Below, piece by piece: positions 1-64,000 of a DNA stretch of 64,000 nt. The position numbers were made by a program, and so were the translations under genes. Source of the DNA: Streptomyces canus. GTDB taxonomy: Bacteria > Actinomycetota > Actinomycetes > Streptomycetales > Streptomycetaceae. The stretch's first letter is position 1. Every line of letters starts with the position of its first letter. The stretch covers positions 9,176,001 through 9,240,000 of the forward strand of contig NZ_CP107989.1 of NCBI RefSeq assembly GCF_041435015.1, read 5' to 3'. A model generated the notes under the pieces. It saw nothing but the letters and a program-made list of their open reading frames with translations, searched no databases and was not told where the DNA came from.

Positions 1-1
1 C

Positions 2-1129
2 CCCGACGCGGACGCCTCGGCCCTGCTGCTGGTCGGCGGAAAGGTCCGCTCCGACGCCGACTTCGTCTTCTACAACCAACCGCAGCACTCCTCCGGAGCG
101 GTCCGCCACGAGGGCAAACGGACCGACGGCGGCGGGGTGACCGACACCCTGCTCGTCGACCTCGCGCGCGTGGAGCCGTCGGTGGAAACCGTCGTACTCG
201 CCGCCTCCGCGGACGGCGGGACCTTCGCCCGGATCCCGGGCCTCTACATCGAGGTACGGGACGCCGCTCAGGGCACGGTGGCGGCGCGATTCGACAGCGG
301 GGGTGCGACCGTAGAAACCGCTTTCGTGCTCGGGGAGTTCTATCGCCGTCAAGGCGCTTGGAAGTTTCGCGCCGTCGGTCAGGGCTACGACAGCGGACTG
401 GAAGGTCTGGCAACGGACTTCGGTATCACCGTGGACGAACCCCAGCAGCCGGCACCCATGGCCCCGCCGCCCGCCCCAACTGCGCAACCTGTCCGCCTCT
501 CCAAGGTCACGCTGACCAAGTCGGCGCCTTCGGTCTCCCTCGCCAAACAGGGTGGCACCTCGGGCGCGATGCGCGTGAACCTCAACTGGCAGGTACGCAA
601 ACAGTTCTCGGGCTGGGGCAGCAAGCGCGGTCGCGCGGTCGCCATGCACGCCGACCTCGACCTCGACCTGTGCGCCCTCTACGAGCTCGCCGACGGCCGC
701 AAGGGGGTCGTACAAGCGCTGGGCAACGCCTATGGAGCCCTGCACCAGCCGCCGTACATCCACCTCGACGGCGACGACCGCACCGGTGCCCTCGCGAGCG
801 GCGAGAACCTCACCGTGAACCTCGACCACAAGCGGGATTTCCGGCGCATCCTGGTCTTCGTGACCATCTACGAGGGGGCGCGTTCCTTCGCCGACCTGCA
901 CGCCACGGTCACCCTTCAGCCGCAGCACGGCGCCGCGATCGACTTCTCCCTCGACGAGTGCACGGTGCCCTCGACGGTGTGTGCGCTGGCCCTGATCACC
1001 AACACCGGCGACGACCTGGTCGTGCAGCGCGAGGCCCGCTATCTGGTGCCCGACCGCGGGGTGAGCCCGCAGCGGACGGTGGACCAGGTCTACGGCTGGG
1101 GCATGAACTGGACACCGGGCCGCAAGTGA
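2..1129 (+). CDS. TerD/TerA-type tellurium-resistance family protein (5' truncated)
   Basis: The reading frame is open from base 2, so the true start lies before the window; an internal GTG at 137 is not the start because TerD sequence (ALLLVGG, DFVFYNQ) precedes it. The first ~145 visible residues form a TerD calcium-binding domain with the family signature VLAASADGG near visible residue 66. A Pro-rich linker follows (about 150-165), then a second TerD/TerA-like beta-sandwich half ([15 protein letters not shown], about 260). TerD-family proteins are soluble and linked to stress and tellurite resistance in Streptomyces; the exact reaction is unknown. It ends 4 bp from the converging glycosyltransferase gene. 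Family certain, role inferred. Confidence 0.85.
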
Positions 1130-1133
1130 GGCC

Positions 1134-2312
1134 TCAGCCCTCCTCACCGGCGACGGCGTCCGGGCGCGCATAGGTGCGGCCCTTCCAGGCCGCGCCGCGC
1201 CCCCTGTAGTGCTGCACCGCCGAGTCGACGGTCATCAGGAGATAGAGGAACGCGGTGAACGGCAGCAGGGGTGCGAGCCACAGCGGCTGCCGGTAGTAGC
1301 GGAGCATCGGGACATACGTCCCCGTCATGACCAGCCACGCGAGAGCACCGGGCACCACGGTCGCCGTACTCCCCGCAGCCAGTCCCGTGAGGACGGCGAC
1401 GGGCGGCACCAGATAGACCAGCGCGAGCCCGGCCACCGTTCCGAGCAGCACCAGGGGGTTGTGGCGGAGCTGGGCGTAGGCGCTGCGCGACACCATCCGC
1501 CACAGGTCGTGCAACCGGGGATAGGGGCGCACGCTGTCCACCCGCTCGGCGAGGCCCAGCCAGATGTGGCCACCCCCGCCCTTGACGGCCCGCGCGAGGG
1601 CCACGTCGTCGATGACGGCCTGCCGGATGGCGTCCGGGATCCGCGCCCGCTCGGCGGTTTCGGCGCGCAGCAGGACGCAGCCGCCCGCCGCGGCCGCCGT
1701 CCGAGCCCCCTTCTTGCCGATCCGGCGGAACGGATACAACTGCGCGAAGAAGTAGACGAACGCCGGCACCACGAGCCGCTCCCACAGGCTTTCCACCCGC
1801 AGCCGGGCCATCTGCGAGACGACGTCGAAGCCCCCGGCGTGCGCGGCGGCCACCAGCCGGCGCAGGCTGTCCGGCTCGTGGGCGATGTCGGCGTCCGTCA
1901 GCAGCAGGTACTCGGGGCCACGCGCGCGTGCCAGGCCGATACCGTGGCGCACCGCCCAGAGCTTGCCCGTCCACCCCGGCGGTGGCTCGCCCGGCGAGGA
2001 CACGGTCAACGGCAGCCCGCCCCGCAGGCGCGCCAGCGCGCGGGCCACGTCCCCGGTGCCGTCCGTGCTGCCGTCGTCGACGAGGAAGACCTCCGCCCGG
2101 CCCGGATAGTCCTGGGCCAGCAGGGAAGGCAGGCTCGCGGGCAGCACCTCGGCCTCGTCGCGAGCCGGCACCACCACACCCACCGAGGGCCAGGCCTGCG
2201 GATCCCGCTCCGGCGGGAGTCTCACATCCGTGCGCCAGAAGAAGCCCTGGCAGAGCAGCAGCCACAGCCAGGCGGCGAGGGATACGGCGGCGGTCCACGC
2301 GATGGCGCTCAC
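1134..2312 (-). CDS. HpnB-like family 2 membrane glycosyltransferase
   Basis: 392 residues. An N-terminal membrane segment (about 5-22) precedes a GT-A domain with VGVVVPARDEA, FLVDDGSTDGT and TDADI (the DxD-type metal/nucleotide-sugar site), and three or more hydrophobic segments follow near the C-terminus (about 280-370). This arrangement matches the HpnB-type glycosyltransferases found beside hopanoid genes, but no hopanoid gene is visible here, so the acceptor is unknown. GTG at 2312 is chosen because a much longer upstream extension would run antisense through the divergent racemase; CAGACT ends 6 nt before this GTG, consistent with a leaderless transcript. It acts at the cytoplasmic membrane. 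Confidence 0.8.
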   Translation of the reverse strand: MSAIAWTAAVSLAAWLWLLLCQGFFWRTDVRLPPERDPQAWPSVGVVVPARDEAEVLPASLPSLLAQDYPGRAEVFLVDDGSTDGTGDVARALARLRGGLPLTVSSPGEPPPGWTGKLWAVRHGIGLARARGPEYLLLTDADIAHEPDSLRRLVAAAHAGGFDVVSQMARLRVESLWERLVVPAFVYFFAQLYPFRRIGKKGARTAAAAGGCVLLRAETAERARIPDAIRQAVIDDVALARAVKGGGGHIWLGLAERVDSVRPYPRLHDLWRMVSRSAYAQLRHNPLVLLGTVAGLALVYLVPPVAVLTGLAAGSTATVVPGALAWLVMTGTYVPMLRYYRQPLWLAPLLPFTAFLYLLMTVDSAVQHYRGRGAAWKGRTYARPDAVAGEEG

Positions 2313-2369
2313 GCGCGCAGTCTGCCCCACGGGACCGGCCCCCAAGGGCACATCGTCTATCGTGGCCGG
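2313..2369. promoter_or_regulatory. Divergent leaderless promoter region, glycosyltransferase / racemase
   Basis: Only 57 bp separate two divergent GTG start codons. TATCGT (2358-2363, plus) lies 6 nt before the racemase GTG and CAGACT (2319-2324, minus) lies 6 nt before the glycosyltransferase GTG. No Shine-Dalgarno is present on either side, so both transcripts are probably leaderless. No convincing -35 hexamer was seen. Confidence 0.45.
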
Positions 2370-3158
2370 GTGAAGATCGCGCTCCTGGACTCCGGAATCG
2401 GGTTGCTGGCGGCCACCGCCGCGGTACGGCGACTGCGCCCCGACGCCGATCTCGTGCTCTCCCTCGACCCCGACGGCATGCCGTGGGGCCCCCGGACGCC
2501 GGACGACATCATCGGGCGCGCTCTGACCCTCGCCGAGGCCGCCGCCGCCCATGGTCCCGAGGCCCTGATCATCGGTTGCAACACCGCCACCGTGCACGCC
2601 CTGACCGCCCTGCGCGCACGCCTCGAACCGGATCTGCCGGTCATCGGCACCGTCCCCGCGATCAAGCCCGCGGCGTCCGGCGGCGGCCCCTTCGCCATCT
2701 GGGCGACGCCCGCCACCACCGGCAGCCCCTACCAGCGCGGTCTCCTCGAGGAGTTCGCCGACGGGGTACCGGCCACCGAGGTGCCCTGCCACGGGCTCGC
2801 CGAGGCGGTGGAGCACGCCGACGAGGCCGCCATCGACGCCGCCGTCGCCGCGGCCGCCGCCCTGACCCCCGAGGACGTGACGACCGTCGTCCTGGGCTGC
2901 ACCCACTACGAACTGGTCGCCGAGCGCATCCGTGCCGCCGTACAGCGTCCCGGCCGTCCGCCCCTCGTCCTGCACGGCTCCGCCGGAGCGGTCGCCGCCC
3001 AGGCGCTGCGCCGGATCGGCGCGCAGCCCGCGCCTGAGGCCGCGGCCACCGGCACCCTCACGGTGCTGCTGAGCGGACGCGAGGGCAGCGCCCTGCCCGC
3101 GCCCGCCCTGGCCTACGCGGAAGGCCGGCTCCTGCGCACGGCCACACCCGCCCGCTGA
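2370..3158 (+). CDS. Glutamate/aspartate racemase family protein (MurI-like)
   Basis: 262 residues. The cofactor-independent Asp/Glu racemase fold is shown by the start MKIALLDSGIG, a first catalytic Cys in IIGCNTATVHA (about residue 71) and a second in VVLGCTHYEL (about residue 178). Both catalytic cysteines are present, so it may be active. It differs from canonical MurI in the segment after the first strand (MPWGPRTPDD replaces the usual VPYG region) and in having a shortened N-terminal glycine motif. MurI supplies D-glutamate for peptidoglycan; because Streptomyces normally carry a canonical murI elsewhere (general knowledge), this is probably a paralogue, possibly with another amino-acid substrate. 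Start GTG chosen from the leaderless -10 and family alignment. Confidence 0.8.
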   Translation: MKIALLDSGIGLLAATAAVRRLRPDADLVLSLDPDGMPWGPRTPDDIIGRALTLAEAAAAHGPEALIIGCNTATVHALTALRARLEPDLPVIGTVPAIKPAASGGGPFAIWATPATTGSPYQRGLLEEFADGVPATEVPCHGLAEAVEHADEAAIDAAVAAAAALTPEDVTTVVLGCTHYELVAERIRAAVQRPGRPPLVLHGSAGAVAAQALRRIGAQPAPEAAATGTLTVLLSGREGSALPAPALAYAEGRLLRTATPAR

Positions 3159-3244
3159 CCGCTGCGGGCGGCCGGGCCCCACCCGGAGCAGTCACTCTCC
3201 GCGACGAGGTAGCCGCACGGCGAAACCTGAGTAACCTCGTAGCC

Positions 3245-3793
3245 ATGAGGGACCACCCCCACGGCGAGCAGACCTCGCACCACACCGATGTCTGGACCGG
3301 TCGTGCCTCCAACCGGGTCCAGTGGCTGCTGGCGCTCGGCGGCGCCGCGATCGTGGCGCTCGGCGTCGAACTCGCCGTCGACTCGGCGTGGACCTCGGGC
3401 GTCGCTCCGCTGGTCATGTCCGTGGTCGGCTGCATCGCGGCCGGGCTGCTGGTCCTCTTCCTCACGCTCGGCTTCGTCCATGTAGCCCTCAAGGTCGACA
3501 TGGAGTGCCTGGAGGTGCGCTGCGGCCACATCGGCGTGCCGCGCCGGCGGATCCCGCTGGCGCATGTCGCCGGTGCCGAGTTCGCCCCCCACGTCAACCC
3601 GCGCCAGTGGGGTGGGTGGGGCTACCGGTGGCGCCCAGACAAGGGCACCGCGGTAGTCGTACGCCGTGGTGAGGGTGTGGTCCTCCGACTGTGGGACGGG
3701 CACACGTTCACGATCACCGTGGACGACGCGGAGTCCGCCGTCCGCGTCATCCGCGACCGGCTGCGGCCCGGCGTCACGGGTCCGCGACGCTGA
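3245..3793 (+). CDS. Two-TM membrane protein with PH-like C-terminal domain
   Basis: 182 residues, function not recognised. Two hydrophobic segments (about 26-45 and 57-80) are followed by a soluble beta-rich domain with a run R-R-R-I-P-L-A-H-V-A-G-A-E (about 98-112) and a WGGWGYRWRPDKG segment (about 120-132), as in bacterial PH-like domains behind paired membrane helices. The C-terminus ends with Arg-rich sequence. Start ATG fits TAACCT placed 7 nt upstream (leaderless); no Shine-Dalgarno is seen. The gene converges with the O-antigen-ligase-like gene. The PH-like assignment is an inference from pattern, not a proven match. Confidence 0.65.
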   Translation: MRDHPHGEQTSHHTDVWTGRASNRVQWLLALGGAAIVALGVELAVDSAWTSGVAPLVMSVVGCIAAGLLVLFLTLGFVHVALKVDMECLEVRCGHIGVPRRRIPLAHVAGAEFAPHVNPRQWGGWGYRWRPDKGTAVVVRRGEGVVLRLWDGHTFTITVDDAESAVRVIRDRLRPGVTGPRR

Positions 3794-3808
3794 GACCGGG
3801 CCGGTCGG

Positions 3809-4837
3809 TCACTTCGGGGCCGGTTCCTCGGTGAGCGGATGGGCCGTCGCCAGACCCGCCAGGAGTCCTGCGCCCACCGACACCATCGTGAAGCTCAGCG
3901 CGTTGCCGACCGCGGCGATCGCCGCCAGCGCTGTGAGGGCCGCGCCCGCGGTGAGGACGACAGGCGTGGGACGGGGAGAGCGCCACAGTGCGTACAGCAG
4001 CCAGCAGAAGGCGGCCCCCAGCAGAAGTACCCCGACCAGCCCCTGCTCGGCGGCCATCTGAAGCGGCGCCGAGTGAGGTTTCCCGTCGGGCAGCAGTGAC
4101 TGAGCCGCCGTCGTGCTGAGCTCACCGAAGCGGCCAGGTCCCACCCCGAGGGCGGTGTCCTCGCGAGCCAGGCCCAGAGCGTCGTGCCACAGGCCGATCC
4201 GGTGCGGGGTGAGCCGACCGCGCAGCGTCTCGGCGAGTCCGTCCGGGACGGCGTTCCCCGCCACCGCCCAGGTCAGGCCGGTCACCGCGGTCGCGGCGAG
4301 GGTGAGACCGGCGAGGCCTGGACCGCGGTGGCTCATCTGGCCCGCCGCGAGGGAGCACAGCAGCACCGCCGCACAGGTGAGCAGCCCGGAGGCCGACCCC
4401 AGGGCGGCCGAGGCCACCGCGATGCCGACGGCCAGCAGGCGCAGGAGGAGCCGCAGGGCGGGCGATCCGGTGGTCCAGGCGGCGCAGCAGGCGGCACCGG
4501 TGGAGAGCGTCAGCAGGGCGGCCGTGGCGCCCGCGTGACCGAGCGGTGCGACGATCTCGGGGCCCGGCGCGAGGTGGGGGAGCCCTACTGCCAGGCCCAG
4601 TCCGGTCAGCGCGGCGGCACAAGGGGCGGCGACCGGCAGCAGCGCCCCCGAGATCCGGCCGGCGGCATACCCCGCGGCCACGGCCAGCAAGGCGAGCAGG
4701 ACGCCCTCCGGACGGCCGTCGTGCGCGGCGGCGGTGATCAACGACCAGGTGGCACTGGCTCCGAGCACCAGCACGCCCACCGCGTCGGAAACGTTTCGTC
4801 TGTCGCCGTCCTCCGCAGAACCGGCTACAGACGTCAT
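3809..4837 (-). CDS. O-antigen ligase (Wzy_C)-like polytopic membrane protein
   Basis: 342 residues from the ATG at 4837; a GTG 15 nt upstream is an alternative and the frame stays open further upstream. Eight to ten hydrophobic segments span most of the protein. The periplasmic-loop region with GLWHDALGLAREDTALGVGPG and then H-S-A-P-L-Q-M-A-A-E-Q-G-L-V-G (about 260-275) is the conserved C-terminal loop of O-antigen ligases/polymerases. In Gram-positive bacteria such proteins are thought to ligate or polymerise lipid-linked glycans outside the membrane; the substrate here is unknown. It is divergent from lnt across a 239-bp gap. Family assignment moderate to good. Confidence 0.7.
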   Translation of the reverse strand: MTSVAGSAEDGDRRNVSDAVGVLVLGASATWSLITAAAHDGRPEGVLLALLAVAAGYAAGRISGALLPVAAPCAAALTGLGLAVGLPHLAPGPEIVAPLGHAGATAALLTLSTGAACCAAWTTGSPALRLLLRLLAVGIAVASAALGSASGLLTCAAVLLCSLAAGQMSHRGPGLAGLTLAATAVTGLTWAVAGNAVPDGLAETLRGRLTPHRIGLWHDALGLAREDTALGVGPGRFGELSTTAAQSLLPDGKPHSAPLQMAAEQGLVGVLLLGAAFCWLLYALWRSPRPTPVVLTAGAALTALAAIAAVGNALSFTMVSVGAGLLAGLATAHPLTEEPAPK

Positions 4838-5064
4838 CCCCGTGGAACCCACCCCGCCCCCCGAAACCCCGGTCCCCCGACCTGTGGTCCTCGCCGCCCG
4901 CAGGCAATCGGCCCGTAAGACGGGGACTCCGGCACACCGTAACGGCTGATGGGTGATTTGTGGATGAGTTGCGCCGGGTTGCCCGGCCACATCACGGTTC
5001 AGGTGCCCGGCCACGGCCACGGTCACCAGGCGGACCGCGCTGTCGACGCCAAGGTCAACGGCCG

Positions 5065-5070
5065 TACACT
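5065..5070 (+). promoter_or_regulatory. -10 element of leaderless lnt transcript
   Basis: TACACT lies 6 nt before the GTG start at 5077 with no Shine-Dalgarno between them. This spacing predicts transcription starting at or next to the start codon. A TGTCGA 18 nt upstream is a weak -35 candidate. Confidence 0.45.
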
Positions 5071-5076
5071 CCCGGA

Positions 5077-6690
5077 GTGACCGTCACCGCAACTTCCGTG
5101 GACGAGTCGGACCAGCTGGAACCGCAGTCCGCGCCCGCCTCCCGCTGGGCCGCCCGCCTCCGCCGTCTTGTCCCGGCCGCCGCCGCAGCGCTCTCCGGAG
5201 TGCTGCTGTACGTCAGTTTCCCGCCACGCACCCTGTGGTGGCTGGCGCTGCCCGCCTTCGCCGTCTTCGGCTGGGTGCTGCGCGGTCGCGGCTGGAAGGC
5301 GGCCTTCGGTCTCGGGTATCTCTTCGGCCTGGGCTTCCTGCTGCCCCTGCTGGTGTGGACCGGCGTCGAGGTCGGCCCCGGGCCCTGGCTCGCCCTGGTG
5401 GCGATCGAAGCGATCTTCGTCGCGCTGGTCGGCGTGGGTGTCGCCGCAGTGTCGAAGCTGCCGGGCTCGCCGGTGTGGGCGGCCGCCGTGTGGATCGCCG
5501 GAGAAGCGGCACGCGCGCGTGCGCCGTTCCACGGCTTTCCCTGGGGCAAGATCGCGTTCGGACAGGCGGACGGCGTCTTCCTGCCGCTCGCCGCGGTGGG
5601 CGGCACGCCCGTGCTGGGCTTCGCTGTCGTCCTGTGCGGGTTCGGCCTGTACGAGATCGTTCGGCTGGTCGTGGAGCGGCGCGGGAGCGGTGTCATACGG
5701 CGTCCGGCCGCCGCCGTGGCCCTGCTGAGCGTGGCCGTGCCGGTGGTCGGGGCGCTCGCGGCCCGGACGCTGGTGAGCGACAAGGCCGAGGACGGCACCG
5801 TGACCGTCGCGGCCATCCAGGGCAACGTGCCGCGCGCGGGGCTGGAGTTCAACGCCCAGCGGCGGGCCGTGCTCGACTACCACGCGCGCGAGACCGAGCG
5901 GCTGGCCGCCGAGGTGAAGGCCGGCAAGATCGCGAAGCCCGACATCGTGCTGTGGCCGGAGAACTCCTCCGACGTCGACCCCTTCGCGGACGCGGACGCG
6001 GCCGTGGTCATCGAGCAGGCGGCCAAGGCCATCGACGCGCCGATCTCCGTCGGCGGCGTCGTCGAGCGGGGCGGCAAGCTCTACAACGAGCAGATCCTGT
6101 GGGACCCGGTCAAGGGCCCCACCGACACCTACGACAAGCGGCAGATCCAGCCCTTCGGCGAGTACCTTCCGCTGCGCTCCCTCGTCGGCGCGATCAACAA
6201 GAACTGGACCTCCATGGTCCACCAGGACTTCAGCCGGGGCACCAAGCCGGGGGTGTTCCAGATGGCCAACGCCAAGGTCGGCCTGGTCACCTGCTACGAG
6301 GCCGCGTTCGACTGGGCCGTGCGCTCCGAGGTCACCGACGGCGCACAGCTGATCTCCGTGCCGAGCAACAACGCGACCTTCGACCGCAGCGAGATGACCT
6401 ACCAACAGCTCGCCATGTCCCGGGTGCGTGCCGTGCAGCACAGCCGGACCGTCACCGTGCCGGTGACCAGCGGCGTCAGCGCGATCATCATGCCGGACGG
6501 GAAGATCACTCAGAGGACCGGGATGTTCGTGGCCGACTCGCTGGTGCAGAAGGTGCCGCTTCGGTCGACGCAGACCCCGGCGACCCGGCTGGGCATCCTG
6601 CCCGAAATGGCCCTGGTGCTGGTGGCCGCCGGCGGGCTCGGCTGGGCGATCGGCGCCGGAGTGCGGCGGCGTCGCGCCGGTGACGCGTAA
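5077..6690 (+). CDS. lnt: Apolipoprotein N-acyltransferase
   Basis: 537 residues. About six N-terminal membrane segments (residues 25-240) are followed by an extracytoplasmic nitrilase-type (CN_hydrolase) domain and one C-terminal membrane helix (about 507-527). The catalytic triad is visible: Glu in VLWPENSSD, Lys in TYDKRQIQPFGEYLP and Cys in GLVTCYEAAF. Lnt transfers an acyl chain from phospholipid to the N-terminal Cys of diacylated lipoproteins at the outer face of the membrane. Start GTG 5077 is chosen from the leaderless -10 and because the longer frame to 4960 lacks a membrane segment. The C-terminus is Arg-rich (VRRRRAGD), as expected for a cytoplasmic tail. Confidence 0.9.
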   Translation: MTVTATSVDESDQLEPQSAPASRWAARLRRLVPAAAAALSGVLLYVSFPPRTLWWLALPAFAVFGWVLRGRGWKAAFGLGYLFGLGFLLPLLVWTGVEVGPGPWLALVAIEAIFVALVGVGVAAVSKLPGSPVWAAAVWIAGEAARARAPFHGFPWGKIAFGQADGVFLPLAAVGGTPVLGFAVVLCGFGLYEIVRLVVERRGSGVIRRPAAAVALLSVAVPVVGALAARTLVSDKAEDGTVTVAAIQGNVPRAGLEFNAQRRAVLDYHARETERLAAEVKAGKIAKPDIVLWPENSSDVDPFADADAAVVIEQAAKAIDAPISVGGVVERGGKLYNEQILWDPVKGPTDTYDKRQIQPFGEYLPLRSLVGAINKNWTSMVHQDFSRGTKPGVFQMANAKVGLVTCYEAAFDWAVRSEVTDGAQLISVPSNNATFDRSEMTYQQLAMSRVRAVQHSRTVTVPVTSGVSAIIMPDGKITQRTGMFVADSLVQKVPLRSTQTPATRLGILPEMALVLVAAGGLGWAIGAGVRRRRAGDA

Positions 6691-6758
6691 CCGTACGCCG
6701 GTCGTACGCCCCCTGAAGATCACCAAGGCGCCATGACCGGCCGGTTAGGGTCGGAGAC

Positions 6759-7238
6759 ATGGCTACTCCTGACTTCATCCGCACCCTGCGCCGGTCCATA
6801 GGTCATGACCTGCTCTGGCTCCCCGGCGTCAGCGCCGTGGTCCTCGACGACGACGGCAGAGTGCTGCTCAACCGCCGCTCGGACACCGGCAAGTGGTCGC
6901 TGATCGGTGGCATCCCGGAACCGGGGGAGCAGCCCGCGGCCTGCGCCGTGCGGGAGGTCGAGGAGGAGACAGGGGTGCACTGCGTCGTCGAGCGGGTGAT
7001 CGTCGTCCAGGCGCTCAAGCCCGTGACGTACGACAACGGCGACATCTGCCAGTACATGGACATCTCGTTCCGCTGCCGGGCCGTCGGCGGCGAGGCGCGG
7101 GTCAACGACGACGAGTCGCTGGAGGTGGGGTGGTTCGCGGTGGACGCCCTCCCGGAACTGAACGAGTTCGGGCTGCAGCGGATCAAGCAGGCACTGACCG
7201 ACTCACCCACATGGTTCGACTCTATGAGTTCCGAGTGA
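6759..7238 (+). CDS. Nudix hydrolase
   Basis: 159 residues. A complete Nudix box is present: GGIPEPGEQPAACAVREV followed by EEETGV (about 50-72), with the REVxEExG core intact, so it should hydrolyse a nucleoside diphosphate linked to another moiety using a divalent metal. The substrate cannot be read from sequence. The N-terminal IRTLRRSIGHDLLWLPG and the DDESLEVGWFAVDALPEL segment are typical of the ADP-ribose/ADP-sugar-like Streptomyces Nudix group. TAGGGT ends 7 nt before the ATG, pointing to a leaderless mRNA. It follows lnt after 68 bp on the same strand but probably has its own promoter. Confidence 0.85.
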   Translation: MATPDFIRTLRRSIGHDLLWLPGVSAVVLDDDGRVLLNRRSDTGKWSLIGGIPEPGEQPAACAVREVEEETGVHCVVERVIVVQALKPVTYDNGDICQYMDISFRCRAVGGEARVNDDESLEVGWFAVDALPELNEFGLQRIKQALTDSPTWFDSMSSE

Positions 7239-7251
7239 AGTATGGGGTGTG

Positions 7252-7286
7252 ACCACATGTGGTGAGGGTCGGGCGCTTCCTAGGAT
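7252..7286 (+). promoter_or_regulatory. bdhA leaderless promoter with 12-bp palindromic operator candidate
   Basis: ACCACATGTGGT (7252-7263) is a perfect 12-bp palindrome. TAGGAT (7281-7286) is a good -10 and ends 6 nt before the ATG at 7293, so the transcript is probably leaderless. The palindrome covers the expected -35 position (TGTGGT, spacing 17), where a bound regulator would block or replace sigma contact. The PucR-type regulator encoded just downstream is an obvious candidate. Confidence 0.5.
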
Positions 7287-7292
7287 CGAAAC

Positions 7293-8093
7293 ATGACCGC
7301 TAGCAGCGCCCTCCCGGGCCCCCACGCCCTCACGCTCGACCTCGGCGGCCGCACGGCCCTCGTCACCGGCGCGGCCGGCGGCATCGGTCGCGCCTGTGCG
7401 CTGCGGCTCGCGGCGGCCGGGGCCAAGGTGAGAGCGGTCGACCGGGACGCGGCAGGTCTGGACGCGCTCGCCGAGCGGTCCGCGGGGCTGGCGGGCGCCG
7501 TCGAACCGCTGGTCCTCGACCTCACCGACCTGGACGCCGCCGAGCACGCCGCCGCGGGCACCGACGTCCTGGTCAACAACGCCGGGCTCCAACTGGTGCG
7601 CCCCATAGAGGAGTTCCCGCCCGAGGTGTTCCACACGGTGCTCACCGTGATGTTGGAGGCGCCGTTCCGCCTGATCCGCGGCGCCCTGCCGCACATGTAC
7701 GGGCAGGGCTGGGGGCGGATCGTCAACGTGTCCTCGGTCCACGGCCTGCGCGCCTCGGCCTACAAGGCGGCCTATGTGGCCGCCAAACACGGTTTGGAGG
7801 GCTTGTCCAAGACGGCCGCCCTCGAAGGCGCCCCCCACGGAGTGACCTCGAACTGTGTGAACCCCGCCTATGTGCGGACCCCACTGGTCGAGCGACAGAT
7901 CACCGACCAGGCCCTTGCGCACGGCATCCCCGAGGAGCGGGTGGTGTCCGAGGTGCTGCTCCAGGACAGCGCGCTCAAGCGGCTCATCGAGCCGGAGGAG
8001 GTCGCCGAGGCCGTGGCGTACCTGTGCGGCCCGCAGACGTCCTTCGTCACCGGAACGTCGCTCGTCCTCGACGGCGGCTGGACCGCGCACTGA
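7293..8093 (+). CDS. bdhA: 3-hydroxybutyrate dehydrogenase (short-chain dehydrogenase)
   Basis: 266 residues. A Rossmann fold with TGAAGGIGRA (about 25-34), NNAGLQ (about 96), catalytic Ser in VNVSSVHGL and the Tyr-Lys pair in AYVAAKHG (Y and K about 163/167) is present. The SSVHGLRAS and final TSFVTGTSLVLDGGW segments match NAD-dependent D-3-hydroxybutyrate dehydrogenases, which interconvert 3-hydroxybutyrate and acetoacetate in the cytoplasm. The following GAF-PucR regulator and the converging MHS transporter make a plausible uptake, oxidation and control unit. The start ATG fits the -10 placed 6 nt upstream. Substrate assigned by family similarity; other SDR substrates are possible. Confidence 0.8.
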   Translation: MTASSALPGPHALTLDLGGRTALVTGAAGGIGRACALRLAAAGAKVRAVDRDAAGLDALAERSAGLAGAVEPLVLDLTDLDAAEHAAAGTDVLVNNAGLQLVRPIEEFPPEVFHTVLTVMLEAPFRLIRGALPHMYGQGWGRIVNVSSVHGLRASAYKAAYVAAKHGLEGLSKTAALEGAPHGVTSNCVNPAYVRTPLVERQITDQALAHGIPEERVVSEVLLQDSALKRLIEPEEVAEAVAYLCGPQTSFVTGTSLVLDGGWTAH

Positions 8094-8157
8094 CCGGCAT
8101 CCGGCCGTCCGTCGCCCCGCCCGGAGTTTTCCACAGGCCTGACGGGGTGAGCGTGCG

Positions 8158-10095
8158 ATGAGCAATCCTGTGGGCATGTCCAGCGATCACCTGCAGTCCG
8201 CCGAGCGCTCCGCCGGCAGTGCCGAGGCACCCTTCCTCGAGCTGCTCGCCAGGGGCGCGTCCGCCGACGCCTACGAGCAGCCGGTGCTGATCGCCCGCGC
8301 CGAGGGAAGGCCGGCCGAGCGGATCGCCGCGCTCGAAGCGGCCAAGACGGTCGCCCTGCGGGTGCGCTCCGAGCTGGAGGGCCGACGCCGGCGGGAGGCC
8401 GAGCTGTCCGCCCTGTTCGAGACCGCCCACGACCTGGCCGGGCTCAGAGACCTGGACGCCGTGCTGCGGGCCATCGTGCAGCGCGCCCGGTCGCTGCTCG
8501 GCACGGACGTGGCCTACCTCAGCCTGAACGACCCGGTGCGGGGCGACACCTACATGCGGGTCACCGAGGGCTCGGTCGCGGCCCGCTTCCAGCAGCTGCG
8601 GCTCGGGATGGGCGAGGGGCTCGGCGGACTGGTTGCCCAGACCGCCCGTCCCTATGTCACCGACGACTACTTCAAGGACGACCGCTTCCAGCACACCCTC
8701 ACCATCGACGCGGGAGTACGGGACGAGGGCCTGGTCGCCATCCTCGGCGTGCCGCTGACGCTGGGGCACCACGTCATCGGGGTGCTGTTCGCGGCGGACC
8801 GGCGTGCCCGGGTCTTCGAGCGGGAGCAGATCGCGCTCCTCGGTTCCTTCGCCGCGCTGGCCGCGGCCGCCATCGACACCGCGAACCTGCTCACCGAGAC
8901 CCGCTCGGCCCTGACCGAGCTGGAGCGGGCCAACGAGATCATCCGGGATCACAGCGGCGTCATCGAGCGCGCCTCCGACGTCCACGACCGGCTCGCCGAA
9001 CTGGTGCTGCGTGGTGGCGGGGTGCACGACGTGGCCGCGGCCGTCTCCGAAATCCTCGACGGCACGGTCGAGTTCTCCGAAGTCGCGCCCACCGAGGCGC
9101 TGGAGGCCTCCCGGGCCGAAGGCCACGCCGTGCGGCACGAGGACGACTGGATCGCCGCGGTCGCCGCCGGCGGAGAACTCCTGGGGGCCCTCGTGCTGCG
9201 CGGCCACCCCGGACTCGACCCCGTCGACCAGCGCACCCTGGAGCGCGCCGCGATGGTCACCTCGCTGCTCCTGCTGGCCAGGCGCTCGGCCGCCGAGGCC
9301 GAACAGCGGGTGCGCGGCGAGCTCCTGGACGACCTGCTCGACGCCCGGGACCGCGACCCCCGTCTGCTGCGTGAGCGGGCCGCCCGGCTGGACGCCGACC
9401 TCGACGCCACCCACGTCGTGCTGGCCGCCCGTCTCGACGGCCCGGTGGCCGACGCCGACCAGGAGGCGGCCGCCCGCAGACGCCTGTGGTCCGCGGCCTC
9501 CCACCTCGCCGCCACCCGGCACGGCCTGGCCGCCGCCCGCGACGGCGGCACCGTCCTGCTGCTGCCCCTCACCGCCGCGGACACGGCCACCGAACTGGCC
9601 CGCCGGACGGCGGTACACCTGGGGACAGCGGTCCATGAGGCGGTGACTGTAGGCGCCTCGGCGCCGGTCCGCGATCTCGCCGTCCATCTGGACGCCGTGG
9701 CCGCCGCCTACGAGGAGGGCCGCCGCTGCCTCGACGCGCTGCGCCTCCTGGGCCGCTCGGGGGACGGTGCCGCCGCCGAGGACTTCGGATTCCTCGGACT
9801 GCTCCTCGCCGGTGACCGGGACATCGCGGGCTTCGTCGACCGGACCATCGGTCAGGTCGTCGCGTACGACGACCGGCGGGGCACCGATCTCCTGCGCACC
9901 CTCGACGCCTACTTCGCGTGCGGGATGAGCCCGGCCCGCACCAAGGACGAGCTGCACGTCCATGTGAACACCGTCGCCCAGCGACTGGAGCGGGTGGGCC
10001 GCCTGCTCGGTGAGGACTGGCAGAGCCCTGCCCGCGCGTTGGAGATCCAACTCGCGCTGAGGCTGCACCGGTTGTCGGCGCCGACGCGGCACTGA
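8158..10095 (+). CDS. GAF-domain PucR/CdaR-type transcriptional regulator
   Basis: 645 residues. An N-terminal coiled region (about 40-85) leads into a GAF sensor domain (about 90-245; LSALFETAHDLAGLRDLD to LLGSFAALAAAAIDTANLL). A middle GGDEF-like/CdaR region follows, and the C-terminus carries the PucR-type HTH (LLRTLDAYFACGMSPARTKDELHVHVNTVAQRL across about 580-612). Such proteins bind a small ligand in the GAF domain and activate or repress nearby catabolic genes. It is 64 bp downstream of the 3-hydroxybutyrate dehydrogenase gene and converges with an MHS transporter, so both are likely targets. ATG 8158 is preceded by a GGGGTGAG Shine-Dalgarno-like run. Confidence 0.85.
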   Translation: MSNPVGMSSDHLQSAERSAGSAEAPFLELLARGASADAYEQPVLIARAEGRPAERIAALEAAKTVALRVRSELEGRRRREAELSALFETAHDLAGLRDLDAVLRAIVQRARSLLGTDVAYLSLNDPVRGDTYMRVTEGSVAARFQQLRLGMGEGLGGLVAQTARPYVTDDYFKDDRFQHTLTIDAGVRDEGLVAILGVPLTLGHHVIGVLFAADRRARVFEREQIALLGSFAALAAAAIDTANLLTETRSALTELERANEIIRDHSGVIERASDVHDRLAELVLRGGGVHDVAAAVSEILDGTVEFSEVAPTEALEASRAEGHAVRHEDDWIAAVAAGGELLGALVLRGHPGLDPVDQRTLERAAMVTSLLLLARRSAAEAEQRVRGELLDDLLDARDRDPRLLRERAARLDADLDATHVVLAARLDGPVADADQEAAARRRLWSAASHLAATRHGLAAARDGGTVLLLPLTAADTATELARRTAVHLGTAVHEAVTVGASAPVRDLAVHLDAVAAAYEEGRRCLDALRLLGRSGDGAAAEDFGFLGLLLAGDRDIAGFVDRTIGQVVAYDDRRGTDLLRTLDAYFACGMSPARTKDELHVHVNTVAQRLERVGRLLGEDWQSPARALEIQLALRLHRLSAPTRH

Positions 10096-10122
10096 CCCCC
10101 GCACGCACGCCGCGTACGGGGG
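10096..10122. terminator. Convergent-gene hairpin candidate
   Basis: CCCCCG (10096-10101) and CGGGGG (10117-10122) form a 6-bp GC stem with a 15-nt loop immediately after the PucR-type gene stop and before the end of the converging transporter gene. It has no T-run. It could serve both directions. Confidence 0.35.
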
Positions 10123-10148
10123 CCGGTGGGGTCGGGCACCGCCAGGAT

Positions 10149-11537
10149 TCAGGCGGTCCGGGCGTCCGCGGCGGAGGACTTGGCCGCGGGCTCCGGCTCG
10201 GTGGCCGGCTCGGCGTCGGCCAGGTCCCGGTGGCGTGTCTCCTTGGCGACACCCACGGCGACGACCGTCAGGACGGCCGCGGCGATGACGTACAGGGCGA
10301 TCGGGGTGGAGCTGCCGTAGTCGGAGAGGAGGGCGGTGGCGATGAGAGGTGCCGGGGCACCTGCCGCGACGGAGGCGAACTGAGCGCCGATGGAGGCACC
10401 GGAGTACCGCATCCGGGTCGCGAACATCTCCGAGAAGAAGGCCGCCTGGGGCGCGTACATGGCGCCGTGCATGACGAGTCCGACGGTCACCGCGAGGATC
10501 ATGTTGCCGAAGCCGCCGGTGTCGATGAGGGAGAAGAAGGGGAACATCCACAGCCCCACGCCGACCGCGCCTAGCAGGTACACGGGGCGCCGGCCGACGC
10601 GGTCCGACAGGGCTCCCCAGGCGGGGATCACCGCGAAGTGCACGGCCGAGGCGATCAGCACCGAGTTGAGGGCGGTCTGCTTGGAGACTCCGGCCGACGT
10701 GGTGGCGTAGACGAGGATGAACGCGGTGATGACGTAGTAGCTGATGTTCTCCGCCATGCGCGCGCCCATAGCGACCAGGACGTCACGCCAGTGGTGCCGC
10801 AGCACGGAGACGATCGGCAGCTTCTCGGCCACGCCGTCCCGCGCCGCCTTGCGGGCCTCCGCCTGCGCCAACGCCTGCTTGAACACGGGGGATTCGTCGA
10901 CGGACAGCCGGATCCACAAGCCGACGATCACCAGGACGCCGGAGAGCAGGAAGGGAATCCGCCAGCCCCAGCTGCCGAACGCGGCGTCCGACAGTACGGC
11001 GGTCAGCAGCGACAGCACACCCGTGGCGAGGAGTTGTCCGGCCGGCGCGCCGGTCTGCGGCCACGAGGCCCAGAAGCCGCGTCGCCGAGCGTCCCCGTGC
11101 TCGGACACGAGGAGTACGGCTCCGCCCCACTCTCCGCCCAGCGCGAAGCCCTGGACCAGGCGCAGCACGGTCAGCAGCACGGGAGCGGCCGTGCCGACGG
11201 TCGCGTGCGTGGGCAGCAGCCCGATCGCGAAGGTCGCCCCGCCCATCAGCAGCAGGCTCAGGACCAGCAGCTTCTTACGCCCGAGCCGGTCGCCGTAGTG
11301 CCCGAACACCAGGGCGCCGAGCGGACGGGCGGCGAATCCGACGGCATACGTCAGGAAGGACAGCAGCGTGCCGACGAGCGGGTCGGAGTCGGGAAAGAAC
11401 AGTTTGTTGAAGACCAAGGCGGCCGCGGAGCCGTAGAGGAAGAAGTCGTACCACTCGATGGTGGTGCCGATGAGGCTGGCGGCGACGATGCGCTTGAGGT
11501 TGTTCGGGGCCGGTGGAGCGGTTGCGGGCGACGACAT
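10149..11537 (-). CDS. MFS transporter, metabolite:H+ symporter (MHS) family
   Basis: 462 residues, 12 predicted membrane segments. The MFS loop 2-3 signature GHYGDRLGRKK is present (about residues 75-85), a second copy SDRVGRRP follows in the other half, and the N-terminal TTIEWYDFFLYG and the LVQGFALGGEWGGA motif are typical of the MHS family (shikimate, proline/betaine, alpha-ketoglutarate symporters). It probably imports a small organic acid; the adjacent 3-hydroxybutyrate dehydrogenase suggests a hydroxy or keto acid, by inference. ATG 11537 is chosen over a GTG 48 nt upstream because GGAAG sits about 8 nt before it and it begins just before the first helix. Confidence 0.85.
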   Translation of the reverse strand: MSSPATAPPAPNNLKRIVAASLIGTTIEWYDFFLYGSAAALVFNKLFFPDSDPLVGTLLSFLTYAVGFAARPLGALVFGHYGDRLGRKKLLVLSLLLMGGATFAIGLLPTHATVGTAAPVLLTVLRLVQGFALGGEWGGAVLLVSEHGDARRRGFWASWPQTGAPAGQLLATGVLSLLTAVLSDAAFGSWGWRIPFLLSGVLVIVGLWIRLSVDESPVFKQALAQAEARKAARDGVAEKLPIVSVLRHHWRDVLVAMGARMAENISYYVITAFILVYATTSAGVSKQTALNSVLIASAVHFAVIPAWGALSDRVGRRPVYLLGAVGVGLWMFPFFSLIDTGGFGNMILAVTVGLVMHGAMYAPQAAFFSEMFATRMRYSGASIGAQFASVAAGAPAPLIATALLSDYGSSTPIALYVIAAAVLTVVAVGVAKETRHRDLADAEPATEPEPAAKSSAADARTA

Positions 11538-11585
11538 CGGCACCACTTCCTGGGATGTGACGGGGACGTTTGCGTGTCGCCACAC

Positions 11586-12496
11586 CGTAGGAATCCGCAG
11601 GTCAGGCGCACATGTGGCGGGGCAACATAGTTCGAGGGTTCGCTATGCGTGCGGCCACCATGCCGGCTCATGGATTGGCGGTTCAGGGGAGCGATGGTGG
11701 TCGAAACGAGTGCCGTCCAGGACGCGCAGTTCAGGGTGATTTGACAGTGCGGTGCTGACTCCCGTGCTGGTTTGGTTCTGACTAAAAGCCCACGTCATCA
11801 CCTGTGCTCACCCCTCCCGTGCTGACTTGGTGCTGACTACACTCCGTTGAACTCGGACATCTTGGGGCACCTACGCCGCTGTGACCAGCGCCTTGAGCTG
11901 CTCGATGTCCGTAGGGGGCTGCTGTCCGTCGTGCATGGCGGGGGCGCGTAGGGAGTCGGGGAACCGCTCCCTGCTTACCGGGTCGAGCACGGTGTCCACG
12001 CCCCGGCTGCCGATATGCCCGCGGACCGGCCGAGCCCGCCGTCAATCTGCACCACCAGGTCGGCACCCGGCGGTCCGCAAGTGGCCGACGATGCCGGGTC
12101 GGTAGAAGACATAACGGGGCACTGGCCGTGGCAGTGGCGCGTCGTGCTGTTCGTCGGGCCTGTGACGCTCAGGACGGATGACGTAGAACGAGACGCCGAC
12201 CTCGATCGTCGCAAGGTGGGTGAAGAACTCGATCGCCATCGGCGGCGTCCGTCGGCCGATTGGTAGTCGGCAGCGGCACGGCGATCTCCTGGGCAGGTCC
12301 CGCCGTGCTGCTCGCCTACGTCGGTGTCGGCGGCGGGTGATGGGACCGCGACATCGCTCGAGGTGATCCCTTCACCTGGGGCGGTCTTGACGATTCGCTG
12401 CCGCAGCGTCGCCTCTGGTGGTCTCGTCCCGAGACCGTGGTCGCAGTGGCCACGATCCCGTCCCAGGACATCTCGCCGCATGCCCGAGCGCAGACC
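11586..12496. other. Gene-poor decayed region left of the acyl-CoA dehydrogenase remnant
   Basis: No intact gene is recognisable. Minus-strand coding-like fragments exist: one from 12239 down to 12042 (starts MAIEFFTHLATIEVG) and one ending at the TAG near 11876 (ends IEQLKALVTAA), in different frames, as if from a broken gene; no family was recognised. The stretch 11740-11855 contains imperfect direct copies of GTGCTGACT associated with CCCGTGCTG. GC content and codon bias are weaker than in the flanking genes. Confidence 0.4.
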
Positions 12497-13577
12497 TCAG
12501 TCACGGCCCTTCGACGCCAGGTCACGTCCGATGAGCTCCTTCATGATCTCGGTGGTGCCGCCGTAGATCGTCTGGATCCTTGTGTCGACGTATGCCCGGC
12601 CGACCGGGTATTCCTTCATGTAGCCGTAGCCGCCGTGCAGTTGCAGGCACCGGTCGACGACCCGCTTCTGCAGCTCGCTCACGAACCACTTGCCCTTGGC
12701 CGCGTCCACCGGGGTCAGCTCGCCCGCGTTGTAGGCGCGCACCGAGCGGTCGACGTAGGCCTCTGCCACATCGATCTCGGTGGCCATCTCGGCGAGCTCG
12801 AAGCGGATGTGCTGAAAGTCACCGATGGGTTTGCCGAATGCCCGGCGGTCGAAGCAGTAGTCGCGGGTGAGGTCGAAGATCGCCCGGCTGGTGGCGATCG
12901 CCATGGCGGTCACTCCGAGCCGTTCCCTGGGCAGATGGCTCATGAGCTGCTGCAGGCCCGTGCCCGGGAGGCCGACCACGTTGTCGGCCGGCACGCGTAC
13001 ATCCTCGAAGTAGAGCTCGGCGGTGTCCTGAGCGGGGAGTCCGATCTTGTCCAACTTGCGGCCACGGGTGAAGCCCGGCATGTCCCGCTCGACCACGAGG
13101 AGGCTGAAACCGCGCGACCCGGCGTCGGGGTCCGTGCGCGCGGCGACGATCACCAGGTCTGCCATCATCCCGCTGGAGATGAAGGTCTTCTGGCCATTCA
13201 GGATCCAGTCTTCGCCATCGGGGCGGGCCGAGGTGCGGATGCCCCGCAGGTCGCTGCCGGTCCCCGGTTCGGTCATCGCGAGCGCGCCGATGGTTTCACC
13301 GCAGGCGAAGCCGGCAGCCAGCGCCGCTTCTGCGCGTCATTGGTGAGATCCAGCAGGTAGTGCAGTACCAGGTCGTCCTGCAGGGCGACGGTGAGGCCGA
13401 AGGACAGCGCGTGGACGCGGGCGATCTCCTCGCAGACGACCATGCGGTAGCGGTAGTCCTTCTCGGCGGCGCCGCCGTATTCCTCGCCGATCTGCAGGCC
13501 GTAGATTCCCTGCTGCGCGGCCGCGGCGAAGACCTTGCGGTCGATCCACCGGTCGGACTCGGATGAACGGGTCGGGT
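12497..13577 (-). pseudogene. Acyl-CoA dehydrogenase, frameshifted and 5'-truncated
   Basis: The 3' part (13276 down to 12497) reads as a good acyl-CoA dehydrogenase: TEPGTGSDL with FAD/substrate contacts, FEDVRVPADNVVG, the YCFDRRAFGKPIGDFQ segment, and C-terminal QLHGGYGYMKEYPV. The 5' part is in another frame (IYGLQIGEEYGGAA to NDAQKRRWLP) and stops matching before about 13577. The two frames join if one G is restored at about 13311-13313, where the frame would then read WLPGFACGE. The product would be an FAD-dependent beta-oxidation enzyme, but as it stands the gene is broken. The normal N-terminal helices are missing. Confidence 0.8.
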
Positions 13578-14120
13578 CGGACCGCCTGTGCGACCGCGCC
13601 CGGCGACCTCGAGTTGATCTGCACGCCTCCCGGACGCGCCGGCCCGTCGGTGGCGCACCTTGACCTTGCTGAGCGCGGCACCCCCGGGCGCGGCCACGGC
13701 GATCTGGATCAGCTCCGCCGACTCGGCAGGCGCTCGACCACCTGCCGACTCGGACGTGAGGGAAGCACGAGCCGGCCGAGGGCACCGATCACGATGCCGA
13801 TGACAATCGCGCTGACCACGCCTGAGAGCTCCAGGCGGTGTCACCCCATTGAGAAGTTTTCATCCTGCTTTCGCAGGTCACGGGGCTGGTGTGGCCCTGA
13901 GTTCGACTTGGACGTCGACGCTACGGGGCATGAGAACGCCGTCGGACTGCCAGCGCCGCACCGAAACCGTCCCGGCCCAGGACGGGACGGCTTCCCGGCT
14001 CGAAGAACAAGCACCGGGCCAAGCGCCACGACGTGGACAAGACCGTCAAACGCGCCGGGTCGATCAAGGAACACCAGGCTCGCCGAGGTTGAATGCCGAG
14101 CCGAGACCTGCGCTGCTCGC
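13578..14120. other. Intergenic stretch with insertion-sequence end and short Lys/Arg-rich ORF tail
   Basis: No intact gene is seen. Bases 13850-13867 (minus strand) carry an 18-mer that recurs at 23213-23230. A plus-strand frame from about 14003 to a TGA at 14090 reads KNKHRAKRHDVDKTVKRAGS and ends QARRG; it resembles the basic C-terminal tail of some transposases or nucleic-acid-binding proteins but cannot be assigned. The rest shows mixed frames without a start or Shine-Dalgarno. Confidence 0.35.
13850..13867 (-). repeat. Inverted copy of 18-mer CAGGATGAAAACTTCTCA (left copy)
   Basis: The minus strand reads CAGGATGAAAACTTCTCA, identical to plus-strand 23213-23230. Similarity continues weakly (TGG then GGTGAC) on the distal side of both. 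It is probably the remnant of an insertion-sequence end. Confidence 0.6.
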
Positions 14121-16604
14121 CTACGGCAGGGTCCATTTCTGGTTGGTGCCGTTGTTGCAGGACCAGATGTTCAGCCGGGTGAGGTTGGCGGTGTTGCCGC
14201 CGGGGACGTCCAGGCAGCGTCCGGACTGCATGCTGCGCAGGCTGCCGTCAGCCTGCTGAGTCCACTTCTGGTTGTCTCCGCCGTTGCAGGTCCAGATGTC
14301 GACGAGGGTGCCGTTGATCACACCCTGCTTTACGACATCCAGGCATTTCCCGCCGATGGTCAGGCTGCCGTCGACGTTGTAGGTCCAGGTCTGTGACCCT
14401 GGCTTCTGGTTGCAGTCGTAGAGCTGCACCGCGGTGCCGTTGGTGGTGTTGCCTTGGTTGAGGTCGAGGCACTTGCCGGCGAGGCCGGAGGGCACGGGGC
14501 CCGAACGGGTGGGGATCGGGTTGCTCCCCGGGGTGACGGAGAAGTTGTCGAACTGCTGTGTCTGGTAACCGCCCCCGTTCACGCTACTGGTGGAGTCCAC
14601 GGTGCCCAGTCCGGCGCGGCCGTGGGTGTAGCTGTTGTCCGTGACACTGCCCAGAGCCGTGCCGTCGAGCTTGGCGCTGATGGTCGACCCCTGCATCGTC
14701 AGTGAGACGGTGTGCCACTGGCTGGTGCCCGGTGCCGTTGTAGTGCCGCTGGCGAGGGTCGTGAACCCCCACGTGTTATTGCTGTTGACAACGGACTTGA
14801 CGATCGACCACGTGCCGGTGCTGCTCACCCGCAGGTGGTACGCCTGCAGGCCGTTGTCGTTGCGACCTTGCATGCCGATGCGGCCCAGCAGCTCCACCGC
14901 TCCGGACTGCTCGAACATCGTGTCCGCCGTGACGGTGTAGTTGCCCCATGAGTCGTCGCCCATGAGGGTGTACGGCGCGTAGTAGTTCTCGCCGGTCCAG
15001 CGGACGGGAGCCGCTGGTGCCATCTGGCGCAGGCAGGTGCCGGTGCGTCCTCCGCCGCAGGCCACGGTCTGGAAGGCGCCGTTCATGTCGGTGAAGTACT
15101 TCGGGGACGTGGTGGTCGCCGGGGTCTGGAAGTTGTTGGAGTACGGCAGGCTCAGGGGGGCCGCCGAGGGCGCGGTGGCGGTTCCCTTGCCCTGCCCGGT
15201 CGTCGTGGTGACCGTGTACACGTAGCCGGGCTGCAGTGCCAGCGTGTAACTGCCACCGGAGGGGGTGACGTCGGTGGTGTGCACGAAGTGGTCACTGTCG
15301 TTGGGCGAGTTGAGGTCGGTGCCCCAGACGTGCACCTGGCCGGTGGACAGGCCGCCCGTGACGTGAACGGTCAGGGACTGCGCGGCCGTGGCGTCCACCG
15401 TCTCGATGACGGTGCTGTAGTCACTGTGGTTCGGCGACTTCAGTGTCACGTAGCTGCCGTTGGACTTGGCGCCGCCCAGGTAGCCGCTGGCCGAGTCCTG
15501 GTACTGCCAGCCGATCTGCGCGAACTGGGACGTGTGTGCGAGGACCCAGGCCGTCTTGGCGATGCTGTAGTGGCCCGACCAGGGCTGGTTGGCGACGGCC
15601 AGCCCGTTGAAGGCGAAGTAGGTGTTGGGATAGAGCGCGGCCACGAGCGGCCAGTTGTAGTAGGCCGTCATACGGCCGTCGATGTAGTCCCGGTTGACGG
15701 CCCGTGCGACCGATGTCGCGCCGGCCTCGGCGTCCTCCGACCCGTTCTCGCTCGCCCACAGCGGTTTGCCGAGGTTCTGCGCGGTGCTGGTGCTCGCGCA
15801 GCTCTTGAAGTCGGAGTTGTTGCCGATGGCCCCGCCGTTGCTGTAGCCGCAGGGGTAGTGGACGCCCACGATGTCCACCGCGTTCTTGAACGTCGGGTCG
15901 CCGGCCATCGCGTCGGCCACCGACCAGTTGTCGTCGGCCGCGACCAGCTTGGTGGCACCGTAGCCCTTGGAGACCAGGGCGGACTTGAGGTTCTCGTACC
16001 AAGTCTTGTTGAAGCCGCGCTCGTTCCAGCCGCCCAGGTAGTCGATGTCGAGCTTGTGCTGGGCGGCGCAGCCCATCCAGTCCGTCAGGTAGCTGATCGC
16101 GTCGGAGGTGAAGAAGGTGTTGCTGCCGCCACCGACCCAGCCGGGCGCGCCCCAGGCGAGCCCGTAGAGTTTGATGTCGGGGTTGCGGGTCTTGGCCTGC
16201 TCCGCGAGCCACCACTCGTAGCCCTGGTTGCAGTCGACCACGCCCTGGGTGTGCTCGTGGCTGGCCTCGGCGCCGTCGGTGGTGTTGGTGTCGCCGCCTA
16301 TTTCGATCTTGAGGGACTGGAGCGAGGCGCCGTAGCCGGGCTTGAACAGGTAGTCGAGGATCTGGCCGCGCTGCGGCTCCGGATAGTCGATCAGCAGCCG
16401 GGTGTTGCCGCCGCCGCCGGAGATCGCGCCCACACCGTCGAAGGTCCGGCCCGTGCCGGAGCCGTCGACGGTGATCGAGGTCTCGGTGGCCGCCTGTGCC
16501 GCCGGCGCCGACCAGCTCACCAGCGCCGCGGCGGCGAGGGAGAGGGCGGCCAGGAACGATGTCCGTCTCGTGCGTCGCCGGTGGATCGGGGACCTAAGGT
16601 TCAT
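14121..16604 (-). CDS. Secreted GH59 galactocerebrosidase-like glycosidase with C-terminal ricin lectin domain
   Basis: 827 residues. A Sec signal peptide with twin Arg-rich start (RRRTRR) and hydrophobic core ends near AQA-AT (about residue 38). A (beta/alpha)8 domain of GH59 type follows; the acid/base Glu is in LGGWNERGFNK (about E195) and the nucleophile Glu in LWASENGSED (about E286). A beta-sandwich/lectin-like region (about 480-690) resembles the GH59 accessory domains, and three ricin B repeats close the protein (QTW, QKW, QKW; about 700-827). It should release beta-galactose from glycolipids or galactosyl polymers outside the cell. A strong GGAGGCGAC Shine-Dalgarno precedes ATG 16604. 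It lies among pseudogenes but is itself uninterrupted. Confidence 0.85.
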   Translation of the reverse strand: MNLRSPIHRRRTRRTSFLAALSLAAAALVSWSAPAAQAATETSITVDGSGTGRTFDGVGAISGGGGNTRLLIDYPEPQRGQILDYLFKPGYGASLQSLKIEIGGDTNTTDGAEASHEHTQGVVDCNQGYEWWLAEQAKTRNPDIKLYGLAWGAPGWVGGGSNTFFTSDAISYLTDWMGCAAQHKLDIDYLGGWNERGFNKTWYENLKSALVSKGYGATKLVAADDNWSVADAMAGDPTFKNAVDIVGVHYPCGYSNGGAIGNNSDFKSCASTSTAQNLGKPLWASENGSEDAEAGATSVARAVNRDYIDGRMTAYYNWPLVAALYPNTYFAFNGLAVANQPWSGHYSIAKTAWVLAHTSQFAQIGWQYQDSASGYLGGAKSNGSYVTLKSPNHSDYSTVIETVDATAAQSLTVHVTGGLSTGQVHVWGTDLNSPNDSDHFVHTTDVTPSGGSYTLALQPGYVYTVTTTTGQGKGTATAPSAAPLSLPYSNNFQTPATTTSPKYFTDMNGAFQTVACGGGRTGTCLRQMAPAAPVRWTGENYYAPYTLMGDDSWGNYTVTADTMFEQSGAVELLGRIGMQGRNDNGLQAYHLRVSSTGTWSIVKSVVNSNNTWGFTTLASGTTTAPGTSQWHTVSLTMQGSTISAKLDGTALGSVTDNSYTHGRAGLGTVDSTSSVNGGGYQTQQFDNFSVTPGSNPIPTRSGPVPSGLAGKCLDLNQGNTTNGTAVQLYDCNQKPGSQTWTYNVDGSLTIGGKCLDVVKQGVINGTLVDIWTCNGGDNQKWTQQADGSLRSMQSGRCLDVPGGNTANLTRLNIWSCNNGTNQKWTLP

Positions 16605-16792
16605 GTCGCCTCCAAGGGCGCTAGGCCATCAATTGAGAACAGGTACGAACGGACCCGAGACCGCGGAGGGCTTGGCATGTCCTACGGACAGCGGCGGATA
16701 CGCCATGACGGCACGAGTGCGGTACGGCAGACCCCAGCTCCCGACGTCGACCAGGACGCGTGCCGACCGGATGCCATCACCGCGGGACGCTG

Positions 16793-16835
16793 CTGCGGGA
16801 CGGTGCCGGCTCATGTGGCCGGCACCGTCCCGCAG
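16793..16835 (-). terminator. 18-bp perfect hairpin behind the signal-peptide remnant
   Basis: CTGCGGGACGGTGCCGGC (16793-16810) and its exact reverse complement (16818-16835) flank the 7-nt loop TCATGTG. This very strong stem lies 17 bp downstream of the minus-strand mini-ORF stop. No T-run follows, as is usual for Streptomyces terminators. Confidence 0.65.
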
Positions 16836-16852
16836 CCGGGATCAGCCCACGT

Positions 16853-16924
16853 TTACAGCACCGCGGGGAGAGCCATCGCAAGCACCGCGGACAACTTACG
16901 GATACGAGAGGTGGATTGCTTCAT
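16853..16924 (-). pseudogene. Signal-peptide-only remnant of a secreted protein gene
   Basis: A 23-codon frame starts MKQSTSRIRKLSAVL, continues AMALPAVL and stops at TAA. It has the basic n-region and hydrophobic h-region of a Sec signal peptide but no cleavage site or mature part. A strong GGGAGGGG Shine-Dalgarno sits 6-7 nt before the ATG, and a perfect hairpin follows the stop. The simplest reading is an internal deletion that removed nearly all of a secreted protein while leaving its translation start and terminator. It could instead be a true short peptide. Confidence 0.5.
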
Positions 16925-17981
16925 CGTCTGCCCCTCCCGCCGGTTCGGGCGATCCAGTGAACGTTCATACGGCGGCTCCGTGGGTGTATGTGGTGCGTGT
17001 GACGCTGATCTTCGTCCCGCCCGGACCTGAACGCCGCGAAGGCGTGGGGCGCGCCGGTGAGCGGCACAACCACCCGGTCGAGGGGGCGGCCCAGTCGGCC
17101 ACTGCCTCGATCAGCGGTTCCCGCTCCGCGAGGGCGAGCAGGTCCTGAGCAGGTCCTCGCGCCAGGTCTGCGGACGCCGGTCGAGGTCCCGGAGGTGGCG
17201 GTCGGCGTCGATGAGGGCGGCGCGGGTGGGTGTGCGGGTCACGGCGGGTTCCAAGTCGGTCGGTCTGGTGGGGCCGCGTCAGACAGTGGATTCCTCACCG
17301 GGCGGGAGGATGTGCCAGATCTCGGCCGAACGGATGGGGGCGGCGCATGGAAAGGGCGACGCCTGGCAGTCCTCGCCGGGCGTCGGGTACTGCGGCGGCC
17401 GAGTCGCTGCCACCGCCTAAGAATTAGCCGCCTTATCGAGGATTCCGTCAAGAGTGCGCGCGGCTCTTTTCGAGCCTTCCGGGCAGGACACTTGGGGGTT
17501 CTGGTGCGAAAGAGACGATATATACCCTCATGTTCGATCGCTCGCTGAGCTTGCGACCGGATCACCCGGAAATATGAGTACGATTCATTTTCCCGGGGTG
17601 CGATACGAGGCTTCGCAACGTTCAGCCACCGTCGTTGGTGGCGATCCGGGCCCCGCGCCGTCCGACGACTTGGGGCCGCGCCGCCCATCCTCAAGACGCT
17701 TCGGAAGAACACGGACGATCCGTTGACTTCTACGCGACCGGGAAGCTAACTGCAGCGTCGTCCGGTTCGACAAACGGTGCACCGGAACTGGAAAGACCTG
17801 CGCCGCCGCTTCTGCGGCGGCGGTTGGTGGCCGGCCGGCGAGGAACGGGAACTGTTCGGCCCGGCGAGGGTGCACACCACCCGCTATCGCTACCGCGGAT
17901 CAGTCATCCCCTCTCCATGGCCGGTCGCGGGATGAAGGCAACTCTCAAGAGTCTTCCGGGACTTGTGGAGCGCCCGTTGCG

Positions 17982-19109
17982 TTGAGAGGCGCGTGGCGGG
18001 TGCGGGAAGCGGTCCGGAGAGACGGGCCGGTCGAAAGCCGGTACCGCGCTCGGGGCCGACTTCACGGACTGGAACTGGAAGACCCCGGCTTCCATCACAG
18101 CGTCCTGTCCGACTTCCGCGACCGGCTCGCCGAAGGCGACCGCGCCGACCGGCTGTTGGGTCTCGCGCTTACCCGGATCCGGCGGGCCGGCCTGCTCAAG
18201 GGACCCGGCAAGCAACGCGCCGACTCCACCTACGTACTGTCCGCCGCGCGGGAGCTGACACGCCTGGAACTGGTGTCCGAGGCGGTTCGCGCCGTGCTGG
18301 AGTACATGGCCCGAGATACGCCGGAACTGCTGGATGAGCTGGTCACCGCCGAGTGGGCCGAACGCTACGGGCGGCAGGTGTGCCTGTGCTCCCAGCCCAG
18401 CCACCCCGTCGCCCGGCTCGAGCAGGTGGGCGCCGACGGCCGCGAGCTGCTCGGGCGCCTGTTCGCCCGCTTCTCCGGCGGCGCCGTTCCGGCGCAGGCC
18501 GAGGTGCTCCGAAGGGTCCTGGTGCAGCACTTCCTGAGGGACGGGCGCGGAAGGTTCCGGCCGCGTACCGAGCGCGATGGCCAGCCGCCGTCCCGGGTGC
18601 GGATCACGTCGCCGTATGAGACCGAGGCTCGCTGGACGCGGCGCGGTGACACCCGCTGGACCGGCTATCGAGCGCACGTGACCGAGACCTGCGACGACAA
18701 GCGTGTCAACGTCATCACCGACGTGGCCACAGTCGTCTCCAGCGCGGACAGCCGGGCCCTGCCCGGCATCCATGCCCGCCTCAGGCGGCTGCGCCTGCTG
18801 CCCGGACAGCACCTGGTCGACGGCGGCTACACCTCCGTCGCCGGCATGGACGCCGCAGCCCGCCTCCACCGAGTCACCCTGATCGGGCCGCTTCCACCCA
18901 GCACCACCCCGCAGCACCGGGCCAAGGACGGCTTCGGCCGCGAGAACTTCGTCATCGACTTCGACCGACGCGAGGTCACCTGCCCTAACGGGCAGGTCAG
19001 CGGCAACTGGCGGGACCTTCCGGTGGCCGAGCCGACATCAGAGTCCCTCAAGGGGAAACGCCCGGTCGCTGACACGAGGACCTCCTGGACCCGCCAGGCT
19101 CGGTTGTAG
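17982..19109 (+). mobile_element. IS1182-family transposase remnant (both ends lost)
   Basis: An open frame of 375 codons contains the central part of an IS1182-type DDE transposase: GLELEDPGFHHSVLSDFRDRL, then the first catalytic Asp in RADSTYVLSAARELTRLE, and the second in LVDGGYTSVAGMD. The normal N-terminal ~80 residues are replaced by a degraded stretch, and after GNWRDLPVAEPTSES the match is lost, so the catalytic Glu of the C-terminal GVEGT-type motif is missing. It cannot be an active transposase. No terminal inverted repeats were identified. Confidence 0.8.
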
Positions 19110-19777
19110 GCACGGTCGTCGACCAGCACCCACCCGAAGAGCAGGCGCAAGTCGTCGATGCCTTGTGCGCGGTCGGCGGCGGAACGCCCTCTTCTGCCGG
19201 GGCGCGGGATCTCGGTGGCACGGCCGGGGTCGGCATCCGCAGAGCCCAGCCGCCCTCTTCACTCGACCTGTCAAGGCAAATAGATCCAATGAATCGAGTC
19301 ACTCAGCCCGGCACTCGAACGCGTCTCAGCTGCGATATTGGGGCTGGTCTGGCAATTTTCGTCGAGGCCCTAGACAGATCGCGGACTAGTGCCTGTTAAT
19401 ACATCCGATGTTGCTCGGCTGAACACACGCAGTGCTCAAGGCCTGTCATGGCAGCGTGTGCTGTCCTGCGAACTGCCAGGAGAAGACCTTGTCAGAGTCG
19501 ATCACCCGCCGACGGGGCGCTCGTCGGCATCGCGGTTACTCACGGCGGGCTTCGCCGTCGCGTGCGGGGCACCGGTATCGAACGGAAGACCTGCTGCCCA
19601 GCGCGCCGTAACGCTTGTGCCGGGCGCCTCACTCAGGGGGCCAGTAGACCTGCGGAAGCCGGCTCGACCAGCAGTTCACGCTGCGGAGCGTCACCTCCTG
19701 AGCGCCCCAGCCCCCTCGACCCGCACGTCCCCAGGCGGAAGAGCCGCACGTCCCCACCCAGCAAAGAAGGGCCGCCC
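19110..19777. other. Region between IS1182 remnant and secreted SGNH hydrolase
   Basis: No gene is supported. The minus strand at 19170-19040 reads IDDLRLLFGWVLVDDRAYNR, protein-like but unassigned and lacking a start. The part from 19290 to 19420 is comparatively AT-rich and could hold the promoter of the SGNH gene, which would then have a long leader. No operator could be identified. Confidence 0.35.
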
Positions 19778-21418
19778 ATGCACACCTCCCCAAGACTCGC
19801 CGCCAGACTCACGGCCACGGCATCCGCCACCTGTCTGGCCGCCGCCGGACTCGCCCTCGTCCCGGCGGCAGACGCCTCGGCCGCGGGCGCGCCGCAGGGC
19901 GGCCACGTCTACACCCTGACAGTGGCCAACAGCGGCAAGAACGCCGCCGTGCTGTCGGACTCCCTGGCCAACGCAGCGGCGGTCGTGCAGAAGACCGCCT
20001 CCGGCGGCCCCGGCCAGCTGTGGGAGGCGGTCGACCACGGCGACGGCACCTTCTCGCTGGTCAACATCAACAGCGGCAAGTGCATGGACGTCCAGAGCGG
20101 CTCCACGACCGCGGGGGCCGCGATCATCCAGTGGCCCTGCAACGGCGCCGGCAACCAGAACTGGACCTTCAGCGGTTCGGCGATCGTCTCCGCCCGCAGC
20201 GGCCTGTGCCTGGACGTCTCCGACGGCTCCACCGCGCAGGACCACGCGATCATCCAGTGGACCTGCAAGAACACCACCAACCAGCAGTGGAGTCTGACCG
20301 AGCGCCCGCGCTCGGCGACCTGGGGCCCGGCCATGGTCAAGGGCGGCCAGAGCTTCACCTCGCAGACCATCCGGATGGTCGTCCACAACAACACCTCCGG
20401 CGCGGGACTGCGCATCCGGCTGTCCAACCTGCGCAGCACGACCGCCCTCTCGGTCGGGGCCGTCACCGTGGCCGTCCAGTCCAGCGGCGCCACCGCGGTC
20501 GCGGGCACCACACACACCGTCACCTTCGGCCGGTCGGCCACGCCGACCATCCCCGCCGGGCAGGAACTGACCAGCGACGTCATCCCGATGCCGGTCGCCG
20601 CGGAGCAGAACCTGCTGGTGAGCGTCTACCTCCCGGGCACCACCGGCGCCTCCACCTACCACAACGACGCCCACCAGACCTCGTACCTGTCCGCCGCGAG
20701 CACCGGCAACCACGCCGCCGAGGAGGCCCCGACGAACTTCACCACCACCACGGCCCGCTGGTTCTACGTCGCGGGACTCGACGTCGTGTCACCCACGGCC
20801 AGGGGAACCGTCGTGGCCATCGGCGACTCCATCACCGACGGCTCCAGCGCCACCGACAACGCCAACCAGCGCTGGCCCGACTACCTCGCCCGGCGGCTGC
20901 AGGCCGAGTCCGGCGGCCAGCGCCTCGGCGTGGCCGATGCGGGCATCGGCGGCAACCGCGTGGTCACCGACAGCCCGAACACGGGGCAGGGCATCGCGGC
21001 CGTCACCCGGTTCTCCCACGACGTCCTGACCCAGCCGGGCGTGAAGGACGTCATCCTGCTGGAGGGCATCAACGACATCAACAACACCACCACCCCCACC
21101 AGCGCCGACCAGATCATCGCCGGCTACCAGACCATGATCGACCAGGCGCACCAGGCCGGTGTCCGGATCCTCGGCGGGACCATCCTGCCGAACTCCACGC
21201 AGACCACCGACAAGGCCGCCATCCGCGCCCAGGTCAACCAGTGGATCCGCACCAGCGGCGCCTTCGACGCGGTGATCGACTTCGACGCGGCGCTCCGGGA
21301 CCCGGCCAACCCGGCGCAGCTGCTCCCCGCCTACGACAGCGGCGACCATCTGCACCCCAACAGCGCCGGCATGCAAGCCATGGCCAACACGGTGAACCTC
21401 TCGCTGCTCACCTCCTGA
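19778..21418 (+). CDS. Secreted SGNH/GDSL esterase with N-terminal ricin-type lectin domain
   Basis: 546 residues. A signal peptide (about 1-35, cleavage near ASA-AG) is followed by a ricin B-type domain (about 42-175) with two clear QxW motifs (QNW near 128, QQW near 170). A beta-rich linker (about 178-335) leads to an SGNH hydrolase domain: GDSITDG (nucleophile about S351), GIGGNR (Gly block), GIND (Asn about 432) and DHLHPN (Asp 523, His 526). All four catalytic blocks are intact. The lectin part suggests action on acetylated plant or microbial polysaccharide, by analogy. ATG 19778 is chosen because it starts the signal peptide and has an AAGAAGG Shine-Dalgarno; the longer open frame upstream has no signal peptide. 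Confidence 0.88.
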   Translation: MHTSPRLAARLTATASATCLAAAGLALVPAADASAAGAPQGGHVYTLTVANSGKNAAVLSDSLANAAAVVQKTASGGPGQLWEAVDHGDGTFSLVNINSGKCMDVQSGSTTAGAAIIQWPCNGAGNQNWTFSGSAIVSARSGLCLDVSDGSTAQDHAIIQWTCKNTTNQQWSLTERPRSATWGPAMVKGGQSFTSQTIRMVVHNNTSGAGLRIRLSNLRSTTALSVGAVTVAVQSSGATAVAGTTHTVTFGRSATPTIPAGQELTSDVIPMPVAAEQNLLVSVYLPGTTGASTYHNDAHQTSYLSAASTGNHAAEEAPTNFTTTTARWFYVAGLDVVSPTARGTVVAIGDSITDGSSATDNANQRWPDYLARRLQAESGGQRLGVADAGIGGNRVVTDSPNTGQGIAAVTRFSHDVLTQPGVKDVILLEGINDINNTTTPTSADQIIAGYQTMIDQAHQAGVRILGGTILPNSTQTTDKAAIRAQVNQWIRTSGAFDAVIDFDAALRDPANPAQLLPAYDSGDHLHPNSAGMQAMANTVNLSLLTS

Positions 21419-21444
21419 GCGGTACCCACCTCCCGGACGGCGTA

Positions 21445-21490
21445 GTTCCGTTCGGCGCCCCCTCTCCGCGTACGGGGCACCGGACGGAAC
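21445..21490 (+). terminator. Strong terminator hairpin of the SGNH hydrolase gene
   Basis: A 17-bp stem (21445-21461 with 21474-21490, two G-U pairs) surrounds a 12-nt loop and begins 26 bp after the stop codon. Confidence 0.7.
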
Positions 21491-21807
21491 GGCCCGTCAT
21501 CCGTGCGCCTGCGGGCAACTGCTGCCCACAATGACGGCCAAGGCATACCGCTCCTCAAGGCCATCATGGAGACCGCCGTGGACGACGAGCTGATCACACG
21601 CACATCCTTGCCGCATCCAGGTGCCGGTAGGAAAAGGCGGCTGAGCGGCGCATCGCCACGGTCACCCAAGTCGACGCGCCGGCCAACGCCGTCGGGATGC
21701 AGTGGCGTCTCATGATCTACCTCGGCGCCCACGGTGCGATGAAGAGGCGTACCCGGATGTTCGCACTTCGGGCGGAGTCCTTCCCCGCGAGGCAGTCCGG
21801 GAGTCAG
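21491..21807. other. Unassigned stretch before the IS5 remnant
   Basis: Short plus-strand coding-like pieces occur (LLKAIMETAVDDELITR near 21555-21600; MQWRLMIYLGAHGAMK near 21697-21745) but no gene family could be assigned. It may be further decayed mobile DNA. Confidence 0.3.
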
Positions 21808-22196
21808 TGTTCGTTCGCCGTGATCGTCGCCCCCGCGAGCCTCTCCGAAAACGCCGTAGGGATACAGCTTCTCGACCAGGCCAAGAAAACGTACCCACCA
21901 TCTCCAGAAGCTGGGTCGACGCCGACTTCAAGAACACCGTCATCAAGCACGGCACCAACCTCGGAATCGACGTCGAAGTGGTCAATAGAAACCCGGAAAT
22001 CCGCGGCTTTCACGTCGTCAAAAGACGCTGGGTAGTAGAACGAAGCCTCGGTTGGCTCATGCTGCACCGACGCCTGTCCCGTGATGACGAGACCCTTCCC
22101 GCCAGCTCCGAAGCCGTGATCCACATCGCCTCGATCGACAACCTCACCATGCGCGTAACAGACGAGACCACACCCGCCTGGCGAGGAACTTACTAG
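21808..22196 (+). mobile_element. IS5-family transposase 3' fragment, frameshifted
   Basis: Two adjacent frames together give the C-terminal third of an IS5-type DDE transposase: VIVAPASLSENAVGIQLLDQ in the first frame, then SWVDADFKNTVIKHG, VEVVNRNPEIRGFHVVKRRW and VVERSLGWLMLHRRL in the second, ending HIASIDNL and WRGTY at a TAG. One base is missing near 21893-21897 between them. The catalytic Glu region (RWVVERSLGW) is present but the N-terminal Asp domains are gone. It is inactive. No flanking inverted repeat was seen. Confidence 0.8.
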
Positions 22197-22257
22197 AACT
22201 TAAAGGTCAATTCGGCTAGACCAAACACCCTCTCAGAGTCTTCAGACGGAGAGGACA

Positions 22258-22630
22258 GTGGAACGCCACGCTTACCGAATCCGGTCGGCACCATGGGTCG
22301 GCATCCCCCGCTTCGACTACAACCCCTCCGACCGCCTGCGTTTCATTCTCCGAGGCGGCAACCCCCACCGAGCCACCGAATGGGCCGACATCCCCCAACG
22401 CCCCCTCGAAGACTGGCAGACCTGGAAGCGGCCAGACAGCAGAGACTGCGCTGGAAAGCCGCGATGCAGCCGGCCCGCATCGACTACGCCGAGGCATGCC
22501 GCGTGAAGCGCCTCGAAGCCCAGGCAGAAGCATGGCACCCCGCGAGTCGGCTGGCCGAATACGTCGCCGCCGCCCGAGCCCAAGTAGAAGCTCTGCCGAG
22601 CGGGCAGGACCAGAGCCGAGGCAGAGATGG
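22258..22630 (+). pseudogene. Frameshifted hypothetical protein, coiled C-terminal half
   Basis: The first frame from 22258 reads PRFDYNPSDRLRFIL, GGNPHRATEWADIPQRPLED; near 22415-22425 the plausible coding frame shifts and continues LEAARQQRLRWKAAMQPARI, then RLEAQAEAWHPASRLAEYVA and AQVEALPSGQDQ. The second part is Ala/Glu/Arg-rich and probably helical. Such proteins are seen in Streptomyces mobile regions (recollection, not checked) and have no known function. The match ends about 22630 with no natural C-terminus. It follows the IS5 fragment by 60 bp. Confidence 0.5.
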
Positions 22631-23251
22631 GACCCATGTAGTCATCGTGATCGCGGGCTGCGCGGACCCAGATCGTTCGCGCGCCACGGGATGATGGAAC
22701 CGCAACGGGTGCCGGGGAATGTGCACAGACGCACGGGAGTTGCCGCGACGGCCGCTGGCCTCCTGCCGCGCTGCTGAGCGGGAGGTCCGGCGACCGCGAT
22801 GCCTTCGGGTCCGGCCCCTCGAACTCCGGGCAGACCGGCCCCGACCGACGCCGAGATGCTGGCGGCGGCGAGCGGGTGTTTTCGGGCCTGCACCACAGGA
22901 CGTGCGTCTCTCGGGGCTGTGTGCCACCCCGCTCCGTGTGGGCGGCGGCTTCACACAGTCATCGGATGAATGCCGCTTCGGGGCGATTAGGGTATCGCCC
23001 AGTGAAGTCGTGAAAATGCGAAAGGTTGAGCTTTCTCTCGTTCCGGCAGAGCGAAAATTCGTCAACTAGCTGGCATTTTGATGTTTCCAAGCTCACGTGG
23101 GGTGGTCGGAACGGAGCCGTCGAAGCCCAGTAAGACATCGGATCTATTGCCATGGTGCCTCACACGGACGTCACCGTCATCAAGCCGCCGAGATCATAGA
23201 CCGGCCCGTCAACAGGATGAAAACTTCTCATTGGTTGGTGACGCACGAGTA
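22631..23251. other. Non-coding right edge of the accessory block
   Basis: No gene is supported. The stretch 22960-23085 is AT-richer (GTGAAAATGCGAAAGG, GCATTTTGATGTTTCC) than its surroundings and may be a junction with foreign DNA. The 18-mer copy at 23213-23230 lies at its right end, 21 bp from the GlsB-like gene stop. Confidence 0.4.
23213..23230 (+). repeat. 18-mer CAGGATGAAAACTTCTCA (right copy)
   Basis: Identical to the minus strand at 13850-13867. It is followed by TTGGTTGGTGAC, compared with ATGGGGTGAC at the other copy. Confidence 0.6.
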
Positions 23252-23518
23252 TCAGTTCCGCGAGTTCCCGAACAGCAGGCGATAGCCGATCAGCAGCACC
23301 AGGGAGCCGCCGATGGCAGCGCCCCAGGTGTAGAGGTCGAAGAAGTGACTCTCCACCGGGCGGTCGAGGAAGCGCGAGGAGAGCCAGCCGCCGACGAACG
23401 CTCCCGCGACCCCGATGAGGGTGGTGCCGATCAGGCCGCCCGGGTCGCGTCCCGGCAGCAGGATCTTGGCGATGGCTCCGGCGAGCAGACCCAGGATGAT
23501 CCAGCCGATGATGCCCAC
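23252..23518 (-). CDS. GlsB/YeaQ/YmgE-family stress-response membrane protein
   Basis: 88 residues with three hydrophobic segments (about 3-20, 28-45, 62-83). The glycine-rich start GIIGWIILGLLAGAIAKIL and the GLIGTTLIGVAGAFVGGWL segment match the transglycosylase-associated GlsB family of small membrane proteins induced by general or envelope stress. Molecular function is unknown. Two TTGCGCAA palindromes lie in the 259-bp region between this gene and the divergent ArsR gene, so it is a likely ArsR target. The ATG is preceded by GGAGGACTA. Confidence 0.85.
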   Translation of the reverse strand: MGIIGWIILGLLAGAIAKILLPGRDPGGLIGTTLIGVAGAFVGGWLSSRFLDRPVESHFFDLYTWGAAIGGSLVLLIGYRLLFGNSRN

Positions 23519-23584
23519 GTTGTAGTCCTCCAGTCAGGTCGGGGCCGGGGCAAGTCCGCCCGGCACCGTCCTCAAGTTGCCTGA

Positions 23585-23592
23585 TTGCGCAA
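23585..23592. promoter_or_regulatory. TTGCGCAA site A (between glsB-like and arsR)
   Basis: Palindrome TTGCGCAA 66 bp upstream of the GlsB-like start, with a half-site TTGC 4 nt to its left (23577-23580). It is one of four copies near the ArsR gene. Confidence 0.5.
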
Positions 23593-23674
23593 GCCTATGG
23601 ACTGATGCGAGGGACGAACGAGCCCTGCCGCGCCTGGTGACAAGTCGTCGACGTTCTTTCACACGCTTATTACA

Positions 23675-23682
23675 TTGCGCAA
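23675..23682. promoter_or_regulatory. TTGCGCAA site B (between glsB-like and arsR)
   Basis: The palindrome extends to ATTGCGCAAT (23674-23683). It lies about 95 bp upstream of the ArsR start and could serve autoregulation. Confidence 0.5.
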
Positions 23683-23777
23683 TCGACGAACTGGAGGTGC
23701 CCTCGTGGACGGAACCCCGCCGCCCTTACACTGAGACATCGCGCATGCGTCGACAGTGACCGGGACGGGAGGGGACC

Positions 23778-24134
23778 GTGGCGACACTCGCCGGTGGTTC
23801 GGAGGATCCGTCCGCCGAGGTACTGACGGAGGCGGCCGCCGCGTTCGGACTCCTCGCCTCCGCCGCCCGGCTGCACATCATGTGGGCGCTGTCCCAGGGC
23901 GAGAGCGACGTCACCCACCTCGCCGACCGGGTCGGCGGCGCGCTGCCCGCGGTCAGCCAGCACCTGGCCAAGCTGAAACTCGCCGGGCTCGTCCGCTCCC
24001 GCCGTGAGGGCCGCCGGCAGGTCTACTACGTCGACGACCCCGACATCGTGACCGTGGTCCGCGTCATGGTCGGCCAGCTCACGGCCCGTACAGCCCCGGC
24101 CGCTGCGCGCGGTACCGTCTCGGGCAGGCCTTGA
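23778..24134 (+). CDS. ArsR-family winged-helix repressor
   Basis: 118 residues. The winged HTH is clear: LLASAARLHIMWALSQGESD, HLADRVGGALPAVSQHLAKL (recognition helix about 50-62), then the wing RSRREGRRQVYYVDD. There is no CxC or CxxD metal site in the alpha-3 helix, and the C-terminal part lacks the usual DxHxxxE set, so the inducer is not evident. ArsR proteins usually repress their own and adjacent genes. TTGCGCAA sites upstream of this gene, the LCP gene and tatA suggest a local regulon. Start GTG 23778 is set by a GGAGGGG Shine-Dalgarno. Confidence 0.88.
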   Translation: MATLAGGSEDPSAEVLTEAAAAFGLLASAARLHIMWALSQGESDVTHLADRVGGALPAVSQHLAKLKLAGLVRSRREGRRQVYYVDDPDIVTVVRVMVGQLTARTAPAAARGTVSGRP

Positions 24135-24283
24135 TCCGTTTCCTGTGCCGGGTGCCGTCACGGGCGCGGGAAACGCCGTAGGTGAAGGCGAATGTGTCCG
24201 CGAGGTTGCCGCGTTCCTTCATGAGATCTCTCACCTGTGAAATGCGGCGGGCTCCGTGCTGCCCGGGCCAGGGGTTTGTTAGA

Positions 24284-24291
24284 TTGCGCAA
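24284..24291. promoter_or_regulatory. TTGCGCAA site C (upstream of LCP gene)
   Basis: TTGCGCAA followed 3 nt later by CGCAA (24295-24299), 113 bp upstream of the LCP start. The preceding sequence GTTTGTTAGA could hold a promoter. Confidence 0.5.
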
Positions 24292-24404
24292 CTACGCAAC
24301 CCAGGCGAAGTTCCTGCTTGGGCTGCCTGTACACCGCCGCGCTTGCCCGGCCGCCCACCCCATGGCCCGGCCTGAGAGGCCCGACCGTTTCCTGGGAGTG
24401 GTAG

Positions 24405-26111
24405 ATGAGCGACCCGTGGGACGGACCGGGCGGTCAGGCCACGCGCAGCCGCACCGGCCGGGTGCCGGAGCAGCGGGCGGGCGCGTCCGGCGGCGCGCCT
24501 CGGCCCGGAGGCCGGGCCGCGGCGCGGGCCGAGGCCCGCTCGCACGGTGGCAAGCGTTCGCGTCGCCGGGCCCGTCCGGTGCGACGCGGCAGGCGGGTGC
24601 TGAAGATCGTCGGGATGTGCCTGGCGATGCTCGTCCTGGCCACGGCCGGTGCCGGATGGTGGTTCTACCAGCACCTCAACGGCAACATCAACAGCGTCTC
24701 GCTCGACGGCAAGGGCGGTTCGGAGAAGGCCGACGCGTTCGGCCGCACCCCGATCAACATCCTGGTCATGGGCTCGGACGGCCGGACCAGCAAGGCGGAC
24801 TGCAAGCTGGGCGGCGGATGCTCCCAGACCGGCGTACAGACCGGAAACGGCAACGCCGACGTACAGATGGTGGTGCACATATCCGCCGACCGCTCCAACG
24901 CCACCGTCATGAGCATCCCCCGCGACACCATGGTCGACGTCCCGGCCTGCAAGGACACCGGGAGCGGCCAGTCCACGCCCGGCTACTACGGCCAGATCAA
25001 CAGCGCCCTCCAGTACGGTCCCGCCTGCCAGGTCGCCACCATCCACCGGCTCACCGGCATCCCCATCGACCACTTCGTCAAGCTCGACTTCTCCGGCGTG
25101 GTCAAGATGTCCGACGCGGTCGGCGGTGTCTCCGTGTGCGTCGACCACAACGTGTACGACACCTACTCGCACCTGAAACTGTCCAGTGGCAGCCACACGC
25201 TCAAGGGTGAGGCGGCCCTGGAGTTCGTCCGCTCCCGCCACGGCTTCGGGGACGGCAGCGACCTCGGCCGCACGGTCTCCCAGCACATATTCCTCAGCGC
25301 GATGATCCGGAAGTTCAAGAGCGCGGGCACGCTCACCGACCCCACCGCGGTCTACGACCTCGCCGACGCCGCCACCAAGGCGCTCACCGTGGACGACGGT
25401 CTCGGCAGCGTCAAGAAGCTGATCGGGCTCGCGGCCGACGTGAACAAGGTCCCCACCAAGCGGATGACCTTCACCACGATGCAGACCGCCGCCGATCCGA
25501 ACGACACCAACCGGGTGGTGGTGGGCGCGGGTGCCAAGGCCCTCTTCTCCAGCATCGCCGACGACCAGTCCCTGACCACCGGCTCCGGAAAGAAGTCCAC
25601 GGCGGCCTCCGCGACGGCCACGGCTTCGGCGGTACCCGCCTCCGAGATCGCCGTGACCGTCGAGAACGGCACCGAGATCACCGGCCGCGCCTCCGCGATC
25701 GCGAACGCGCTCACGGACCAGGGCTTCAGCTCCGCGACCACCACCGCCAACGCGCCGAGCCCGGCGACCACCACCACCCTCACCTACGGCACCGGCCGGA
25801 AGGCCGCGGCCCAGACGGCCGCCAAGACGCTCGGGCTCTCCACCTCACACCTCGAGGAGGGGACCGGTACCGGTCTGACCCTGGTGATCGGCAGCGACTG
25901 GACGAGCGGCACCACGTATCCGGGCGGTTCGTCCTCGCCGGCGCCCGCCGACACGAAGGCCGCGGTCTCCAACGCGCACGCCCAGACCGCCGACGAGGCC
26001 AAGAAGTGCGCCAAGGTCAGCCCCTACAAGACGGTCGCCCTCAACGGGGTCGCCATGACACCGGAGCAGGCGTACGCGGCGTCGCCCCACAAGAAGGACT
26101 CCGACGAGTGA
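24405..26111 (+). CDS. LytR-CpsA-Psr (LCP) family cell-wall glycopolymer ligase
   Basis: 568 residues. A basic, Gly/Arg-rich cytoplasmic tail (1-65) precedes one membrane helix (about 66-88). The extracytoplasmic LCP domain (about 115-330) carries NILVMGSDGRT, ADVQMVVHISADR, SIPRDTMVDVP, and EFVRSRHGFGDGSDLGR with the Arg residues that bind pyrophosphate of lipid-linked glycans. A LytR_C-type domain follows (about 410-500; IAVTVENGTEI) and the tail is Ser/Ala-rich. LCP enzymes attach wall glycopolymers to peptidoglycan from undecaprenyl carriers. Cysteine pairs in the LCP domain may form disulfides. A TTGCGCAA site lies upstream. ATG 24405 has GGGAGTGG before it. Confidence 0.88.
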   Translation: MSDPWDGPGGQATRSRTGRVPEQRAGASGGAPRPGGRAAARAEARSHGGKRSRRRARPVRRGRRVLKIVGMCLAMLVLATAGAGWWFYQHLNGNINSVSLDGKGGSEKADAFGRTPINILVMGSDGRTSKADCKLGGGCSQTGVQTGNGNADVQMVVHISADRSNATVMSIPRDTMVDVPACKDTGSGQSTPGYYGQINSALQYGPACQVATIHRLTGIPIDHFVKLDFSGVVKMSDAVGGVSVCVDHNVYDTYSHLKLSSGSHTLKGEAALEFVRSRHGFGDGSDLGRTVSQHIFLSAMIRKFKSAGTLTDPTAVYDLADAATKALTVDDGLGSVKKLIGLAADVNKVPTKRMTFTTMQTAADPNDTNRVVVGAGAKALFSSIADDQSLTTGSGKKSTAASATATASAVPASEIAVTVENGTEITGRASAIANALTDQGFSSATTTANAPSPATTTTLTYGTGRKAAAQTAAKTLGLSTSHLEEGTGTGLTLVIGSDWTSGTTYPGGSSSPAPADTKAAVSNAHAQTADEAKKCAKVSPYKTVALNGVAMTPEQAYAASPHKKDSDE

Positions 26112-26138
26112 GGCGGGGACGGGCCCGCGGTTGTACAG

Positions 26139-26146
26139 TTGCGCAA
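26139..26146. promoter_or_regulatory. TTGCGCAA site D (upstream of tatA-like gene)
   Basis: TTGCGCAA followed 4 nt later by GCAA, 33 bp upstream of the TatA-like start. This position would overlap the promoter. Confidence 0.5.
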
Positions 26147-26179
26147 GCTGGCAATCGTGAGTGAGAAGGGACGTGCGGC

Positions 26180-26446
26180 ATGCTGCGCAACGGACTGGAG
26201 CCCTGGCATCTGCTGATCGTGGCGATCATGATCATCTTGCTGTTCGGCTCGAAGAAGCTGCCCGAGGCCGCCCGCGGGCTCGGCAAGTCGATGCGCATCC
26301 TCAAGAGCGAGGCCAAGGCGATGAAGGAGGACGGCACGGCCCACTCCTCCGCGGCCCCCGCTGAGTCTGCCCCGCAGGTCGTCCAGTCCGCGCCGGTGGA
26401 GACCACGGCAGCGCAGCCGACGGCCGAGAGCAACCCTGCCCACTGA
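26180..26446 (+). CDS. tatA: TatA/E-type twin-arginine translocase subunit
   Basis: 88 residues. A short N-terminal membrane helix ([20 protein letters not shown], about 7-25) with the FGSKKLPE hinge is followed by an amphipathic helix ([20 protein letters not shown]) and a polar Ala/Pro/Glu-rich tail. These are the hallmarks of TatA, which forms the translocation pore for folded proteins. It stands alone, without tatB or tatC, so it is probably a TatA paralogue. A TTGCGCAA palindrome 33 bp upstream links it to the ArsR gene. ATG has GAGAAGGGA about 10 nt upstream. Confidence 0.88.
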
Positions 26447-26659
26447 GCTCCCGTACGGCGTCCTTCGCCGGGCGACGGTCTCCTCGGCGTGGCCGAAGAA
26501 CTCACCGTCGAGGCGGCCCAACAGCCGTACAGCAAAAGCGTGTTGCGGCGCGGAGCGGCATGTCGTCGACGAAACCCGGCTGCCCGGACGGTGATTGCGG
26601 GAGCATTCCGGCCCGTGTCCGTGATGCAGGCGGCGGCGATCGCTGTCGGTGGGGGCAAC

Positions 26660-26665
26660 TAAGCT
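26660..26665 (+). promoter_or_regulatory. -10 element of leaderless kinase transcript
   Basis: TAAGCT ends 7 nt before ATG 26673 and there is no Shine-Dalgarno, which favours this ATG over a GTG 24 nt upstream. Confidence 0.4.
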
Positions 26666-26672
26666 CCCGCCC

Positions 26673-28409
26673 ATGAGCGAGGCAGACGAGGTCCCCGGCA
26701 GACGAGTCGTCGACGGGCGCTTCGCGTTGGAAGCGCGTCTCGGCGGCGGCGGGATGGGCACGGTCTGGCGGGCCAGGGACCTGGTGCTGCACAGGATGGT
26801 CGCGGTCAAGGAGGTCCGCCCGCCGGACCGGGACCTCGCCGAGTACGACCCCGACAGCGCGCGGATGCTGCGCGAGCGGGTGCTGCGCGAGGCGCGGGCC
26901 CTGGCCCGGATCGACCATCCCAACGTCGTCACCATCCACCACATCGTCGACGGCGGCGACGGCACCTACCCGTGGATCGTCATGGAGCTGGTCAGCGGCG
27001 GCTCGCTCGCCGACCGGCTGACCCGGGAGCCGATGCCGCCGGCCGAGGCGGCGCGGATCGGCCGGGGCGTGCTGGCCGCGCTGGCCGCCGCGCACGAGGC
27101 CGGAATCCAGCACCGGGACGTCAAGCCCGCCAACGTCCTGCTCAGGTCCGACGGGCGCCCCGTCCTCACCGACTTCGGCATCGCCGCGATTCGCGAGACG
27201 ACCAGCCTCACGGCCACCGGCTCCATCATCGGCACCCCCGACTTCATGGCACCGGAGCGGATCTCGGGCCACGAGGGCGGCGCCGCCTCCGACCTGTGGT
27301 CACTCGCGATGATGCTGTACACCGCCGTGGAGGGCCACCACCCGCTGCGCCGCGGCAGCACCCTCGCCACCCTCGCGGCCGTCCTCAACGAGGACGTGCC
27401 GCCGCCCGTGCGGGCCGGTGCCCTGGGTGACGTACTGATGAACGTGCTCGTACGGGATCCGGCGGCGCGGCCGTCGTCCGCCGTGCTGGACCGACGGCTG
27501 GCCGAGATCGAGTCGGGGTCCGTCGGCCCGGTGACCGCGTGGCACCAGCCCACGGCCCCGTACCCGCCGTTCGCCGGTGCGGCCCCTTCGTACCCGGGGG
27601 CCTTCGCCCCGCGCACGGCTCCCCTCACCGGAGCCCCCGCTCCGGCGGGCGTAGCAGGCCCCGTCGGATTCGGGCCGCCACCCGTTCCCGCCGGGCCCGG
27701 CCAGCCGGTGACCTCGCCCGTCCGGGCGGGACGCAAGAGCGGGGCGGGACTGCGTGTCGTGCTCAGCGTCTCGGGGACCTCGCTGGCCGGGGCCCTGGTC
27801 CTGATGTGGTGGCTGCTGCCCTTCGGGGGAGACGCGGGCGGATCGGGCGAGGCGGCGGACGGCGGCGCCTCCTCCTCCGTCGCATCGGCCCGCGAGGCGA
27901 CCGGCTCCCCGGCCGCCGCCCCGGCCGTCCAGCAGTCGAGGGACACGACGACCACGAGCCTGCTCACCCCCGACGGCATCCGCACCGCCATCAAGGCGTT
28001 GAAGCAGGAGACCGGGCGGGACAGGTTCGGCGACTTCAGCGTCTACGAGGACTTCGTGTCGGCCGAGGTGATGGTCAAAGGCAGCGACAGCAAGTACGAC
28101 ACCTACACCTACCGTCCGGGACAGGGCGTGGAGAAGGGCCTCATCAAGGGCACCCTGTCCGGCGGCGACCAGCCCTTCCGCCTCGACGGCTTCAACTGGG
28201 ACAAAGTGCCCACGCTCCTGGAAGAGGCCCGGAAGAAGCTCGACGTCGACCATCCGAACACCCGTTACGTGCTGGTGAGACAGCCCAACGACGTCTTCGA
28301 CACCCCCCTCGGCATGGCCGTCTACCTCAGCAACGAATACAGCCAGTCCGGCTATCTGGAGGCGAACACCAAGGGCAAGGTGACCCGCGTCATGCCCGCG
28401 GAGGACTGA
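26673..28409 (+). CDS. Eukaryotic-type Ser/Thr protein kinase with extracytoplasmic domain
   Basis: 578 residues. The kinase domain (about 14-275) has all key elements: glycine loop GGGGMGTVW, VAVKEV (Lys 46), HRDVKPANVLL (catalytic Asp), TDFGIA and GTPDFMAPER. A Pro/Ala-rich linker follows (about 285-355), then one membrane helix (about 363-385) and an extracytoplasmic domain of about 170 residues (TPDGIRTAIKALKQETGRD onward) with no PASTA repeat, recognised only as a hypothetical sensor. It would phosphorylate cytoplasmic targets in response to an outside signal. The next gene, converging, is a PP2C-type phosphatase, but no operon link is shown. Confidence 0.9.
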   Translation: MSEADEVPGRRVVDGRFALEARLGGGGMGTVWRARDLVLHRMVAVKEVRPPDRDLAEYDPDSARMLRERVLREARALARIDHPNVVTIHHIVDGGDGTYPWIVMELVSGGSLADRLTREPMPPAEAARIGRGVLAALAAAHEAGIQHRDVKPANVLLRSDGRPVLTDFGIAAIRETTSLTATGSIIGTPDFMAPERISGHEGGAASDLWSLAMMLYTAVEGHHPLRRGSTLATLAAVLNEDVPPPVRAGALGDVLMNVLVRDPAARPSSAVLDRRLAEIESGSVGPVTAWHQPTAPYPPFAGAAPSYPGAFAPRTAPLTGAPAPAGVAGPVGFGPPPVPAGPGQPVTSPVRAGRKSGAGLRVVLSVSGTSLAGALVLMWWLLPFGGDAGGSGEAADGGASSSVASAREATGSPAAAPAVQQSRDTTTTSLLTPDGIRTAIKALKQETGRDRFGDFSVYEDFVSAEVMVKGSDSKYDTYTYRPGQGVEKGLIKGTLSGGDQPFRLDGFNWDKVPTLLEEARKKLDVDHPNTRYVLVRQPNDVFDTPLGMAVYLSNEYSQSGYLEANTKGKVTRVMPAED

Positions 28410-28460
28410 CGGCCTTCCCGGGGGGCTCGTACAGCGCTGAGGCGCCGCTACCGGCTCGTC

Positions 28461-29690
28461 TCACAGGCGGATGACGACGAGAGCGGTGTCGTCGGCGTTG
28501 CCGGTGGGTGGGAGCAGCTCGGCCAGGAGCGCGTCGGCCAGGTCCTCGGGGGCGGCGTGGCGGTGGCGGGTGAGCGTGTCGGAGAGGCGTGCCAGGCCGG
28601 TGTCGATGTCCTCGGTGCGGCGCTCGATCAGACCGTCGGTGTAGAGGACCAGCGTGGCGCCCTCGTCGAAGGGCGCGGTGGCCTCGGGACGGATGGTGTG
28701 TTCGAGGCTGGCACCGAGCGGCGGGTCGGTGGCCCGGTCCAGGAAGGTGACCGTGCCGTCGGGGCGGAGCAGGGCGGGCGGGAGGTGGCCCGCGCTGCTG
28801 TAGGTGAGGGTGTGGTCGCCCCAGTCGATGAAGGCCGTCGCCGCCGTCGTCGACTCGGCGCCGTCGACGGAGCGGGCGTACAGCCCGAGCGCCTCCAGAG
28901 CCCGGGCAGGCCCGTCGGCGACGCGGGTGGCGGCGCTGAGCGCGCTGCGCAGCTGACCCATGACGCAGGCGGCCGCCAGACCGTGACCGACCACGTCACC
29001 GACGGCCACCGCGAGACAGTCGTCGGCCAGGTCGACGAGGTCGTACCAGTCACCGCACACGTTCAGGGAGCCGACGGCGGGCCGGTAGCGCACGGCCGCC
29101 TGATGGTGGCCGAGGGGCCCCGGGGCGGGCAGCAGGGCCTCCTGCAGAGCCAGGGCGACCTCGCGTTCGCGGGCGTGTGCCTTGCGCAGGCGTTCGTTGA
29201 CCTCCTGGAGTTCCCGGGCGCGGGTGTACAGCTCGGCCTCCAGCACGCGTGCCCGGCTGTCGCCCCCCGGTCCGCCGCGGGCACGAATGAGTTCGGTGAC
29301 CTCCTCCACCCGGTGCACGAGCAGCTTCACCTTCCCGTCGGTGCCGAGGACGGGCGCGTTGACCGGGCTCCAGAAGTGCTCCTGCCAGTGGCCGGCCCGA
29401 TGGGGATCCTCGATGTCGTAGCGGAGCACCGCCATCGTGTCGCGCTCCCCGGAGGCCACCGCACGCAGCATCGACTCCCGCGTCTCCCGCATCCCGGCCG
29501 CGGCCGAATCATTGGGGTTCTCGGGGAAGACATCGAAGATGTAGCGGCCCAGCAACTGCTCGCGGGCACGACCGGTGAGCCGTAGGAAGTCGTCGTTGAC
29601 GTCGACGTACACCAGCTCGGGCGTCAGCAACGCCACCATGCCGGGCAGAGCCCGGAACACCGCCGCGTAATCGATGTGCGGTTTCCTCAT
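28461..29690 (-). CDS. PAS domain PP2C-type (SpoIIE/RsbU) phosphatase
   Basis: 409 residues. An N-terminal PAS domain (about 5-135; FRALPGMVALLTPELVYVDV, LLGRYIFDVFP) is followed by a coiled linker (about 150-180; ELYTRARELQEVNERLRKAH) and a SpoIIE phosphatase domain (about 190-409) with the metal-binding Asp residues in VCGDWYDLVDL, AVAVGDVVGHGL, VLYTDGLIERR and GNADDTALVVIRL. Such proteins dephosphorylate anti-sigma-factor antagonists and switch on stress sigma factors in Streptomyces. The signal sensed by the PAS domain is unknown. ATG at 29690 has no strong Shine-Dalgarno. Confidence 0.88.
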   Translation of the reverse strand: MRKPHIDYAAVFRALPGMVALLTPELVYVDVNDDFLRLTGRAREQLLGRYIFDVFPENPNDSAAAGMRETRESMLRAVASGERDTMAVLRYDIEDPHRAGHWQEHFWSPVNAPVLGTDGKVKLLVHRVEEVTELIRARGGPGGDSRARVLEAELYTRARELQEVNERLRKAHAREREVALALQEALLPAPGPLGHHQAAVRYRPAVGSLNVCGDWYDLVDLADDCLAVAVGDVVGHGLAAACVMGQLRSALSAATRVADGPARALEALGLYARSVDGAESTTAATAFIDWGDHTLTYSSAGHLPPALLRPDGTVTFLDRATDPPLGASLEHTIRPEATAPFDEGATLVLYTDGLIERRTEDIDTGLARLSDTLTRHRHAAPEDLADALLAELLPPTGNADDTALVVIRL

Positions 29691-29858
29691 GTGCAGCCTG
29701 CCTCGACACGAGCCATCATGATGTGATTTTCCACGATAGATGGGAACAGGTCGCCGCCTCGACAGCTACCGTCATGACGCGACAGCGAACGACCTGGTCG
29801 GTTTTCTCATGGGCGCGGCCCCGGGCCGACCGCCCGAGTCCCGGAAGGACCCACTCGC

Positions 29859-30554
29859 ATGCGTTACGCAGTCCTCGGTACCGGCATCGTCGGCCGGACG
29901 CTGGCCGGCAAGCTCGCCTCCCTCGGTCACGACGTCGTCATCGGCACCCGCGATCCCGGGGCCACTCTCGCCCGCACCGAACCCGACGGCATGGGCAACC
30001 CGCCGTTCGCCCAGTGGCACGCCGACCACGGCCAGGTGCGTCTGGAGACCTTCGAGGAGGCGGCGGCCTTCGGCGAGACGGTCGTCAACACCACCGCGGG
30101 CGAGCGGAGCCTCGATGCCCTGCAAGCGGCCGGCGCACCCCACCTGAGCGGCAAGATTCTCATCGATGTCGCCAATCCGCTGGACTTCTCCGGCGGGAGG
30201 CCGACGCTGGACCCCGTCAACACCGACAGCCTCGGCGAGCGCATCCAGCGGGCCTTCCCCGAGGCGAAGGTCGTCAAGACCCTCAACACCATGAACTGTT
30301 TCGTCATGGTGGAGCCGACCCGCGTGGCAGGGGAGCACACCGTGTTCGTCAGCGGTGACGACACCGGGGCCAAGAAGGCCGTCACGGCACTGCTGGGCTC
30401 CTTCGGCTGGCCCGAAGCGAACGTCATCGACCTGGGCGACATCACCACCGCCCGCGGCGTCGAGATGCTCCTGCCGATCTGGCTGCACCTGTACGGCACG
30501 CTCGGCCACGGCGACTTCAACTTCCACATCCAGGGGGCCCGGCCCGGCGGCTGA
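29859..30554 (+). CDS. F420H2:NADP oxidoreductase-like (NADP_oxidoreductase, coenzyme F420-dependent) protein
   Basis: 231 residues. The N-terminal Rossmann start MRYAVLGTGIVGRTLAGKLA with GTRDPGA (NADP 2'-phosphate-type Arg) matches the family of F420-dependent NADP reductases. NTTAG, IDVANPLDFSGG, and VKTLNTMNCFVMV are conserved family segments. It would pass hydride between F420H2 and NADP, but many homologues act on unknown substrates, so the cofactor pair is inferred. It stands alone between a phosphatase gene and a DUF899 gene. A GGAAGGA Shine-Dalgarno about 9 nt upstream fixes ATG 29859. Confidence 0.8.
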   Translation: MRYAVLGTGIVGRTLAGKLASLGHDVVIGTRDPGATLARTEPDGMGNPPFAQWHADHGQVRLETFEEAAAFGETVVNTTAGERSLDALQAAGAPHLSGKILIDVANPLDFSGGRPTLDPVNTDSLGERIQRAFPEAKVVKTLNTMNCFVMVEPTRVAGEHTVFVSGDDTGAKKAVTALLGSFGWPEANVIDLGDITTARGVEMLLPIWLHLYGTLGHGDFNFHIQGARPGG

Positions 30555-30710
30555 TCCCAGGTCCAGTCCGAGCTCGGGCATGGGGCAGGGCCCTTCGGCT
30601 CACGCGGTGACCGTGCGCGTGGCGGTGTGATGGAAGGGTGGGCCTGGTGGGTTTCCGTTCGCGGCGATGAGTTCCGGGCGAGTCGGGAGTCTGTTCCGGA
30701 GACTGCCGTA

Positions 30711-30744
30711 GAGACATACGGCCGTCTGGAGACGTAGGGCCGTC
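30711..30744 (+). repeat. Two direct 16-bp repeats upstream of DUF899 gene
   Basis: GAGACATACGGCCGTC (30711-30726) and GAGACGTAGGGCCGTC (30729-30744) repeat with an 18-bp period, 68 bp before the DUF899 start. They may be tandem regulator sites; no promoter hexamers are clear. Confidence 0.4.
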
Positions 30745-30811
30745 GTAGCGACCGTACGACTGTCGCAGAGAGCACACGACTCTGCCCGGCACGAGACATC
30801 ACGGAGGAACC

Positions 30812-31594
30812 ATGACCACCACGTCTGACGACCCGAGCGCCGCGCTGCCCGACCGCCCGCCCGTCGTCGACCTGGCCACCTGGCAAAGCGCACGTGACGA
30901 GCTTCTGGTCCGCGAGAAGGCCCACACCCGTGAGGGCGACGCCATCGCCGCGGCCCGCCGCCGGCTGCCGATGGTGGAGTTCGACGGGACGGTCGAGGTC
31001 GTCGGCCCCGACGGCCCGGTGCCGTTCCTGGACCTGTTCCAGGGACGCGACGAGCTCGTGGTCTACAAGCACATGTGGTACGACGGCGCTCCATACCAGG
31101 GGCAGTGCGAGGGCTGCACCACCACGGCCTGGCACCTGAAGGACGCCGTCTACCTGAACGCGCGCGGCGTCTCGTTCGCCATCGTGACCACGGGCCCGTG
31201 GGACGAGGTGGCCCCCTTCGTCGAGTTCATGGGCTACACCCAGCCCTGGTACTCGGTGCGGGGCGTGGACGGGCCGGTCGGCGGGGACATGGGGTACCTC
31301 ACCTGCTTCCTCCGCGACGGCGACCGCACGTTCCTCACCTACTCCACGACGGGCCGGGGCAACGAGCGGGTCAGCGCGTCCCTCGGCCTGCTCGACATGA
31401 CCCCCTACGGCCGCGGCGAGACATGGGAGGACAACCCCGAGGGCTGGCCCAAGGGGCGCGGTGCGTGCTGGACCTGGCGCTCGGACGCGGAGGGCAACCC
31501 CACCTGGGGCCCGACCGGCCGCCCCGTCCCGCAGTGGACCCGCCCCGGCGCGACCCCGGTGCAGACGCTCGGCCGACACGGTCACCACCACTGA
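30812..31594 (+). CDS. DUF899 thioredoxin-like family protein
   Basis: 260 residues. DUF899 family traits are visible: VDLATWQSARDELLVREKAH at the start, FDGTVEVVGPDG, YKHMWYDGAPYQGQCEGC with a CxxC-like Cys pair (about residues 104 and 107) in the place of the thioredoxin active site, and a Trp/His-rich end. The family is thioredoxin-like, and its biochemical role is not established. Start ATG has a strong GGAGGAACC Shine-Dalgarno. It is followed by a hairpin and a LacI remnant on the other strand. Confidence 0.85.
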   Translation: MTTTSDDPSAALPDRPPVVDLATWQSARDELLVREKAHTREGDAIAAARRRLPMVEFDGTVEVVGPDGPVPFLDLFQGRDELVVYKHMWYDGAPYQGQCEGCTTTAWHLKDAVYLNARGVSFAIVTTGPWDEVAPFVEFMGYTQPWYSVRGVDGPVGGDMGYLTCFLRDGDRTFLTYSTTGRGNERVSASLGLLDMTPYGRGETWEDNPEGWPKGRGACWTWRSDAEGNPTWGPTGRPVPQWTRPGATPVQTLGRHGHHH

Positions 31595-31597
31595 CAC

Positions 31598-31644
31598 GCC
31601 TCCGTCGACGGCGCCGGCGAAGGTGCCCGGCGCCGGTCGGAGGC
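31598..31644 (+). terminator. Two-part hairpin after the DUF899 gene
   Basis: GCCTCCG (31598-31604) pairs with CGGAGGC (31638-31644), and inside it CGGCGCCGG pairs with CCGGCGCCG. It starts 4 bp after the stop codon. Confidence 0.6.
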
Positions 31645-31703
31645 CCTGAAGGACGTACGTGTCGGCGGCCCCGGTAACCGCTGCCCCGCTCTACCGCTCT
31701 TTC

Positions 31704-31937
31704 TCAGCCGACAGGCGGACGCACCGAATCCCGGATCACGAGTTGCGTGCTCAGCACGACGTGGTTGTCGGAGGCGAACCCCACCTCGCGGTCGAGGGCG
31801 AGGCGTACGGCGGTGCGGCCCAGTTCCTCGTACGGGACCCGGACGGTGGTGAGGGCCGGGGTCAGATCGGCGGCGAACGGGACGTCGTCGAAGCCGACCA
31901 CGGAGACCTCACCCGGGACGGACAGGCCGGCCTCGCG
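31704..31937 (-). pseudogene. LacI-family regulator C-terminal remnant
   Basis: The last 77 residues of a LacI/GalR sensor domain remain: REAGLSVPGEVSVVGFDDVP, LTTVRVPYEELGRTAVRLAL, and the end VVLSTQLVIRDSVRPP. A TAG codon sits directly upstream in frame (31938-31940) and the HTH and the rest of the sugar-binding domain are absent. What it regulated is unknown. It shows that a sugar-control locus was deleted here. Confidence 0.75.
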
Positions 31938-32198
31938 CTACGTGGCCGGGGGAGCCGGGTCAAGACCTGCGGGGCCCAGGCGTCATGGATCCGCCTGGGC
32001 CCCGGGGCGGGCCGGCGTCGATGCGCCGCCGCCGTGATGACGTACTGGAGGGTGTGGGCGCGGCTGAGCAGGATCAGGAGTCAGTAACGTGTCGGTGCGC
32101 CCGACCCGACGCCGAAGACGCGCCTCCATGACGCCGGGGCACCGTTCACCGGGAGGCCGCCCCGGCCGGCGGACCGCTCACGGACGTGGAGTCGGCGA
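31938..32198. other. Gap next to LacI remnant with 13-bp hairpin
   Basis: No gene is supported. A perfect stem (31970-31982 with 31992-32004, core GGGGCCCAGGCG) with a 9-nt loop lies just upstream of the LacI remnant and resembles a terminator left by a lost gene. Confidence 0.45.
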
Positions 32199-32954
32199 TC
32201 ACAACCTGCCCGACCTGTCGGGGCTCTGGTTCTTCCGCATGCGGACGGCGACGAAGAAGGGTGTGTGAAGAGTCTTGAGGTAGCGGACCTCGTCGACCTG
32301 GCGGGCGGCCTCCGTGGCCCGTGGCTCCACGAATCGCTCCAACGCGAAGCCGGCGTCGAGGAGTTCTCCCAGGAAGGTCTGCATCGTCATACGGCGGTGG
32401 GAGTTCGTGGTGCCGCTGTCCCCGAACCGCGTCTCGACACGGTCCTCGTCGAAGTAGGAGCCGCCGTGCCAGACCCAGTCGGCGGTCGGATGGACCGTGG
32501 AGACCAGCAGGATCCCGCCGGGACGCAGCACGCGGTGCAGTTCGGCCAGCAGTTGCCGACGGGCCTCCAGGTGATGATGCACCAGGGCCATGACCCCCAG
32601 GTCGAACGAGTCGTCCGGCAGGAAGTCGAGGGGTTCCTCCAGGTCGTGGTGGTGCAGCGTGACGGCGTCGTCGTCGCCGATGCGGTCGCGGGCATGGCCC
32701 AGCAGCGTCGCGCTGCCCTCGACGCCGACCACCTCGGCCGCGCCTCGTGCCCGCAGTTCCGTGATGTAGTGCCCGGCGCCGCAGCCGATGTCCAGGACGC
32801 GCAGCCCGGTGACGTCACCGGCCAGGGCGAACATGGCGGGCCGGTCGGTGTGGGCGTTGTAGGGGCCGTCGGTCGCGTTGTCGGCGAAGTAGTCGCCGAG
32901 AGCCCCCTCGTAGGCGGTGTTGATGCGCATCACCGCATGCTGCCAGGGATTCAA
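32199..32954 (-). CDS. Class I SAM-dependent methyltransferase
   Basis: 251 residues from TTG 32954. Methyltransferase motif I is VLDIGCGAGHY (about 53-63), motif II is VVGVEGSATLL, and later motifs DLGVMALVHHHL and LHRVLRPGGILLVSTVHP follow. It methylates a small molecule or lipid that cannot be named from sequence. The TTG overlaps the stop of the preceding membrane-protein gene (TTGA), which suggests translational coupling; an ATG at 32930 is the alternative start. The C-terminal part (ERFVEPRATEAARQVDE) is family-typical. The two genes probably act together. Confidence 0.82.
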   Translation of the reverse strand: MNPWQHAVMRINTAYEGALGDYFADNATDGPYNAHTDRPAMFALAGDVTGLRVLDIGCGAGHYITELRARGAAEVVGVEGSATLLGHARDRIGDDDAVTLHHHDLEEPLDFLPDDSFDLGVMALVHHHLEARRQLLAELHRVLRPGGILLVSTVHPTADWVWHGGSYFDEDRVETRFGDSGTTNSHRRMTMQTFLGELLDAGFALERFVEPRATEAARQVDEVRYLKTLHTPFFVAVRMRKNQSPDRSGRL

Positions 32955-34081
32955 GCAGGGACAACAGACGACGGCAGGGGGTCACGGTCCCCGGCCAGCC
33001 ACAGTGTCATGAAGGCCGCCAGCCCTGCCGTGGCCCCGAAGGTGAGGGCGGCGGGGACGCCTGTGCCGAGAGCGGAGAACACATGTACGGGACCCCACAC
33101 GGTGGCGGTGTCGTCGATCACCATGTGCAGGACCTGGCTCGCGAGCAGTCCGAGCACGGTCGCGCAGACCGCGCCCGCCGCCATCGCCGCCACGGTGGTC
33201 CGGGTGAGCAGGCCGGGCAGCAGACGCAGTGACCACCACACCACGGCCAGCAGGAGCACGTCGGCGGCCCGGTACAGCAGCCAGTGTCCGAGGGACGTCG
33301 TCGCCGGACCCGACCAGGCGCCGAGCAGCAGCCACTGACGCAGCAGGTCACCGGGCTCGGACAGCAGGCCCGCGCCGTTGAACGTGGTCTGTATCGAGGC
33401 CGCCACCGACTGGTACGACAGGACCACCAGGGACAGCGCGACCACCGCGGTTCCGGCGCTCGCCGCCAGGCGCGCGGGGCGCGCCGGCACCTCGCGCCGG
33501 GGCAGTGGTTCCGCGCCCTTCGCGGAGACGCGGGCCACGAGCACCGTGAGCAGGGCGGTCAACAGTCCCGCGAACACCGGGACCGGTCCGCTGGAGGCGA
33601 TCACCCCTGCCAGTTGCGGCAGGACCCGGTAGCTGCCGCGCCCCCGGGACGCGATCAGCCAGGGCGCGGAGACCGTCACGGCCAAGGTCGCGGTCACCGG
33701 TCCCCAGGCCCACAGCGCGAGCAGCGTGGCCGGTGTACGGCCCCCCGTCGGCGGGATCCTGCGGAGCAGGAGCAACGTGCCGGCCAGGTAGCACGCGAAG
33801 ACGGCCACGAATCTGATCTGCATCGCGGTGCTGTACAGACCGGCGTACCGGGTGTCTCCGCCCGTGCCCGCGTCCGCGGATCCGTCGGAGGGCAGAGCCA
33901 CCGAGGAGTCGTACGACCAGGGCGTGAGCCAGCGCCGCAGTTCGTTCACGGAGTCCACGTCGAACACGCTGGTACTGCCGCGCAGTTGCAGTGCCTGCGC
34001 GCTCGCGCCCGCCCACCACAGCAACAGCGTGATCAGCAGGCCTCCGACCAGGGCTGGTATGACCGCGCGCCGGTATGTCAT
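32951..34081 (-). CDS. Polytopic membrane protein, coupled to the methyltransferase gene
   Basis: 376 residues, function not recognised. About eight hydrophobic segments are visible (near 8-25, 95-112, 122-145, 160-185, 212-232, 270-292, 300-322, 340-365). An extracytoplasmic loop of about 60 residues after the first helix contains SVFDVDSVNELRRWLTPWSY. No transporter motif is present. ATG 34081 is chosen because GGGGGAAG lies 5-7 nt upstream; a GTG at 34096 is possible. Its stop overlaps the methyltransferase start, making a two-gene operon. Confidence 0.65.
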   Translation of the reverse strand: MTYRRAVIPALVGGLLITLLLWWAGASAQALQLRGSTSVFDVDSVNELRRWLTPWSYDSSVALPSDGSADAGTGGDTRYAGLYSTAMQIRFVAVFACYLAGTLLLLRRIPPTGGRTPATLLALWAWGPVTATLAVTVSAPWLIASRGRGSYRVLPQLAGVIASSGPVPVFAGLLTALLTVLVARVSAKGAEPLPRREVPARPARLAASAGTAVVALSLVVLSYQSVAASIQTTFNGAGLLSEPGDLLRQWLLLGAWSGPATTSLGHWLLYRAADVLLLAVVWWSLRLLPGLLTRTTVAAMAAGAVCATVLGLLASQVLHMVIDDTATVWGPVHVFSALGTGVPAALTFGATAGLAAFMTLWLAGDRDPLPSSVVPA

Positions 34082-34372
34082 GTTGGCTTCCCCCACCTTG
34101 TCCCTGTGTCCGTGTGGTCTCGAACAGAGGAAGAGTAGGGCGTGGTGATCGTGTGAGAACGGGCGGGGCGATCACTCCTGCCGCTCTCCGGTGCGGACCG
34201 GTTGGGCGAGATCCGCAGAGCGCTGCGCCAAGGGTGAGTCGGCTGCCTTCCCGGCTGTCGATCTCGAGCCCGGCGCACCCTCTCTGATCGTTTTCGAGGA
34301 CGCGTGACTCCCGGAGCCGCCCCCAGGCCGATAGTGTCGACGGCGCCTGAACCAACGACCAAGGCAGAGAAG

Positions 34373-34786
34373 TTGACCACGCAGAACCACCCCGTCGATC
34401 ACGAACTCGTCCAGGCCGCGGCGCACGTCGCTCGCACGCGTTGCCGGGGCGACAACCACACCATGGCAGCCGCGGCCCGTGCCCGGGACGGGCGGATCAT
34501 CACCGCCGTGAACGCCTACCACTTCACGGGAGGCCCCTGCGCCGAACTGGTCCTCATCGGCGCGGCGGCCGCCCAGGGCGCCTACGAACTGGTGACGGTC
34601 GTCGCCGTGGGAGACCGCGACCGTGGGGTCGTTCCGCCGTGCGGCCGGTGCCGACAGGTCCTTCTCGACTACTTCCCCGACCTCGAGGTCATCGTCGGCG
34701 AAGAGGCCCGCATCCGGAGCGTGCGCATCACCGACCTGCTGCCCGAGGGCTACGTCTGGGCCGACCACCAGCTCGACGCCGAGTGA
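34373..34786 (+). CDS. Cytidine deaminase-like (blasticidin-S-deaminase-type) protein
   Basis: 137 residues from TTG 34373. The zinc deaminase motifs are complete: Cys-Ala-Glu in HFTGGPCAELVLIGAAAAQG (C is the first zinc ligand, E the proton shuttle) and PPCGRCRQVLLDYFPD with the second Cys pair. The shortness and the GGPCAEL plus PCGRCRQ arrangement resemble the blasticidin S deaminase/cytidine deaminase group. It may salvage cytidine or detoxify an aminonucleoside; which is not decidable here. There is no ATG; TTG follows GAGAAG at short spacing and aligns with the normal family start. GTG or ACG codons upstream are less likely. Confidence 0.75.
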   Translation: MTTQNHPVDHELVQAAAHVARTRCRGDNHTMAAAARARDGRIITAVNAYHFTGGPCAELVLIGAAAAQGAYELVTVVAVGDRDRGVVPPCGRCRQVLLDYFPDLEVIVGEEARIRSVRITDLLPEGYVWADHQLDAE

Positions 34787-34903
34787 CACCGATCGCTGAC
34801 GACGGTGTCGACGGGAGCGTGGCATGGTCATCAGTGCAGGGGACAGCAGCCTCGTAAGCCTGCCCCGGAACCGGCGGCCCACCCGACCCTAGGAGCGACA
34901 ACC

Positions 34904-35902
34904 ATGCGGTACCGCACACTCGGCAGCTCGGACCTGAACGTCTCGGAGATCTCGCTCGGGTCCTGGCTCACCTACTCCGGCGGCGTCGAGGCGGACGCGA
35001 CCCGCGCCTGCACCGAGGCCGCCTTCGACGCGGGCATCAACTTCTTCGACACCGCCAACGCCTACGGACGGGGAGCCGCCGAGACGGCCTGGGGAGAGAT
35101 CCTGTCCTCCCACCCCCGTGACTCGTACATCCTGGCCACCAAGGTCTATTTCCCGATGTCGGACGACCCGGCCGACCGCGGGCTGTCCCCCGCCCATATC
35201 GCCCAGCAGATCGACGCCTCCCTCACCCGCCTCAGGACCGACCACGTCGACCTGTACCAGGCGCACCGCTTCGACTCCGGCGTGCCGATCGAGGACACCG
35301 TCGAGGCGTTCCAGAAGGTCGTCGAGCAGGGCAAGGCCCGCTACATCGGCTTCAGCGAGTGGACCCCCGAACAGATCCGGGCCGCGATCGACCTCGCCGG
35401 CCCCGATCTGTTCGTCTCCTCCCAGCCGCAGTACTCCATGCTCTGGCAGGCCCCCGAGGCCGAGGTGTTCGGCCTGTGCGCCGCCAACGGCATCTCCCAG
35501 ATCGTCTGGTCCCCCCTCGCCCAGGGCGTCCTGACCGGCAAGTACAAGCCCGGACAGCCCGTCCCCGAAGGAAGCCGGTTCGCCTCCGCGGACATGGCGG
35601 TCTCCCAGGACCTCGTCTACAGCGACGCCATCCTCGAAGCGGTCCAGCGCCTCGTCCCGATCGCGGAGGAGGCGGCGATGAGCATGGCCACCCTGGCGCT
35701 CGCGTGGGTCCTGCGCCGCGGCGAGGTCGCCTCCGCGATCACCGGCGCCTCCCGCCCCGACCAGGTCCACGCCAACGCCGCTGCCTCCGGCGTGGAACTG
35801 TCCGACGACCTGCTGACCGCCGTCGACCAGGCCCTCGGCGAGGTCCCCGTCACCGAGCCCACCCTCGCCCCCGGCGCCGAGGCCGGCATCAAGCACCGCT
35901 GA
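34904..35902 (+). CDS. Aldo/keto reductase (KCNAB-like family)
   Basis: 332 residues, (beta/alpha)8 fold. The catalytic tetrad is visible: Asp and Tyr in NFFDTANAYGRG, Lys in LATKVYFPM, His in LYQAHRFD. The ending ITGASRPDQVHANAAAS binds NADPH. The start MRYRTLGSSDLNVSEISLG is typical of bacterial K-channel-beta-like reductases. It would reduce aldehydes or ketones with NADPH; the physiological substrate is unknown. AGGAG 8 nt upstream of ATG 34904 fixes the start. It follows the deaminase gene on the same strand after 117 bp. Confidence 0.88.
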   Translation: MRYRTLGSSDLNVSEISLGSWLTYSGGVEADATRACTEAAFDAGINFFDTANAYGRGAAETAWGEILSSHPRDSYILATKVYFPMSDDPADRGLSPAHIAQQIDASLTRLRTDHVDLYQAHRFDSGVPIEDTVEAFQKVVEQGKARYIGFSEWTPEQIRAAIDLAGPDLFVSSQPQYSMLWQAPEAEVFGLCAANGISQIVWSPLAQGVLTGKYKPGQPVPEGSRFASADMAVSQDLVYSDAILEAVQRLVPIAEEAAMSMATLALAWVLRRGEVASAITGASRPDQVHANAAASGVELSDDLLTAVDQALGEVPVTEPTLAPGAEAGIKHR

Positions 35903-36412
35903 ACTCATACGGCTGTCCGTCCCGGCGGGCCCGACCGGCACCCTGCCCGCCCTCACCCTCGCCGCCGGCCCGCTCGGCAGGGCAGGGCAGGGCAGGGCAG
36001 GACTGGCTGACGCTGCCCGCGAAGTGCGGGGCGAGGGGGCGGACACCACCGGCACGAAACGGCAAGGAAGACCGCCCGACCGCCGTGGCGTCTCATCAGC
36101 CGCTCTGCCCGGCGCCAGGCGGTTCCCGGAATGCGACGGCCCACGCGGCCCGAGCACAGCCGTCCGCCGAGGAACCTGCCGGTCCGGTGCGCGAGGAAGA
36201 CGCCCGCCACAACGGCAGGAGAGGAAGTCGCCCGCCACCACAGCACCGGCCGCGGCGTCGATGACACCGGGCCGGCTGATGTGGCCGCCGCGGGCCGGCG
36301 CGCCCGCGGGGAGAGCACCGCTCTGCCCCGCCGGGCCGGACTGCTCGGCGTGCCGGACGTGAGTGGGTGCAGGTTCGGCCCCCCCCACCGACCAGCGGCC
36401 GATGCCGTGCGT
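35903..36412. other. GC-rich intergenic region with GGCAG tandem repeats
   Basis: No gene is supported in this 510-bp stretch. A pentanucleotide tract with four to five copies of GGCAG occurs near 35979-36000. The right part faces the 3' end of the I36-like gene. Confidence 0.4.
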
Positions 36413-36790
36413 TCAGCAGCTGCTGGTCCAGGTGTGCGAGTCTCCCCGGTCGTTGGCGCCCGCGTTGGACGGCACCTCCTGCCCGGGGCTCAGGCAGATG
36501 GTGACTCCGCCGCCCTGCCAGGCACTGGCGTACACCTTGACGTGGTCCTTGATGCCCGGGCCCGAGATGCCGTGGTTGGCCCACGAGCTGTCCTCGTCGG
36601 CGATGTTGCTCTCCCACCAGCCGTCGTCGCCGGTCCAACCCACCGACAGCCCGCCGTAGTTGGCGTCGGTGTAGGCGCAGAAGCTCCCCTGGGCGCAGGG
36701 TGCGGCGGCCTGGGCCGTGCCCGGTACGACGGCCAGGGCGGTGCCGGCGGCGAGGAACAGTCCGGCCGCGGTGATGAAGGTCTTGCGCAT
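36413..36790 (-). CDS. Secreted peptidase-inhibitor I36 / crystallin-like small protein
   Basis: 125 residues. A signal peptide (MRKTFITAAGLFLAAGTALA, cleavage near AQA-AA at about 29) is followed by a mature domain with CAQGSFCAYTDANYGG, WESNIADEDSSWANHG and CLSPGQEVP, including four Cys. This pattern is the peptidase inhibitor I36 / beta-gamma-crystallin-like family common in Streptomyces. It is probably exported and disulfide-bonded, and may inhibit a metalloprotease. The ATG is preceded by GGGAT. The upstream gene on the same strand is a lipoprotein. Confidence 0.82.
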   Translation of the reverse strand: MRKTFITAAGLFLAAGTALAVVPGTAQAAAPCAQGSFCAYTDANYGGLSVGWTGDDGWWESNIADEDSSWANHGISGPGIKDHVKVYASAWQGGGVTICLSPGQEVPSNAGANDRGDSHTWTSSC

Positions 36791-36843
36791 GATGTCGATC
36801 CCTTCGATGTGGTGTTCGTGAGGTGAGGTGACAGGAAAGAGCC

Positions 36844-37722
36844 TCAGAGGCCGTGCCGGACGGCGTACCGCAGCCCGTGGTCCCGCAGCCGCCGGTGTTC
36901 GGCGATCACGTCGGCGTACTCGGCGCGCAGCTCGGCGGCGTGCCGCTTCTCCAGCCGGGCACCGGTCCGGGCGAGGTCCGTGCGCCGCACGCACCGCGCC
37001 TCGGTCACGGCGAACCGCTGTTGCAGAGCGGTCGCTTCCCGTGGAACGAGGCCACGGGCCCGGCGCTGCCACGCACCGCGCAGCTCCCCGGGGTTGTCGG
37101 CCTGCTGTACGGGGGCGACACAGCGCGACCAGCGGGCGAGCGCGGCCCGGTAGGCCGGGTCCTGGGTCACCCGCCGGTGAGCGGCGGCGGCGAGGTTGTC
37201 GACCGTGACCTCGGTGCGGAACCAGCGGTCCAGGTCGCCGTACAGGACCCGCTGTGCTGCGGCGAGACAACCGTCGCTGTTGGCCTGGACGACCAGTCCG
37301 GTGTCCGTGCGGGTGGACAGCTCACGGCGCCCGGCGCCGAACAGGGCGTCGGACAGGCGCTGTTGCTCCTTCGAAGCGCTGACCCCCTGTTCCCGCGAGC
37401 CGCGCTCCACCGGGATACCGAACCCGTGCCGGGCTGCCCAGCCGGGATCGTCGATCCCGTACGGGAACTCCCGCTGCGGTGCGACTCCCCGCCCCTGCCC
37501 GTCGCCGCCATCGGAACGCGCCGGTATCCGACGCTCCGTCAGGCACCGCCGTACAAGCGCGGATTCGGCGCTCTTCAGCAGATCGTCCTGGGCGCGGACG
37601 GACCGCGGTACGGGCCCCGGGCCGCTCCCGTCGCCGCCGTCCGCGCAACCACCCGCCAAGGTGGTCACGCACACGGACAGCGCCACAGCGGAGACAAACC
37701 TCGAAGCCCGCACCGCGGACAC
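36844..37722 (-). CDS. Predicted lipoprotein, Arg-rich, hypothetical
   Basis: 292 residues starting at GTG 37722. The N-terminus has a signal sequence with lipobox LAGGC (Cys about residue 26), so it should be acylated and anchored outside the membrane. The mature part is helical and rich in Arg and Ala, with segments GWAARHGFGIPVERG, ARWSRCVAPV and a final helix LRAEYADVIAEHRRLRDHG. Three further Cys pairs may form disulfides. No family was recognised. It is divergent from the NCS1 permease gene and 53 bp from the I36-like gene, which follows it on the same strand. Confidence 0.7.
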   Translation of the reverse strand: MSAVRASRFVSAVALSVCVTTLAGGCADGGDGSGPGPVPRSVRAQDDLLKSAESALVRRCLTERRIPARSDGGDGQGRGVAPQREFPYGIDDPGWAARHGFGIPVERGSREQGVSASKEQQRLSDALFGAGRRELSTRTDTGLVVQANSDGCLAAAQRVLYGDLDRWFRTEVTVDNLAAAAHRRVTQDPAYRAALARWSRCVAPVQQADNPGELRGAWQRRARGLVPREATALQQRFAVTEARCVRRTDLARTGARLEKRHAAELRAEYADVIAEHRRLRDHGLRYAVRHGL

Positions 37723-37859
37723 CCCCGTCCTTCGTCCGGCCGTACCGCAGCGGGCTCAGCCGTTTCCGACTCCTCGTCGGCTCGCCATCCAGTAGAGGGG
37801 AGCGCGGGACGGCTGTGATCCTCGGAAGTCATAGGGAGGGTCTTGCGGACGTTGCGTGA

Positions 37860-37888
37860 TTGACGCCCCCGCGCCCCCTGCCTACGGT
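37860..37888 (+). promoter_or_regulatory. Promoter of the permease-hydrolase operon
   Basis: TTGACG (37860-37865) and TACGGT (37883-37888) are spaced by 17 nt, a good sigma-70-type (HrdB) promoter 33 bp upstream of ATG 37922. Confidence 0.55.
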
Positions 37889-37921
37889 CGCCCCAACACA
37901 TCTGAACAGGCAGGTTCGACG

Positions 37922-39391
37922 ATGACAGACTCCTCGGGATCCCCCGACAGCAGATCCATCGCCTGGCAGCTCCAGGTGGAGACCCACGGGCTGGACGTGA
38001 TCGGCGACGCCGAACGCAAGGGCACCCCGCGGACGCTGTTCTGGCCGTGGTTCGGCGCCAACGTGTCCATCCTCGGCCTGAGTTACGGCTCCTTCGCCCT
38101 GGGCTTCGGGATCTCCTTCTGGCAGGCGCTGGTGGCCGCCGTGATCGGGATCGTCTTCTCGTTCCTGCTGTGCGGCTTCGTCGCGGTCGCCGGAAAGCGG
38201 GGCTCCGCGCCGACGATGGTGCTCGGCCGTGCCGCCTACGGGGTGCGCGGCAACCGCCTTCCGTCGGTGGTCTCCTGGGTGCTCACCGTCGGCTGGGAGA
38301 CCGTGCTGTGCTCCCTCGCCACCCTGGCCACGGCGACCGTCTTCGGACGGCTCGGCTGGGGCGGCGGCACCGGGACCCAGGTGATCGCCCTGATCGTGGT
38401 CGCGGGGCTCACCGTCGTCGGCGGGGTGATGGGCTTCGACCTGATCATGCGGCTCCAGACCGTGATCACCGTGGTGACGGGCGTACTGACCGTCGTCTAC
38501 ATAGGCCTGGTCGCCGACCACATCCACTGGAGCTCCGTCAGCGCCCTCCCGGCGGGCTCCGCCCAGGAGTTCATCGGCGCGCTGGTCTTCATGATGACCG
38601 GTTTCGGTCTCGGCTGGGTCAACGCCGCCGCCGACTACTCCCGCTATCTGCCCCGGACTTCGTCGAGCCGGGGCGTGGTCGGGTGGACCACCTTCGGGGC
38701 CTCCGCGGCCCCGCTGCTCCTGCTGGTCTCCGGACTGCTGCTGGCCGGATCGTCCACCACGCTCAACCAGGCCGTCGCCGCCGACCCGATCGGCGCCCTC
38801 ACCACCCTCCTGCCCACCTGGTTCCTGGTGCCTTTCGCCGTCGTCGCGGTTCTCGGCCTGGTCGGCGGCGCGGTCCTCGACATCTATTCCTCGGGCCTCG
38901 CCCTGCTCTCGGCGGGCCTCAGGATCCCGCGTCCCCTGGCGGCGCTCGTCGACGGCGTCCTGATGATCGCGGGCTCCCTCTACATCGTGTTCTTCGCCGA
39001 CGACTTCCTCGGCCAGTTCATGGGCTTCCTCACCACTCTCGGCGTCCCCATCGCCGCCTGGTGCGGCATCATGCTCGCCGATCTCTCCCTGCGCCGCCGT
39101 GACTACGACGAGGCCGACCTCTACCGTCCGAGCGGCCGCTACGGCGACGTGCCGCCCGCTCCGCTGATCCTGACGGTTCTCGCCACCGCCCTCGGCTGGG
39201 GGCTGGTCACCAACTCGGCCGCGAGCTGGCTGGACTGGCAGGGCTATCTCCTCGCGCCCTTCGGCCTCGGCGGCAAGTCCGGCGCCTGGGCCTACGCCAA
39301 CCTCGGGGTGCTGGCCGCCCTGGCGCTCGGCTTCCTCGGCACGCTGGCCTTCGGTCGCGGGCGGGTCCGCGCACAGGAGGGCGTCGTATGA
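37922..39391 (+). CDS. NCS1-family cytosine/purine permease
   Basis: 489 residues, about 12 membrane segments. NCS1 traits are the entry motif ETHGLDVIGDAERKGTPRTLFWPWFGANVS, the GKRGSAPTMVLGRAAYGVRG loop, and NAAADYSRYLP in helix 6. The family imports nucleobases, hydantoins, allantoin or related heterocycles with H+ or Na+. The linked hydrolase (ATGA overlap) suggests the substrate is broken down by an isochorismatase-type amidase. ATG 37922 has a weak AGGCAGG Shine-Dalgarno. An upstream promoter (TTGACG-N17-TACGGT) supports this start. Confidence 0.88.
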   Translation: MTDSSGSPDSRSIAWQLQVETHGLDVIGDAERKGTPRTLFWPWFGANVSILGLSYGSFALGFGISFWQALVAAVIGIVFSFLLCGFVAVAGKRGSAPTMVLGRAAYGVRGNRLPSVVSWVLTVGWETVLCSLATLATATVFGRLGWGGGTGTQVIALIVVAGLTVVGGVMGFDLIMRLQTVITVVTGVLTVVYIGLVADHIHWSSVSALPAGSAQEFIGALVFMMTGFGLGWVNAAADYSRYLPRTSSSRGVVGWTTFGASAAPLLLLVSGLLLAGSSTTLNQAVAADPIGALTTLLPTWFLVPFAVVAVLGLVGGAVLDIYSSGLALLSAGLRIPRPLAALVDGVLMIAGSLYIVFFADDFLGQFMGFLTTLGVPIAAWCGIMLADLSLRRRDYDEADLYRPSGRYGDVPPAPLILTVLATALGWGLVTNSAASWLDWQGYLLAPFGLGGKSGAWAYANLGVLAALALGFLGTLAFGRGRVRAQEGVV

Positions 39392-39930
39392 CGACCGGGT
39401 TGCTCGCCGTCATCGACATGCAGCGCGTCTTCGCCGAGCCCGAAAGCCCCTGGGCCACCCCTCGTTTCGCCGAGGCGGCGGCAGGCGTACGGCGGCTGGT
39501 GCCGGCCTTCGCCGAACGGGTCACGTTCACCCGCTTCGTGGCCCCCGACCAGCCGACCGGTGCCTGGCGGGCGTACTACGCGCGGTGGTCCTTCGCCCTG
39601 AAGCCACCGGACGCCCCGCTGTGGCGGCTCACCGACGAGTTCGCCGACCGGGCACCGCACGTCATGGACGCGACCACCTTCGGCAAGTGGACCCCCGAAC
39701 TCGCCACGCGCGTCGGCCCCGGGGGCCGCCTGGTCCTGGCCGGGGTCAGCACCGACTGCTGCGTCCTGTCCACGGCCCTCGCCGCCGCCGACGCGGGCGT
39801 CGAGACCCTGGTGGTGTCCGACGCCTGTGCCGGGGCCGACGACGACTCGCATGCCAAGGCGCTGGACGTGATGGAGCTGTACGGCCCGCTGGTCCGGGTC
39901 GTCACCGTGAATCAACTGATCGGAGACTGA
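39388..39930 (+). CDS. Isochorismatase-like cysteine hydrolase
   Basis: 180 residues. The catalytic triad is Asp in LAVIDMQRVF (about D10), Lys in TTFGKWTPEL (about K98) and Cys in GVSTDCCVLSTAL (C of the CC pair, about 124). This subgroup cleaves amides such as ureidoacrylate, nicotinamide or N-carbamoyl compounds. Its ATG overlaps the permease stop (ATGA), so the two are co-translated and probably handle the same N-heterocycle. The substrate remains inferred. Confidence 0.85.
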   Translation: MTTGLLAVIDMQRVFAEPESPWATPRFAEAAAGVRRLVPAFAERVTFTRFVAPDQPTGAWRAYYARWSFALKPPDAPLWRLTDEFADRAPHVMDATTFGKWTPELATRVGPGGRLVLAGVSTDCCVLSTALAAADAGVETLVVSDACAGADDDSHAKALDVMELYGPLVRVVTVNQLIGD

Positions 39931-40031
39931 AGGTACTTGGCGATATCCGGTCGGTACCGGGCAGCGCTCCGCCGTGTTGAATCGCTCGTAGCGCATCACG
40001 AACGGACGGCTCCCACACGCCAGGAGGCATC

Positions 40032-41261
40032 GTGACCGCCGCACCCGAGACCGGCCTCACCGAGCGGGAGATCATCGAACGGGCCGTGGCCCTCAGGCCC
40101 GCCCTGCTCGCACGCCAGGCGGAGACCGAACGGCTCACGCACTACCCCGAGGACACCCACGACGACTTCCTGAGGGCCGGCCTCTACCGAATCCTGCAGC
40201 CGCGCCGCTACGGCGGCCACGAGTTCGGCCTGCCCGTGTTCTACCGTGTGGTCGTCGAGATCGCCCGCGGCTGTCCCTCCACCGGCTGGGCCCTGTCCCT
40301 GACCGCCGCCCATGTGCTCCAGGTCTGCACGGTCTTCGACGAGAAGGCCCAGGACGAACTCTTCGGCACCAGCGGCGACTTCCGGGCCGCCTCCACCGTC
40401 GCGCCGGTGGGCATCGCACAGCCCGACGGCCCCGACCACGTCATCCTCGACGGCACCTGGCCCTACTCCTCTGGCGCCCCCTACTCCACGCACTACCTCG
40501 GCCAGACCCTGCGCGCGGGCAGCCCACCGGGCCCACCCGTGCTGTTCGTCGCCCCGCGCTCGGCGTGGACGGTCCTCGACGACTGGCGGGGCGCCCTCGG
40601 TCTGCGCGGCACCGGATCCAACAGCATCCGAATGGACCAGGCCCGTATCCCCGCGCACTTCACACGGGAGACGAGCCTGCTGGACCTGCCGGTGGAGGGC
40701 GGCAGCGTCGGCTCGAAACTGCACGGCAACGCGATGTACGCGGGACGCGCGCCCAGCTTCTTCCACGGCGAGCTGGCCGCCGTCATGATCGGCACCGCCT
40801 ACGCCGCCGCCGACGAGTACGCCCGGATCGTCGCCGCCCGCCCCCTGCTCCTGGAGCCCGACCGCACCCGGGCCGACCTGCACGACTACCAGCGCCACCT
40901 CGGCGAGGCCCTCGGGGTGATCCACCTGGCCGAGGCGGCCCTCAGGCAGACCGCCGAGGACTGGATGGAGGCCTGCCGCCGCAACGTCAGCGGCGAGGCG
41001 CCCTTCACCGTGGTCGAGGACAACCGGCTCGCGCTGACGTTCCTGAACGCGGGGCGTATGGCCTGGGACGTCCTCCAGGGCATCCTGTTCCGCACGGCGG
41101 GCTCGCGCCACGCGCGCGACGGCGAACGGATGCAGCGCTACTTCCGGGACGCGGCCACGTACTGGACCCATGTGGGACCCAGCATGTACGAGCCACTCGT
41201 ACGGCGGGTCGGATGCGACACCCTCGGTCTGCCCTCGGAGCACATCGCGCTGATTCCCTGA
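40032..41261 (+). CDS. Acyl-CoA-dehydrogenase-fold flavin monooxygenase (HsaA/HpaB-type)
   Basis: 409 residues from GTG 40032. The ACAD fold is shown by GLYRILQPRRYGGHEFGL, SLTAAHVLQV, GTWPYSSGAPYSTHYL and the FAD-contact region GRMAWDVLQGILFRTAGSRH. The dehydrogenase catalytic Glu motif is absent, and the sequence fits group D two-component flavin monooxygenases (HsaA, p-hydroxyphenylacetate hydroxylase C2), which oxygenate aromatics with reduced flavin supplied by a separate reductase. No reductase gene is next to it. GGAGG with short spacing (5 nt) precedes the GTG. Confidence 0.78.
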   Translation: MTAAPETGLTEREIIERAVALRPALLARQAETERLTHYPEDTHDDFLRAGLYRILQPRRYGGHEFGLPVFYRVVVEIARGCPSTGWALSLTAAHVLQVCTVFDEKAQDELFGTSGDFRAASTVAPVGIAQPDGPDHVILDGTWPYSSGAPYSTHYLGQTLRAGSPPGPPVLFVAPRSAWTVLDDWRGALGLRGTGSNSIRMDQARIPAHFTRETSLLDLPVEGGSVGSKLHGNAMYAGRAPSFFHGELAAVMIGTAYAAADEYARIVAARPLLLEPDRTRADLHDYQRHLGEALGVIHLAEAALRQTAEDWMEACRRNVSGEAPFTVVEDNRLALTFLNAGRMAWDVLQGILFRTAGSRHARDGERMQRYFRDAATYWTHVGPSMYEPLVRRVGCDTLGLPSEHIALIP

Positions 41262-41370
41262 CGTCCCGAACGCATGCTCTCGGCACGCTCGGGTACGCGA
41301 GCAGGACCGCGCCCCGGGCGATCATGTCCGCGGGCGGGGCCGCACGACCGCCGCTACCAGGGGATCTGCC

Positions 41371-41760
41371 ATGGACACACCCGCCAACGACCACACCGCC
41401 ACTCCGGCCCAGCGGGCGCTGGACGCGCTGACGCAGAACACCGAGGACGCGACGGCGCTGGACACGCTCGCCACCAGCGACGTACTCATTCCGGTGCCCG
41501 ACGACGCCGCGGACGAGGACACCACCGTGGCGCTGCCCGTGCTGGAACAGCAGGACGGCGCTCCCGTGGTGCCCGTGTTCACCTCGGAGACGGAGATGGC
41601 CGAACTGCTTCCGTTCGTGTCCCGCTACCGTCTGGTGCCGCTGGGCGCGCTCGCCGCGCAGTGGCCGGACGGCGATCTGTCGCTCTCGATCGACGCCAGC
41701 TCCACGCACCCGCTCACCCTCACGTCCGAGGGCGTGCGCACACTGCTGGCTCGGCCGTAG
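41371..41760 (+). CDS. SseB-family domain protein
   Basis: 129 residues. The core resembles the N-terminal domain of SseB-type proteins: ALDALTQNTEDATALDTLAT, VLIPVPDDA, VVPVFTSETEMAELLPF and VPLGALAAQWPDGDLSLSID. The family role is unclear; in Actinobacteria these small proteins are often linked to type VII-like or stress loci, which are not visible here. Acidic in composition. GGGGATC precedes ATG 41371. Independent gene, followed by a hairpin. Confidence 0.7.
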   Translation: MDTPANDHTATPAQRALDALTQNTEDATALDTLATSDVLIPVPDDAADEDTTVALPVLEQQDGAPVVPVFTSETEMAELLPFVSRYRLVPLGALAAQWPDGDLSLSIDASSTHPLTLTSEGVRTLLARP

Positions 41761-41776
41761 GGCTGATCACGCAGTG

Positions 41777-41819
41777 GGGCCCGGCCACCACATGCGACGG
41801 AGGGGGAGCGGCCGGGCCC
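41777..41819 (+). terminator. Terminator hairpin after the SseB-like gene
   Basis: GGGCCCGGCC (41777-41786) pairs with GGCCGGGCCC (41810-41819), 16 bp after the stop. The loop is 23 nt. Confidence 0.55.
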
Positions 41820-42017
41820 GCAGAGGGGTGCGGACTGCTCCCGCCGCCGCGCCCCGGTTCTCGCATGCGAAAACAGAGATGAGCGGCGCCGACCCTGCTC
41901 ATCCCCGGCGCGCCGTGCGATCGCCGTGACCCGACCATAGGACCGATCCGGACGGCCGTCGCTCCGGAATACGTGGCGCATGTCCGCAAAGCGCGGCGGA
42001 TCGGCGGACGCGACGGC

Positions 42018-43067
42018 TCACGTGGTGCGCAGTGTCTGCGAGGGTGACTCCCCGTAGCGTTCCCGGTACCGCCGCGCGAACCGGCCCAGATGGACGAACC
42101 CCCACGCGTGAGCCACTGCTGTCACAGTCGTCGTGCCCGGCGCCGCCGCCCGCAGCTGCCGGTGGACGCGCTGGAGCCGTACCTCGTGGACGTACGCCAT
42201 GGGCGACATGCCGACATGGCTGCGGAAAGCTTCCTGCAGTGTGCGCAGACTGACCTGGGCGATGGTCGCGAGCCGGTTCGCGTCATACGGCTCGGCGGGC
42301 AGCTCCTGTACGGCGTCCATGACCCGTTTCACCGACGCCGGGCGCATCGGCGGGGGAGGGGCCTCCAGCGCGTCGCGGAAGGTGTGGTCGGTGGCCAGCA
42401 GTATTCCCTCCAGGAGGGTCTGTTCGAGACGGCCGCGGATCATCGGATGGCTCAGCAGTCCGAGCGGGACGTTCCGTTCGAGCAGGTTCCACATCGCGAG
42501 GCGCATCCAGCTCTGGCCCGGCCCCCGCGAGACGTCCATGTACGGCCCGAAGCGGGGCGGGCGCCGCACCGACCGGCCCAGCAGCACCTCCAACTGCCTG
42601 AGCACGGCCGCCTTGTCGATCTTGACGGTGAGTGCCTGGCAGTCGCCGGACCAGGTGTCGATGCGGATGTCCCGCGCCGGGTCGAAGACGAGCGCCCGCC
42701 GCGCGGTCGCGAAATCCGTGCCCCCGTGCCCCTCCTGGACGCTGAAGCAGCCGCCGAAGGGCACGGCGACGTGGTAGACGCCCGGCTCGCCGAAACTCAT
42801 CCGCATCTCGGTGCCGAAGCGGACGTCGCCCACGGTGAGCGCGCCGAGGTCGACGACGCTGAGCCTGGTCTCGAACTCCGTGGCCCGGCCCGCGACTTCG
42901 AGACGCAGGTCGTAGTAGTGGGCCGCGATCGCGTCGTGCGCCTCCTCCAGGGAGTTCGTCGCGTAGCTGTGGAACCCGGCCGCCCGGTCCTCTCCCACGG
43001 CCAAGGCGTCCACCCCCTTCCCCGCTCGGCGTCTGCTGTTCAACATGACCCGCGGACGGGCGGTCAT
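42018..43067 (-). CDS. AraC-family transcriptional regulator
   Basis: 349 residues. An N-terminal cupin-like ligand-binding domain (about 25-225; VAVPFGGCFSVQEGHGG, FDPARDIRIDTWSGDCQAL) is followed by two AraC HTH motifs at the C-terminus (about 250-349): NRLATIAQVSLRTLQEAFR, HVGMSPMAYVHEVRLQRVH, and AHAWGFVHLGRFARRYRERY, PSQTLR. It probably controls catabolism of an aromatic or other small molecule. It lies 24 bp after the FAD-oxidase gene on the same strand, so it may be the last gene of the sulfur operon. Start ATG 43067 or 43046; neither has a strong Shine-Dalgarno. Confidence 0.85.
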   Translation of the reverse strand: MTARPRVMLNSRRRAGKGVDALAVGEDRAAGFHSYATNSLEEAHDAIAAHYYDLRLEVAGRATEFETRLSVVDLGALTVGDVRFGTEMRMSFGEPGVYHVAVPFGGCFSVQEGHGGTDFATARRALVFDPARDIRIDTWSGDCQALTVKIDKAAVLRQLEVLLGRSVRRPPRFGPYMDVSRGPGQSWMRLAMWNLLERNVPLGLLSHPMIRGRLEQTLLEGILLATDHTFRDALEAPPPPMRPASVKRVMDAVQELPAEPYDANRLATIAQVSLRTLQEAFRSHVGMSPMAYVHEVRLQRVHRQLRAAAPGTTTVTAVAHAWGFVHLGRFARRYRERYGESPSQTLRTT

Positions 43068-43091
43068 GCCGGGCAGGAGCGGACGCGGGTT

Positions 43092-44468
43092 TCACAGCGC
43101 CTTTCCGGGGTTGAGAATGCCCCGCGGATCGAACACCTCCTTGATCCGGCGCTGCAACGCGTGTGCGGCGGACCCGAGTTCCTCGGCCACCCACTGCCGC
43201 TTGAGCACGCCCACCCCGTGTTCACCGGTCAGCGTGCCCCCGAGCCTGAGCGCCAGCGCGAAGATCTCTCCGGCCGCCTCCCACGCGGCGTCCGGCAGCC
43301 GGTCCAGGTCCGGGTCGACGACGATGATCGGGTGCAGGTTGCCGTCCGCCGCGTGCGCGATGGTGAATACCGGGACGTCGTGGCGGGCCGAGATCGCCCG
43401 GATCTCCCGCACGGCCCGAGCGAGCCGGGAGCGCGGCACCGCGATGTCCTCGATCAGTGGCCGGCCCAGCCGCTCCAGCGCGGGCAGCGCGAGCCGGCGG
43501 GCTGCCAGCAGCGCCTCGGCCTCGGCGGGGTCCTCCGTCGTCTCCACCGTCGAGGCGAGGGGCCCGAGCAGCCCGGCGACGGCTGCCGCCTCGGCTGCCG
43601 CACCCGCCCCGTCGCACTGCACCACCAGCAGCGCGGCCCCCCGCTCCCGCAGCGCCGGATCGATGGCGTGCAGCACGGGCCCGTCGACGAGCTCGGCCAG
43701 CGCCGGCTCGACCCCGGCCCGGGCGATCGCGTACGACGCCTCGGCCGCCGCCTCGAAGGACGGGAAGTACGCGGCGAGCGTGGCCGTCGCCACGGGAACC
43801 GGCCTGAGCCGAAGCGTCGCCGAGGTGATCACCGCGAGGGTGCCCTCCGAGCCGGTCAGCAGCGCGGTGAGGTCATAGCCGGTGACCCCCTTGACCGTAC
43901 GACGGCCGGTGCCGATCACCGTCCCGTCGGCGAGGACGGCCTCCAGACCGAGCACGCTGTCCCGGGTCACCCCGTACTTCGCGCACCGCAGGCCGCCCGC
44001 GTTGGTCGCGATGTTCCCGCCGATGGTGGACAGGGCCGCACTCGCCGGATCGGGCGCGTACCGCAGTCCGTGCGCACTCGCGGCCCGGTCCAACTCGGCG
44101 GTGATCACGCCTGGTTCGACGACGGTGAGCTGGTCGTCGGCCGAGAGCTCGCGGATGCGGTTCATCCCGGAGAGATCCAGCACCAGGGCGCCCTCGTCCG
44201 CCGTCGCCCCGCCCGACAGGCCGGTGCCCGCGCCCCGCGGGACGACCGGTACGCCCAGTTCGTGGGCGTGCCGCAGCGTGACGGTCACGTCCTCCGTGCG
44301 CCGGGCATGGACCACGGCCAGCGGCTCGCCGGTGGGCCGGGTGCCCGAGCGGTCGGTGGCGTGGGCGGCGAGCACACCCGGGTCCGTGCTCAGCCTGTCG
44401 GGCGGCAGATCGCGGGCCAGCAGCCCCAGGAAGCGCGCCGACACGGTGGTGTCTTGCGTTGCCGTCAT
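43092..44468 (-). CDS. GlcD-like FAD-linked oxidase (D-2-hydroxyacid dehydrogenase)
   Basis: 458 residues. The FAD-binding PCMH domain has VPVVPRGAGTGLSGGATADE (about 75-95), TVEPGVITAELDRA-type strand and STIGGNIATNAGG. The C-terminal half has HAADGNLHPIIVVDPD with the metal-binding His residues and ends EVFDPRGILNPGKAL. These are hallmarks of glycolate oxidase GlcD / D-lactate dehydrogenase. It would oxidise a 2-hydroxyacid and pass electrons to an unknown acceptor. In this operon it might act on a C2 or C3 product left after sulfonate cleavage, which is an inference. ATG 44468 lies 4 bp after the small ORF stop. Confidence 0.85.
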   Translation of the reverse strand: MTATQDTTVSARFLGLLARDLPPDRLSTDPGVLAAHATDRSGTRPTGEPLAVVHARRTEDVTVTLRHAHELGVPVVPRGAGTGLSGGATADEGALVLDLSGMNRIRELSADDQLTVVEPGVITAELDRAASAHGLRYAPDPASAALSTIGGNIATNAGGLRCAKYGVTRDSVLGLEAVLADGTVIGTGRRTVKGVTGYDLTALLTGSEGTLAVITSATLRLRPVPVATATLAAYFPSFEAAAEASYAIARAGVEPALAELVDGPVLHAIDPALRERGAALLVVQCDGAGAAAEAAAVAGLLGPLASTVETTEDPAEAEALLAARRLALPALERLGRPLIEDIAVPRSRLARAVREIRAISARHDVPVFTIAHAADGNLHPIIVVDPDLDRLPDAAWEAAGEIFALALRLGGTLTGEHGVGVLKRQWVAEELGSAAHALQRRIKEVFDPRGILNPGKAL

Positions 44469-44472
44469 GGGT

Positions 44473-44604
44473 TCAGCGCACTCGTTTCTCCACGGCCCGC
44501 ACACCGTGCGACTCCGCCCACGCTGCGGTCCCGCAGGCCGTGGCGAACGGCAGGAGCAGGGCGAGAGCGGCTGCGGACGTGCGCAGGGAACGTCGGAACA
44601 ACAC
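44473..44604 (-). CDS. 43-residue lipoprotein-like small ORF inside the sulfonate operon
   Basis: GTG 44604 begins MLFRRSLRTSAAALALLLPF followed by ATACGTAAWAESHGVRAVEK. A basic start, hydrophobic core and Cys in ATACG look like a lipoprotein signal; only about 19 residues would remain after processing. GGGAG lies about 10 nt before the GTG. It starts 15 bp after the SsuD-like stop and ends 4 bp before the FAD-oxidase ATG, so its spacing is that of a real operon gene. It may be a microprotein or the front end of a deleted solute-binding protein. Not recognised as a known family. Confidence 0.5.
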   Translation of the reverse strand: MLFRRSLRTSAAALALLLPFATACGTAAWAESHGVRAVEKRVR

Positions 44605-44619
44605 GGGGTGGGGTCTCCC

Positions 44620-45720
44620 TCAGGCGGCTTGGCCGGTGGCGGCGCGGTGGGCGAGTTCCTGCCGGACGAGCGGCAGGACGTGACGGGCGTAGTCGACGGC
44701 GTCGTTGAGCGGGTCGTAGCCGCGGATCGACAGCAGGTCGCAGCCGATGTCGACGTAGTCGAGCAAGGCCTGCGCCACGGTCTCCGGAGAGCCGACCAGG
44801 GCGGTGGACGCCCCGGCCGCGTTGGTGGCGACCGCCGGGGCGGTCCACAGGCAGCGGTCGTAGACCTCGCCCCGCTCGGCGATGTCGAGGAGGCGCTGCG
44901 AGCCCACGTTGGCCGGGCGCCCGGTGGTGCGGTAGTGCCGCAGCAACTCGGTGTTGCGCGCCTGGTCCTTGAGGACGCCGAGCGTGCGGTGCGCCTTCTC
45001 CCAGGCCAGTTCGTCGGTGGGCGCGATGATCGGGCGGAACGACACCCAGATCCGGGGGTGGGGGCGACCTGCGGCATCGGCGACCGCGTTCACGGCGGCG
45101 ATCTGTTCGCCGGTCTCCTTGAGCGGCTCGCCCCACAGGCCGAAGATGTCGCCCTGCTGTCCGCCGACCCGGTACGCGTCCGGCGAGGAGCCGCCGACGG
45201 AGATGGGGATCAGCCCGTTCACCGGCTTCACGTCCGAGTAGTAGCCCTCGAACCGGAAGTGCCTGCCCTCGTGCGAGACCGGACCGTCGGACTGCCACAC
45301 CTTCCTCAGGATCTGGATGTACTCGTCCGAACGCTCGTACCGCTCGGCCTTGTTGAGATAGTCACCCTCCCTGCGCTGTTCCTCGTCGCTGCCGCCGGAG
45401 ATGATGTGGACGCTCAGCCGCCCGTCGCTGATCCGGTCCAGGGTGGCGAGGGCGCGGGACGCGTGGGTGGGGAAGACGACGCCGGGCCGGTGGGCCAGGA
45501 TCGGGCGGATGCGTTCGGTGTGGGTCGCGACGAACTGGGCGACCTGGAAGGCGTCCGGCGACGCCGAGTGATAGGCGACCAGGGTGTGGTCGAAGCCGCC
45601 GTCGTCCAGGGCGCGGGCGTACCTGCGCAGGTGGTCGCGGTCGAAGCCGATGCGGCTCGCGGCGGCGGGCCCTGAGGCTCCGGAGTCGGTGTGGACGGCA
45701 CTGATGAACTCGACAGGCAT
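44620..45720 (-). CDS. SsuD-like LLM-class flavin-dependent alkanesulfonate monooxygenase
   Basis: 366 residues. Luciferase-like monooxygenase features: HTLVAYHSASPDAF, THTERIRPILAHRPGVVFPT, LDRISDGRLSVHIISGG, ERYERSDEYIQILRKVW and the family end ALVGSPETVAQALLDYVDIG. It matches SsuD over its length (SsuD is about 380 residues). SsuD uses FMNH2 and O2 to cleave alkanesulfonates to aldehyde and sulfite. The ssuABC-like transporter genes directly upstream in the operon support the sulfonate role. The flavin reductase partner is not in this window. ATG 45720 has an AGGAG Shine-Dalgarno. Confidence 0.88.
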   Translation of the reverse strand: MPVEFISAVHTDSGASGPAAASRIGFDRDHLRRYARALDDGGFDHTLVAYHSASPDAFQVAQFVATHTERIRPILAHRPGVVFPTHASRALATLDRISDGRLSVHIISGGSDEEQRREGDYLNKAERYERSDEYIQILRKVWQSDGPVSHEGRHFRFEGYYSDVKPVNGLIPISVGGSSPDAYRVGGQQGDIFGLWGEPLKETGEQIAAVNAVADAAGRPHPRIWVSFRPIIAPTDELAWEKAHRTLGVLKDQARNTELLRHYRTTGRPANVGSQRLLDIAERGEVYDRCLWTAPAVATNAAGASTALVGSPETVAQALLDYVDIGCDLLSIRGYDPLNDAVDYARHVLPLVRQELAHRAATGQAA

Positions 45721-45728
45721 GAGGGCTC

Positions 45729-46694
45729 CTAGGGGAGAAGAGACGTGTCGGCCGACTTCGCCACGTCCACGTTGGGCTCCAGAACACCGATGCCGTTCAT
45801 GAGGTCGGCCACGTCCTGGACGGTCGTGTTCACGTCGTCGGTGATCGGCAGGACCTTGCTGTACGCCGCCGAGGCCAGCGTCCTCGCCACGGAGGCGTCG
45901 GCGCCGTTGCGGGTCTCGATGGCCTCGGCGTAGGCGTCCTGGTGGGTGCTGGTCCATTCCAGGGCGGTACCGAGCCGCCTGAGGAAGTCGGCGAGCGCGG
46001 CCTTCTTCGCAGGGTCGGCGAGGGCCTGGTCGGAGGCGCCGACGAAGCCGTAGCCGCTGACCCGGCCGTCGGCACCGTCCACGAGCAGCTTGCCGCCCTG
46101 CTCCAGGCCGACGGCCTGGTAGACGCCGAAGGTCGCCCAGGCCTTGATCTTCCCGGAGGCGAAGGCGGCCTGCGCGTCGGTCGGCAGCAGATACTGCACC
46201 TTCACGTCCGCGTAGCTGAGCCCGTTCTGCTGGAGCGCATTGGCCAGCAGGTACTCGGCGATGCTGCCCTTCGCGGAGGACACCACGACCTTCTGGCTTT
46301 TGAGGTCCTTGACGCTGTCGATGCCGGAGTCCTTGCCGACGACGATGCCGACATGCCGGCCGTCGTTCTTCAGGGCGGCCACGTTCTTGAACTTCACCCC
46401 ACCGCTGAGCGCCTGGAGGGCGGGGAGATCCGCGGAGTACGTCGTGTCGGCGGCGCCCGCCTGCACGGCCTGGTAGAGCGGGGCCGCGCCCTCGAACTCG
46501 GCCCACTTCACCTTGTACTCGGCGCCCTTGAGGGCGTCGGAGGCGGCGACGATGGTCTGGAGGGTCTTGGCCTGGTCGCCGATGACGAGGGTGCCGTCCT
46601 TCGACGAGGCGTCCGCCGAGGAGTCCGCGCCGCAGGCGGTCAGCGCCAGCAGGGCGGAGAGGCTCAGTGCGGCGGCTGCGATTCTGCGGATCAC
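45729..46694 (-). CDS. ssuA: Sulfonate ABC transporter substrate-binding lipoprotein
   Basis: 321 residues. A lipoprotein signal with lipobox LTAC (about 21-24) precedes an NMT1/SsuA-type periplasmic-binding fold: LVIGDQAKTLQTIVAASDAL, EFEGAAPLYQAVQAGAADTT, VVVSSAKGSIAEYLLANAL. It binds aliphatic sulfonates or similar and delivers them to SsuBC. The GTG 46694 start is chosen because it overlaps the SsuB stop as GTGA and has GGAAGGA about 9 nt upstream; a GTG further upstream is out of place. Next downstream is the SsuD-like gene after 8 bp. Confidence 0.88.
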   Translation of the reverse strand: MIRRIAAAALSLSALLALTACGADSSADASSKDGTLVIGDQAKTLQTIVAASDALKGAEYKVKWAEFEGAAPLYQAVQAGAADTTYSADLPALQALSGGVKFKNVAALKNDGRHVGIVVGKDSGIDSVKDLKSQKVVVSSAKGSIAEYLLANALQQNGLSYADVKVQYLLPTDAQAAFASGKIKAWATFGVYQAVGLEQGGKLLVDGADGRVSGYGFVGASDQALADPAKKAALADFLRRLGTALEWTSTHQDAYAEAIETRNGADASVARTLASAAYSKVLPITDDVNTTVQDVADLMNGIGVLEPNVDVAKSADTSLLP

Positions 46695-47407
46695 GACGGG
46701 GTTCCTTCCCACGTACGGGTCACGCCGAGCCAGTTCAGGAGGCGGGCGCGCAGGGTGACGAACTCGGGGGCGGTCAGGTCGCGGGGGCGGGGCAGGTCGA
46801 CGGTGAGTTCGTGGGCGATACGGCCCTCGTCCATCACCAGCACCCGGTCGGCGAGCAGCAGCGCCTCCTCCACGTCATGGGTGACCAGGAGGATCGCGCA
46901 GCCGTGCCGCTGCCACAGCTCGGCCACCAGCTGCTGCACCCGGCCCCGGGTGAGGGCGTCGAGGGCGCCGAACGGCTCGTCCAGCAGCAGCAGTTCGGGC
47001 TCGCGGACCAGAGCGCGGGCCAGGGAGACGCGCTGGGCCTGGCCACCGGAGAGCGTCTTGGGCCACACAGAGGCGCGGTCGGCGATGCCGACCTCGGCGA
47101 GGGCCCGCTCGGCCAGGGCACGGTCCGGACGCCCGGGCAGCCCGAGGACGACGTTGCGCCACACCTTCAGCCACGGCAGCAGCCTCGGCGACTGGAAGGC
47201 GGCACTGCGGCGGGCGGGCACGGTGACCTCGCCGCCGATCTCCTCGTCGAGCCCGGCGAGGATCCTGAGCAGCGTCGACTTTCCGCAGCCGCTGTGGCCG
47301 AGCAGGGCCACGAACTCGCCCTCCCGGATGTCGAGATCGAGCTCGTGCAGCACGGTGTTGCCGTCGAAGGCCCGCGAAAGCCCCCGTATCTCCACACTGT
47401 CGGCCAT
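46691..47407 (-). CDS. ssuB: Sulfonate ABC transporter ATPase
   Basis: 238 residues. Walker A GHSGCGKST (about 37-45), Q-loop AAFQSPRLLPW, signature LSGGQAQRVSLARAL, Walker B ELLLLDEPFGALD and the switch His in LLVTHDVEEAL are all intact. It belongs to the SsuB/TauB-type subfamily that powers sulfonate or taurine import. It starts 2 bp after the SsuC stop and its stop overlaps the SsuA start, in keeping with translation coupling. Confidence 0.9.
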   Translation of the reverse strand: MADSVEIRGLSRAFDGNTVLHELDLDIREGEFVALLGHSGCGKSTLLRILAGLDEEIGGEVTVPARRSAAFQSPRLLPWLKVWRNVVLGLPGRPDRALAERALAEVGIADRASVWPKTLSGGQAQRVSLARALVREPELLLLDEPFGALDALTRGRVQQLVAELWQRHGCAILLVTHDVEEALLLADRVLVMDEGRIAHELTVDLPRPRDLTAPEFVTLRARLLNWLGVTRTWEGTPS

Positions 47408-47409
47408 GC

Positions 47410-48264
47410 CTATGCCTCGCCCTCGAAGTTGGCCCGCCAGGTCAGCAGGCGGCGCGAAAGGATCCGTACGGCGAAGTCACAGGCGAGTCCGAGGAGCGCG
47501 TACACGACGAGGCAGAGCACGATGACGTCCGTGCGGAAGTACTGCTGGGCGTTGCTCATCAGATAGCCGAGGCCCGCGTCCGCGTTGATCTGCTCGGCGA
47601 AGACCAGCGCCAGCCAGGCGGTGGACAGCGCGTACCGGAGCCCCACGAGGGCGCCGGGCAGCGCGCTCGGCAGGATCACGTACGTGATCAGCCCCAGCCT
47701 GCCGAGCCCCATCATCCGTGCGGCCTCGACGAGTTGGGAGTCGGTGGAGCGGATGCCGCCGTAGATGTTGAAGTACAGCGGATACGTCACGCCGAGCGCG
47801 ACCAGGGCGATCTTCGGCGTCTCCTCGATACCGAACCACACGATGAACAGCGGGATCAGACCCACCCACGGGATCGCCCGGAACATGCCCATCGAGGAGT
47901 CGATGACGTCCTCGCCGAGCCGGAACAGCCCGGCGAGCAGGGACAGGCTCAGCGCGATCACCGCACCGATGAGGAAGCCGGTCGCCGCGCGGCGGCCCGA
48001 CGCGGCTATGGCGCTGGGGAGTTCGCCGTTCCTGGTCAGCTCCACAGCCTGCTTCAGCACGTCGACCGGCGAGGCCAGGACGGACTCCGGGAGGACCCCG
48101 GTGGCCGAGGTGAGGAACCAGAGCAGGACGAGACCCACGGGGCCCGCGGTCCTCCGCACGGAACGGGGGATCGTGACACGGCCGCCCGTCTTCGCGGTCC
48201 CGCGGATGGTGATCCGGGCGGGCTTGTCCAAGGTGGTCGGCAGTGCCGGCGAATGGGTCGTCAT
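47410..48264 (-). CDS. ssuC: Sulfonate ABC transporter permease
   Basis: 284 residues with about six membrane helices. The binding-protein-dependent permease EAA loop is GLGRLGLITYVILPSALPGALVGLRYA (about 190-217). The start has a basic cytoplasmic tail (RGTAKTGGRVTIPRSVRR). It is of the SsuC/TauC type. ATG 48264 overlaps the rhodanese stop as ATGA and has GGGAAG 6-7 nt upstream. Confidence 0.9.
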   Translation of the reverse strand: MTTHSPALPTTLDKPARITIRGTAKTGGRVTIPRSVRRTAGPVGLVLLWFLTSATGVLPESVLASPVDVLKQAVELTRNGELPSAIAASGRRAATGFLIGAVIALSLSLLAGLFRLGEDVIDSSMGMFRAIPWVGLIPLFIVWFGIEETPKIALVALGVTYPLYFNIYGGIRSTDSQLVEAARMMGLGRLGLITYVILPSALPGALVGLRYALSTAWLALVFAEQINADAGLGYLMSNAQQYFRTDVIVLCLVVYALLGLACDFAVRILSRRLLTWRANFEGEA

Positions 48265-49100
48265 GGCCGGCTTCCCTTCGTGGCCGGGCGGTCCGGGTCG
48301 GCGGACCACGCGGACCAGGAACCGGGGAAGAGGGCCGCTTCGAACCCGGCGATCTCCAGCGCGGCGATCTGGTGGGCGGCGGTGACGCCCGAGCCGCAGT
48401 ACACGCCGATCCGGTCCGCCGTACCGGCACCCAGCTCCTCGAGCCGCTTGCGGAGCTCCTCGGCCGGCAGGAAGGTGCCGTCCGCGGCGAGGTTCCGCCC
48501 GGTCGGCGCGGACACGGCGCCCGGGATGTGACCCGCGCGCGGGTCGACCGGCTCCACCTCCCCGCGGTACCGCTCGTCCGCCCGTGCGTCCAGGAGCAGC
48601 CCGGAGAAGGGGAGTTCGGCGGCTTCGTCGGCATCGAGAACGGGAAGCGCGCCCGCTCGCAGGACGACGTCACCCGGCGGCGGATCCGTCGGGAGCCCTG
48701 ACTCCAGGGGCAGCCCGGCGGCCCGCCAGGCACTGAGTGCCCCGTCGAGCAGCGTCACTTGGTCGAGCCCCGCGTGCCGCAGGAGCCACCAGGCCCGGGC
48801 GGCAGCCGTGTTCCCCGAGTCGTCGTAGACGACGACCGGTTGGCCCTCCCGGACGCCCCACCCGCGTGCCGCCTCCTGCAGGTCCCCGATCGCGGGCAGC
48901 GGATGCCGGCCGCCCTCGGGGCTCGGGGCGGAGGCGAGTTCCGTGTCCAGGTCGACGTGGACCGCGCCCGGGATGTGTCCCTCGACGTAGTGCTCGCGTC
49001 CGTGCGGATCGCCCAGCGCCCAGCGGACGTCCAGCAGGGTCGGGGGAGTGGCGGAGGCGAGTTGCTCGCGGAGCTCCGCGACGGTGGTCGTGACGGTCAT
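48261..49100 (-). CDS. Thiosulfate/3-mercaptopyruvate sulfurtransferase (two rhodanese domains)
   Basis: 279 residues with two rhodanese domains: an inactive N-terminal half (TLLDVRWALGDPHGREHYVE, VVVYDDSGNTAAARAWWLL) and a C-terminal half with the active Cys in RIGVYCGSGVTAAHQIAAL (about C237). It transfers sulfane sulfur from thiosulfate or mercaptopyruvate to a thiophile such as cyanide or cysteine precursors. In this operon it can link sulfite or thiosulfate released from sulfonates to cysteine synthesis. ATG 49100 overlaps the hydrolase stop as ATGA. Confidence 0.9.
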   Translation of the reverse strand: MTVTTTVAELREQLASATPPTLLDVRWALGDPHGREHYVEGHIPGAVHVDLDTELASAPSPEGGRHPLPAIGDLQEAARGWGVREGQPVVVYDDSGNTAAARAWWLLRHAGLDQVTLLDGALSAWRAAGLPLESGLPTDPPPGDVVLRAGALPVLDADEAAELPFSGLLLDARADERYRGEVEPVDPRAGHIPGAVSAPTGRNLAADGTFLPAEELRKRLEELGAGTADRIGVYCGSGVTAAHQIAALEIAGFEAALFPGSWSAWSADPDRPATKGSRP

Positions 49101-49810
49101 GCCCGCTCCTCGGCGATCAGCGGCAGTTCGGGGGACCGGCGCAGCCGCTCCAGGAAGAGGACGACCGAGGCGGCGGCGGTGCGGTGCAGGGCGTCGTTGA
49201 GGACGTCGTGCCGGCCACCGTCGAACAGGACCGTGCGGACACCCGCGTACGTGCGGACACCCGCGTACGCGGCGAGGGCCTTGTCGACCGGGCTCACCGT
49301 GTCGTCCTTGCCGTGCAGCGCCAGGACGGGTACCTGAACGCGGTCGAGGTGGAGTTCGGGCGGTTCGGGGAGCGATCCGAGCGCGCCCCGCCGGAAGTCC
49401 GGGTCGTTCGCGAGGCGCCCCTGGTGGGTGGGGCAGCCGGTACGGGCCTCGACCTCGGCCTCCCAACTCCCCGATGTCCAGGGGGAGGTGGGCAGACCGA
49501 CGAGGATCAGCGCGTCGGCGCCGGGCGTCCGCTCGGCGGCCAACCGGGCGGCGTACAGCGCGCCGGTGTCGGAGCCGACCAGCACCTTCGGGCCGGGCAG
49601 TGACTCGTCGGCGAGGAGCTTGGCCGCCTCGTCGAGCACGGCGGGGTCGGCGGACGCGTCGCCGAGAGCGCGGACCCGATAGGCGTCGAAGGCGAGCCGG
49701 CGGCCGAAGCGCTCGTACACACCGCCGTGTTCGCCACGGCCGGCCAGCACGATCAGGGTGCCGCGCGCGGCGAGACCTTCGGGTTCGTCCCAGGAGAAGG
49801 GTGAGGGCAT
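49097..49810 (-). CDS. Alpha/beta hydrolase, first gene of the sulfur operon
   Basis: 237 residues. The fold is seen as GTLIVLAGRGEHGGVYERFG, VLVGSDTGALYAARLA (the nucleophile position is D-T rather than the usual GxSxG Ser; Ser lies just before, VGSDTG), and VPVLALHGKDDTVSPVDKAL plus the His in DGGRHDVLN. The GSDTG elbow has its nucleophile candidate at Ser or Asp, so the chemistry is uncertain. Residues AYAGVRTYAGVRT come from an in-frame 18-bp duplication (49233-49268). The substrate is unknown; linkage suggests an organosulfur ester. ATG 49810 heads the operon, 127 bp after the leader-peptide stop. Confidence 0.8.
   Translation of the reverse strand: MPSPFSWDEPEGLAARGTLIVLAGRGEHGGVYERFGRRLAFDAYRVRALGDASADPAVLDEAAKLLADESLPGPKVLVGSDTGALYAARLAAERTPGADALILVGLPTSPWTSGSWEAEVEARTGCPTHQGRLANDPDFRRGALGSLPEPPELHLDRVQVPVLALHGKDDTVSPVDKALAAYAGVRTYAGVRTVLFDGGRHDVLNDALHRTAAASVVLFLERLRRSPELPLIAEERA
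49233..49268 (-). repeat. In-frame 18-bp tandem duplication in the hydrolase gene
   Basis: GTGCGGACACCCGCGTAC is present twice back to back (49233-49250, 49251-49268), adding six residues (AYAGVR-type). It keeps the frame. Confidence 0.8.
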
Positions 49811-49936
49811 GAGGGGGTCAGCTCCCGTTTCAGGGCAGGGGGCATCCGTACGGAAAGGGGCAGCCGGAGACGGCTGTCACGTGTCAGCGGGAAGAGAGCG
49901 CGGTCGGCTCGGACCGCGAGGAGAGGTTGCGGAGGA

Positions 49937-50023
49937 TCAGCGACAGCGCGCGCTGCACGCCACGCCGAAGTCGATGACTCGGCGCTGCGTCAGAAGGGCA
50001 GCGGTAGCGGTCGTGTGCAACAT
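49937..50023 (-). CDS. Putative cysteine-responsive leader peptide of the sulfur operon
   Basis: A 28-codon frame starts MLHTTATAALLTQRRVIDFG and ends VACSARCR. It resembles the short actinobacterial leader peptides with an Arg-Arg-x-Ile/Val-Asp motif and Cys near the C-terminus that precede sulfur and cysteine genes. Cys codons are TGC and TGT just before the stop, where a ribosome stalling for Cys-tRNA could alter downstream folding or termination. It lies 126 bp upstream of the operon's first gene on the same strand. Shine-Dalgarno is weak (GATGAACG). Family role known from related leaders; function here inferred. Confidence 0.6.
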   Translation of the reverse strand: MLHTTATAALLTQRRVIDFGVACSARCR

Positions 50024-50091
50024 GCGTTCATCATGACCGGCCGTGACGCACCACGTCCAACGACGATTCCGCATCGAAACCGATCAGGGAT

Positions 50092-50120
50092 CGCGATCGA
50101 TCGCGCCGGGCGACTAGGGT
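50092..50120 (+). promoter_or_regulatory. LysR promoter with 14-bp palindrome
   Basis: CGCGATCGATCGCG (50092-50105) is a perfect palindrome. TAGGGT (50115-50120) ends 6 nt before ATG 50127, so the LysR mRNA is probably leaderless. The palindrome sits where the -35 is expected, and the divergent sulfur operon starts on the other side. Confidence 0.45.
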
Positions 50121-50126
50121 CGCGGC

Positions 50127-50975
50127 ATGCCCCAACCCGTCCTGGACATCGTGGCCCTGCGCAGCCTGACCGCGATAGCCGACTGCGGCGGCTTCCACCG
50201 GGCCGCCCTGGCCCTCACCCTGAGCCAGTCCGCCGTCAGCCAGCACGTGCGCAAACTCGAGAAGGTCCTGGGGCGGGCCGTCGTGGAGCGCGAGGGACGC
50301 GGCACCCGTTTCACCACCGAGGGGCGCCTGCTGCTCGAGCAGGCCCGCCGGATCATCGCCGTCCACGACGAGGCCGTACGCACACTCCTCGGTGCCGACG
50401 GCGACACGGTCACGATCGGTTCCACCGAGCACGCCGCCGACCAGTTCCTGCCCCGGCTGACCGCCGCGGTCGAGGCGGTACGGCCCGGCTGCCGGGTCCG
50501 CTTCCGCATCGACCGCTCCGCACGGCTCGTGGAGGCCGTGGAGCGCGGGAGCGTGGATGTCGCGGTGTACGTCACCGAGGCCGCCGCGACCGAGGGCACC
50601 CGCGTCGGCGGCCTGCCGCTGACCTGGCACGCCGTGCCCGGCTGGGAGCCGCCGCCGGCGCCCGCTCCGGTGCCGCTGGTGGCCATCGAGGACCCGTGCG
50701 CCATCCGCCGCCGGGCCATCGCGACCCTGGCCGCGCGAGGAGTGCCCGCCACGGTCGTCGGGGACGCCGGCTATCTGGCGGGCGTCCTGGACATCGCCCG
50801 TACGGGGCAGGGGGTGGCGCTGCTCGCGGCGGTCGGACCCGCCCCCGACGGGCTGACTCCCTGCGAGGGTCTGCCCGAGGTCACCCCGATCCCCATGAGC
50901 GCGCTCGCCCGCCCGGGCGCGGACCCGGCAACCGTCGAGGCCGCCTTCGCCGCCGTACGGGAGCTGTTGGCGTAG
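50127..50975 (+). CDS. LysR-type regulator divergent from the sulfur operon
   Basis: 282 residues. The N-terminal HTH is clear (ALRSLTAIADCGGFHRAALA, LTLSQSAVSQHVRKLEKVLG, about 7-50), followed by a LysR substrate-binding domain that is shorter than usual (about 88-282; ADQFLPRLTAAVEAVRPGCR). It is divergent from the hydrolase/rhodanese/ssu genes and its likely role is sulfur-source control of that operon (CysB/Cbl-like by context). The effector cannot be read. Leaderless start from TAGGGT 6 nt upstream. Confidence 0.88.
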   Translation: MPQPVLDIVALRSLTAIADCGGFHRAALALTLSQSAVSQHVRKLEKVLGRAVVEREGRGTRFTTEGRLLLEQARRIIAVHDEAVRTLLGADGDTVTIGSTEHAADQFLPRLTAAVEAVRPGCRVRFRIDRSARLVEAVERGSVDVAVYVTEAAATEGTRVGGLPLTWHAVPGWEPPPAPAPVPLVAIEDPCAIRRRAIATLAARGVPATVVGDAGYLAGVLDIARTGQGVALLAAVGPAPDGLTPCEGLPEVTPIPMSALARPGADPATVEAAFAAVRELLA

Positions 50976-51171
50976 GGCGTGCTCCGGGGCGGGGCCGGTA
51001 CGACACGACCACTCGACCCCGCCAGGACCAGGACGCCGGCGCCGCTGCCCGCGGCCGGCTCCAGCAGGACCCCTTCCCAGGGAGTCGTCACCTGGTGCTC
51101 GGTGATCTGCGATGCGCTCTCTCCGTCACGCATGCGCGGGGCCCGCGTCCTCGATCACCACGCAGGCGTCC

Positions 51172-51561
51172 CTAGCCGTCGAGCATCTTCGCCAGCACTT
51201 CGCGCTGCAGCGGCAGCACCTCGGAGTGCAGGTCACGGCCCTTGCGGGTGAGGGACACCCACACCCCCCGCCGGTCCTCCACGCACATGGACCGCTCCAC
51301 CAGGCCGTCCTTCTCCAGGCGGCCGATCAGCCGGGACAGCGCGCTCTGGCTCAGATGCACCCGCCCGACGAGGTTCTGCACCCTGCACTGGTCGCCCTCT
51401 CGGGGCGACTCGGTGGCGAGGATGTCGAGCACCTCGAAATCGCTCGCTCCCAGCCCGTGCGGGTGCAGCACGCGGTCGATCTCGCACATCGTGCGCGCAT
51501 GCACCGCCAGGATGTCCCGCCACCGTTGCTCGAGGCTGGTCGAGACCGTGTTCACCGCCAT
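51172..51561 (-). CDS. MarR-family transcriptional regulator
   Basis: 129 residues. The winged HTH includes LGASDFEVLDILATESPREG, RVQNLVGRVHLSQSALSRLI, LEKDGLVERSMCVEDRRGVW with the D-R-R wing. MarR dimers bind palindromes and release on small phenolic or other ligands. It follows the VOC gene on the same strand after 67 bp that contain TGCA-type repeats, so it probably controls itself and perhaps the VOC gene. ATG 51561 begins the normal N-terminal helix. Confidence 0.88.
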   Translation of the reverse strand: MAVNTVSTSLEQRWRDILAVHARTMCEIDRVLHPHGLGASDFEVLDILATESPREGDQCRVQNLVGRVHLSQSALSRLIGRLEKDGLVERSMCVEDRRGVWVSLTRKGRDLHSEVLPLQREVLAKMLDG

Positions 51562-51592
51562 ACATGCACGGTAACACCGATGCCGCCATTTG

Positions 51593-51620
51593 TTGACTGT
51601 GCAACTAGTGCATGTGCAAG
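51593..51620. promoter_or_regulatory. Operator candidate for MarR gene
   Basis: TGTGCAA occurs twice (51598-51604 and 51613-51619) and encloses TGCA-N5-TGCA centred on CTAG. The region lies 32-59 bp upstream of the MarR start, as expected for autoregulation. Confidence 0.45.
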
Positions 51621-51628
51621 GAGAGGCG

Positions 51629-51979
51629 TCAGGCCTGCGGATCCTGGGTGATCCCGACCAGGTTGCCGTCCGCGTCCTTGACGAAGGCGATCAGCTTGCC
51701 GCCGCCGACGTCCTGGACGTCCTGCAGCGTCTCGGCCCCGGCCGCCACCAGCGCCGCGAGCGTCGCCCGGATGTCATCGACGTGCCAGTACGGCACCGGG
51801 CCGGTCATGCCCCGGGCGTGCCCGTTCGGGTCGAGGCCGACGTCCTGTCCCGCGTCCTTGAAACCGACGTAGTACGGCTCGTCCGCATACGGCTCCACCC
51901 CCAGCAGCGCGCTGAACAGGGCCTTCGCCGCGGTCAGGTCCTTGACGGGGTAGATGATCGTCTTGAGGCCGGCGGTCAT
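51629..51979 (-). CDS. VOC (glyoxalase/bleomycin resistance/dioxygenase) family protein
   Basis: 116 residues. A single VOC unit pair: IIYPVKDLTAAKALFSALLG, then VGLDPNGHARGMTGPVPYWH and ending AFVKDADGNLVGITQDP. Putative metal ligands are His in VPYWHVDD and Glu/Asp near the end. The family includes glyoxalases, dioxygenases and antibiotic-binding proteins; which is not decidable. AGGAG 7 nt upstream fixes ATG 51979. Confidence 0.82.
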   Translation of the reverse strand: MTAGLKTIIYPVKDLTAAKALFSALLGVEPYADEPYYVGFKDAGQDVGLDPNGHARGMTGPVPYWHVDDIRATLAALVAAGAETLQDVQDVGGGKLIAFVKDADGNLVGITQDPQA

Positions 51980-52727
51980 GGTGTGCTCCTTCGTGAAGTT
52001 CCCGACGGTCGGTGTCGGTGGTTTCACGCTAGGCCTGGGGAGGGCAGGCGCGCTTCTCCGATCCTGATCGGTCACCGCCCGCCGGAAACGAACGCGCCGG
52101 GTCAGGTCGCCGTGAGCGCGTCCCGGCGCGCACTCGCCCAGTCGGGGGAGGCCGCGTTCTCTGTACGGCGTGCTCGGCGCTGCCGCCTCGGGCGTGGGCG
52201 CCGGCCGCGGCGGGGGAGGTTGTGGCGTGGACCGACTCACCGTGCCCGACCGGCCGCCGGGTTCTCACGCCCAGCGGAGGGCGCGTCCTCGTCGGCCAGG
52301 GCTAAGACACGCTCGTCGTCGACGCGGGCGACCCGGACCGTCCGCACGATCGTCCATGTGTGTGCCGATCGGGTCGCCCCGCCAGTGACCGCCCGTACCT
52401 ACCGGCGCCCGCTGCTCGATGTGGGACCGAGGCACGTCGATGTGTGCGTCGCCGGGCGGCGTGAACGCACCAGCAGGACCGATTGCGTGGCCTTGGCGGC
52501 TGGCGGCCGCCCCGGTTCGTCGTCGACGCGGGCGTCGCGGCCCGTCCGCACGATCGTCCATGTGTGTGCCGATCGGGTCGCCCCGCCAGTGACCGCCCGT
52601 ACCTACCGGCGCCCGCTGCTCGACGTGGACCGAGGCGCGTCGATGTGTGCGTCGCCGGGCGGCGTGAACGCACCAGCAGGACCGACTGCGCGGCCCTGGC
52701 GGCCGGCGGCAGCCCCGAAGCCCGGCC
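51980..52727. other. Intergenic region with a large tandem duplication
   Basis: No gene is supported between the VOC gene and the LacI-type gene. Bases 52313-52719 are two copies of a ~203-bp unit, described separately. The left part (51980-52312) shows no recognisable element except the VOC promoter region. Confidence 0.5.
52313..52719. repeat. Tandem duplication of a ~203-bp non-coding unit
   Basis: Copy 1 (52313-52516) and copy 2 (52517-52719) align with few differences, including one extra TG in copy 1 in CATGTGTGTGCCGATC. Both strands stay open through the repeat, but no start or Shine-Dalgarno supports a gene. It ends 8 bp from the stop of the LacI-type gene. Confidence 0.75.
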
Positions 52728-53753
52728 TCAGGTCGACTCGCGCCGGACCAGCTCCGTGGGCAGGATCACCGCTGCCGGATCCTCTCCACCCAGCTGGGCC
52801 AGCAGCACCCGCACCATCTCGGCGCTGATGCGGTCGTAGGGCTGGCGGATCGTGGTGAGGGGAGGAGTGGCCTCGGTCGCGGCGATGGAGTCGTCGAAAC
52901 CGCCGACGGCCACGTCCTCGGGGATCCGGCGGCCCGCTCGGCGCAGCGCCGTCAGGGCGCCCAGCGCCATGAGGTCGGAGGCGACGAACACGGCGTCCAG
53001 GTCGGGAGCCTGCGCCAGCAGCCGTTCGGCGCCCGCCTCCCCGGCGGCCCGGCTGTAGTCGCCGGAGACGACGAGCCGCTCGTCGATCCCGACGCCCGCC
53101 TCCGTCAGCACCTCCTTGTAGCCGGCGAGACGGTCGACACCGCCCGGCGAGTCCAGCGGGCCTGTCACGATGCCGATCCGGCGGCGACCCAGGGACAGCA
53201 GATGGCGCACCATGTCACGGGCGCCGTCGCGGTCGTCCGCGGCCACGTAGCTCACCTTGGAGCCGGACCTCATGGGTTTGCCGCACTGCACGACGGGCAC
53301 GCCCGCCTTGTGCAGTTCCTCGGCCACCGGGTCGGCGGAGTGGCTGGTGACCAGCAGCACGCCGTCGAGGTGGCCCGCCGTGATGAACCGCTTGATCCGG
53401 CGCCGCTCGTCCTCGGTGCCCGCCAGCATCAGCAGCAGGGGGATGTCGTGCGCGGCCAGTGCCTGGGTGCAGCCGCGCAGCAGCACGTTGAAGTTGGGGT
53501 CCTCGAAGAACCGCTCCTGGGGCTCCGTGAGCAGGAAACCGACCGAGTCCGAGCGGCCGGTGATCAGCGAACGGGCGTGCCGGTTGACGACGTAACCCGT
53601 CTTGCGGATGGCGGCGTTGACCGCCTCCAGGGCGGGTGGGCTGACGTAATGTCCGCCGTTGAGGACGCGCGAGACGGTGCCCCGCGAGACCCCGGCCACG
53701 CGGGCCACGTCGTGGATCGTCGGTGGTTTGCGCCGGGCCCCCGCATTGTTCAT
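52728..53753 (-). CDS. LacI-family regulator divergent from beta-galactosidase
   Basis: 341 residues. The HTH (PTIHDVARVAGVSRGTVSRV, about 11-30) with hinge GYVVNRHARSLITGR precedes a sugar-binding domain (about 68-341; DGVLLVTSHSADPVAEEL, VGGFDDSIAATEATPPLTTI). It probably represses the divergent GH42 gene in the absence of a galactoside. The start MNNAGARRK at ATG 53753 fits the family; the longer frame upstream would cover the divergent promoter region. Confidence 0.88.
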   Translation of the reverse strand: MNNAGARRKPPTIHDVARVAGVSRGTVSRVLNGGHYVSPPALEAVNAAIRKTGYVVNRHARSLITGRSDSVGFLLTEPQERFFEDPNFNVLLRGCTQALAAHDIPLLLMLAGTEDERRRIKRFITAGHLDGVLLVTSHSADPVAEELHKAGVPVVQCGKPMRSGSKVSYVAADDRDGARDMVRHLLSLGRRRIGIVTGPLDSPGGVDRLAGYKEVLTEAGVGIDERLVVSGDYSRAAGEAGAERLLAQAPDLDAVFVASDLMALGALTALRRAGRRIPEDVAVGGFDDSIAATEATPPLTTIRQPYDRISAEMVRVLLAQLGGEDPAAVILPTELVRREST

Positions 53754-53956
53754 GGTCAAGACTCTAAGCCCCTGTGGGCGGCACGAGGGTGCTCGAGCGG
53801 CGGGACGGCACGGGCAGGAGGCGACCACACTGGGATCGTGCACAGAAAAGCTTGCTGTAAGGCACTTGGCAAGGGTTGCTTCAGTACGGTTATCTTGGGC
53901 CGCGCACTTCTGGAGCCGTGTGTGCACGTTCCCAACCACTCGAAACGGGAGAGACC
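53754..53956. promoter_or_regulatory. Divergent control region of LacI-type and GH42 genes
   Basis: A 203-bp region between divergent genes. An inverted pair CTTGC (53850-53854)-N12-GCAAG (53867-53871) and the adjacent GGTTGCTTC are possible LacI-type half-sites. No clear promoter hexamers were chosen. Confidence 0.35.
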
Positions 53957-55978
53957 ATGCCGGAGACCACCCCCAGGGGCCTCACCAGGCTTGCCTTCGG
54001 CGGGGACTACAACCCGGAGCAGTGGCCCGAGAGCGTCTGGGACGAGGACGTCCGGCTGATGCGCGAGGCCGGGGTCACGATGGTCAGCGTAGGGATCTTC
54101 TCCTGGGCGCTCCTGGAGCCGGAACCCGGCGTGTACGACTTCGGCTGGCTGGACCGGATCCTCGGACTGCTGCACGAGAACGGCGTCCGGGTCGACCTGG
54201 GCACGCCCACCGTCGTCCCGCCCGCCTGGTTCTACCGCGCCCACCCCGACGCACTGCCGGTCACGGCCGACGGCACCCGCCTCGCGTTCGGCTCGCGCGG
54301 CGCCATCTGCCACAGCAACCGTGCCTACCGGGCGGCCGCCGCCAACATCACCACCCGGCTCGCCGAGCGGTACGCCGACCACCCGGCTCTGGCGATGTGG
54401 CACGTGCACAACGAGTACGGCGTCCCCGTCTCCGCCTGCTACTGCGACTCCTGCGCCGCCCACTTCCGCCGCTGGCTCGCGGCGACGTACGGCGGCGTCG
54501 ACGGCGTCAACGAGGCCTGGGGCACCGCATTCTGGGGCCAGCACTACACGAGCGTCGAGCAGATCGACCCGCCGCGTACCGCGGCCACCGTCGGCAACCC
54601 CGGCCAGGCGCTGGACTACAAGCGGTTCGCCGACGCCACCATGCGGGAGAACTTCGTGACGGAGCGGGACATCCTGCACCGGCTCTCCCCGGGCGTCCCG
54701 GTCACCACCAACTTCATGACCGCGCTCAGCCAGTGCGACTCCGTCGACTACTGGGCCTGGGGCCGCGAAGTCGACATCGTCACCAACGACCACTACCTCA
54801 TCACCGACGGCCGCCGCACCCACGTCAACCTCGCCATGGCCGCCGACCTCACCCGCTCGGTCGCGGGCGGCGCCCCCTGGATCCTGCTGGAGCACTCCAC
54901 CTCGGGCATCAACTGGCAGCCCCGCAACCCCGCCAAGGCCCCCGGCCAGATGGCCCGCAACTCCCTGGCGCACGTGGCCCGCGGCTCCGAGGGCGCCATG
55001 TTCTTCCAGTGGCGTCAGTCCCGGCGCGGCGCCGAGAAGTTCCACTCGGCGATGGTCCCGCACGGCGGCACCGACACGCGCGTGTGGCGCGAGGTCGTCG
55101 AACTGGGCGCCTCTCTGGACTCGTTGAGCCCTGTCCGCGGCTCCCGCACCCAGGCGGACGTGGCCGTCCTGTGGGACTGGCACTCCTGGTGGGCGCAGAA
55201 CCTCGACTGGCGCCCCAGCGAGGGCCATGACGCGCGCGAGCGTGCCGACGCCTTCTACGAGGCCCTCTACGACCGCCACCTCACGGTCGACTTCGCCCAC
55301 CCGGAAGCCGACTTGTCGGTTTATCCCCTTGTCGTCGTTCCCGCCCTGTACCTGATGACGGAGACTGCCGGGAACAACCTCAAGTCGTACGTCGAGAACG
55401 GCGGCACCCTCGTCGTGTCGTACTTCTCCGGCATCGTCGACGAGCACGACGCCGTCCACGCGGGTGCCCATCCGGGCGTGCTGCGGGATGTCCTGGGCCT
55501 GACCGTCGAGGAGTTCTCGCCGCTCCTGTCGGACCAGCTGGTGCGGATCACCGGACCCGACGGCTCCGAGCTCACCGGCGACGTGTGGACCGAGTTCGTC
55601 GTGCCGCGCGGCGCCGAGACGGTGTGGACGTACGCGGATGGCCTGGCCGCAGGTCACCCCGCCGTCACCCGGCACCGCCACGGTGAGGGCACGGCCTGGT
55701 ACGTCTCCACGCGCCTGGCCGCCCAGGGCCTTGACGCGCTGCTCGGCTGGGCCGCCGAGGACGCCCAGCTCCCCTCGCGCGCCGACCTGCCCCACGACGT
55801 CGAGGTGGTCCGGCGCAACGGAGAGTCCGGTTCCTACGTCTTCGTGATCAACCACACCGCGTCGGAGGCCAAGGTGCCCCTGGACGCGGCGGGCACCGAA
55901 CTGCTGACCGGCGAACGTGCCGCGGGCCGCCTGGCCGTCCCGGCGGGCGCCGTCCGGGTCGTCCGGCTCGACGCCTGA
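53957..55978 (+). CDS. GH42 beta-galactosidase
   Basis: 673 residues. The TIM barrel (about 1-395) begins FGGDYNPEQWPESVWDEDV; the acid/base Glu is in AMWHVHNEYGVP and the nucleophile Glu in WILLEHSTSGINW. Cys residues in CHSNRAYR and ACYCDSCAAHF form the zinc site typical of GH42. A trimerisation domain (about 398-610; ADVAVLWDWHSWWAQN) and a C-terminal beta domain follow. It hydrolyses terminal beta-galactosides, probably in the cytoplasm since no signal peptide is present. ATG 53957 has GGGAGAG 4 nt upstream. It is likely repressed by the divergent LacI protein. Confidence 0.92.
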   Translation: MPETTPRGLTRLAFGGDYNPEQWPESVWDEDVRLMREAGVTMVSVGIFSWALLEPEPGVYDFGWLDRILGLLHENGVRVDLGTPTVVPPAWFYRAHPDALPVTADGTRLAFGSRGAICHSNRAYRAAAANITTRLAERYADHPALAMWHVHNEYGVPVSACYCDSCAAHFRRWLAATYGGVDGVNEAWGTAFWGQHYTSVEQIDPPRTAATVGNPGQALDYKRFADATMRENFVTERDILHRLSPGVPVTTNFMTALSQCDSVDYWAWGREVDIVTNDHYLITDGRRTHVNLAMAADLTRSVAGGAPWILLEHSTSGINWQPRNPAKAPGQMARNSLAHVARGSEGAMFFQWRQSRRGAEKFHSAMVPHGGTDTRVWREVVELGASLDSLSPVRGSRTQADVAVLWDWHSWWAQNLDWRPSEGHDARERADAFYEALYDRHLTVDFAHPEADLSVYPLVVVPALYLMTETAGNNLKSYVENGGTLVVSYFSGIVDEHDAVHAGAHPGVLRDVLGLTVEEFSPLLSDQLVRITGPDGSELTGDVWTEFVVPRGAETVWTYADGLAAGHPAVTRHRHGEGTAWYVSTRLAAQGLDALLGWAAEDAQLPSRADLPHDVEVVRRNGESGSYVFVINHTASEAKVPLDAAGTELLTGERAAGRLAVPAGAVRVVRLDA

Positions 55979-55985
55979 ACCGACT

Positions 55986-56024
55986 CCCCTCCGCCCGCGA
56001 GACCACGAGCCGCGGGCGGAGGGG
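55986..56024 (+). terminator. Terminator of the beta-galactosidase gene
   Basis: CCCCTCCGCCCGCG (55986-55999) pairs perfectly with CGCGGGCGGAGGGG (56011-56024), 11-nt loop, 7 bp after the stop. Confidence 0.7.
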
Positions 56025-56184
56025 GCCTCACCCCAGGGAGCGGCAAGCCCGCGGATTGGCCTCGCAGGCAGGCCCGCATGCGCTTGCGGTCGGGATTGGC
56101 CTCGCGGCTCGGCCCCGGGTCCCGGCTCTGCCTCGCGGACCGGATCGGCCGCAAGCCGGCGGACCGGCATCACGGCCCGGATCT

Positions 56185-56345
56185 GCCTCGGGTCCAGGAT
56201 CAGGCCCCGAACCCCCGGACTGGCCCCGGGTCCAGGACCGGCCCCAAACCCTGAACCGGCCCCGGGTCCAGGATCAGGCCCCAAACCCCGAACCGGCCTC
56301 CGGTCCAGGACCGGCCCCGAACCCCGGAGGAAGCCCCGAACCCCG
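56185..56345. repeat. Four 36-38-bp tandem repeats centred on GGTCCAGGA
   Basis: GGTCCAGGAtc/cc followed by GGCCCC and AACCC recurs at about 56191, 56229, 56265 and 56302, spacing 36-38 bp. A decaying tail of CCCCGAACCCCGG-type units continues to about 56400. It looks like a minisatellite. Confidence 0.65.
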
Positions 56346-56554
56346 GCCCGGCCCAAAACCCCCGCCCGGCCCAAAACCCCGGACCCAGCCCCCAGCCCCC
56401 GGAGGCAGCCGCGTTTGGCCTCCCGACCGCCCTGAGTGCCAACAGCCCTTTTTCTCAGAGGAGTTCGATCTCGGACAAGCTCGGTGACTCCGGGACAGGG
56501 CGGCTTCGACTGCGGGACAGTGGACGCACCCAGAAGGAGGGCGGAGGGGACGAG

Positions 56555-56842
56555 ATGCTGAGGATCCCGGCCGGCCAGCGGCGTCTGGACATCCTGGAGT
56601 GGCTGAAGGACCCGGCCGCGCACTTCCCGCCGCAGCGGCACGGCGACCCCGCCCGGGACGGAGTCACCGCCGACGCCGTCGCACGCAAGCTCGGTGTGCG
56701 CCGCTCGGTCGCGGAGACCCACCTCGGCCTGCTCATGGACATCGGCCTGCTGCGTACCAGGAGAATCCGGTGGCGCACGTACTACCGTCGCGACGAGATG
56801 CGCATCGCCGAGGTGGCGCGCATGTTCGAGAAGGGCTGGTAG
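56555..56842 (+). CDS. ArsR-like winged-HTH protein
   Basis: 95 residues. An HTH with RRLDILEWLKDPAAHFPPQR, DGVTADAVARKLGVRRSVAE and THLGLLMDIGLLRTRRIRWR (wing) is present. It lacks metal-binding Cys or His sets. This short type with PPQRHGD is common in Streptomyces next to various catabolic genes. It is followed 28 bp later by an SMP-30-like gene and may control it. AGGAGGG precedes ATG 56555. Confidence 0.85.
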   Translation: MLRIPAGQRRLDILEWLKDPAAHFPPQRHGDPARDGVTADAVARKLGVRRSVAETHLGLLMDIGLLRTRRIRWRTYYRRDEMRIAEVARMFEKGW

Positions 56843-56870
56843 CGACCCGCACCGGAAGGGCAGGCACCTG

Positions 56871-57833
56871 ATGGACCGTTCCACCGCACTGACTCCCCGC
56901 CACTACGTCGCGATCGGCGGCCACGGCCCCGAGGACGTCGTAGCCGACGCCCGCGGCCGGGTCCTCACCGGAGTGGCGGACGGCCGCATCCTGCGCATCG
57001 ACGGACTGACGGAACCGCTCGCCGCCCGCGTCGAGGTGCTCGCCGAGACCGGCGGCAGGCCGCTCGGCCTCGAACTCCTCCCGGACGGTGCCCTGTTGGT
57101 GTGCGACGCCGAACGCGGACTGCTGGGCGTCGACCTCGCCGACGGCACCGTACGCGTCATCGCCGACGAGGTGGCGGGGGAGCGGCTGCGGTTCGCCAGC
57201 AACGTGGTCGCGCTGTCCGACGGCAGCGTGTACTTCACCGTCTCCAGCCGTCGTTACCCCCTGGACCAGTGGATCGGCGACATCGTCGAACACACCGGCA
57301 CCGGCAGCCTCCTGCGCCTGGCGCCCGGCGACGACACTCCCGAAGTCCTGTTGGAGGGGCTCCAGTTCGCCAACGGCCTCGCCGCGAGCGGCGACGAGTC
57401 CTTCCTGGTCGTCGCCGAGACGGGGGCCCGCCGGCTCACCCGTTACTGGCTCGACGGACCGCAGGCCGGACGCGCCGAACCCCTCGCCGAGAACCTGCCC
57501 GGCATGCCCGACAACATCTGGCGCGGCGGACCCGACGGCCCGATCTGGGTCTCGCTCGCCGGGCCCCGGGTACCGCCGCTCGACCTGCTCCACCGCGCCG
57601 CCCCACCGGTCCGCCGAGCCGCCGCCCGCATCGCCGTACGCGCCCCCTACCGCCCCACGGGCAGCATCGGCGTCCTCGCGGTCGACGACACGGGCGAGGT
57701 CGTCCACCACCTCGCCCGCAACCGTTCCCGCTTCCGCATGGTCACCAGCGTCTGCGAGGCCTCCGGCCACCTGGTCCTCGGCAGCCTCTGGGAGCGCGGC
57801 ATCGCGCTGTGCGAGCCGCCCGCCGCGAAGTGA
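56871..57833 (+). CDS. SMP-30/strictosidine-synthase-like beta-propeller protein
   Basis: 320 residues. A six-bladed propeller is suggested by repeats such as [60 protein letters not shown] and [20 protein letters not shown]. The segment [20 protein letters not shown] is the strictosidine synthase/paraoxonase-like signature. Such enzymes hydrolyse lactones with a divalent metal. The substrate is unknown. ATG 56871 has GGAAGGG upstream, and a longer frame upstream overlaps the ArsR-like gene. Confidence 0.82.
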
Positions 57834-57887
57834 CCCCGGCGGCGCCCCGGCGTTACCCTGGTCCTCGGTCGCGATCACCCTCGCGGC

Positions 57888-57949
57888 GCGGCGGTGGGGC
57901 CCGCCGTACCCGAACCGCGGCGAAGGCGCCGCCAACGGTCCCTACTTGC
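57888..57949 (+). promoter_or_regulatory. Fluoride (crcB-motif) riboswitch candidate
   Basis: GGCGGTGGGGCCCGCC at the 5' side matches the conserved GGCGATGGxGxCCGCC-type start of the fluoride aptamer, AACCGC and a GC stem (GCGGCG-aag-gCGCCGC) follow, and CAACGGTCCCTAC closes it, pairing GGGGCC with GGTCCC. It ends 50 bp before the crcB start. A GCCGGGCCCCGGC palindrome downstream could act as expression platform near the Shine-Dalgarno. Confidence 0.65.
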
Positions 57950-57999
57950 GGTGGAGCGCGCCCGTGTGCCGGGCCCCGGCGAGTAGGAGAGACACGACC

Positions 58000-58455
58000 A
58001 TGACAGCCCCGGAGAGCCTCCGCGCCCCCGCCGGACCCGCGCGCCCGTCGCTCTGGCACGGTCAGGTGCCGGTCGTCGCGGTGGTCGCGCTGGGCGGCGC
58101 CCTCGGGGCCGCCGCCCGGTACGCCCTCTCCCTCCACTGGCCCACCCCGCCCGGCGGATTCCCCTGGGCGACCTTCTGGACCAACGTCGTCGGCTGTGCC
58201 GTCATCGGCGTGTTCATGGTCGTCATCACCGACGTGTGGGCCGCCCACCGCCTCGTCCGCCCCTTTTTCGGCACCGGCGTCCTGGGCGGCTTCACCACCT
58301 TCTCGACCTACGCAGTCGACATCCAGAAACTCGTCGATCGCGGCCGGCCCGCCACGGGCCTGGCCTATCTCGCCGCGACGCTGCTCGCGGCCCTCACCGC
58401 GGTGTGGCTCGCGTCCACAGCGACCCGTCGCGTCCTGAAGTGGAGGCAGCCATGA
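58000..58455 (+). CDS. crcB: CrcB/Fluc fluoride channel subunit 1
   Basis: 151 residues with four membrane helices. Fluc motifs are present: [14 protein letters not shown] near the start, [15 protein letters not shown] (the Asn of the pore), and [11 protein letters not shown] (the FTTFSTF-type Phe box). It exports fluoride as a dual-topology dimer, here probably with the second CrcB. A soluble tail of about 28 residues precedes helix 1. A fluoride riboswitch candidate lies upstream. AGGAG about 11 nt upstream supports ATG 58000. Confidence 0.9.
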
Positions 58456-58844
58456 CGAGGCTGACCGGCAGCGCCCTGCGCGTGACCGTCTACATCGGCG
58501 AGAACGACACCTGGCACCACAAGCCCCTCTACACCGAGATCGTGCACCGCGCCCACGCGGCGGGGCTCGCCGGGGCCAGCGTCTTCCGCGGCATCGAGGG
58601 TTTCGGTGCCTCCTCCCTGATCCACACCTCCCGGCTGCTGTCCCTCAGTGAGGACCTGCCGGTGGCCGTCGTGATCGTCGACACCGAGACCCGCGTACGG
58701 GAGTTCCTGCCGCAGCTCGACGAACTCATCACCGAGGGCCTGGTGACCCTCGACCCGTGCGAGGTGATCCGGTACGTCGGCCGCGACGGAACTCAGGACG
58801 CAAGCCAGGGCAGAACGGGCATGAAGGGTAAGAAGTCGTTGTGA
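58452..58844 (+). CDS. DUF190 (PII-like) protein between two crcB genes
   Basis: 130 residues. DUF190 features: [37 protein letters not shown], and [20 protein letters not shown]. The family has a PII-like ferredoxin fold and often sits beside fluoride channels, so a regulatory role on CrcB is likely but unproven. The start ATG overlaps the first crcB stop as ATGA and the stop overlaps the second crcB start as GTGA. Confidence 0.88.
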
Positions 58845-59215
58845 ACTGGATGCTGGTCGTCACGGGTGCCATGGTCGGTGCCCCGCTCCGCTATCTCACC
58901 GACCGCGCGGTGCAGTCCCGGCACGACTCGCTCTTCCCCTGGGGCACCTTCGCCGTCAATGTCACGGGCTGTCTGGTCCTCGGCCTGCTCACCGGGGCCG
59001 TGGCCGAAGGGGCTGGCGGATCCCACCTCCAGCTCCTCCTGGGCACCGGTCTGTGCGGGGCCCTGACGACGTACTCGACCTTCTCCTACGAGACCCTGCG
59101 GCTCAGCGAGACCGGGGCACGCTTCTACGCGGCGACCAACGTGGCCGCGAGCGTGGTGGCGGGTCTCGGGGCGGCCTTCGCGGGCGTGGCGCTGGCGCGG
59201 GCCGTGTGGGCGTAG
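58841..59215 (+). CDS. crcB: CrcB/Fluc fluoride channel subunit 2
   Basis: 124 residues with four membrane helices. [35 protein letters not shown] and [17 protein letters not shown] are the Fluc motifs (Asn in VNVTG, Phe/Tyr box TTYSTFS). With the first CrcB it probably makes a heterodimeric fluoride channel in the membrane, a form known in Gram-positive bacteria. GTG 58841 overlaps the DUF190 stop. Confidence 0.9.
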
Positions 59216-59288
59216 GCCTCGACGCTTGTCCGCGTGTAGTAAGACTGTGCCCTCCGCACCTGCCTTCCCCTGAGAAGAACTGGATCCC

Positions 59289-60125
59289 ATGAGCGTCATC
59301 AGCGTCGGTCAGGCCGTCGTCCTCGGAGCCGTCGAGGGGGTGACCGAGTTCCTGCCCGTCTCCTCCACCGGCCATCTGAAGATCGTCGAGGGTTTGATGA
59401 ACATCCCCGTCGACGACGACGCCGTCGTCGGGTTCTCGGCCGTCATCCAGGTCGGCGCGATCGCCGCCGTGCTCGTGTACTTCTTCAAGGACATCGTGCG
59501 GATCGTCTCCGCGTGGGGGAGAGGGCTGGTCAACAAGGAGGAGCGCTACCACCACGACTACAAGTTCGCCTGGTGGGTGATCGCCGCGACCATCCCGATC
59601 GTCGTCGTCGGCCTGGCCGCCAAGCCGCTCATCGAGGGACCGCTCGCCTCCCTGTGGGTGGTCGCGGGCTCCCTGATCGTCGGCAGCGGGGTGATGTGGG
59701 CGGCGGACCAGATGGGGCGGCACAAGCGCGGTGAGGACGACACCTCGTTCAAGGACGCGATGCTGGTCGGCAGCTCGCAGATCCTCGCGCTGCTCTTCCC
59801 CGGCTTCTCCCGATCCGGCGCGACCATGTCCACGGCCCTGATCCTCGACCTGGACCGTGTGGCCGCCACCCGCCTGTCGTTCTTCCTCGGCATCCCCGCC
59901 CTCACCGGCGCCGGCATCTACGAGCTCAAGGACGCCCTCGGTGCGGGCGTGGGGGCGGCTCCGCTCGCCGTCGGCACGGGCGTCTCCTTCGTCGTCGCCT
60001 ACGCCTCCATCGCCTGGCTGCTGAAGTTCGTGGCCAAGCATTCCTTCAACGCCTTCGTGGTCTACCGGCTCGTCGTGGGCCTGCTGCTCTTCGGCCTGCT
60101 GACCACGGGGACGCTCAGCAGCTGA
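59289..60125 (+). CDS. uppP: Undecaprenyl-diphosphatase
   Basis: 278 residues, about eight membrane helices. Family signatures EGVTEFLPVSSTGHLKI (about 16-32) with the catalytic Glu and the second motif PGFSRSGATMSTAL (Arg-Ser-Gly, about 173-186) are intact. UppP removes a phosphate from undecaprenyl diphosphate to recycle the carrier lipid for peptidoglycan and wall polymers. It stands alone, followed by a hairpin. ATG 59289 has GAGAAG upstream. Confidence 0.92.
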   Translation: MSVISVGQAVVLGAVEGVTEFLPVSSTGHLKIVEGLMNIPVDDDAVVGFSAVIQVGAIAAVLVYFFKDIVRIVSAWGRGLVNKEERYHHDYKFAWWVIAATIPIVVVGLAAKPLIEGPLASLWVVAGSLIVGSGVMWAADQMGRHKRGEDDTSFKDAMLVGSSQILALLFPGFSRSGATMSTALILDLDRVAATRLSFFLGIPALTGAGIYELKDALGAGVGAAPLAVGTGVSFVVAYASIAWLLKFVAKHSFNAFVVYRLVVGLLLFGLLTTGTLSS

Positions 60126-60134
60126 CCGCCAGGC

Positions 60135-60165
60135 GGGTGCGAGGCGGCTCCGGCTCCTCGCACCC
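60135..60165 (+). terminator. Terminator of uppP
   Basis: GGGTGCGAGG (60135-60144) pairs perfectly with CCTCGCACCC (60156-60165), 11-nt loop, 9 bp after the stop. Confidence 0.65.
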
Positions 60166-60181
60166 TCGTCCGCCCGGCCCC

Positions 60182-60235
60182 TTGACAGCACCCTCTCGCC
60201 GCCCGGAGTATCTCTCCCGTGAACCTGTCAGACAG
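60182..60235 (+). promoter_or_regulatory. Leaderless promoter and FadR-type operator of asparagine operon
   Basis: TTGACA (60182-60187), N18, GAGTAT (60206-60211) and a GTG start 7 nt later indicate a leaderless transcript. CTGTCAGACAG (60225-60235), with core TGTCAGACA typical of FCD-type GntR regulators, lies inside the first codons, where binding would block initiation. Confidence 0.6.
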
Positions 60236-60950
60236 CCGGACAGCCAGTCAGCCTCCGCGGCGCATCAGCGCCATGGAGGCGGTGCTGGCGCATCTGCGTG
60301 ACGCCATCGAGCGTGGGGAGTACGCCATCGGCGACAAGCTCCCCTCCGAGGCGGAGCTCTGCCGCACCCTGGAGATCAGCCGACCCGTCCTGCGTGAGGC
60401 CCTCAGGGCCCTGCAGACCATGGGCCTGACGGTCTCCAAGACCGGCAAGGGCACCTTCGTCGTGGCCAACGCGGTGGAGGACCCCACCTTCGGCGACTAC
60501 GCGGCCAGCGACCTCCTGGAGGTGCGCCGCCACGTCGAGATCCCGGTCGCCGGGTACGCGGCCCGGCGTCGCACCCCGGAGAACCTGGACCACCTGGCCC
60601 ACCTGCTGGACCGGATGGAACGGGAGACCGACACCACGGCGTGGGTCGCCATGGACACCCTCTTCCACCTCGCCGTGGCCGAGGCCGCCCAGAACCCGGT
60701 CTTCCGCCGGGTCATCGAGGAGATCCGGGACGCACTGGCGCGTCAGTCGGCGTTCCTCAACGAGCTGGGCGGGCGGCGGGAGCAGTCCAACCGCGAGCAC
60801 CGCGCGATCGTCGAGGCGCTGATCGACGGTTCCGAGCACGACGCGGTGGAGGCCATGTCCCACCACCTCGACCGCGTAGAGACCACCCTCACCGACATCG
60901 TGCGTTCCCCGCGCACGGACAGTCCCACGGAAGGCGGACCCGAGGCGTGA
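60219..60950 (+). CDS. FadR/GntR-type (FCD) regulator of the asparagine cluster
   Basis: 243 residues. The GntR wHTH ([40 protein letters not shown], about 28-75) precedes a helical FCD effector domain (about 100-225; [44 protein letters not shown]) with the Asp/His metal-binding positions typical of this group. It controls the permease, asparaginase and ammonia-lyase genes that follow; the likely effector is aspartate, asparagine or a related acid. The start GTG is set by the leaderless promoter. Its stop overlaps the permease start as GTGA. Confidence 0.87.
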
Positions 60951-62395
60951 GCGAGCAGTCACTGCACGACGGAGTGCAGAAACGTTCCGGCCATGTCGAC
61001 GCCGGAGACGAGGGCTACAGCAAGTCCCTCAAGTCACGACACGTCAACATGATCGCCATCGGCGGCGCGATCGGCACCGGCCTCTTCCTGGGCGCCGGCG
61101 GCCGTCTGGCCGACGCCGGCCCCTCCCTGTTCATCGCCTACGCGGTCTGCGGAGTCTTCGCCTTCCTCGTCGTGCGGGCTCTCGGCGAACTCGTCCTGTA
61201 CCGGCCCTCCTCCGGCGCCTTCGTGTCGTACGCCCGGGAGTTCCTCGGCGAGAAGGGCGCCTACGTCGCCGGCTGGATGTACTTCCTGAACTGGGCCACC
61301 ACCGGCATCGCCGACATCACCGCCGTCGCCCTCTACACCCACTACTGGGGCATGTTCTCCGACATCCCGCAGTGGGTGATCGCGCTCATCGCGCTCGCGG
61401 TCGTCCTCACCGTCAACCTCATCTCGGTGAAGATGTTCGGCGAGCTGGAGTTCTGGTTCGCCATCATCAAGGTGGGCGCGCTCGTGGCGTTCATGCTGAT
61501 CGGCATCTTCCTGCTGGCCACCCAGCACCCGATCGACGGCCACCACCCCGGCCCGTCCCTGATCACCGACAACGGCGGCGTCTTCCCCAGCGGCCTGCTG
61601 CCCATGCTCCTGATCATCCAGGGTGTCGTCTTCGCCTACGCCTCGGTCGAACTGGTCGGCGTCGCCGCGGGCGAGACCGAGAACCCCGAGAAGATCATGC
61701 CCAAGGCGATCAACTCGATCATGTGGCGCGTCGGCGTCTTCTACGTCGGCTCGGTCCTCCTGCTCTCGATGCTGCTGCCCTGGAACAAGTACAGCGCCGG
61801 CGAGAGCCCCTTCGTGACCGTCCTGTCCAACATCGGCATCCCGGCGGCCGGCGGTGTGATGAACCTCGTCGTCCTCACCGCGGCCATGTCCTCGCTCAAC
61901 TCCGGCCTGTACAGCACCGGGCGCATCCTGCGCTCCATGGCGATGTCCGGCTCCGCCCCGAAGTTCACCGGCGTGATGAGCCGGAGCCAGGTCCCCTACG
62001 GCGGCATCCTGCTCACCAGCGGCATCTGTGTCCTCGGTGTCGGCCTCAACTACGTGGTCCCCGCCGACGCGTTCGAGATCGTGCTCAACTTCGCCGCCAT
62101 CGGCATCCTCGCCACCTGGGGCATGATCATGGTCTGTCACCTGCTCTTCTGGCAGAAGACCGAGAAGGGTGACCTCACCCGCCCCGGCTACCGACTGCCG
62201 GGATCCCCGTGGACCGAACTCGTGACGCTGGCCTTCCTCGCCTCCGTCCTGGTCCTCATGTACGCCGACGGCGGCGCCGGCCGCACCACCGTGCTGTGCC
62301 TCCCGCTGATCGTCGCGGCCCTGATCGCCGGGTGGTTCGCCGTCCGGGGCAGGGTCTCCCGTACCTCCACCGAGAGCGAATCCACCGGCGCGTGA
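60947..62395 (+). CDS. ansP: AnsP-type L-asparagine permease (APC superfamily)
   Basis: 482 residues, 12 membrane helices. Amino-acid permease signatures are [40 protein letters not shown], and [20 protein letters not shown]. It belongs to the GABA/AnsP proton symporters; genes around it (asparaginase, aspartase) point to L-asparagine. GTG overlaps the regulator stop. Its C-terminal tail TESESTGA is imperfectly repeated just after the stop. Confidence 0.88.
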
Positions 62396-62474
62396 TCGCT
62401 CGCGCGCATACCGAGCCCGAATCGACCGGCACGCACGCGTGACCCGCGTGACGTCCCCGGAGAAGCAGGAAGTG

Positions 62475-63491
62475 ATGCACAGCAGTCCCGTCGCGGCCGC
62501 ACCCCTGGTCCGTGAACCCCTCCACGCTCCCGTCGCCCACCTCATCCGCGGTGGGCTGATCGAGGGCACCCACTACGGTTCCGTCGTCGTCCTCGACGGC
62601 GACGGGGACGTCCGTTTCCAACTCGGTGACATCGAGGCCGCGTTCTACCCGCGGTCCGCGCTCAAGCCGGTCCAGGCCGTCGCCATGGTCCGGGCCGGGC
62701 TGCCGCTCGACGGCGAGCTCCTCTCGCTCACCGCGGCCAGCCACTCCGGCGAGGAACGCCACCTCGCCGGGGCTCGGCGGATCCTGGAGCTCGCGGGCGT
62801 GTCCGAGGACGCCCTGCGCAACGTCGAGGACATGCCGTTCGGCCCGGCCGTGAGGGACGCGTGGATCCGGGAGGGCCGCGCGCCCTCGCGGCTCGCGCAG
62901 AACTGCTCCGGCAAGCACGCGGCGATGCTGTACACGTGCGTGCTCAACGACTGGCCTCTCGAGGGGTACCTCGACCCCTCGCATCCGCTCCAGCAGGCGA
63001 TCGCCGAGATCGTCGAGGACCTGACCGGGCAGCGGATCGCGCGGGTGACCGTCGACGGGTGCGGTGCGCCATTGTTCTCCGTCTCGCTGCACGGCCTCGC
63101 CCGGGCCGCGGCACGGATCACCTCGGCGGCTCCCGGTACCCCCGAGGCCCGGGTCGCCGACGCGATGCGGGAGCATGCCGAGATGGCGTCCGGGGCGGGG
63201 CGGGACGTGGCCGCGCTGATGAAGGCCGTGCCCGGACTGCTCGCGAAGGACGGGTTCGAGGGCGTTCAGGTCGCCGCGCTTCCGGATGGGCGCGCTGTCG
63301 CCGTGAAGATCTCCGACGGGGCGAATCGGGCGCGGGTGCCGGTTGCCGCGGCGGCGTTGGCGTGGGCCGGGGTGTCGCCGGATCTGCTCACGGAGTTCCG
63401 GGGGGAGGCGCTTCTTGGAGGCGGCCTTGAGGTCGGGTGTGTGCGGCCCGTTCGTTCGCTGGAGCCCGTTGGTGTCTCGGCTTGCGCCTGA
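62475..63491 (+). CDS. Class 3 (Rhizobium etli AnsA-type) L-asparaginase
   Basis: 338 residues. It is not a bacterial type I/II enzyme: no TGGT motif. It matches the thermolabile plant-symbiont type with Ser-x-x-Lys in YPRSALKPVQ, Ser in ASHSGEERH, zinc Cys-x-x-Lys in NCSGKHAAML and zinc Cys in DGCGAPLFS. It hydrolyses asparagine to aspartate and ammonia in the cytoplasm. ATG 62475 is chosen over GTG 62439 because AGGAAG lies before it and the normal N-terminus starts near it. It follows ansP by 79 bp. Confidence 0.85.
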   Translation: MHSSPVAAAPLVREPLHAPVAHLIRGGLIEGTHYGSVVVLDGDGDVRFQLGDIEAAFYPRSALKPVQAVAMVRAGLPLDGELLSLTAASHSGEERHLAGARRILELAGVSEDALRNVEDMPFGPAVRDAWIREGRAPSRLAQNCSGKHAAMLYTCVLNDWPLEGYLDPSHPLQQAIAEIVEDLTGQRIARVTVDGCGAPLFSVSLHGLARAAARITSAAPGTPEARVADAMREHAEMASGAGRDVAALMKAVPGLLAKDGFEGVQVAALPDGRAVAVKISDGANRARVPVAAAALAWAGVSPDLLTEFRGEALLGGGLEVGCVRPVRSLEPVGVSACA

Positions 63492-63519
63492 GGATGTGCC
63501 GGATTGCTTTGAATGGCGG

Positions 63520-63592
63520 CTGACGGCCGGTAGTGGCTGGTCGCGCCGCGCGGCGGAGCCGCACATGGATACAGCCCCGCGCCCCCAAGAGA
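63520..63592. repeat. Intergenic sequence resembling a dispersed Streptomyces element
   Basis: The stretch reads GGCTGGTCGCGCCGCG, GGAGCCGCACATGG, then ATACAGCCCCGCGCCCC. From memory, very similar sequence is scattered between genes in many Streptomyces genomes; function unknown. It lies between asparaginase and aspA. Confidence 0.4.
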
Positions 63593-63629
63593 TTCACCCT
63601 CACCCTCTCGGAAAGAGGAACCGAACCAC

Positions 63630-64000
63630 ATGAGCGTCGTCGTTACCCGCCGTGAGCACGACCTGCTCGGGGATCGTGATATTCCCGCCGATGTCTACTG
63701 GGGTGTCCACACCCTGCGTGCCACCGAGAACTTCCCCATCACCGGGACGCCGATCTCCGCCTACCCGCACCTCATCGACGCGCTCGCCGCCGTCAAGGAG
63801 GCAGCAGCTCTCGCCAATGAGGAGCTCGGGCTGCTGGAGCCCAGGAAGGCCGCCGCGATCGTCGAGGCCTGCCGGGAGATCCGGGACGGGAAGCTGCACG
63901 ACCAGTTCGTGGTCGACGTGATCCAGGGCGGGGCGGGCACCTCGACCAACATGAACGCCAACGAGGTCGTCGCCAACCGGGCGTTGGAGCTGCTGGGGCA
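63630..64000 (+). CDS. aspA: Aspartate ammonia-lyase (3' end outside window)
   Basis: The first 123 residues are visible. The start [32 protein letters not shown], and [15 protein letters not shown] are the N-terminal part of the fumarase/aspartase superfamily; the catalytic loop (GSSIMPGKVNP) lies beyond the window. It deaminates aspartate to fumarate and ammonia, completing asparagine breakdown begun by the permease and asparaginase. GAAAGAGGAA precedes ATG 63630. Confidence 0.9.

Follow-up and report, generated by a model that had tools for sequence, protein, structure and literature searches.

A conserved palindrome around an ArsR-type gene marks a candidate regulon of envelope genes in Streptomyces

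The palindrome TTGCGCAA, which surrounds an ArsR-type regulator gene in the 64-kb stretch of Streptomyces DNA analyzed here (the window), very probably marks a real and apparently undescribed control circuit, and sequence comparison points to the ArsR protein as by far the best candidate regulator. We consider it likely that the four palindromic sites of the window (O1–O4) are operators of one local regulon, bound by ArsR, acting in repression and released upon a change in the envelope or in divalent cations. The original prediction had regarded the regulon as undescribed, and we likewise found no paper describing it in a search that covered neither preprints nor most subscription journals. 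The circuit connects an LCP wall-polymer ligase and a second Tat subunit with a magnesium-type ATPase and with TerD proteins, whose role has long been unclear. It offers a sharp and testable list of operators and targets for a clade of ArsR proteins most of which are without the usual sensing residues, and the many tatA, lcp and terD paralogues in Streptomyces would gain a common regulator and a condition under which to study them.

Results

Clustering of the Palindrome in the Window

An exact count of TTGCGCAA in the window yields the four predicted copies, at positions 23585, 23675, 24284 and 26139, and no others. All four are located outside called genes (gene calls are from a simple custom script and start sites are approximate). 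In dinucleotide shuffles of the window the palindrome occurs on average 0.29 times and at most twice, and 0 of 100 shuffles reach four copies. The whole genome (10,677,318 bases) contains 58 copies, versus 95 for the pattern read backwards. The 8-mer is therefore not enriched genome-wide, and the unusual feature is its clustering: four copies are present within 2,562 bp where a Poisson model expects 0.014 (P = 1.5e-9), and over the full 64 kb the expectation is 0.35 (P = 4.6e-4). A randomly frequent motif had been named in advance as a reason to doubt the prediction; by these figures the cluster is non-random.

The original prediction also held that three copies carry an extra GCAA/TTGC half-site at a distance of 3–4 nt. 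Three copies do (TTGC at 23577, GCAA at 24296 and GCAA at 26151), but the spacing is always exactly 4 nt. The copy at 23675 has no GCAA, but its outer TT/AA pairs are present. Counted from the first core base, the aligned sites have TT at -8/-7 and AA at +14/+15, resulting in a full dyad of 24 bp, TT-N6-TTGCGCAA-N6-AA, of which the half-sites are the outer arms.

Genes and Putative Operators of the Window

The ArsR/SmtB-type winged-helix regulator (23778–24134, plus strand, 118 aa) contains no cysteine and is the proposed repressor. It scores above the cut-offs for PF01022 (E 3.1e-9; 37 bits versus 22) and NF033788 (77.3 versus 55), which places it in the ArsR/SmtB family. Three surrounding genes are predicted targets: on the minus strand a gene for a GlsB/YeaQ-type, transglycosylase-associated small membrane protein of 88 aa (23252–23518; PF04226, E 6.1e-9), and on the plus strand genes for an LCP (LytR-CpsA-Psr) glycopolymer transferase of 568 aa (24405–26111; PF03816, E 8e-45, and PF13399; above the TIGR00350 cut-off) and for a second TatA subunit of 88 aa, TatA2 (26180–26446; PF02416, E 2.3e-15; above the NF001854 and TIGR01411 cut-offs). 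The cluster is followed by genes for a Ser/Thr protein kinase and a PAS-SpoIIE phosphatase (26649–29690), a pair that is operator-free in the window and retained, also operator-free, in the two closest relatives (L066 and L067).

Putative operator O1 (23577–23600, minus strand; core 23585–23592) lies at a minus-strand -10-like TAGGCT (23597–23592) serving GlsB and has lost the right outer AA; its exact 8-mer is retained in L066 and L067. O2 (23667–23690, plus strand; core 23675–23682, TTATTACATTGCGCAATCGACGAA) overlaps a -10-like TACATT (23671–23676) and is retained in the same two loci and in L147, L148 and L149. O3 (24276–24299, plus strand; core 24284–24291, TTGTTAGATTGCGCAACTACGCAA) overlaps the extended -10-like element TGTTAGATT of LCP (TAGATT, 24280–24285), and O4 (26131–26154, plus strand; core 26139–26146, TTGTACAGTTGCGCAAGCTGGCAA) overlaps the -10-like TACAGT of TatA2 (26134–26139). 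The coordinate difference from the near core end to the start codon is 67 for GlsB, 96 for the GTG of ArsR, 114 for the ATG of LCP and 34 for the ATG of TatA2.

The four sites had been assigned to the intergenic regions upstream of the GlsB, ArsR, LCP and TatA genes, and intergenic they all are. The copy at 23675, however, is not simply the ArsR operator, because a separate, operator-free -10-like element, TACACT (23727–23732, plus strand), identified by eye as a putative proximal ArsR promoter, lies nearer to the ArsR start. A related element, CCTA[CG]ACTG, mostly without operator, precedes ArsR in 40 of the 60 loci compared and is absent from the opposite strand in all 60. As O2 overlaps its TANNNT hexamer further upstream, ArsR may be partly self-controlled in the clade formed by the window and its closest relatives; O2 is a candidate for a second, controlled ArsR promoter or for a second GlsB site.

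Conservation of the Dyad and Its Target Genes

For locus comparison we took 60 loci from the ArsR search (L046–L105). In 49 of these a TatA, LCP or GlsB gene, at whatever place in the locus, has an exact TTGCGCAA 5–220 bp upstream, so that the conservation at orthologous promoters proposed earlier as a check is found; the 8-mer is present somewhere in 54 of the 60. A position matrix was derived from the exact sites near genes in these loci and the window, leaving out 11 of 86 sites that scored below 20 (seven lay within the start of a TatA2 coding sequence, three were at roadblock/PPOX genes, and one was located in L074 between ArsR and GlsB). Applied to 141 loci (the 60, 80 further named loci and the window), it identified 232 sites, 225 of which are non-redundant. 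Rescanning the loci used for its construction is circular; a fairer test is the 80-locus set outside matrix building (L147–L226), in which at least five loci are from species also represented in the first set and which yielded 135 sites versus 0 in the reversed sequence. The reversed sequence of L046–L105 likewise gave no match.

After merging genes with identical last 50 residues, a site precedes TatA2 in 71 of 76 genes, LCP in 63 of 75, GlsB in 18 of 27, a small uncharacterized protein in 21 of 25, TerD191 in 18 of 29, TerD375 in 9 of 12, TatB2 in all 10, the uncharacterized protein T8 in 7 of 8 and a PhoA-like protein in 3 of 5. The consensus of the TatA2 group is GGTTGTACAGTTGCGCAAtgt.GCAAC. 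Clustering and conservation thus support the regulon that had been postulated, but it is not as small as supposed, since TerD, TatB2 and the small protein belong to it as well. The ArsR genes themselves have an operator upstream in 17 of 129 non-redundant cases, and most species lack one there. No site was found within the DNA examined for 21 of the 141 ArsR loci, and several of those genomes have sites elsewhere.

Sites unlinked to ArsR face LCP, TatA2, TerD, T8 and small protein genes in several genomes, and in one genome an SLT transglycosylase gene; a few other sites (L292 and L303) have no called gene start within 300 bp. Operator-like sites also occur upstream of FtsW/RodA-type (SEDS) genes in L297 and L301, whose neighbors resemble lytic enzymes by eye, which suggests that in some species the regulon includes peptidoglycan polymerases. 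In L290 and L298 a site lies 253 bp from a D-hydantoinase-like gene, which is probably not a target, because TerD is nearer to the site. In L192 an MgtC family gene (585–1379; PF02308) is located 326 bp from a weaker operator-like site (score 22); as a second magnesium-related link this is only a lead.

In the genome to which the window belongs, a scan with an operator model (R1) ranked the four window sites and a site at the second ArsR locus as the best five distinct places (E < 0.01 for two and 0.09–0.21 for three, with the next match at E 2), a ranking that is partly by construction as the 69 sites of the model include these five; 5 of 66 site references had been left out of the model. At this second locus (L046, around 5598) the operator precedes a gene for a 111-aa protein, WXG100-like by eye with no Pfam match, followed by genes for proteins of 416 and 167 aa.

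That the palindrome is a matter of chance, or a general genomic repeat, could be argued from its 58 genomic copies, 53 of which lie outside the window and the second ArsR locus. We give this explanation next to no credence and rejected it: conservation at orthologous promoters refutes it, and the clustering (0 of 100 shuffles), the 135 sites versus 0 reversed matches and the distribution over genomes (49 of 50 versus 3 of 100, see below) all stand against it.

Association of the Operator With ArsR Across Genomes

A search with the window ArsR in 150 Streptomyces genomes gave a match at E <=1e-20 in 66, and 50 of the 150 have a close orthologue (E < 1e-38). The 24-bp pattern is present in 52 of the 150 genomes, in 105 copies, where the reversed pattern gives three single matches. 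Of the 50 genomes that have a close ArsR, 49 contain the pattern, versus 3 of the 100 others (Fisher 1e-34, with the 50 genomes and 105 site counts transferred by hand); as this test ignores kinship and Streptomyces genomes are related, it overstates their independence. A longer TatA2 motif is present in 45 of the 150 genomes (reversed control: 1), 44 of which have a close ArsR; the remaining one (G010) has a partial ArsR match. The ArsR-containing genome without an exact 24-bp site (G028) has a degenerate one beside ArsR only. In 346 genomes of the phylum the operator search gave matches in eight: three are Streptomyces with strong matches, all with a close ArsR, and the other five, with E values of 0.004–0.024 and no listed ArsR, are regarded as chance. 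No such site was found at 14 loci of more distant ArsR homologues (L261–L274).

One of the exceptions is instructive. In genome G120, an almost perfect palindrome, TTCGTCAGTTGCGCAACTGGCGAA, lies 66 bp upstream of the start of an ArsR of 45% identity, which is the most direct hint that this type of ArsR may read TTGCGCAA. A search for relatives of this ArsR in 295 genomes returned one, G120 itself.

Two further genomes (G005 and G080) have clear sites before small protein and LCP genes and no close ArsR. Such sites speak against an exclusive link, and could be relics or belong to another regulator. A 33-bit partial match had suggested a distant ArsR next to the G005 site, which a longer stretch of sequence did not confirm. 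Together with the rarity of sites at ArsR itself, these two genomes are what favors the explanation that the sites belong to another regulator, with ArsR a passenger or a fellow member of the cluster. We hold this to be unlikely in view of the 49 of 50 co-occurrence and of the divergent ArsR of G120, whose own promoter contains the palindrome; moreover, no other regulator family was noticed to recur across the loci, in a non-systematic scan of loci that were chosen by ArsR.

Two other elements were observed along the way. The genome of the window encodes a third, more distant ArsR homologue (G000:C1:8558107-8558385) with no operator nearby, and in L083, L096, L097, L099 and L102 a different palindrome-like sequence, TTCTACAGCAACGTAGAA, with close variants, is located between ArsR and a divergent TerB-like gene.

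Position of the Sites Relative to Predicted Promoters

In 69 of 71 TatA2 sites the last base of a TANNNT hexamer coincides with the first T of the core. In 56 of 63 LCP sites it coincides with the second T, and in 10 of 19 GlsB sites the hexamer is found at the O1 offset. The sites therefore show the inverted repeat overlapping the promoter region of its target that is typical of the ArsR family, with promoters predicted from sequence. A dimer bound to the dyad would sit over the -10 element and the transcription start, so that repression is the natural reading at TatA2, LCP and GlsB, and the overlap at TatA2 and LCP fits a repressing role. In many species TatA2 and LCP are divergent genes with a single operator between them, which could act on the two together. 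No TANNNT is found in the core at TerD191 (0 of 21 sites) and TatB2 (0 of 9), and control at these and some other sites may differ.

This last group of sites would also suit an activator or sigma-factor element instead of a repression operator, as would the TatA2 group, in which no conserved -35 hexamer is visible upstream by eye. We regard such a function as very unlikely: the core lies over the -10-like hexamer, a repressor position, at TatA2, at LCP and at about half of the GlsB sites, and both the perfect dyad symmetry and the ArsR family membership suit a repressor.

Sensing Residues and Relatives of the ArsR Protein

The original prediction described an ArsR without a known metal site. 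The protein indeed lacks a canonical one: it has no cysteine and hence no CxC, no alpha5 histidine pair and no Asp-x-His...His-x-x-Glu/Asp/His arrangement. Cysteine is absent from 42 of 57 close orthologues (the 60 loci without the three distant ones, L103–L105), and the recognition-helix stretch is nearly invariant among orthologues. Two proteins stand apart. In L094 (the ArsR of G051) alpha5 carries D-x-H-x10-H-x2-D, which is like the SmtB zinc site and unlike the other 56 orthologues, and in the ArsR of L090 the only CxC is located at the extreme C-terminus.

Among proteins of known structure, the best profile match is 6o8k (SqrR); 3pqj, of the same SqrR/BigR group, also matches. SqrR and BigR sense persulfides by means of two cysteines, whereas the window ArsR and most of its close orthologues have none, and with NF040642 the window ArsR scores 40.2 bits versus a cut-off of 155, placing it outside this subgroup. 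NolR (4omy, 4omz and 4on0) is an ArsR-fold match as well; it is not known to have a metal site and acts on several promoters, but its operator and gene set differ from those found here.

SmtB and NmtR are also among the better matches of known structure. Metalloregulators are known to be paired with P-type ATPases, as in NmtR-NmtA, CmtR, ZiaR-ZiaA and CadC-CadA. The system described here resembles such pairs in having an ArsR-type gene beside a P-type ATPase gene and a palindrome overlapping -10-like regions. It differs from them in the lack of a canonical Cys/His metal site in the window ArsR, in an ATPase of the magnesium type IIIB (two examples tested) instead of a heavy-metal exporter, and in the location of the operators, which are found at envelope genes and, for the most part, not at arsR-ATPase.

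The Proposed Circuit

In the mechanism that we favor, ArsR and its second copy, about 90% identical, would bind the 24-bp pseudo-palindrome as a winged-helix dimer. Bound ArsR would block RNA polymerase at GlsB, LCP and TatA2, where the core overlaps the -10-like region. A trigger, which most probably has to do with the state of the envelope or of divalent cations, would free ArsR, upon which wall, membrane and export genes would be switched on. In most species the circuit would consist of the ArsR and magnesium-type ATPase pair under an operator-free promoter, with neighboring and unlinked targets. In the genome of the window the ArsR-ATPase pair would have survived at the second locus, with the window left without an ATPase. 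One argument against this scheme is that ArsR has no operator in most loci (17 of 129 do), which is unusual for an ArsR repressor.

Gene order in S. coelicolor can be compared with this arrangement. SCO3768 is given as tatA2 (PMC5001237). A tellurium resistance protein is annotated at SCO3767 (PMC7244524), and SCO3769 is named a transcriptional regulator (PMC3293853). As far as these annotations go, the order SCO3769-SCO3768-SCO3767 fits ArsR-TatA2-TerD, and we infer from them that SCO3769 is the S. coelicolor counterpart of the window ArsR.

The P-Type ATPase Partner

A same-strand gene for a P-type ATPase, recognized by DKTGT and a length of 700–1100 residues, follows ArsR in 81 of 129 non-redundant cases (merged here on the last 60 residues of ArsR). 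The called genes overlap by 11–35 bases in at least 20 cases, and the median gap is 49. The two ATPases tested, those of L057 and L046, score 668 and 642 bits with TIGR01524 (cut-off 610.75) and are thus predicted to be magnesium-translocating. The second ArsR copy in the genome of the window, 89–90% identical, is followed by an ATPase gene and has an operator beside it. In the window, DKTGT is absent in any frame, showing that it encodes no such ATPase, and LCP directly follows ArsR. The notion that every operator serves an ArsR-ATPase promoter was dismissed, as the ArsR upstream regions are operator-free in most of the 60 loci.

A more specific reading of the circuit, which we consider fairly unlikely, is that ArsR and the magnesium-type ATPase form a one-component magnesium and envelope sensor, comparable to PhoPQ, that activates LCP, TatA2/TatB2, TerD and GlsB genes, along with FtsW/RodA-type and MgtC genes in some species. 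An ArsR without the usual Cys/His ligands would then respond to magnesium or to an acid-damaged envelope, perhaps via a conserved DDPD stretch or via the ATPase. Wall polymers, LCP proteins and magnesium transport are a theme of the SigE/CseBC and PhoPQ-type envelope and magnesium regulons; unlike these, the circuit proposed here is a one-component ArsR system with its own operator, and no sensor kinase or sigma factor was noticed at the operators. In L102 (7992–11012), ArsR and a magnesium-type ATPase are encoded in one open frame of 1006 aa with no intervening stop, which may be a naturally occurring regulator-transporter fusion.
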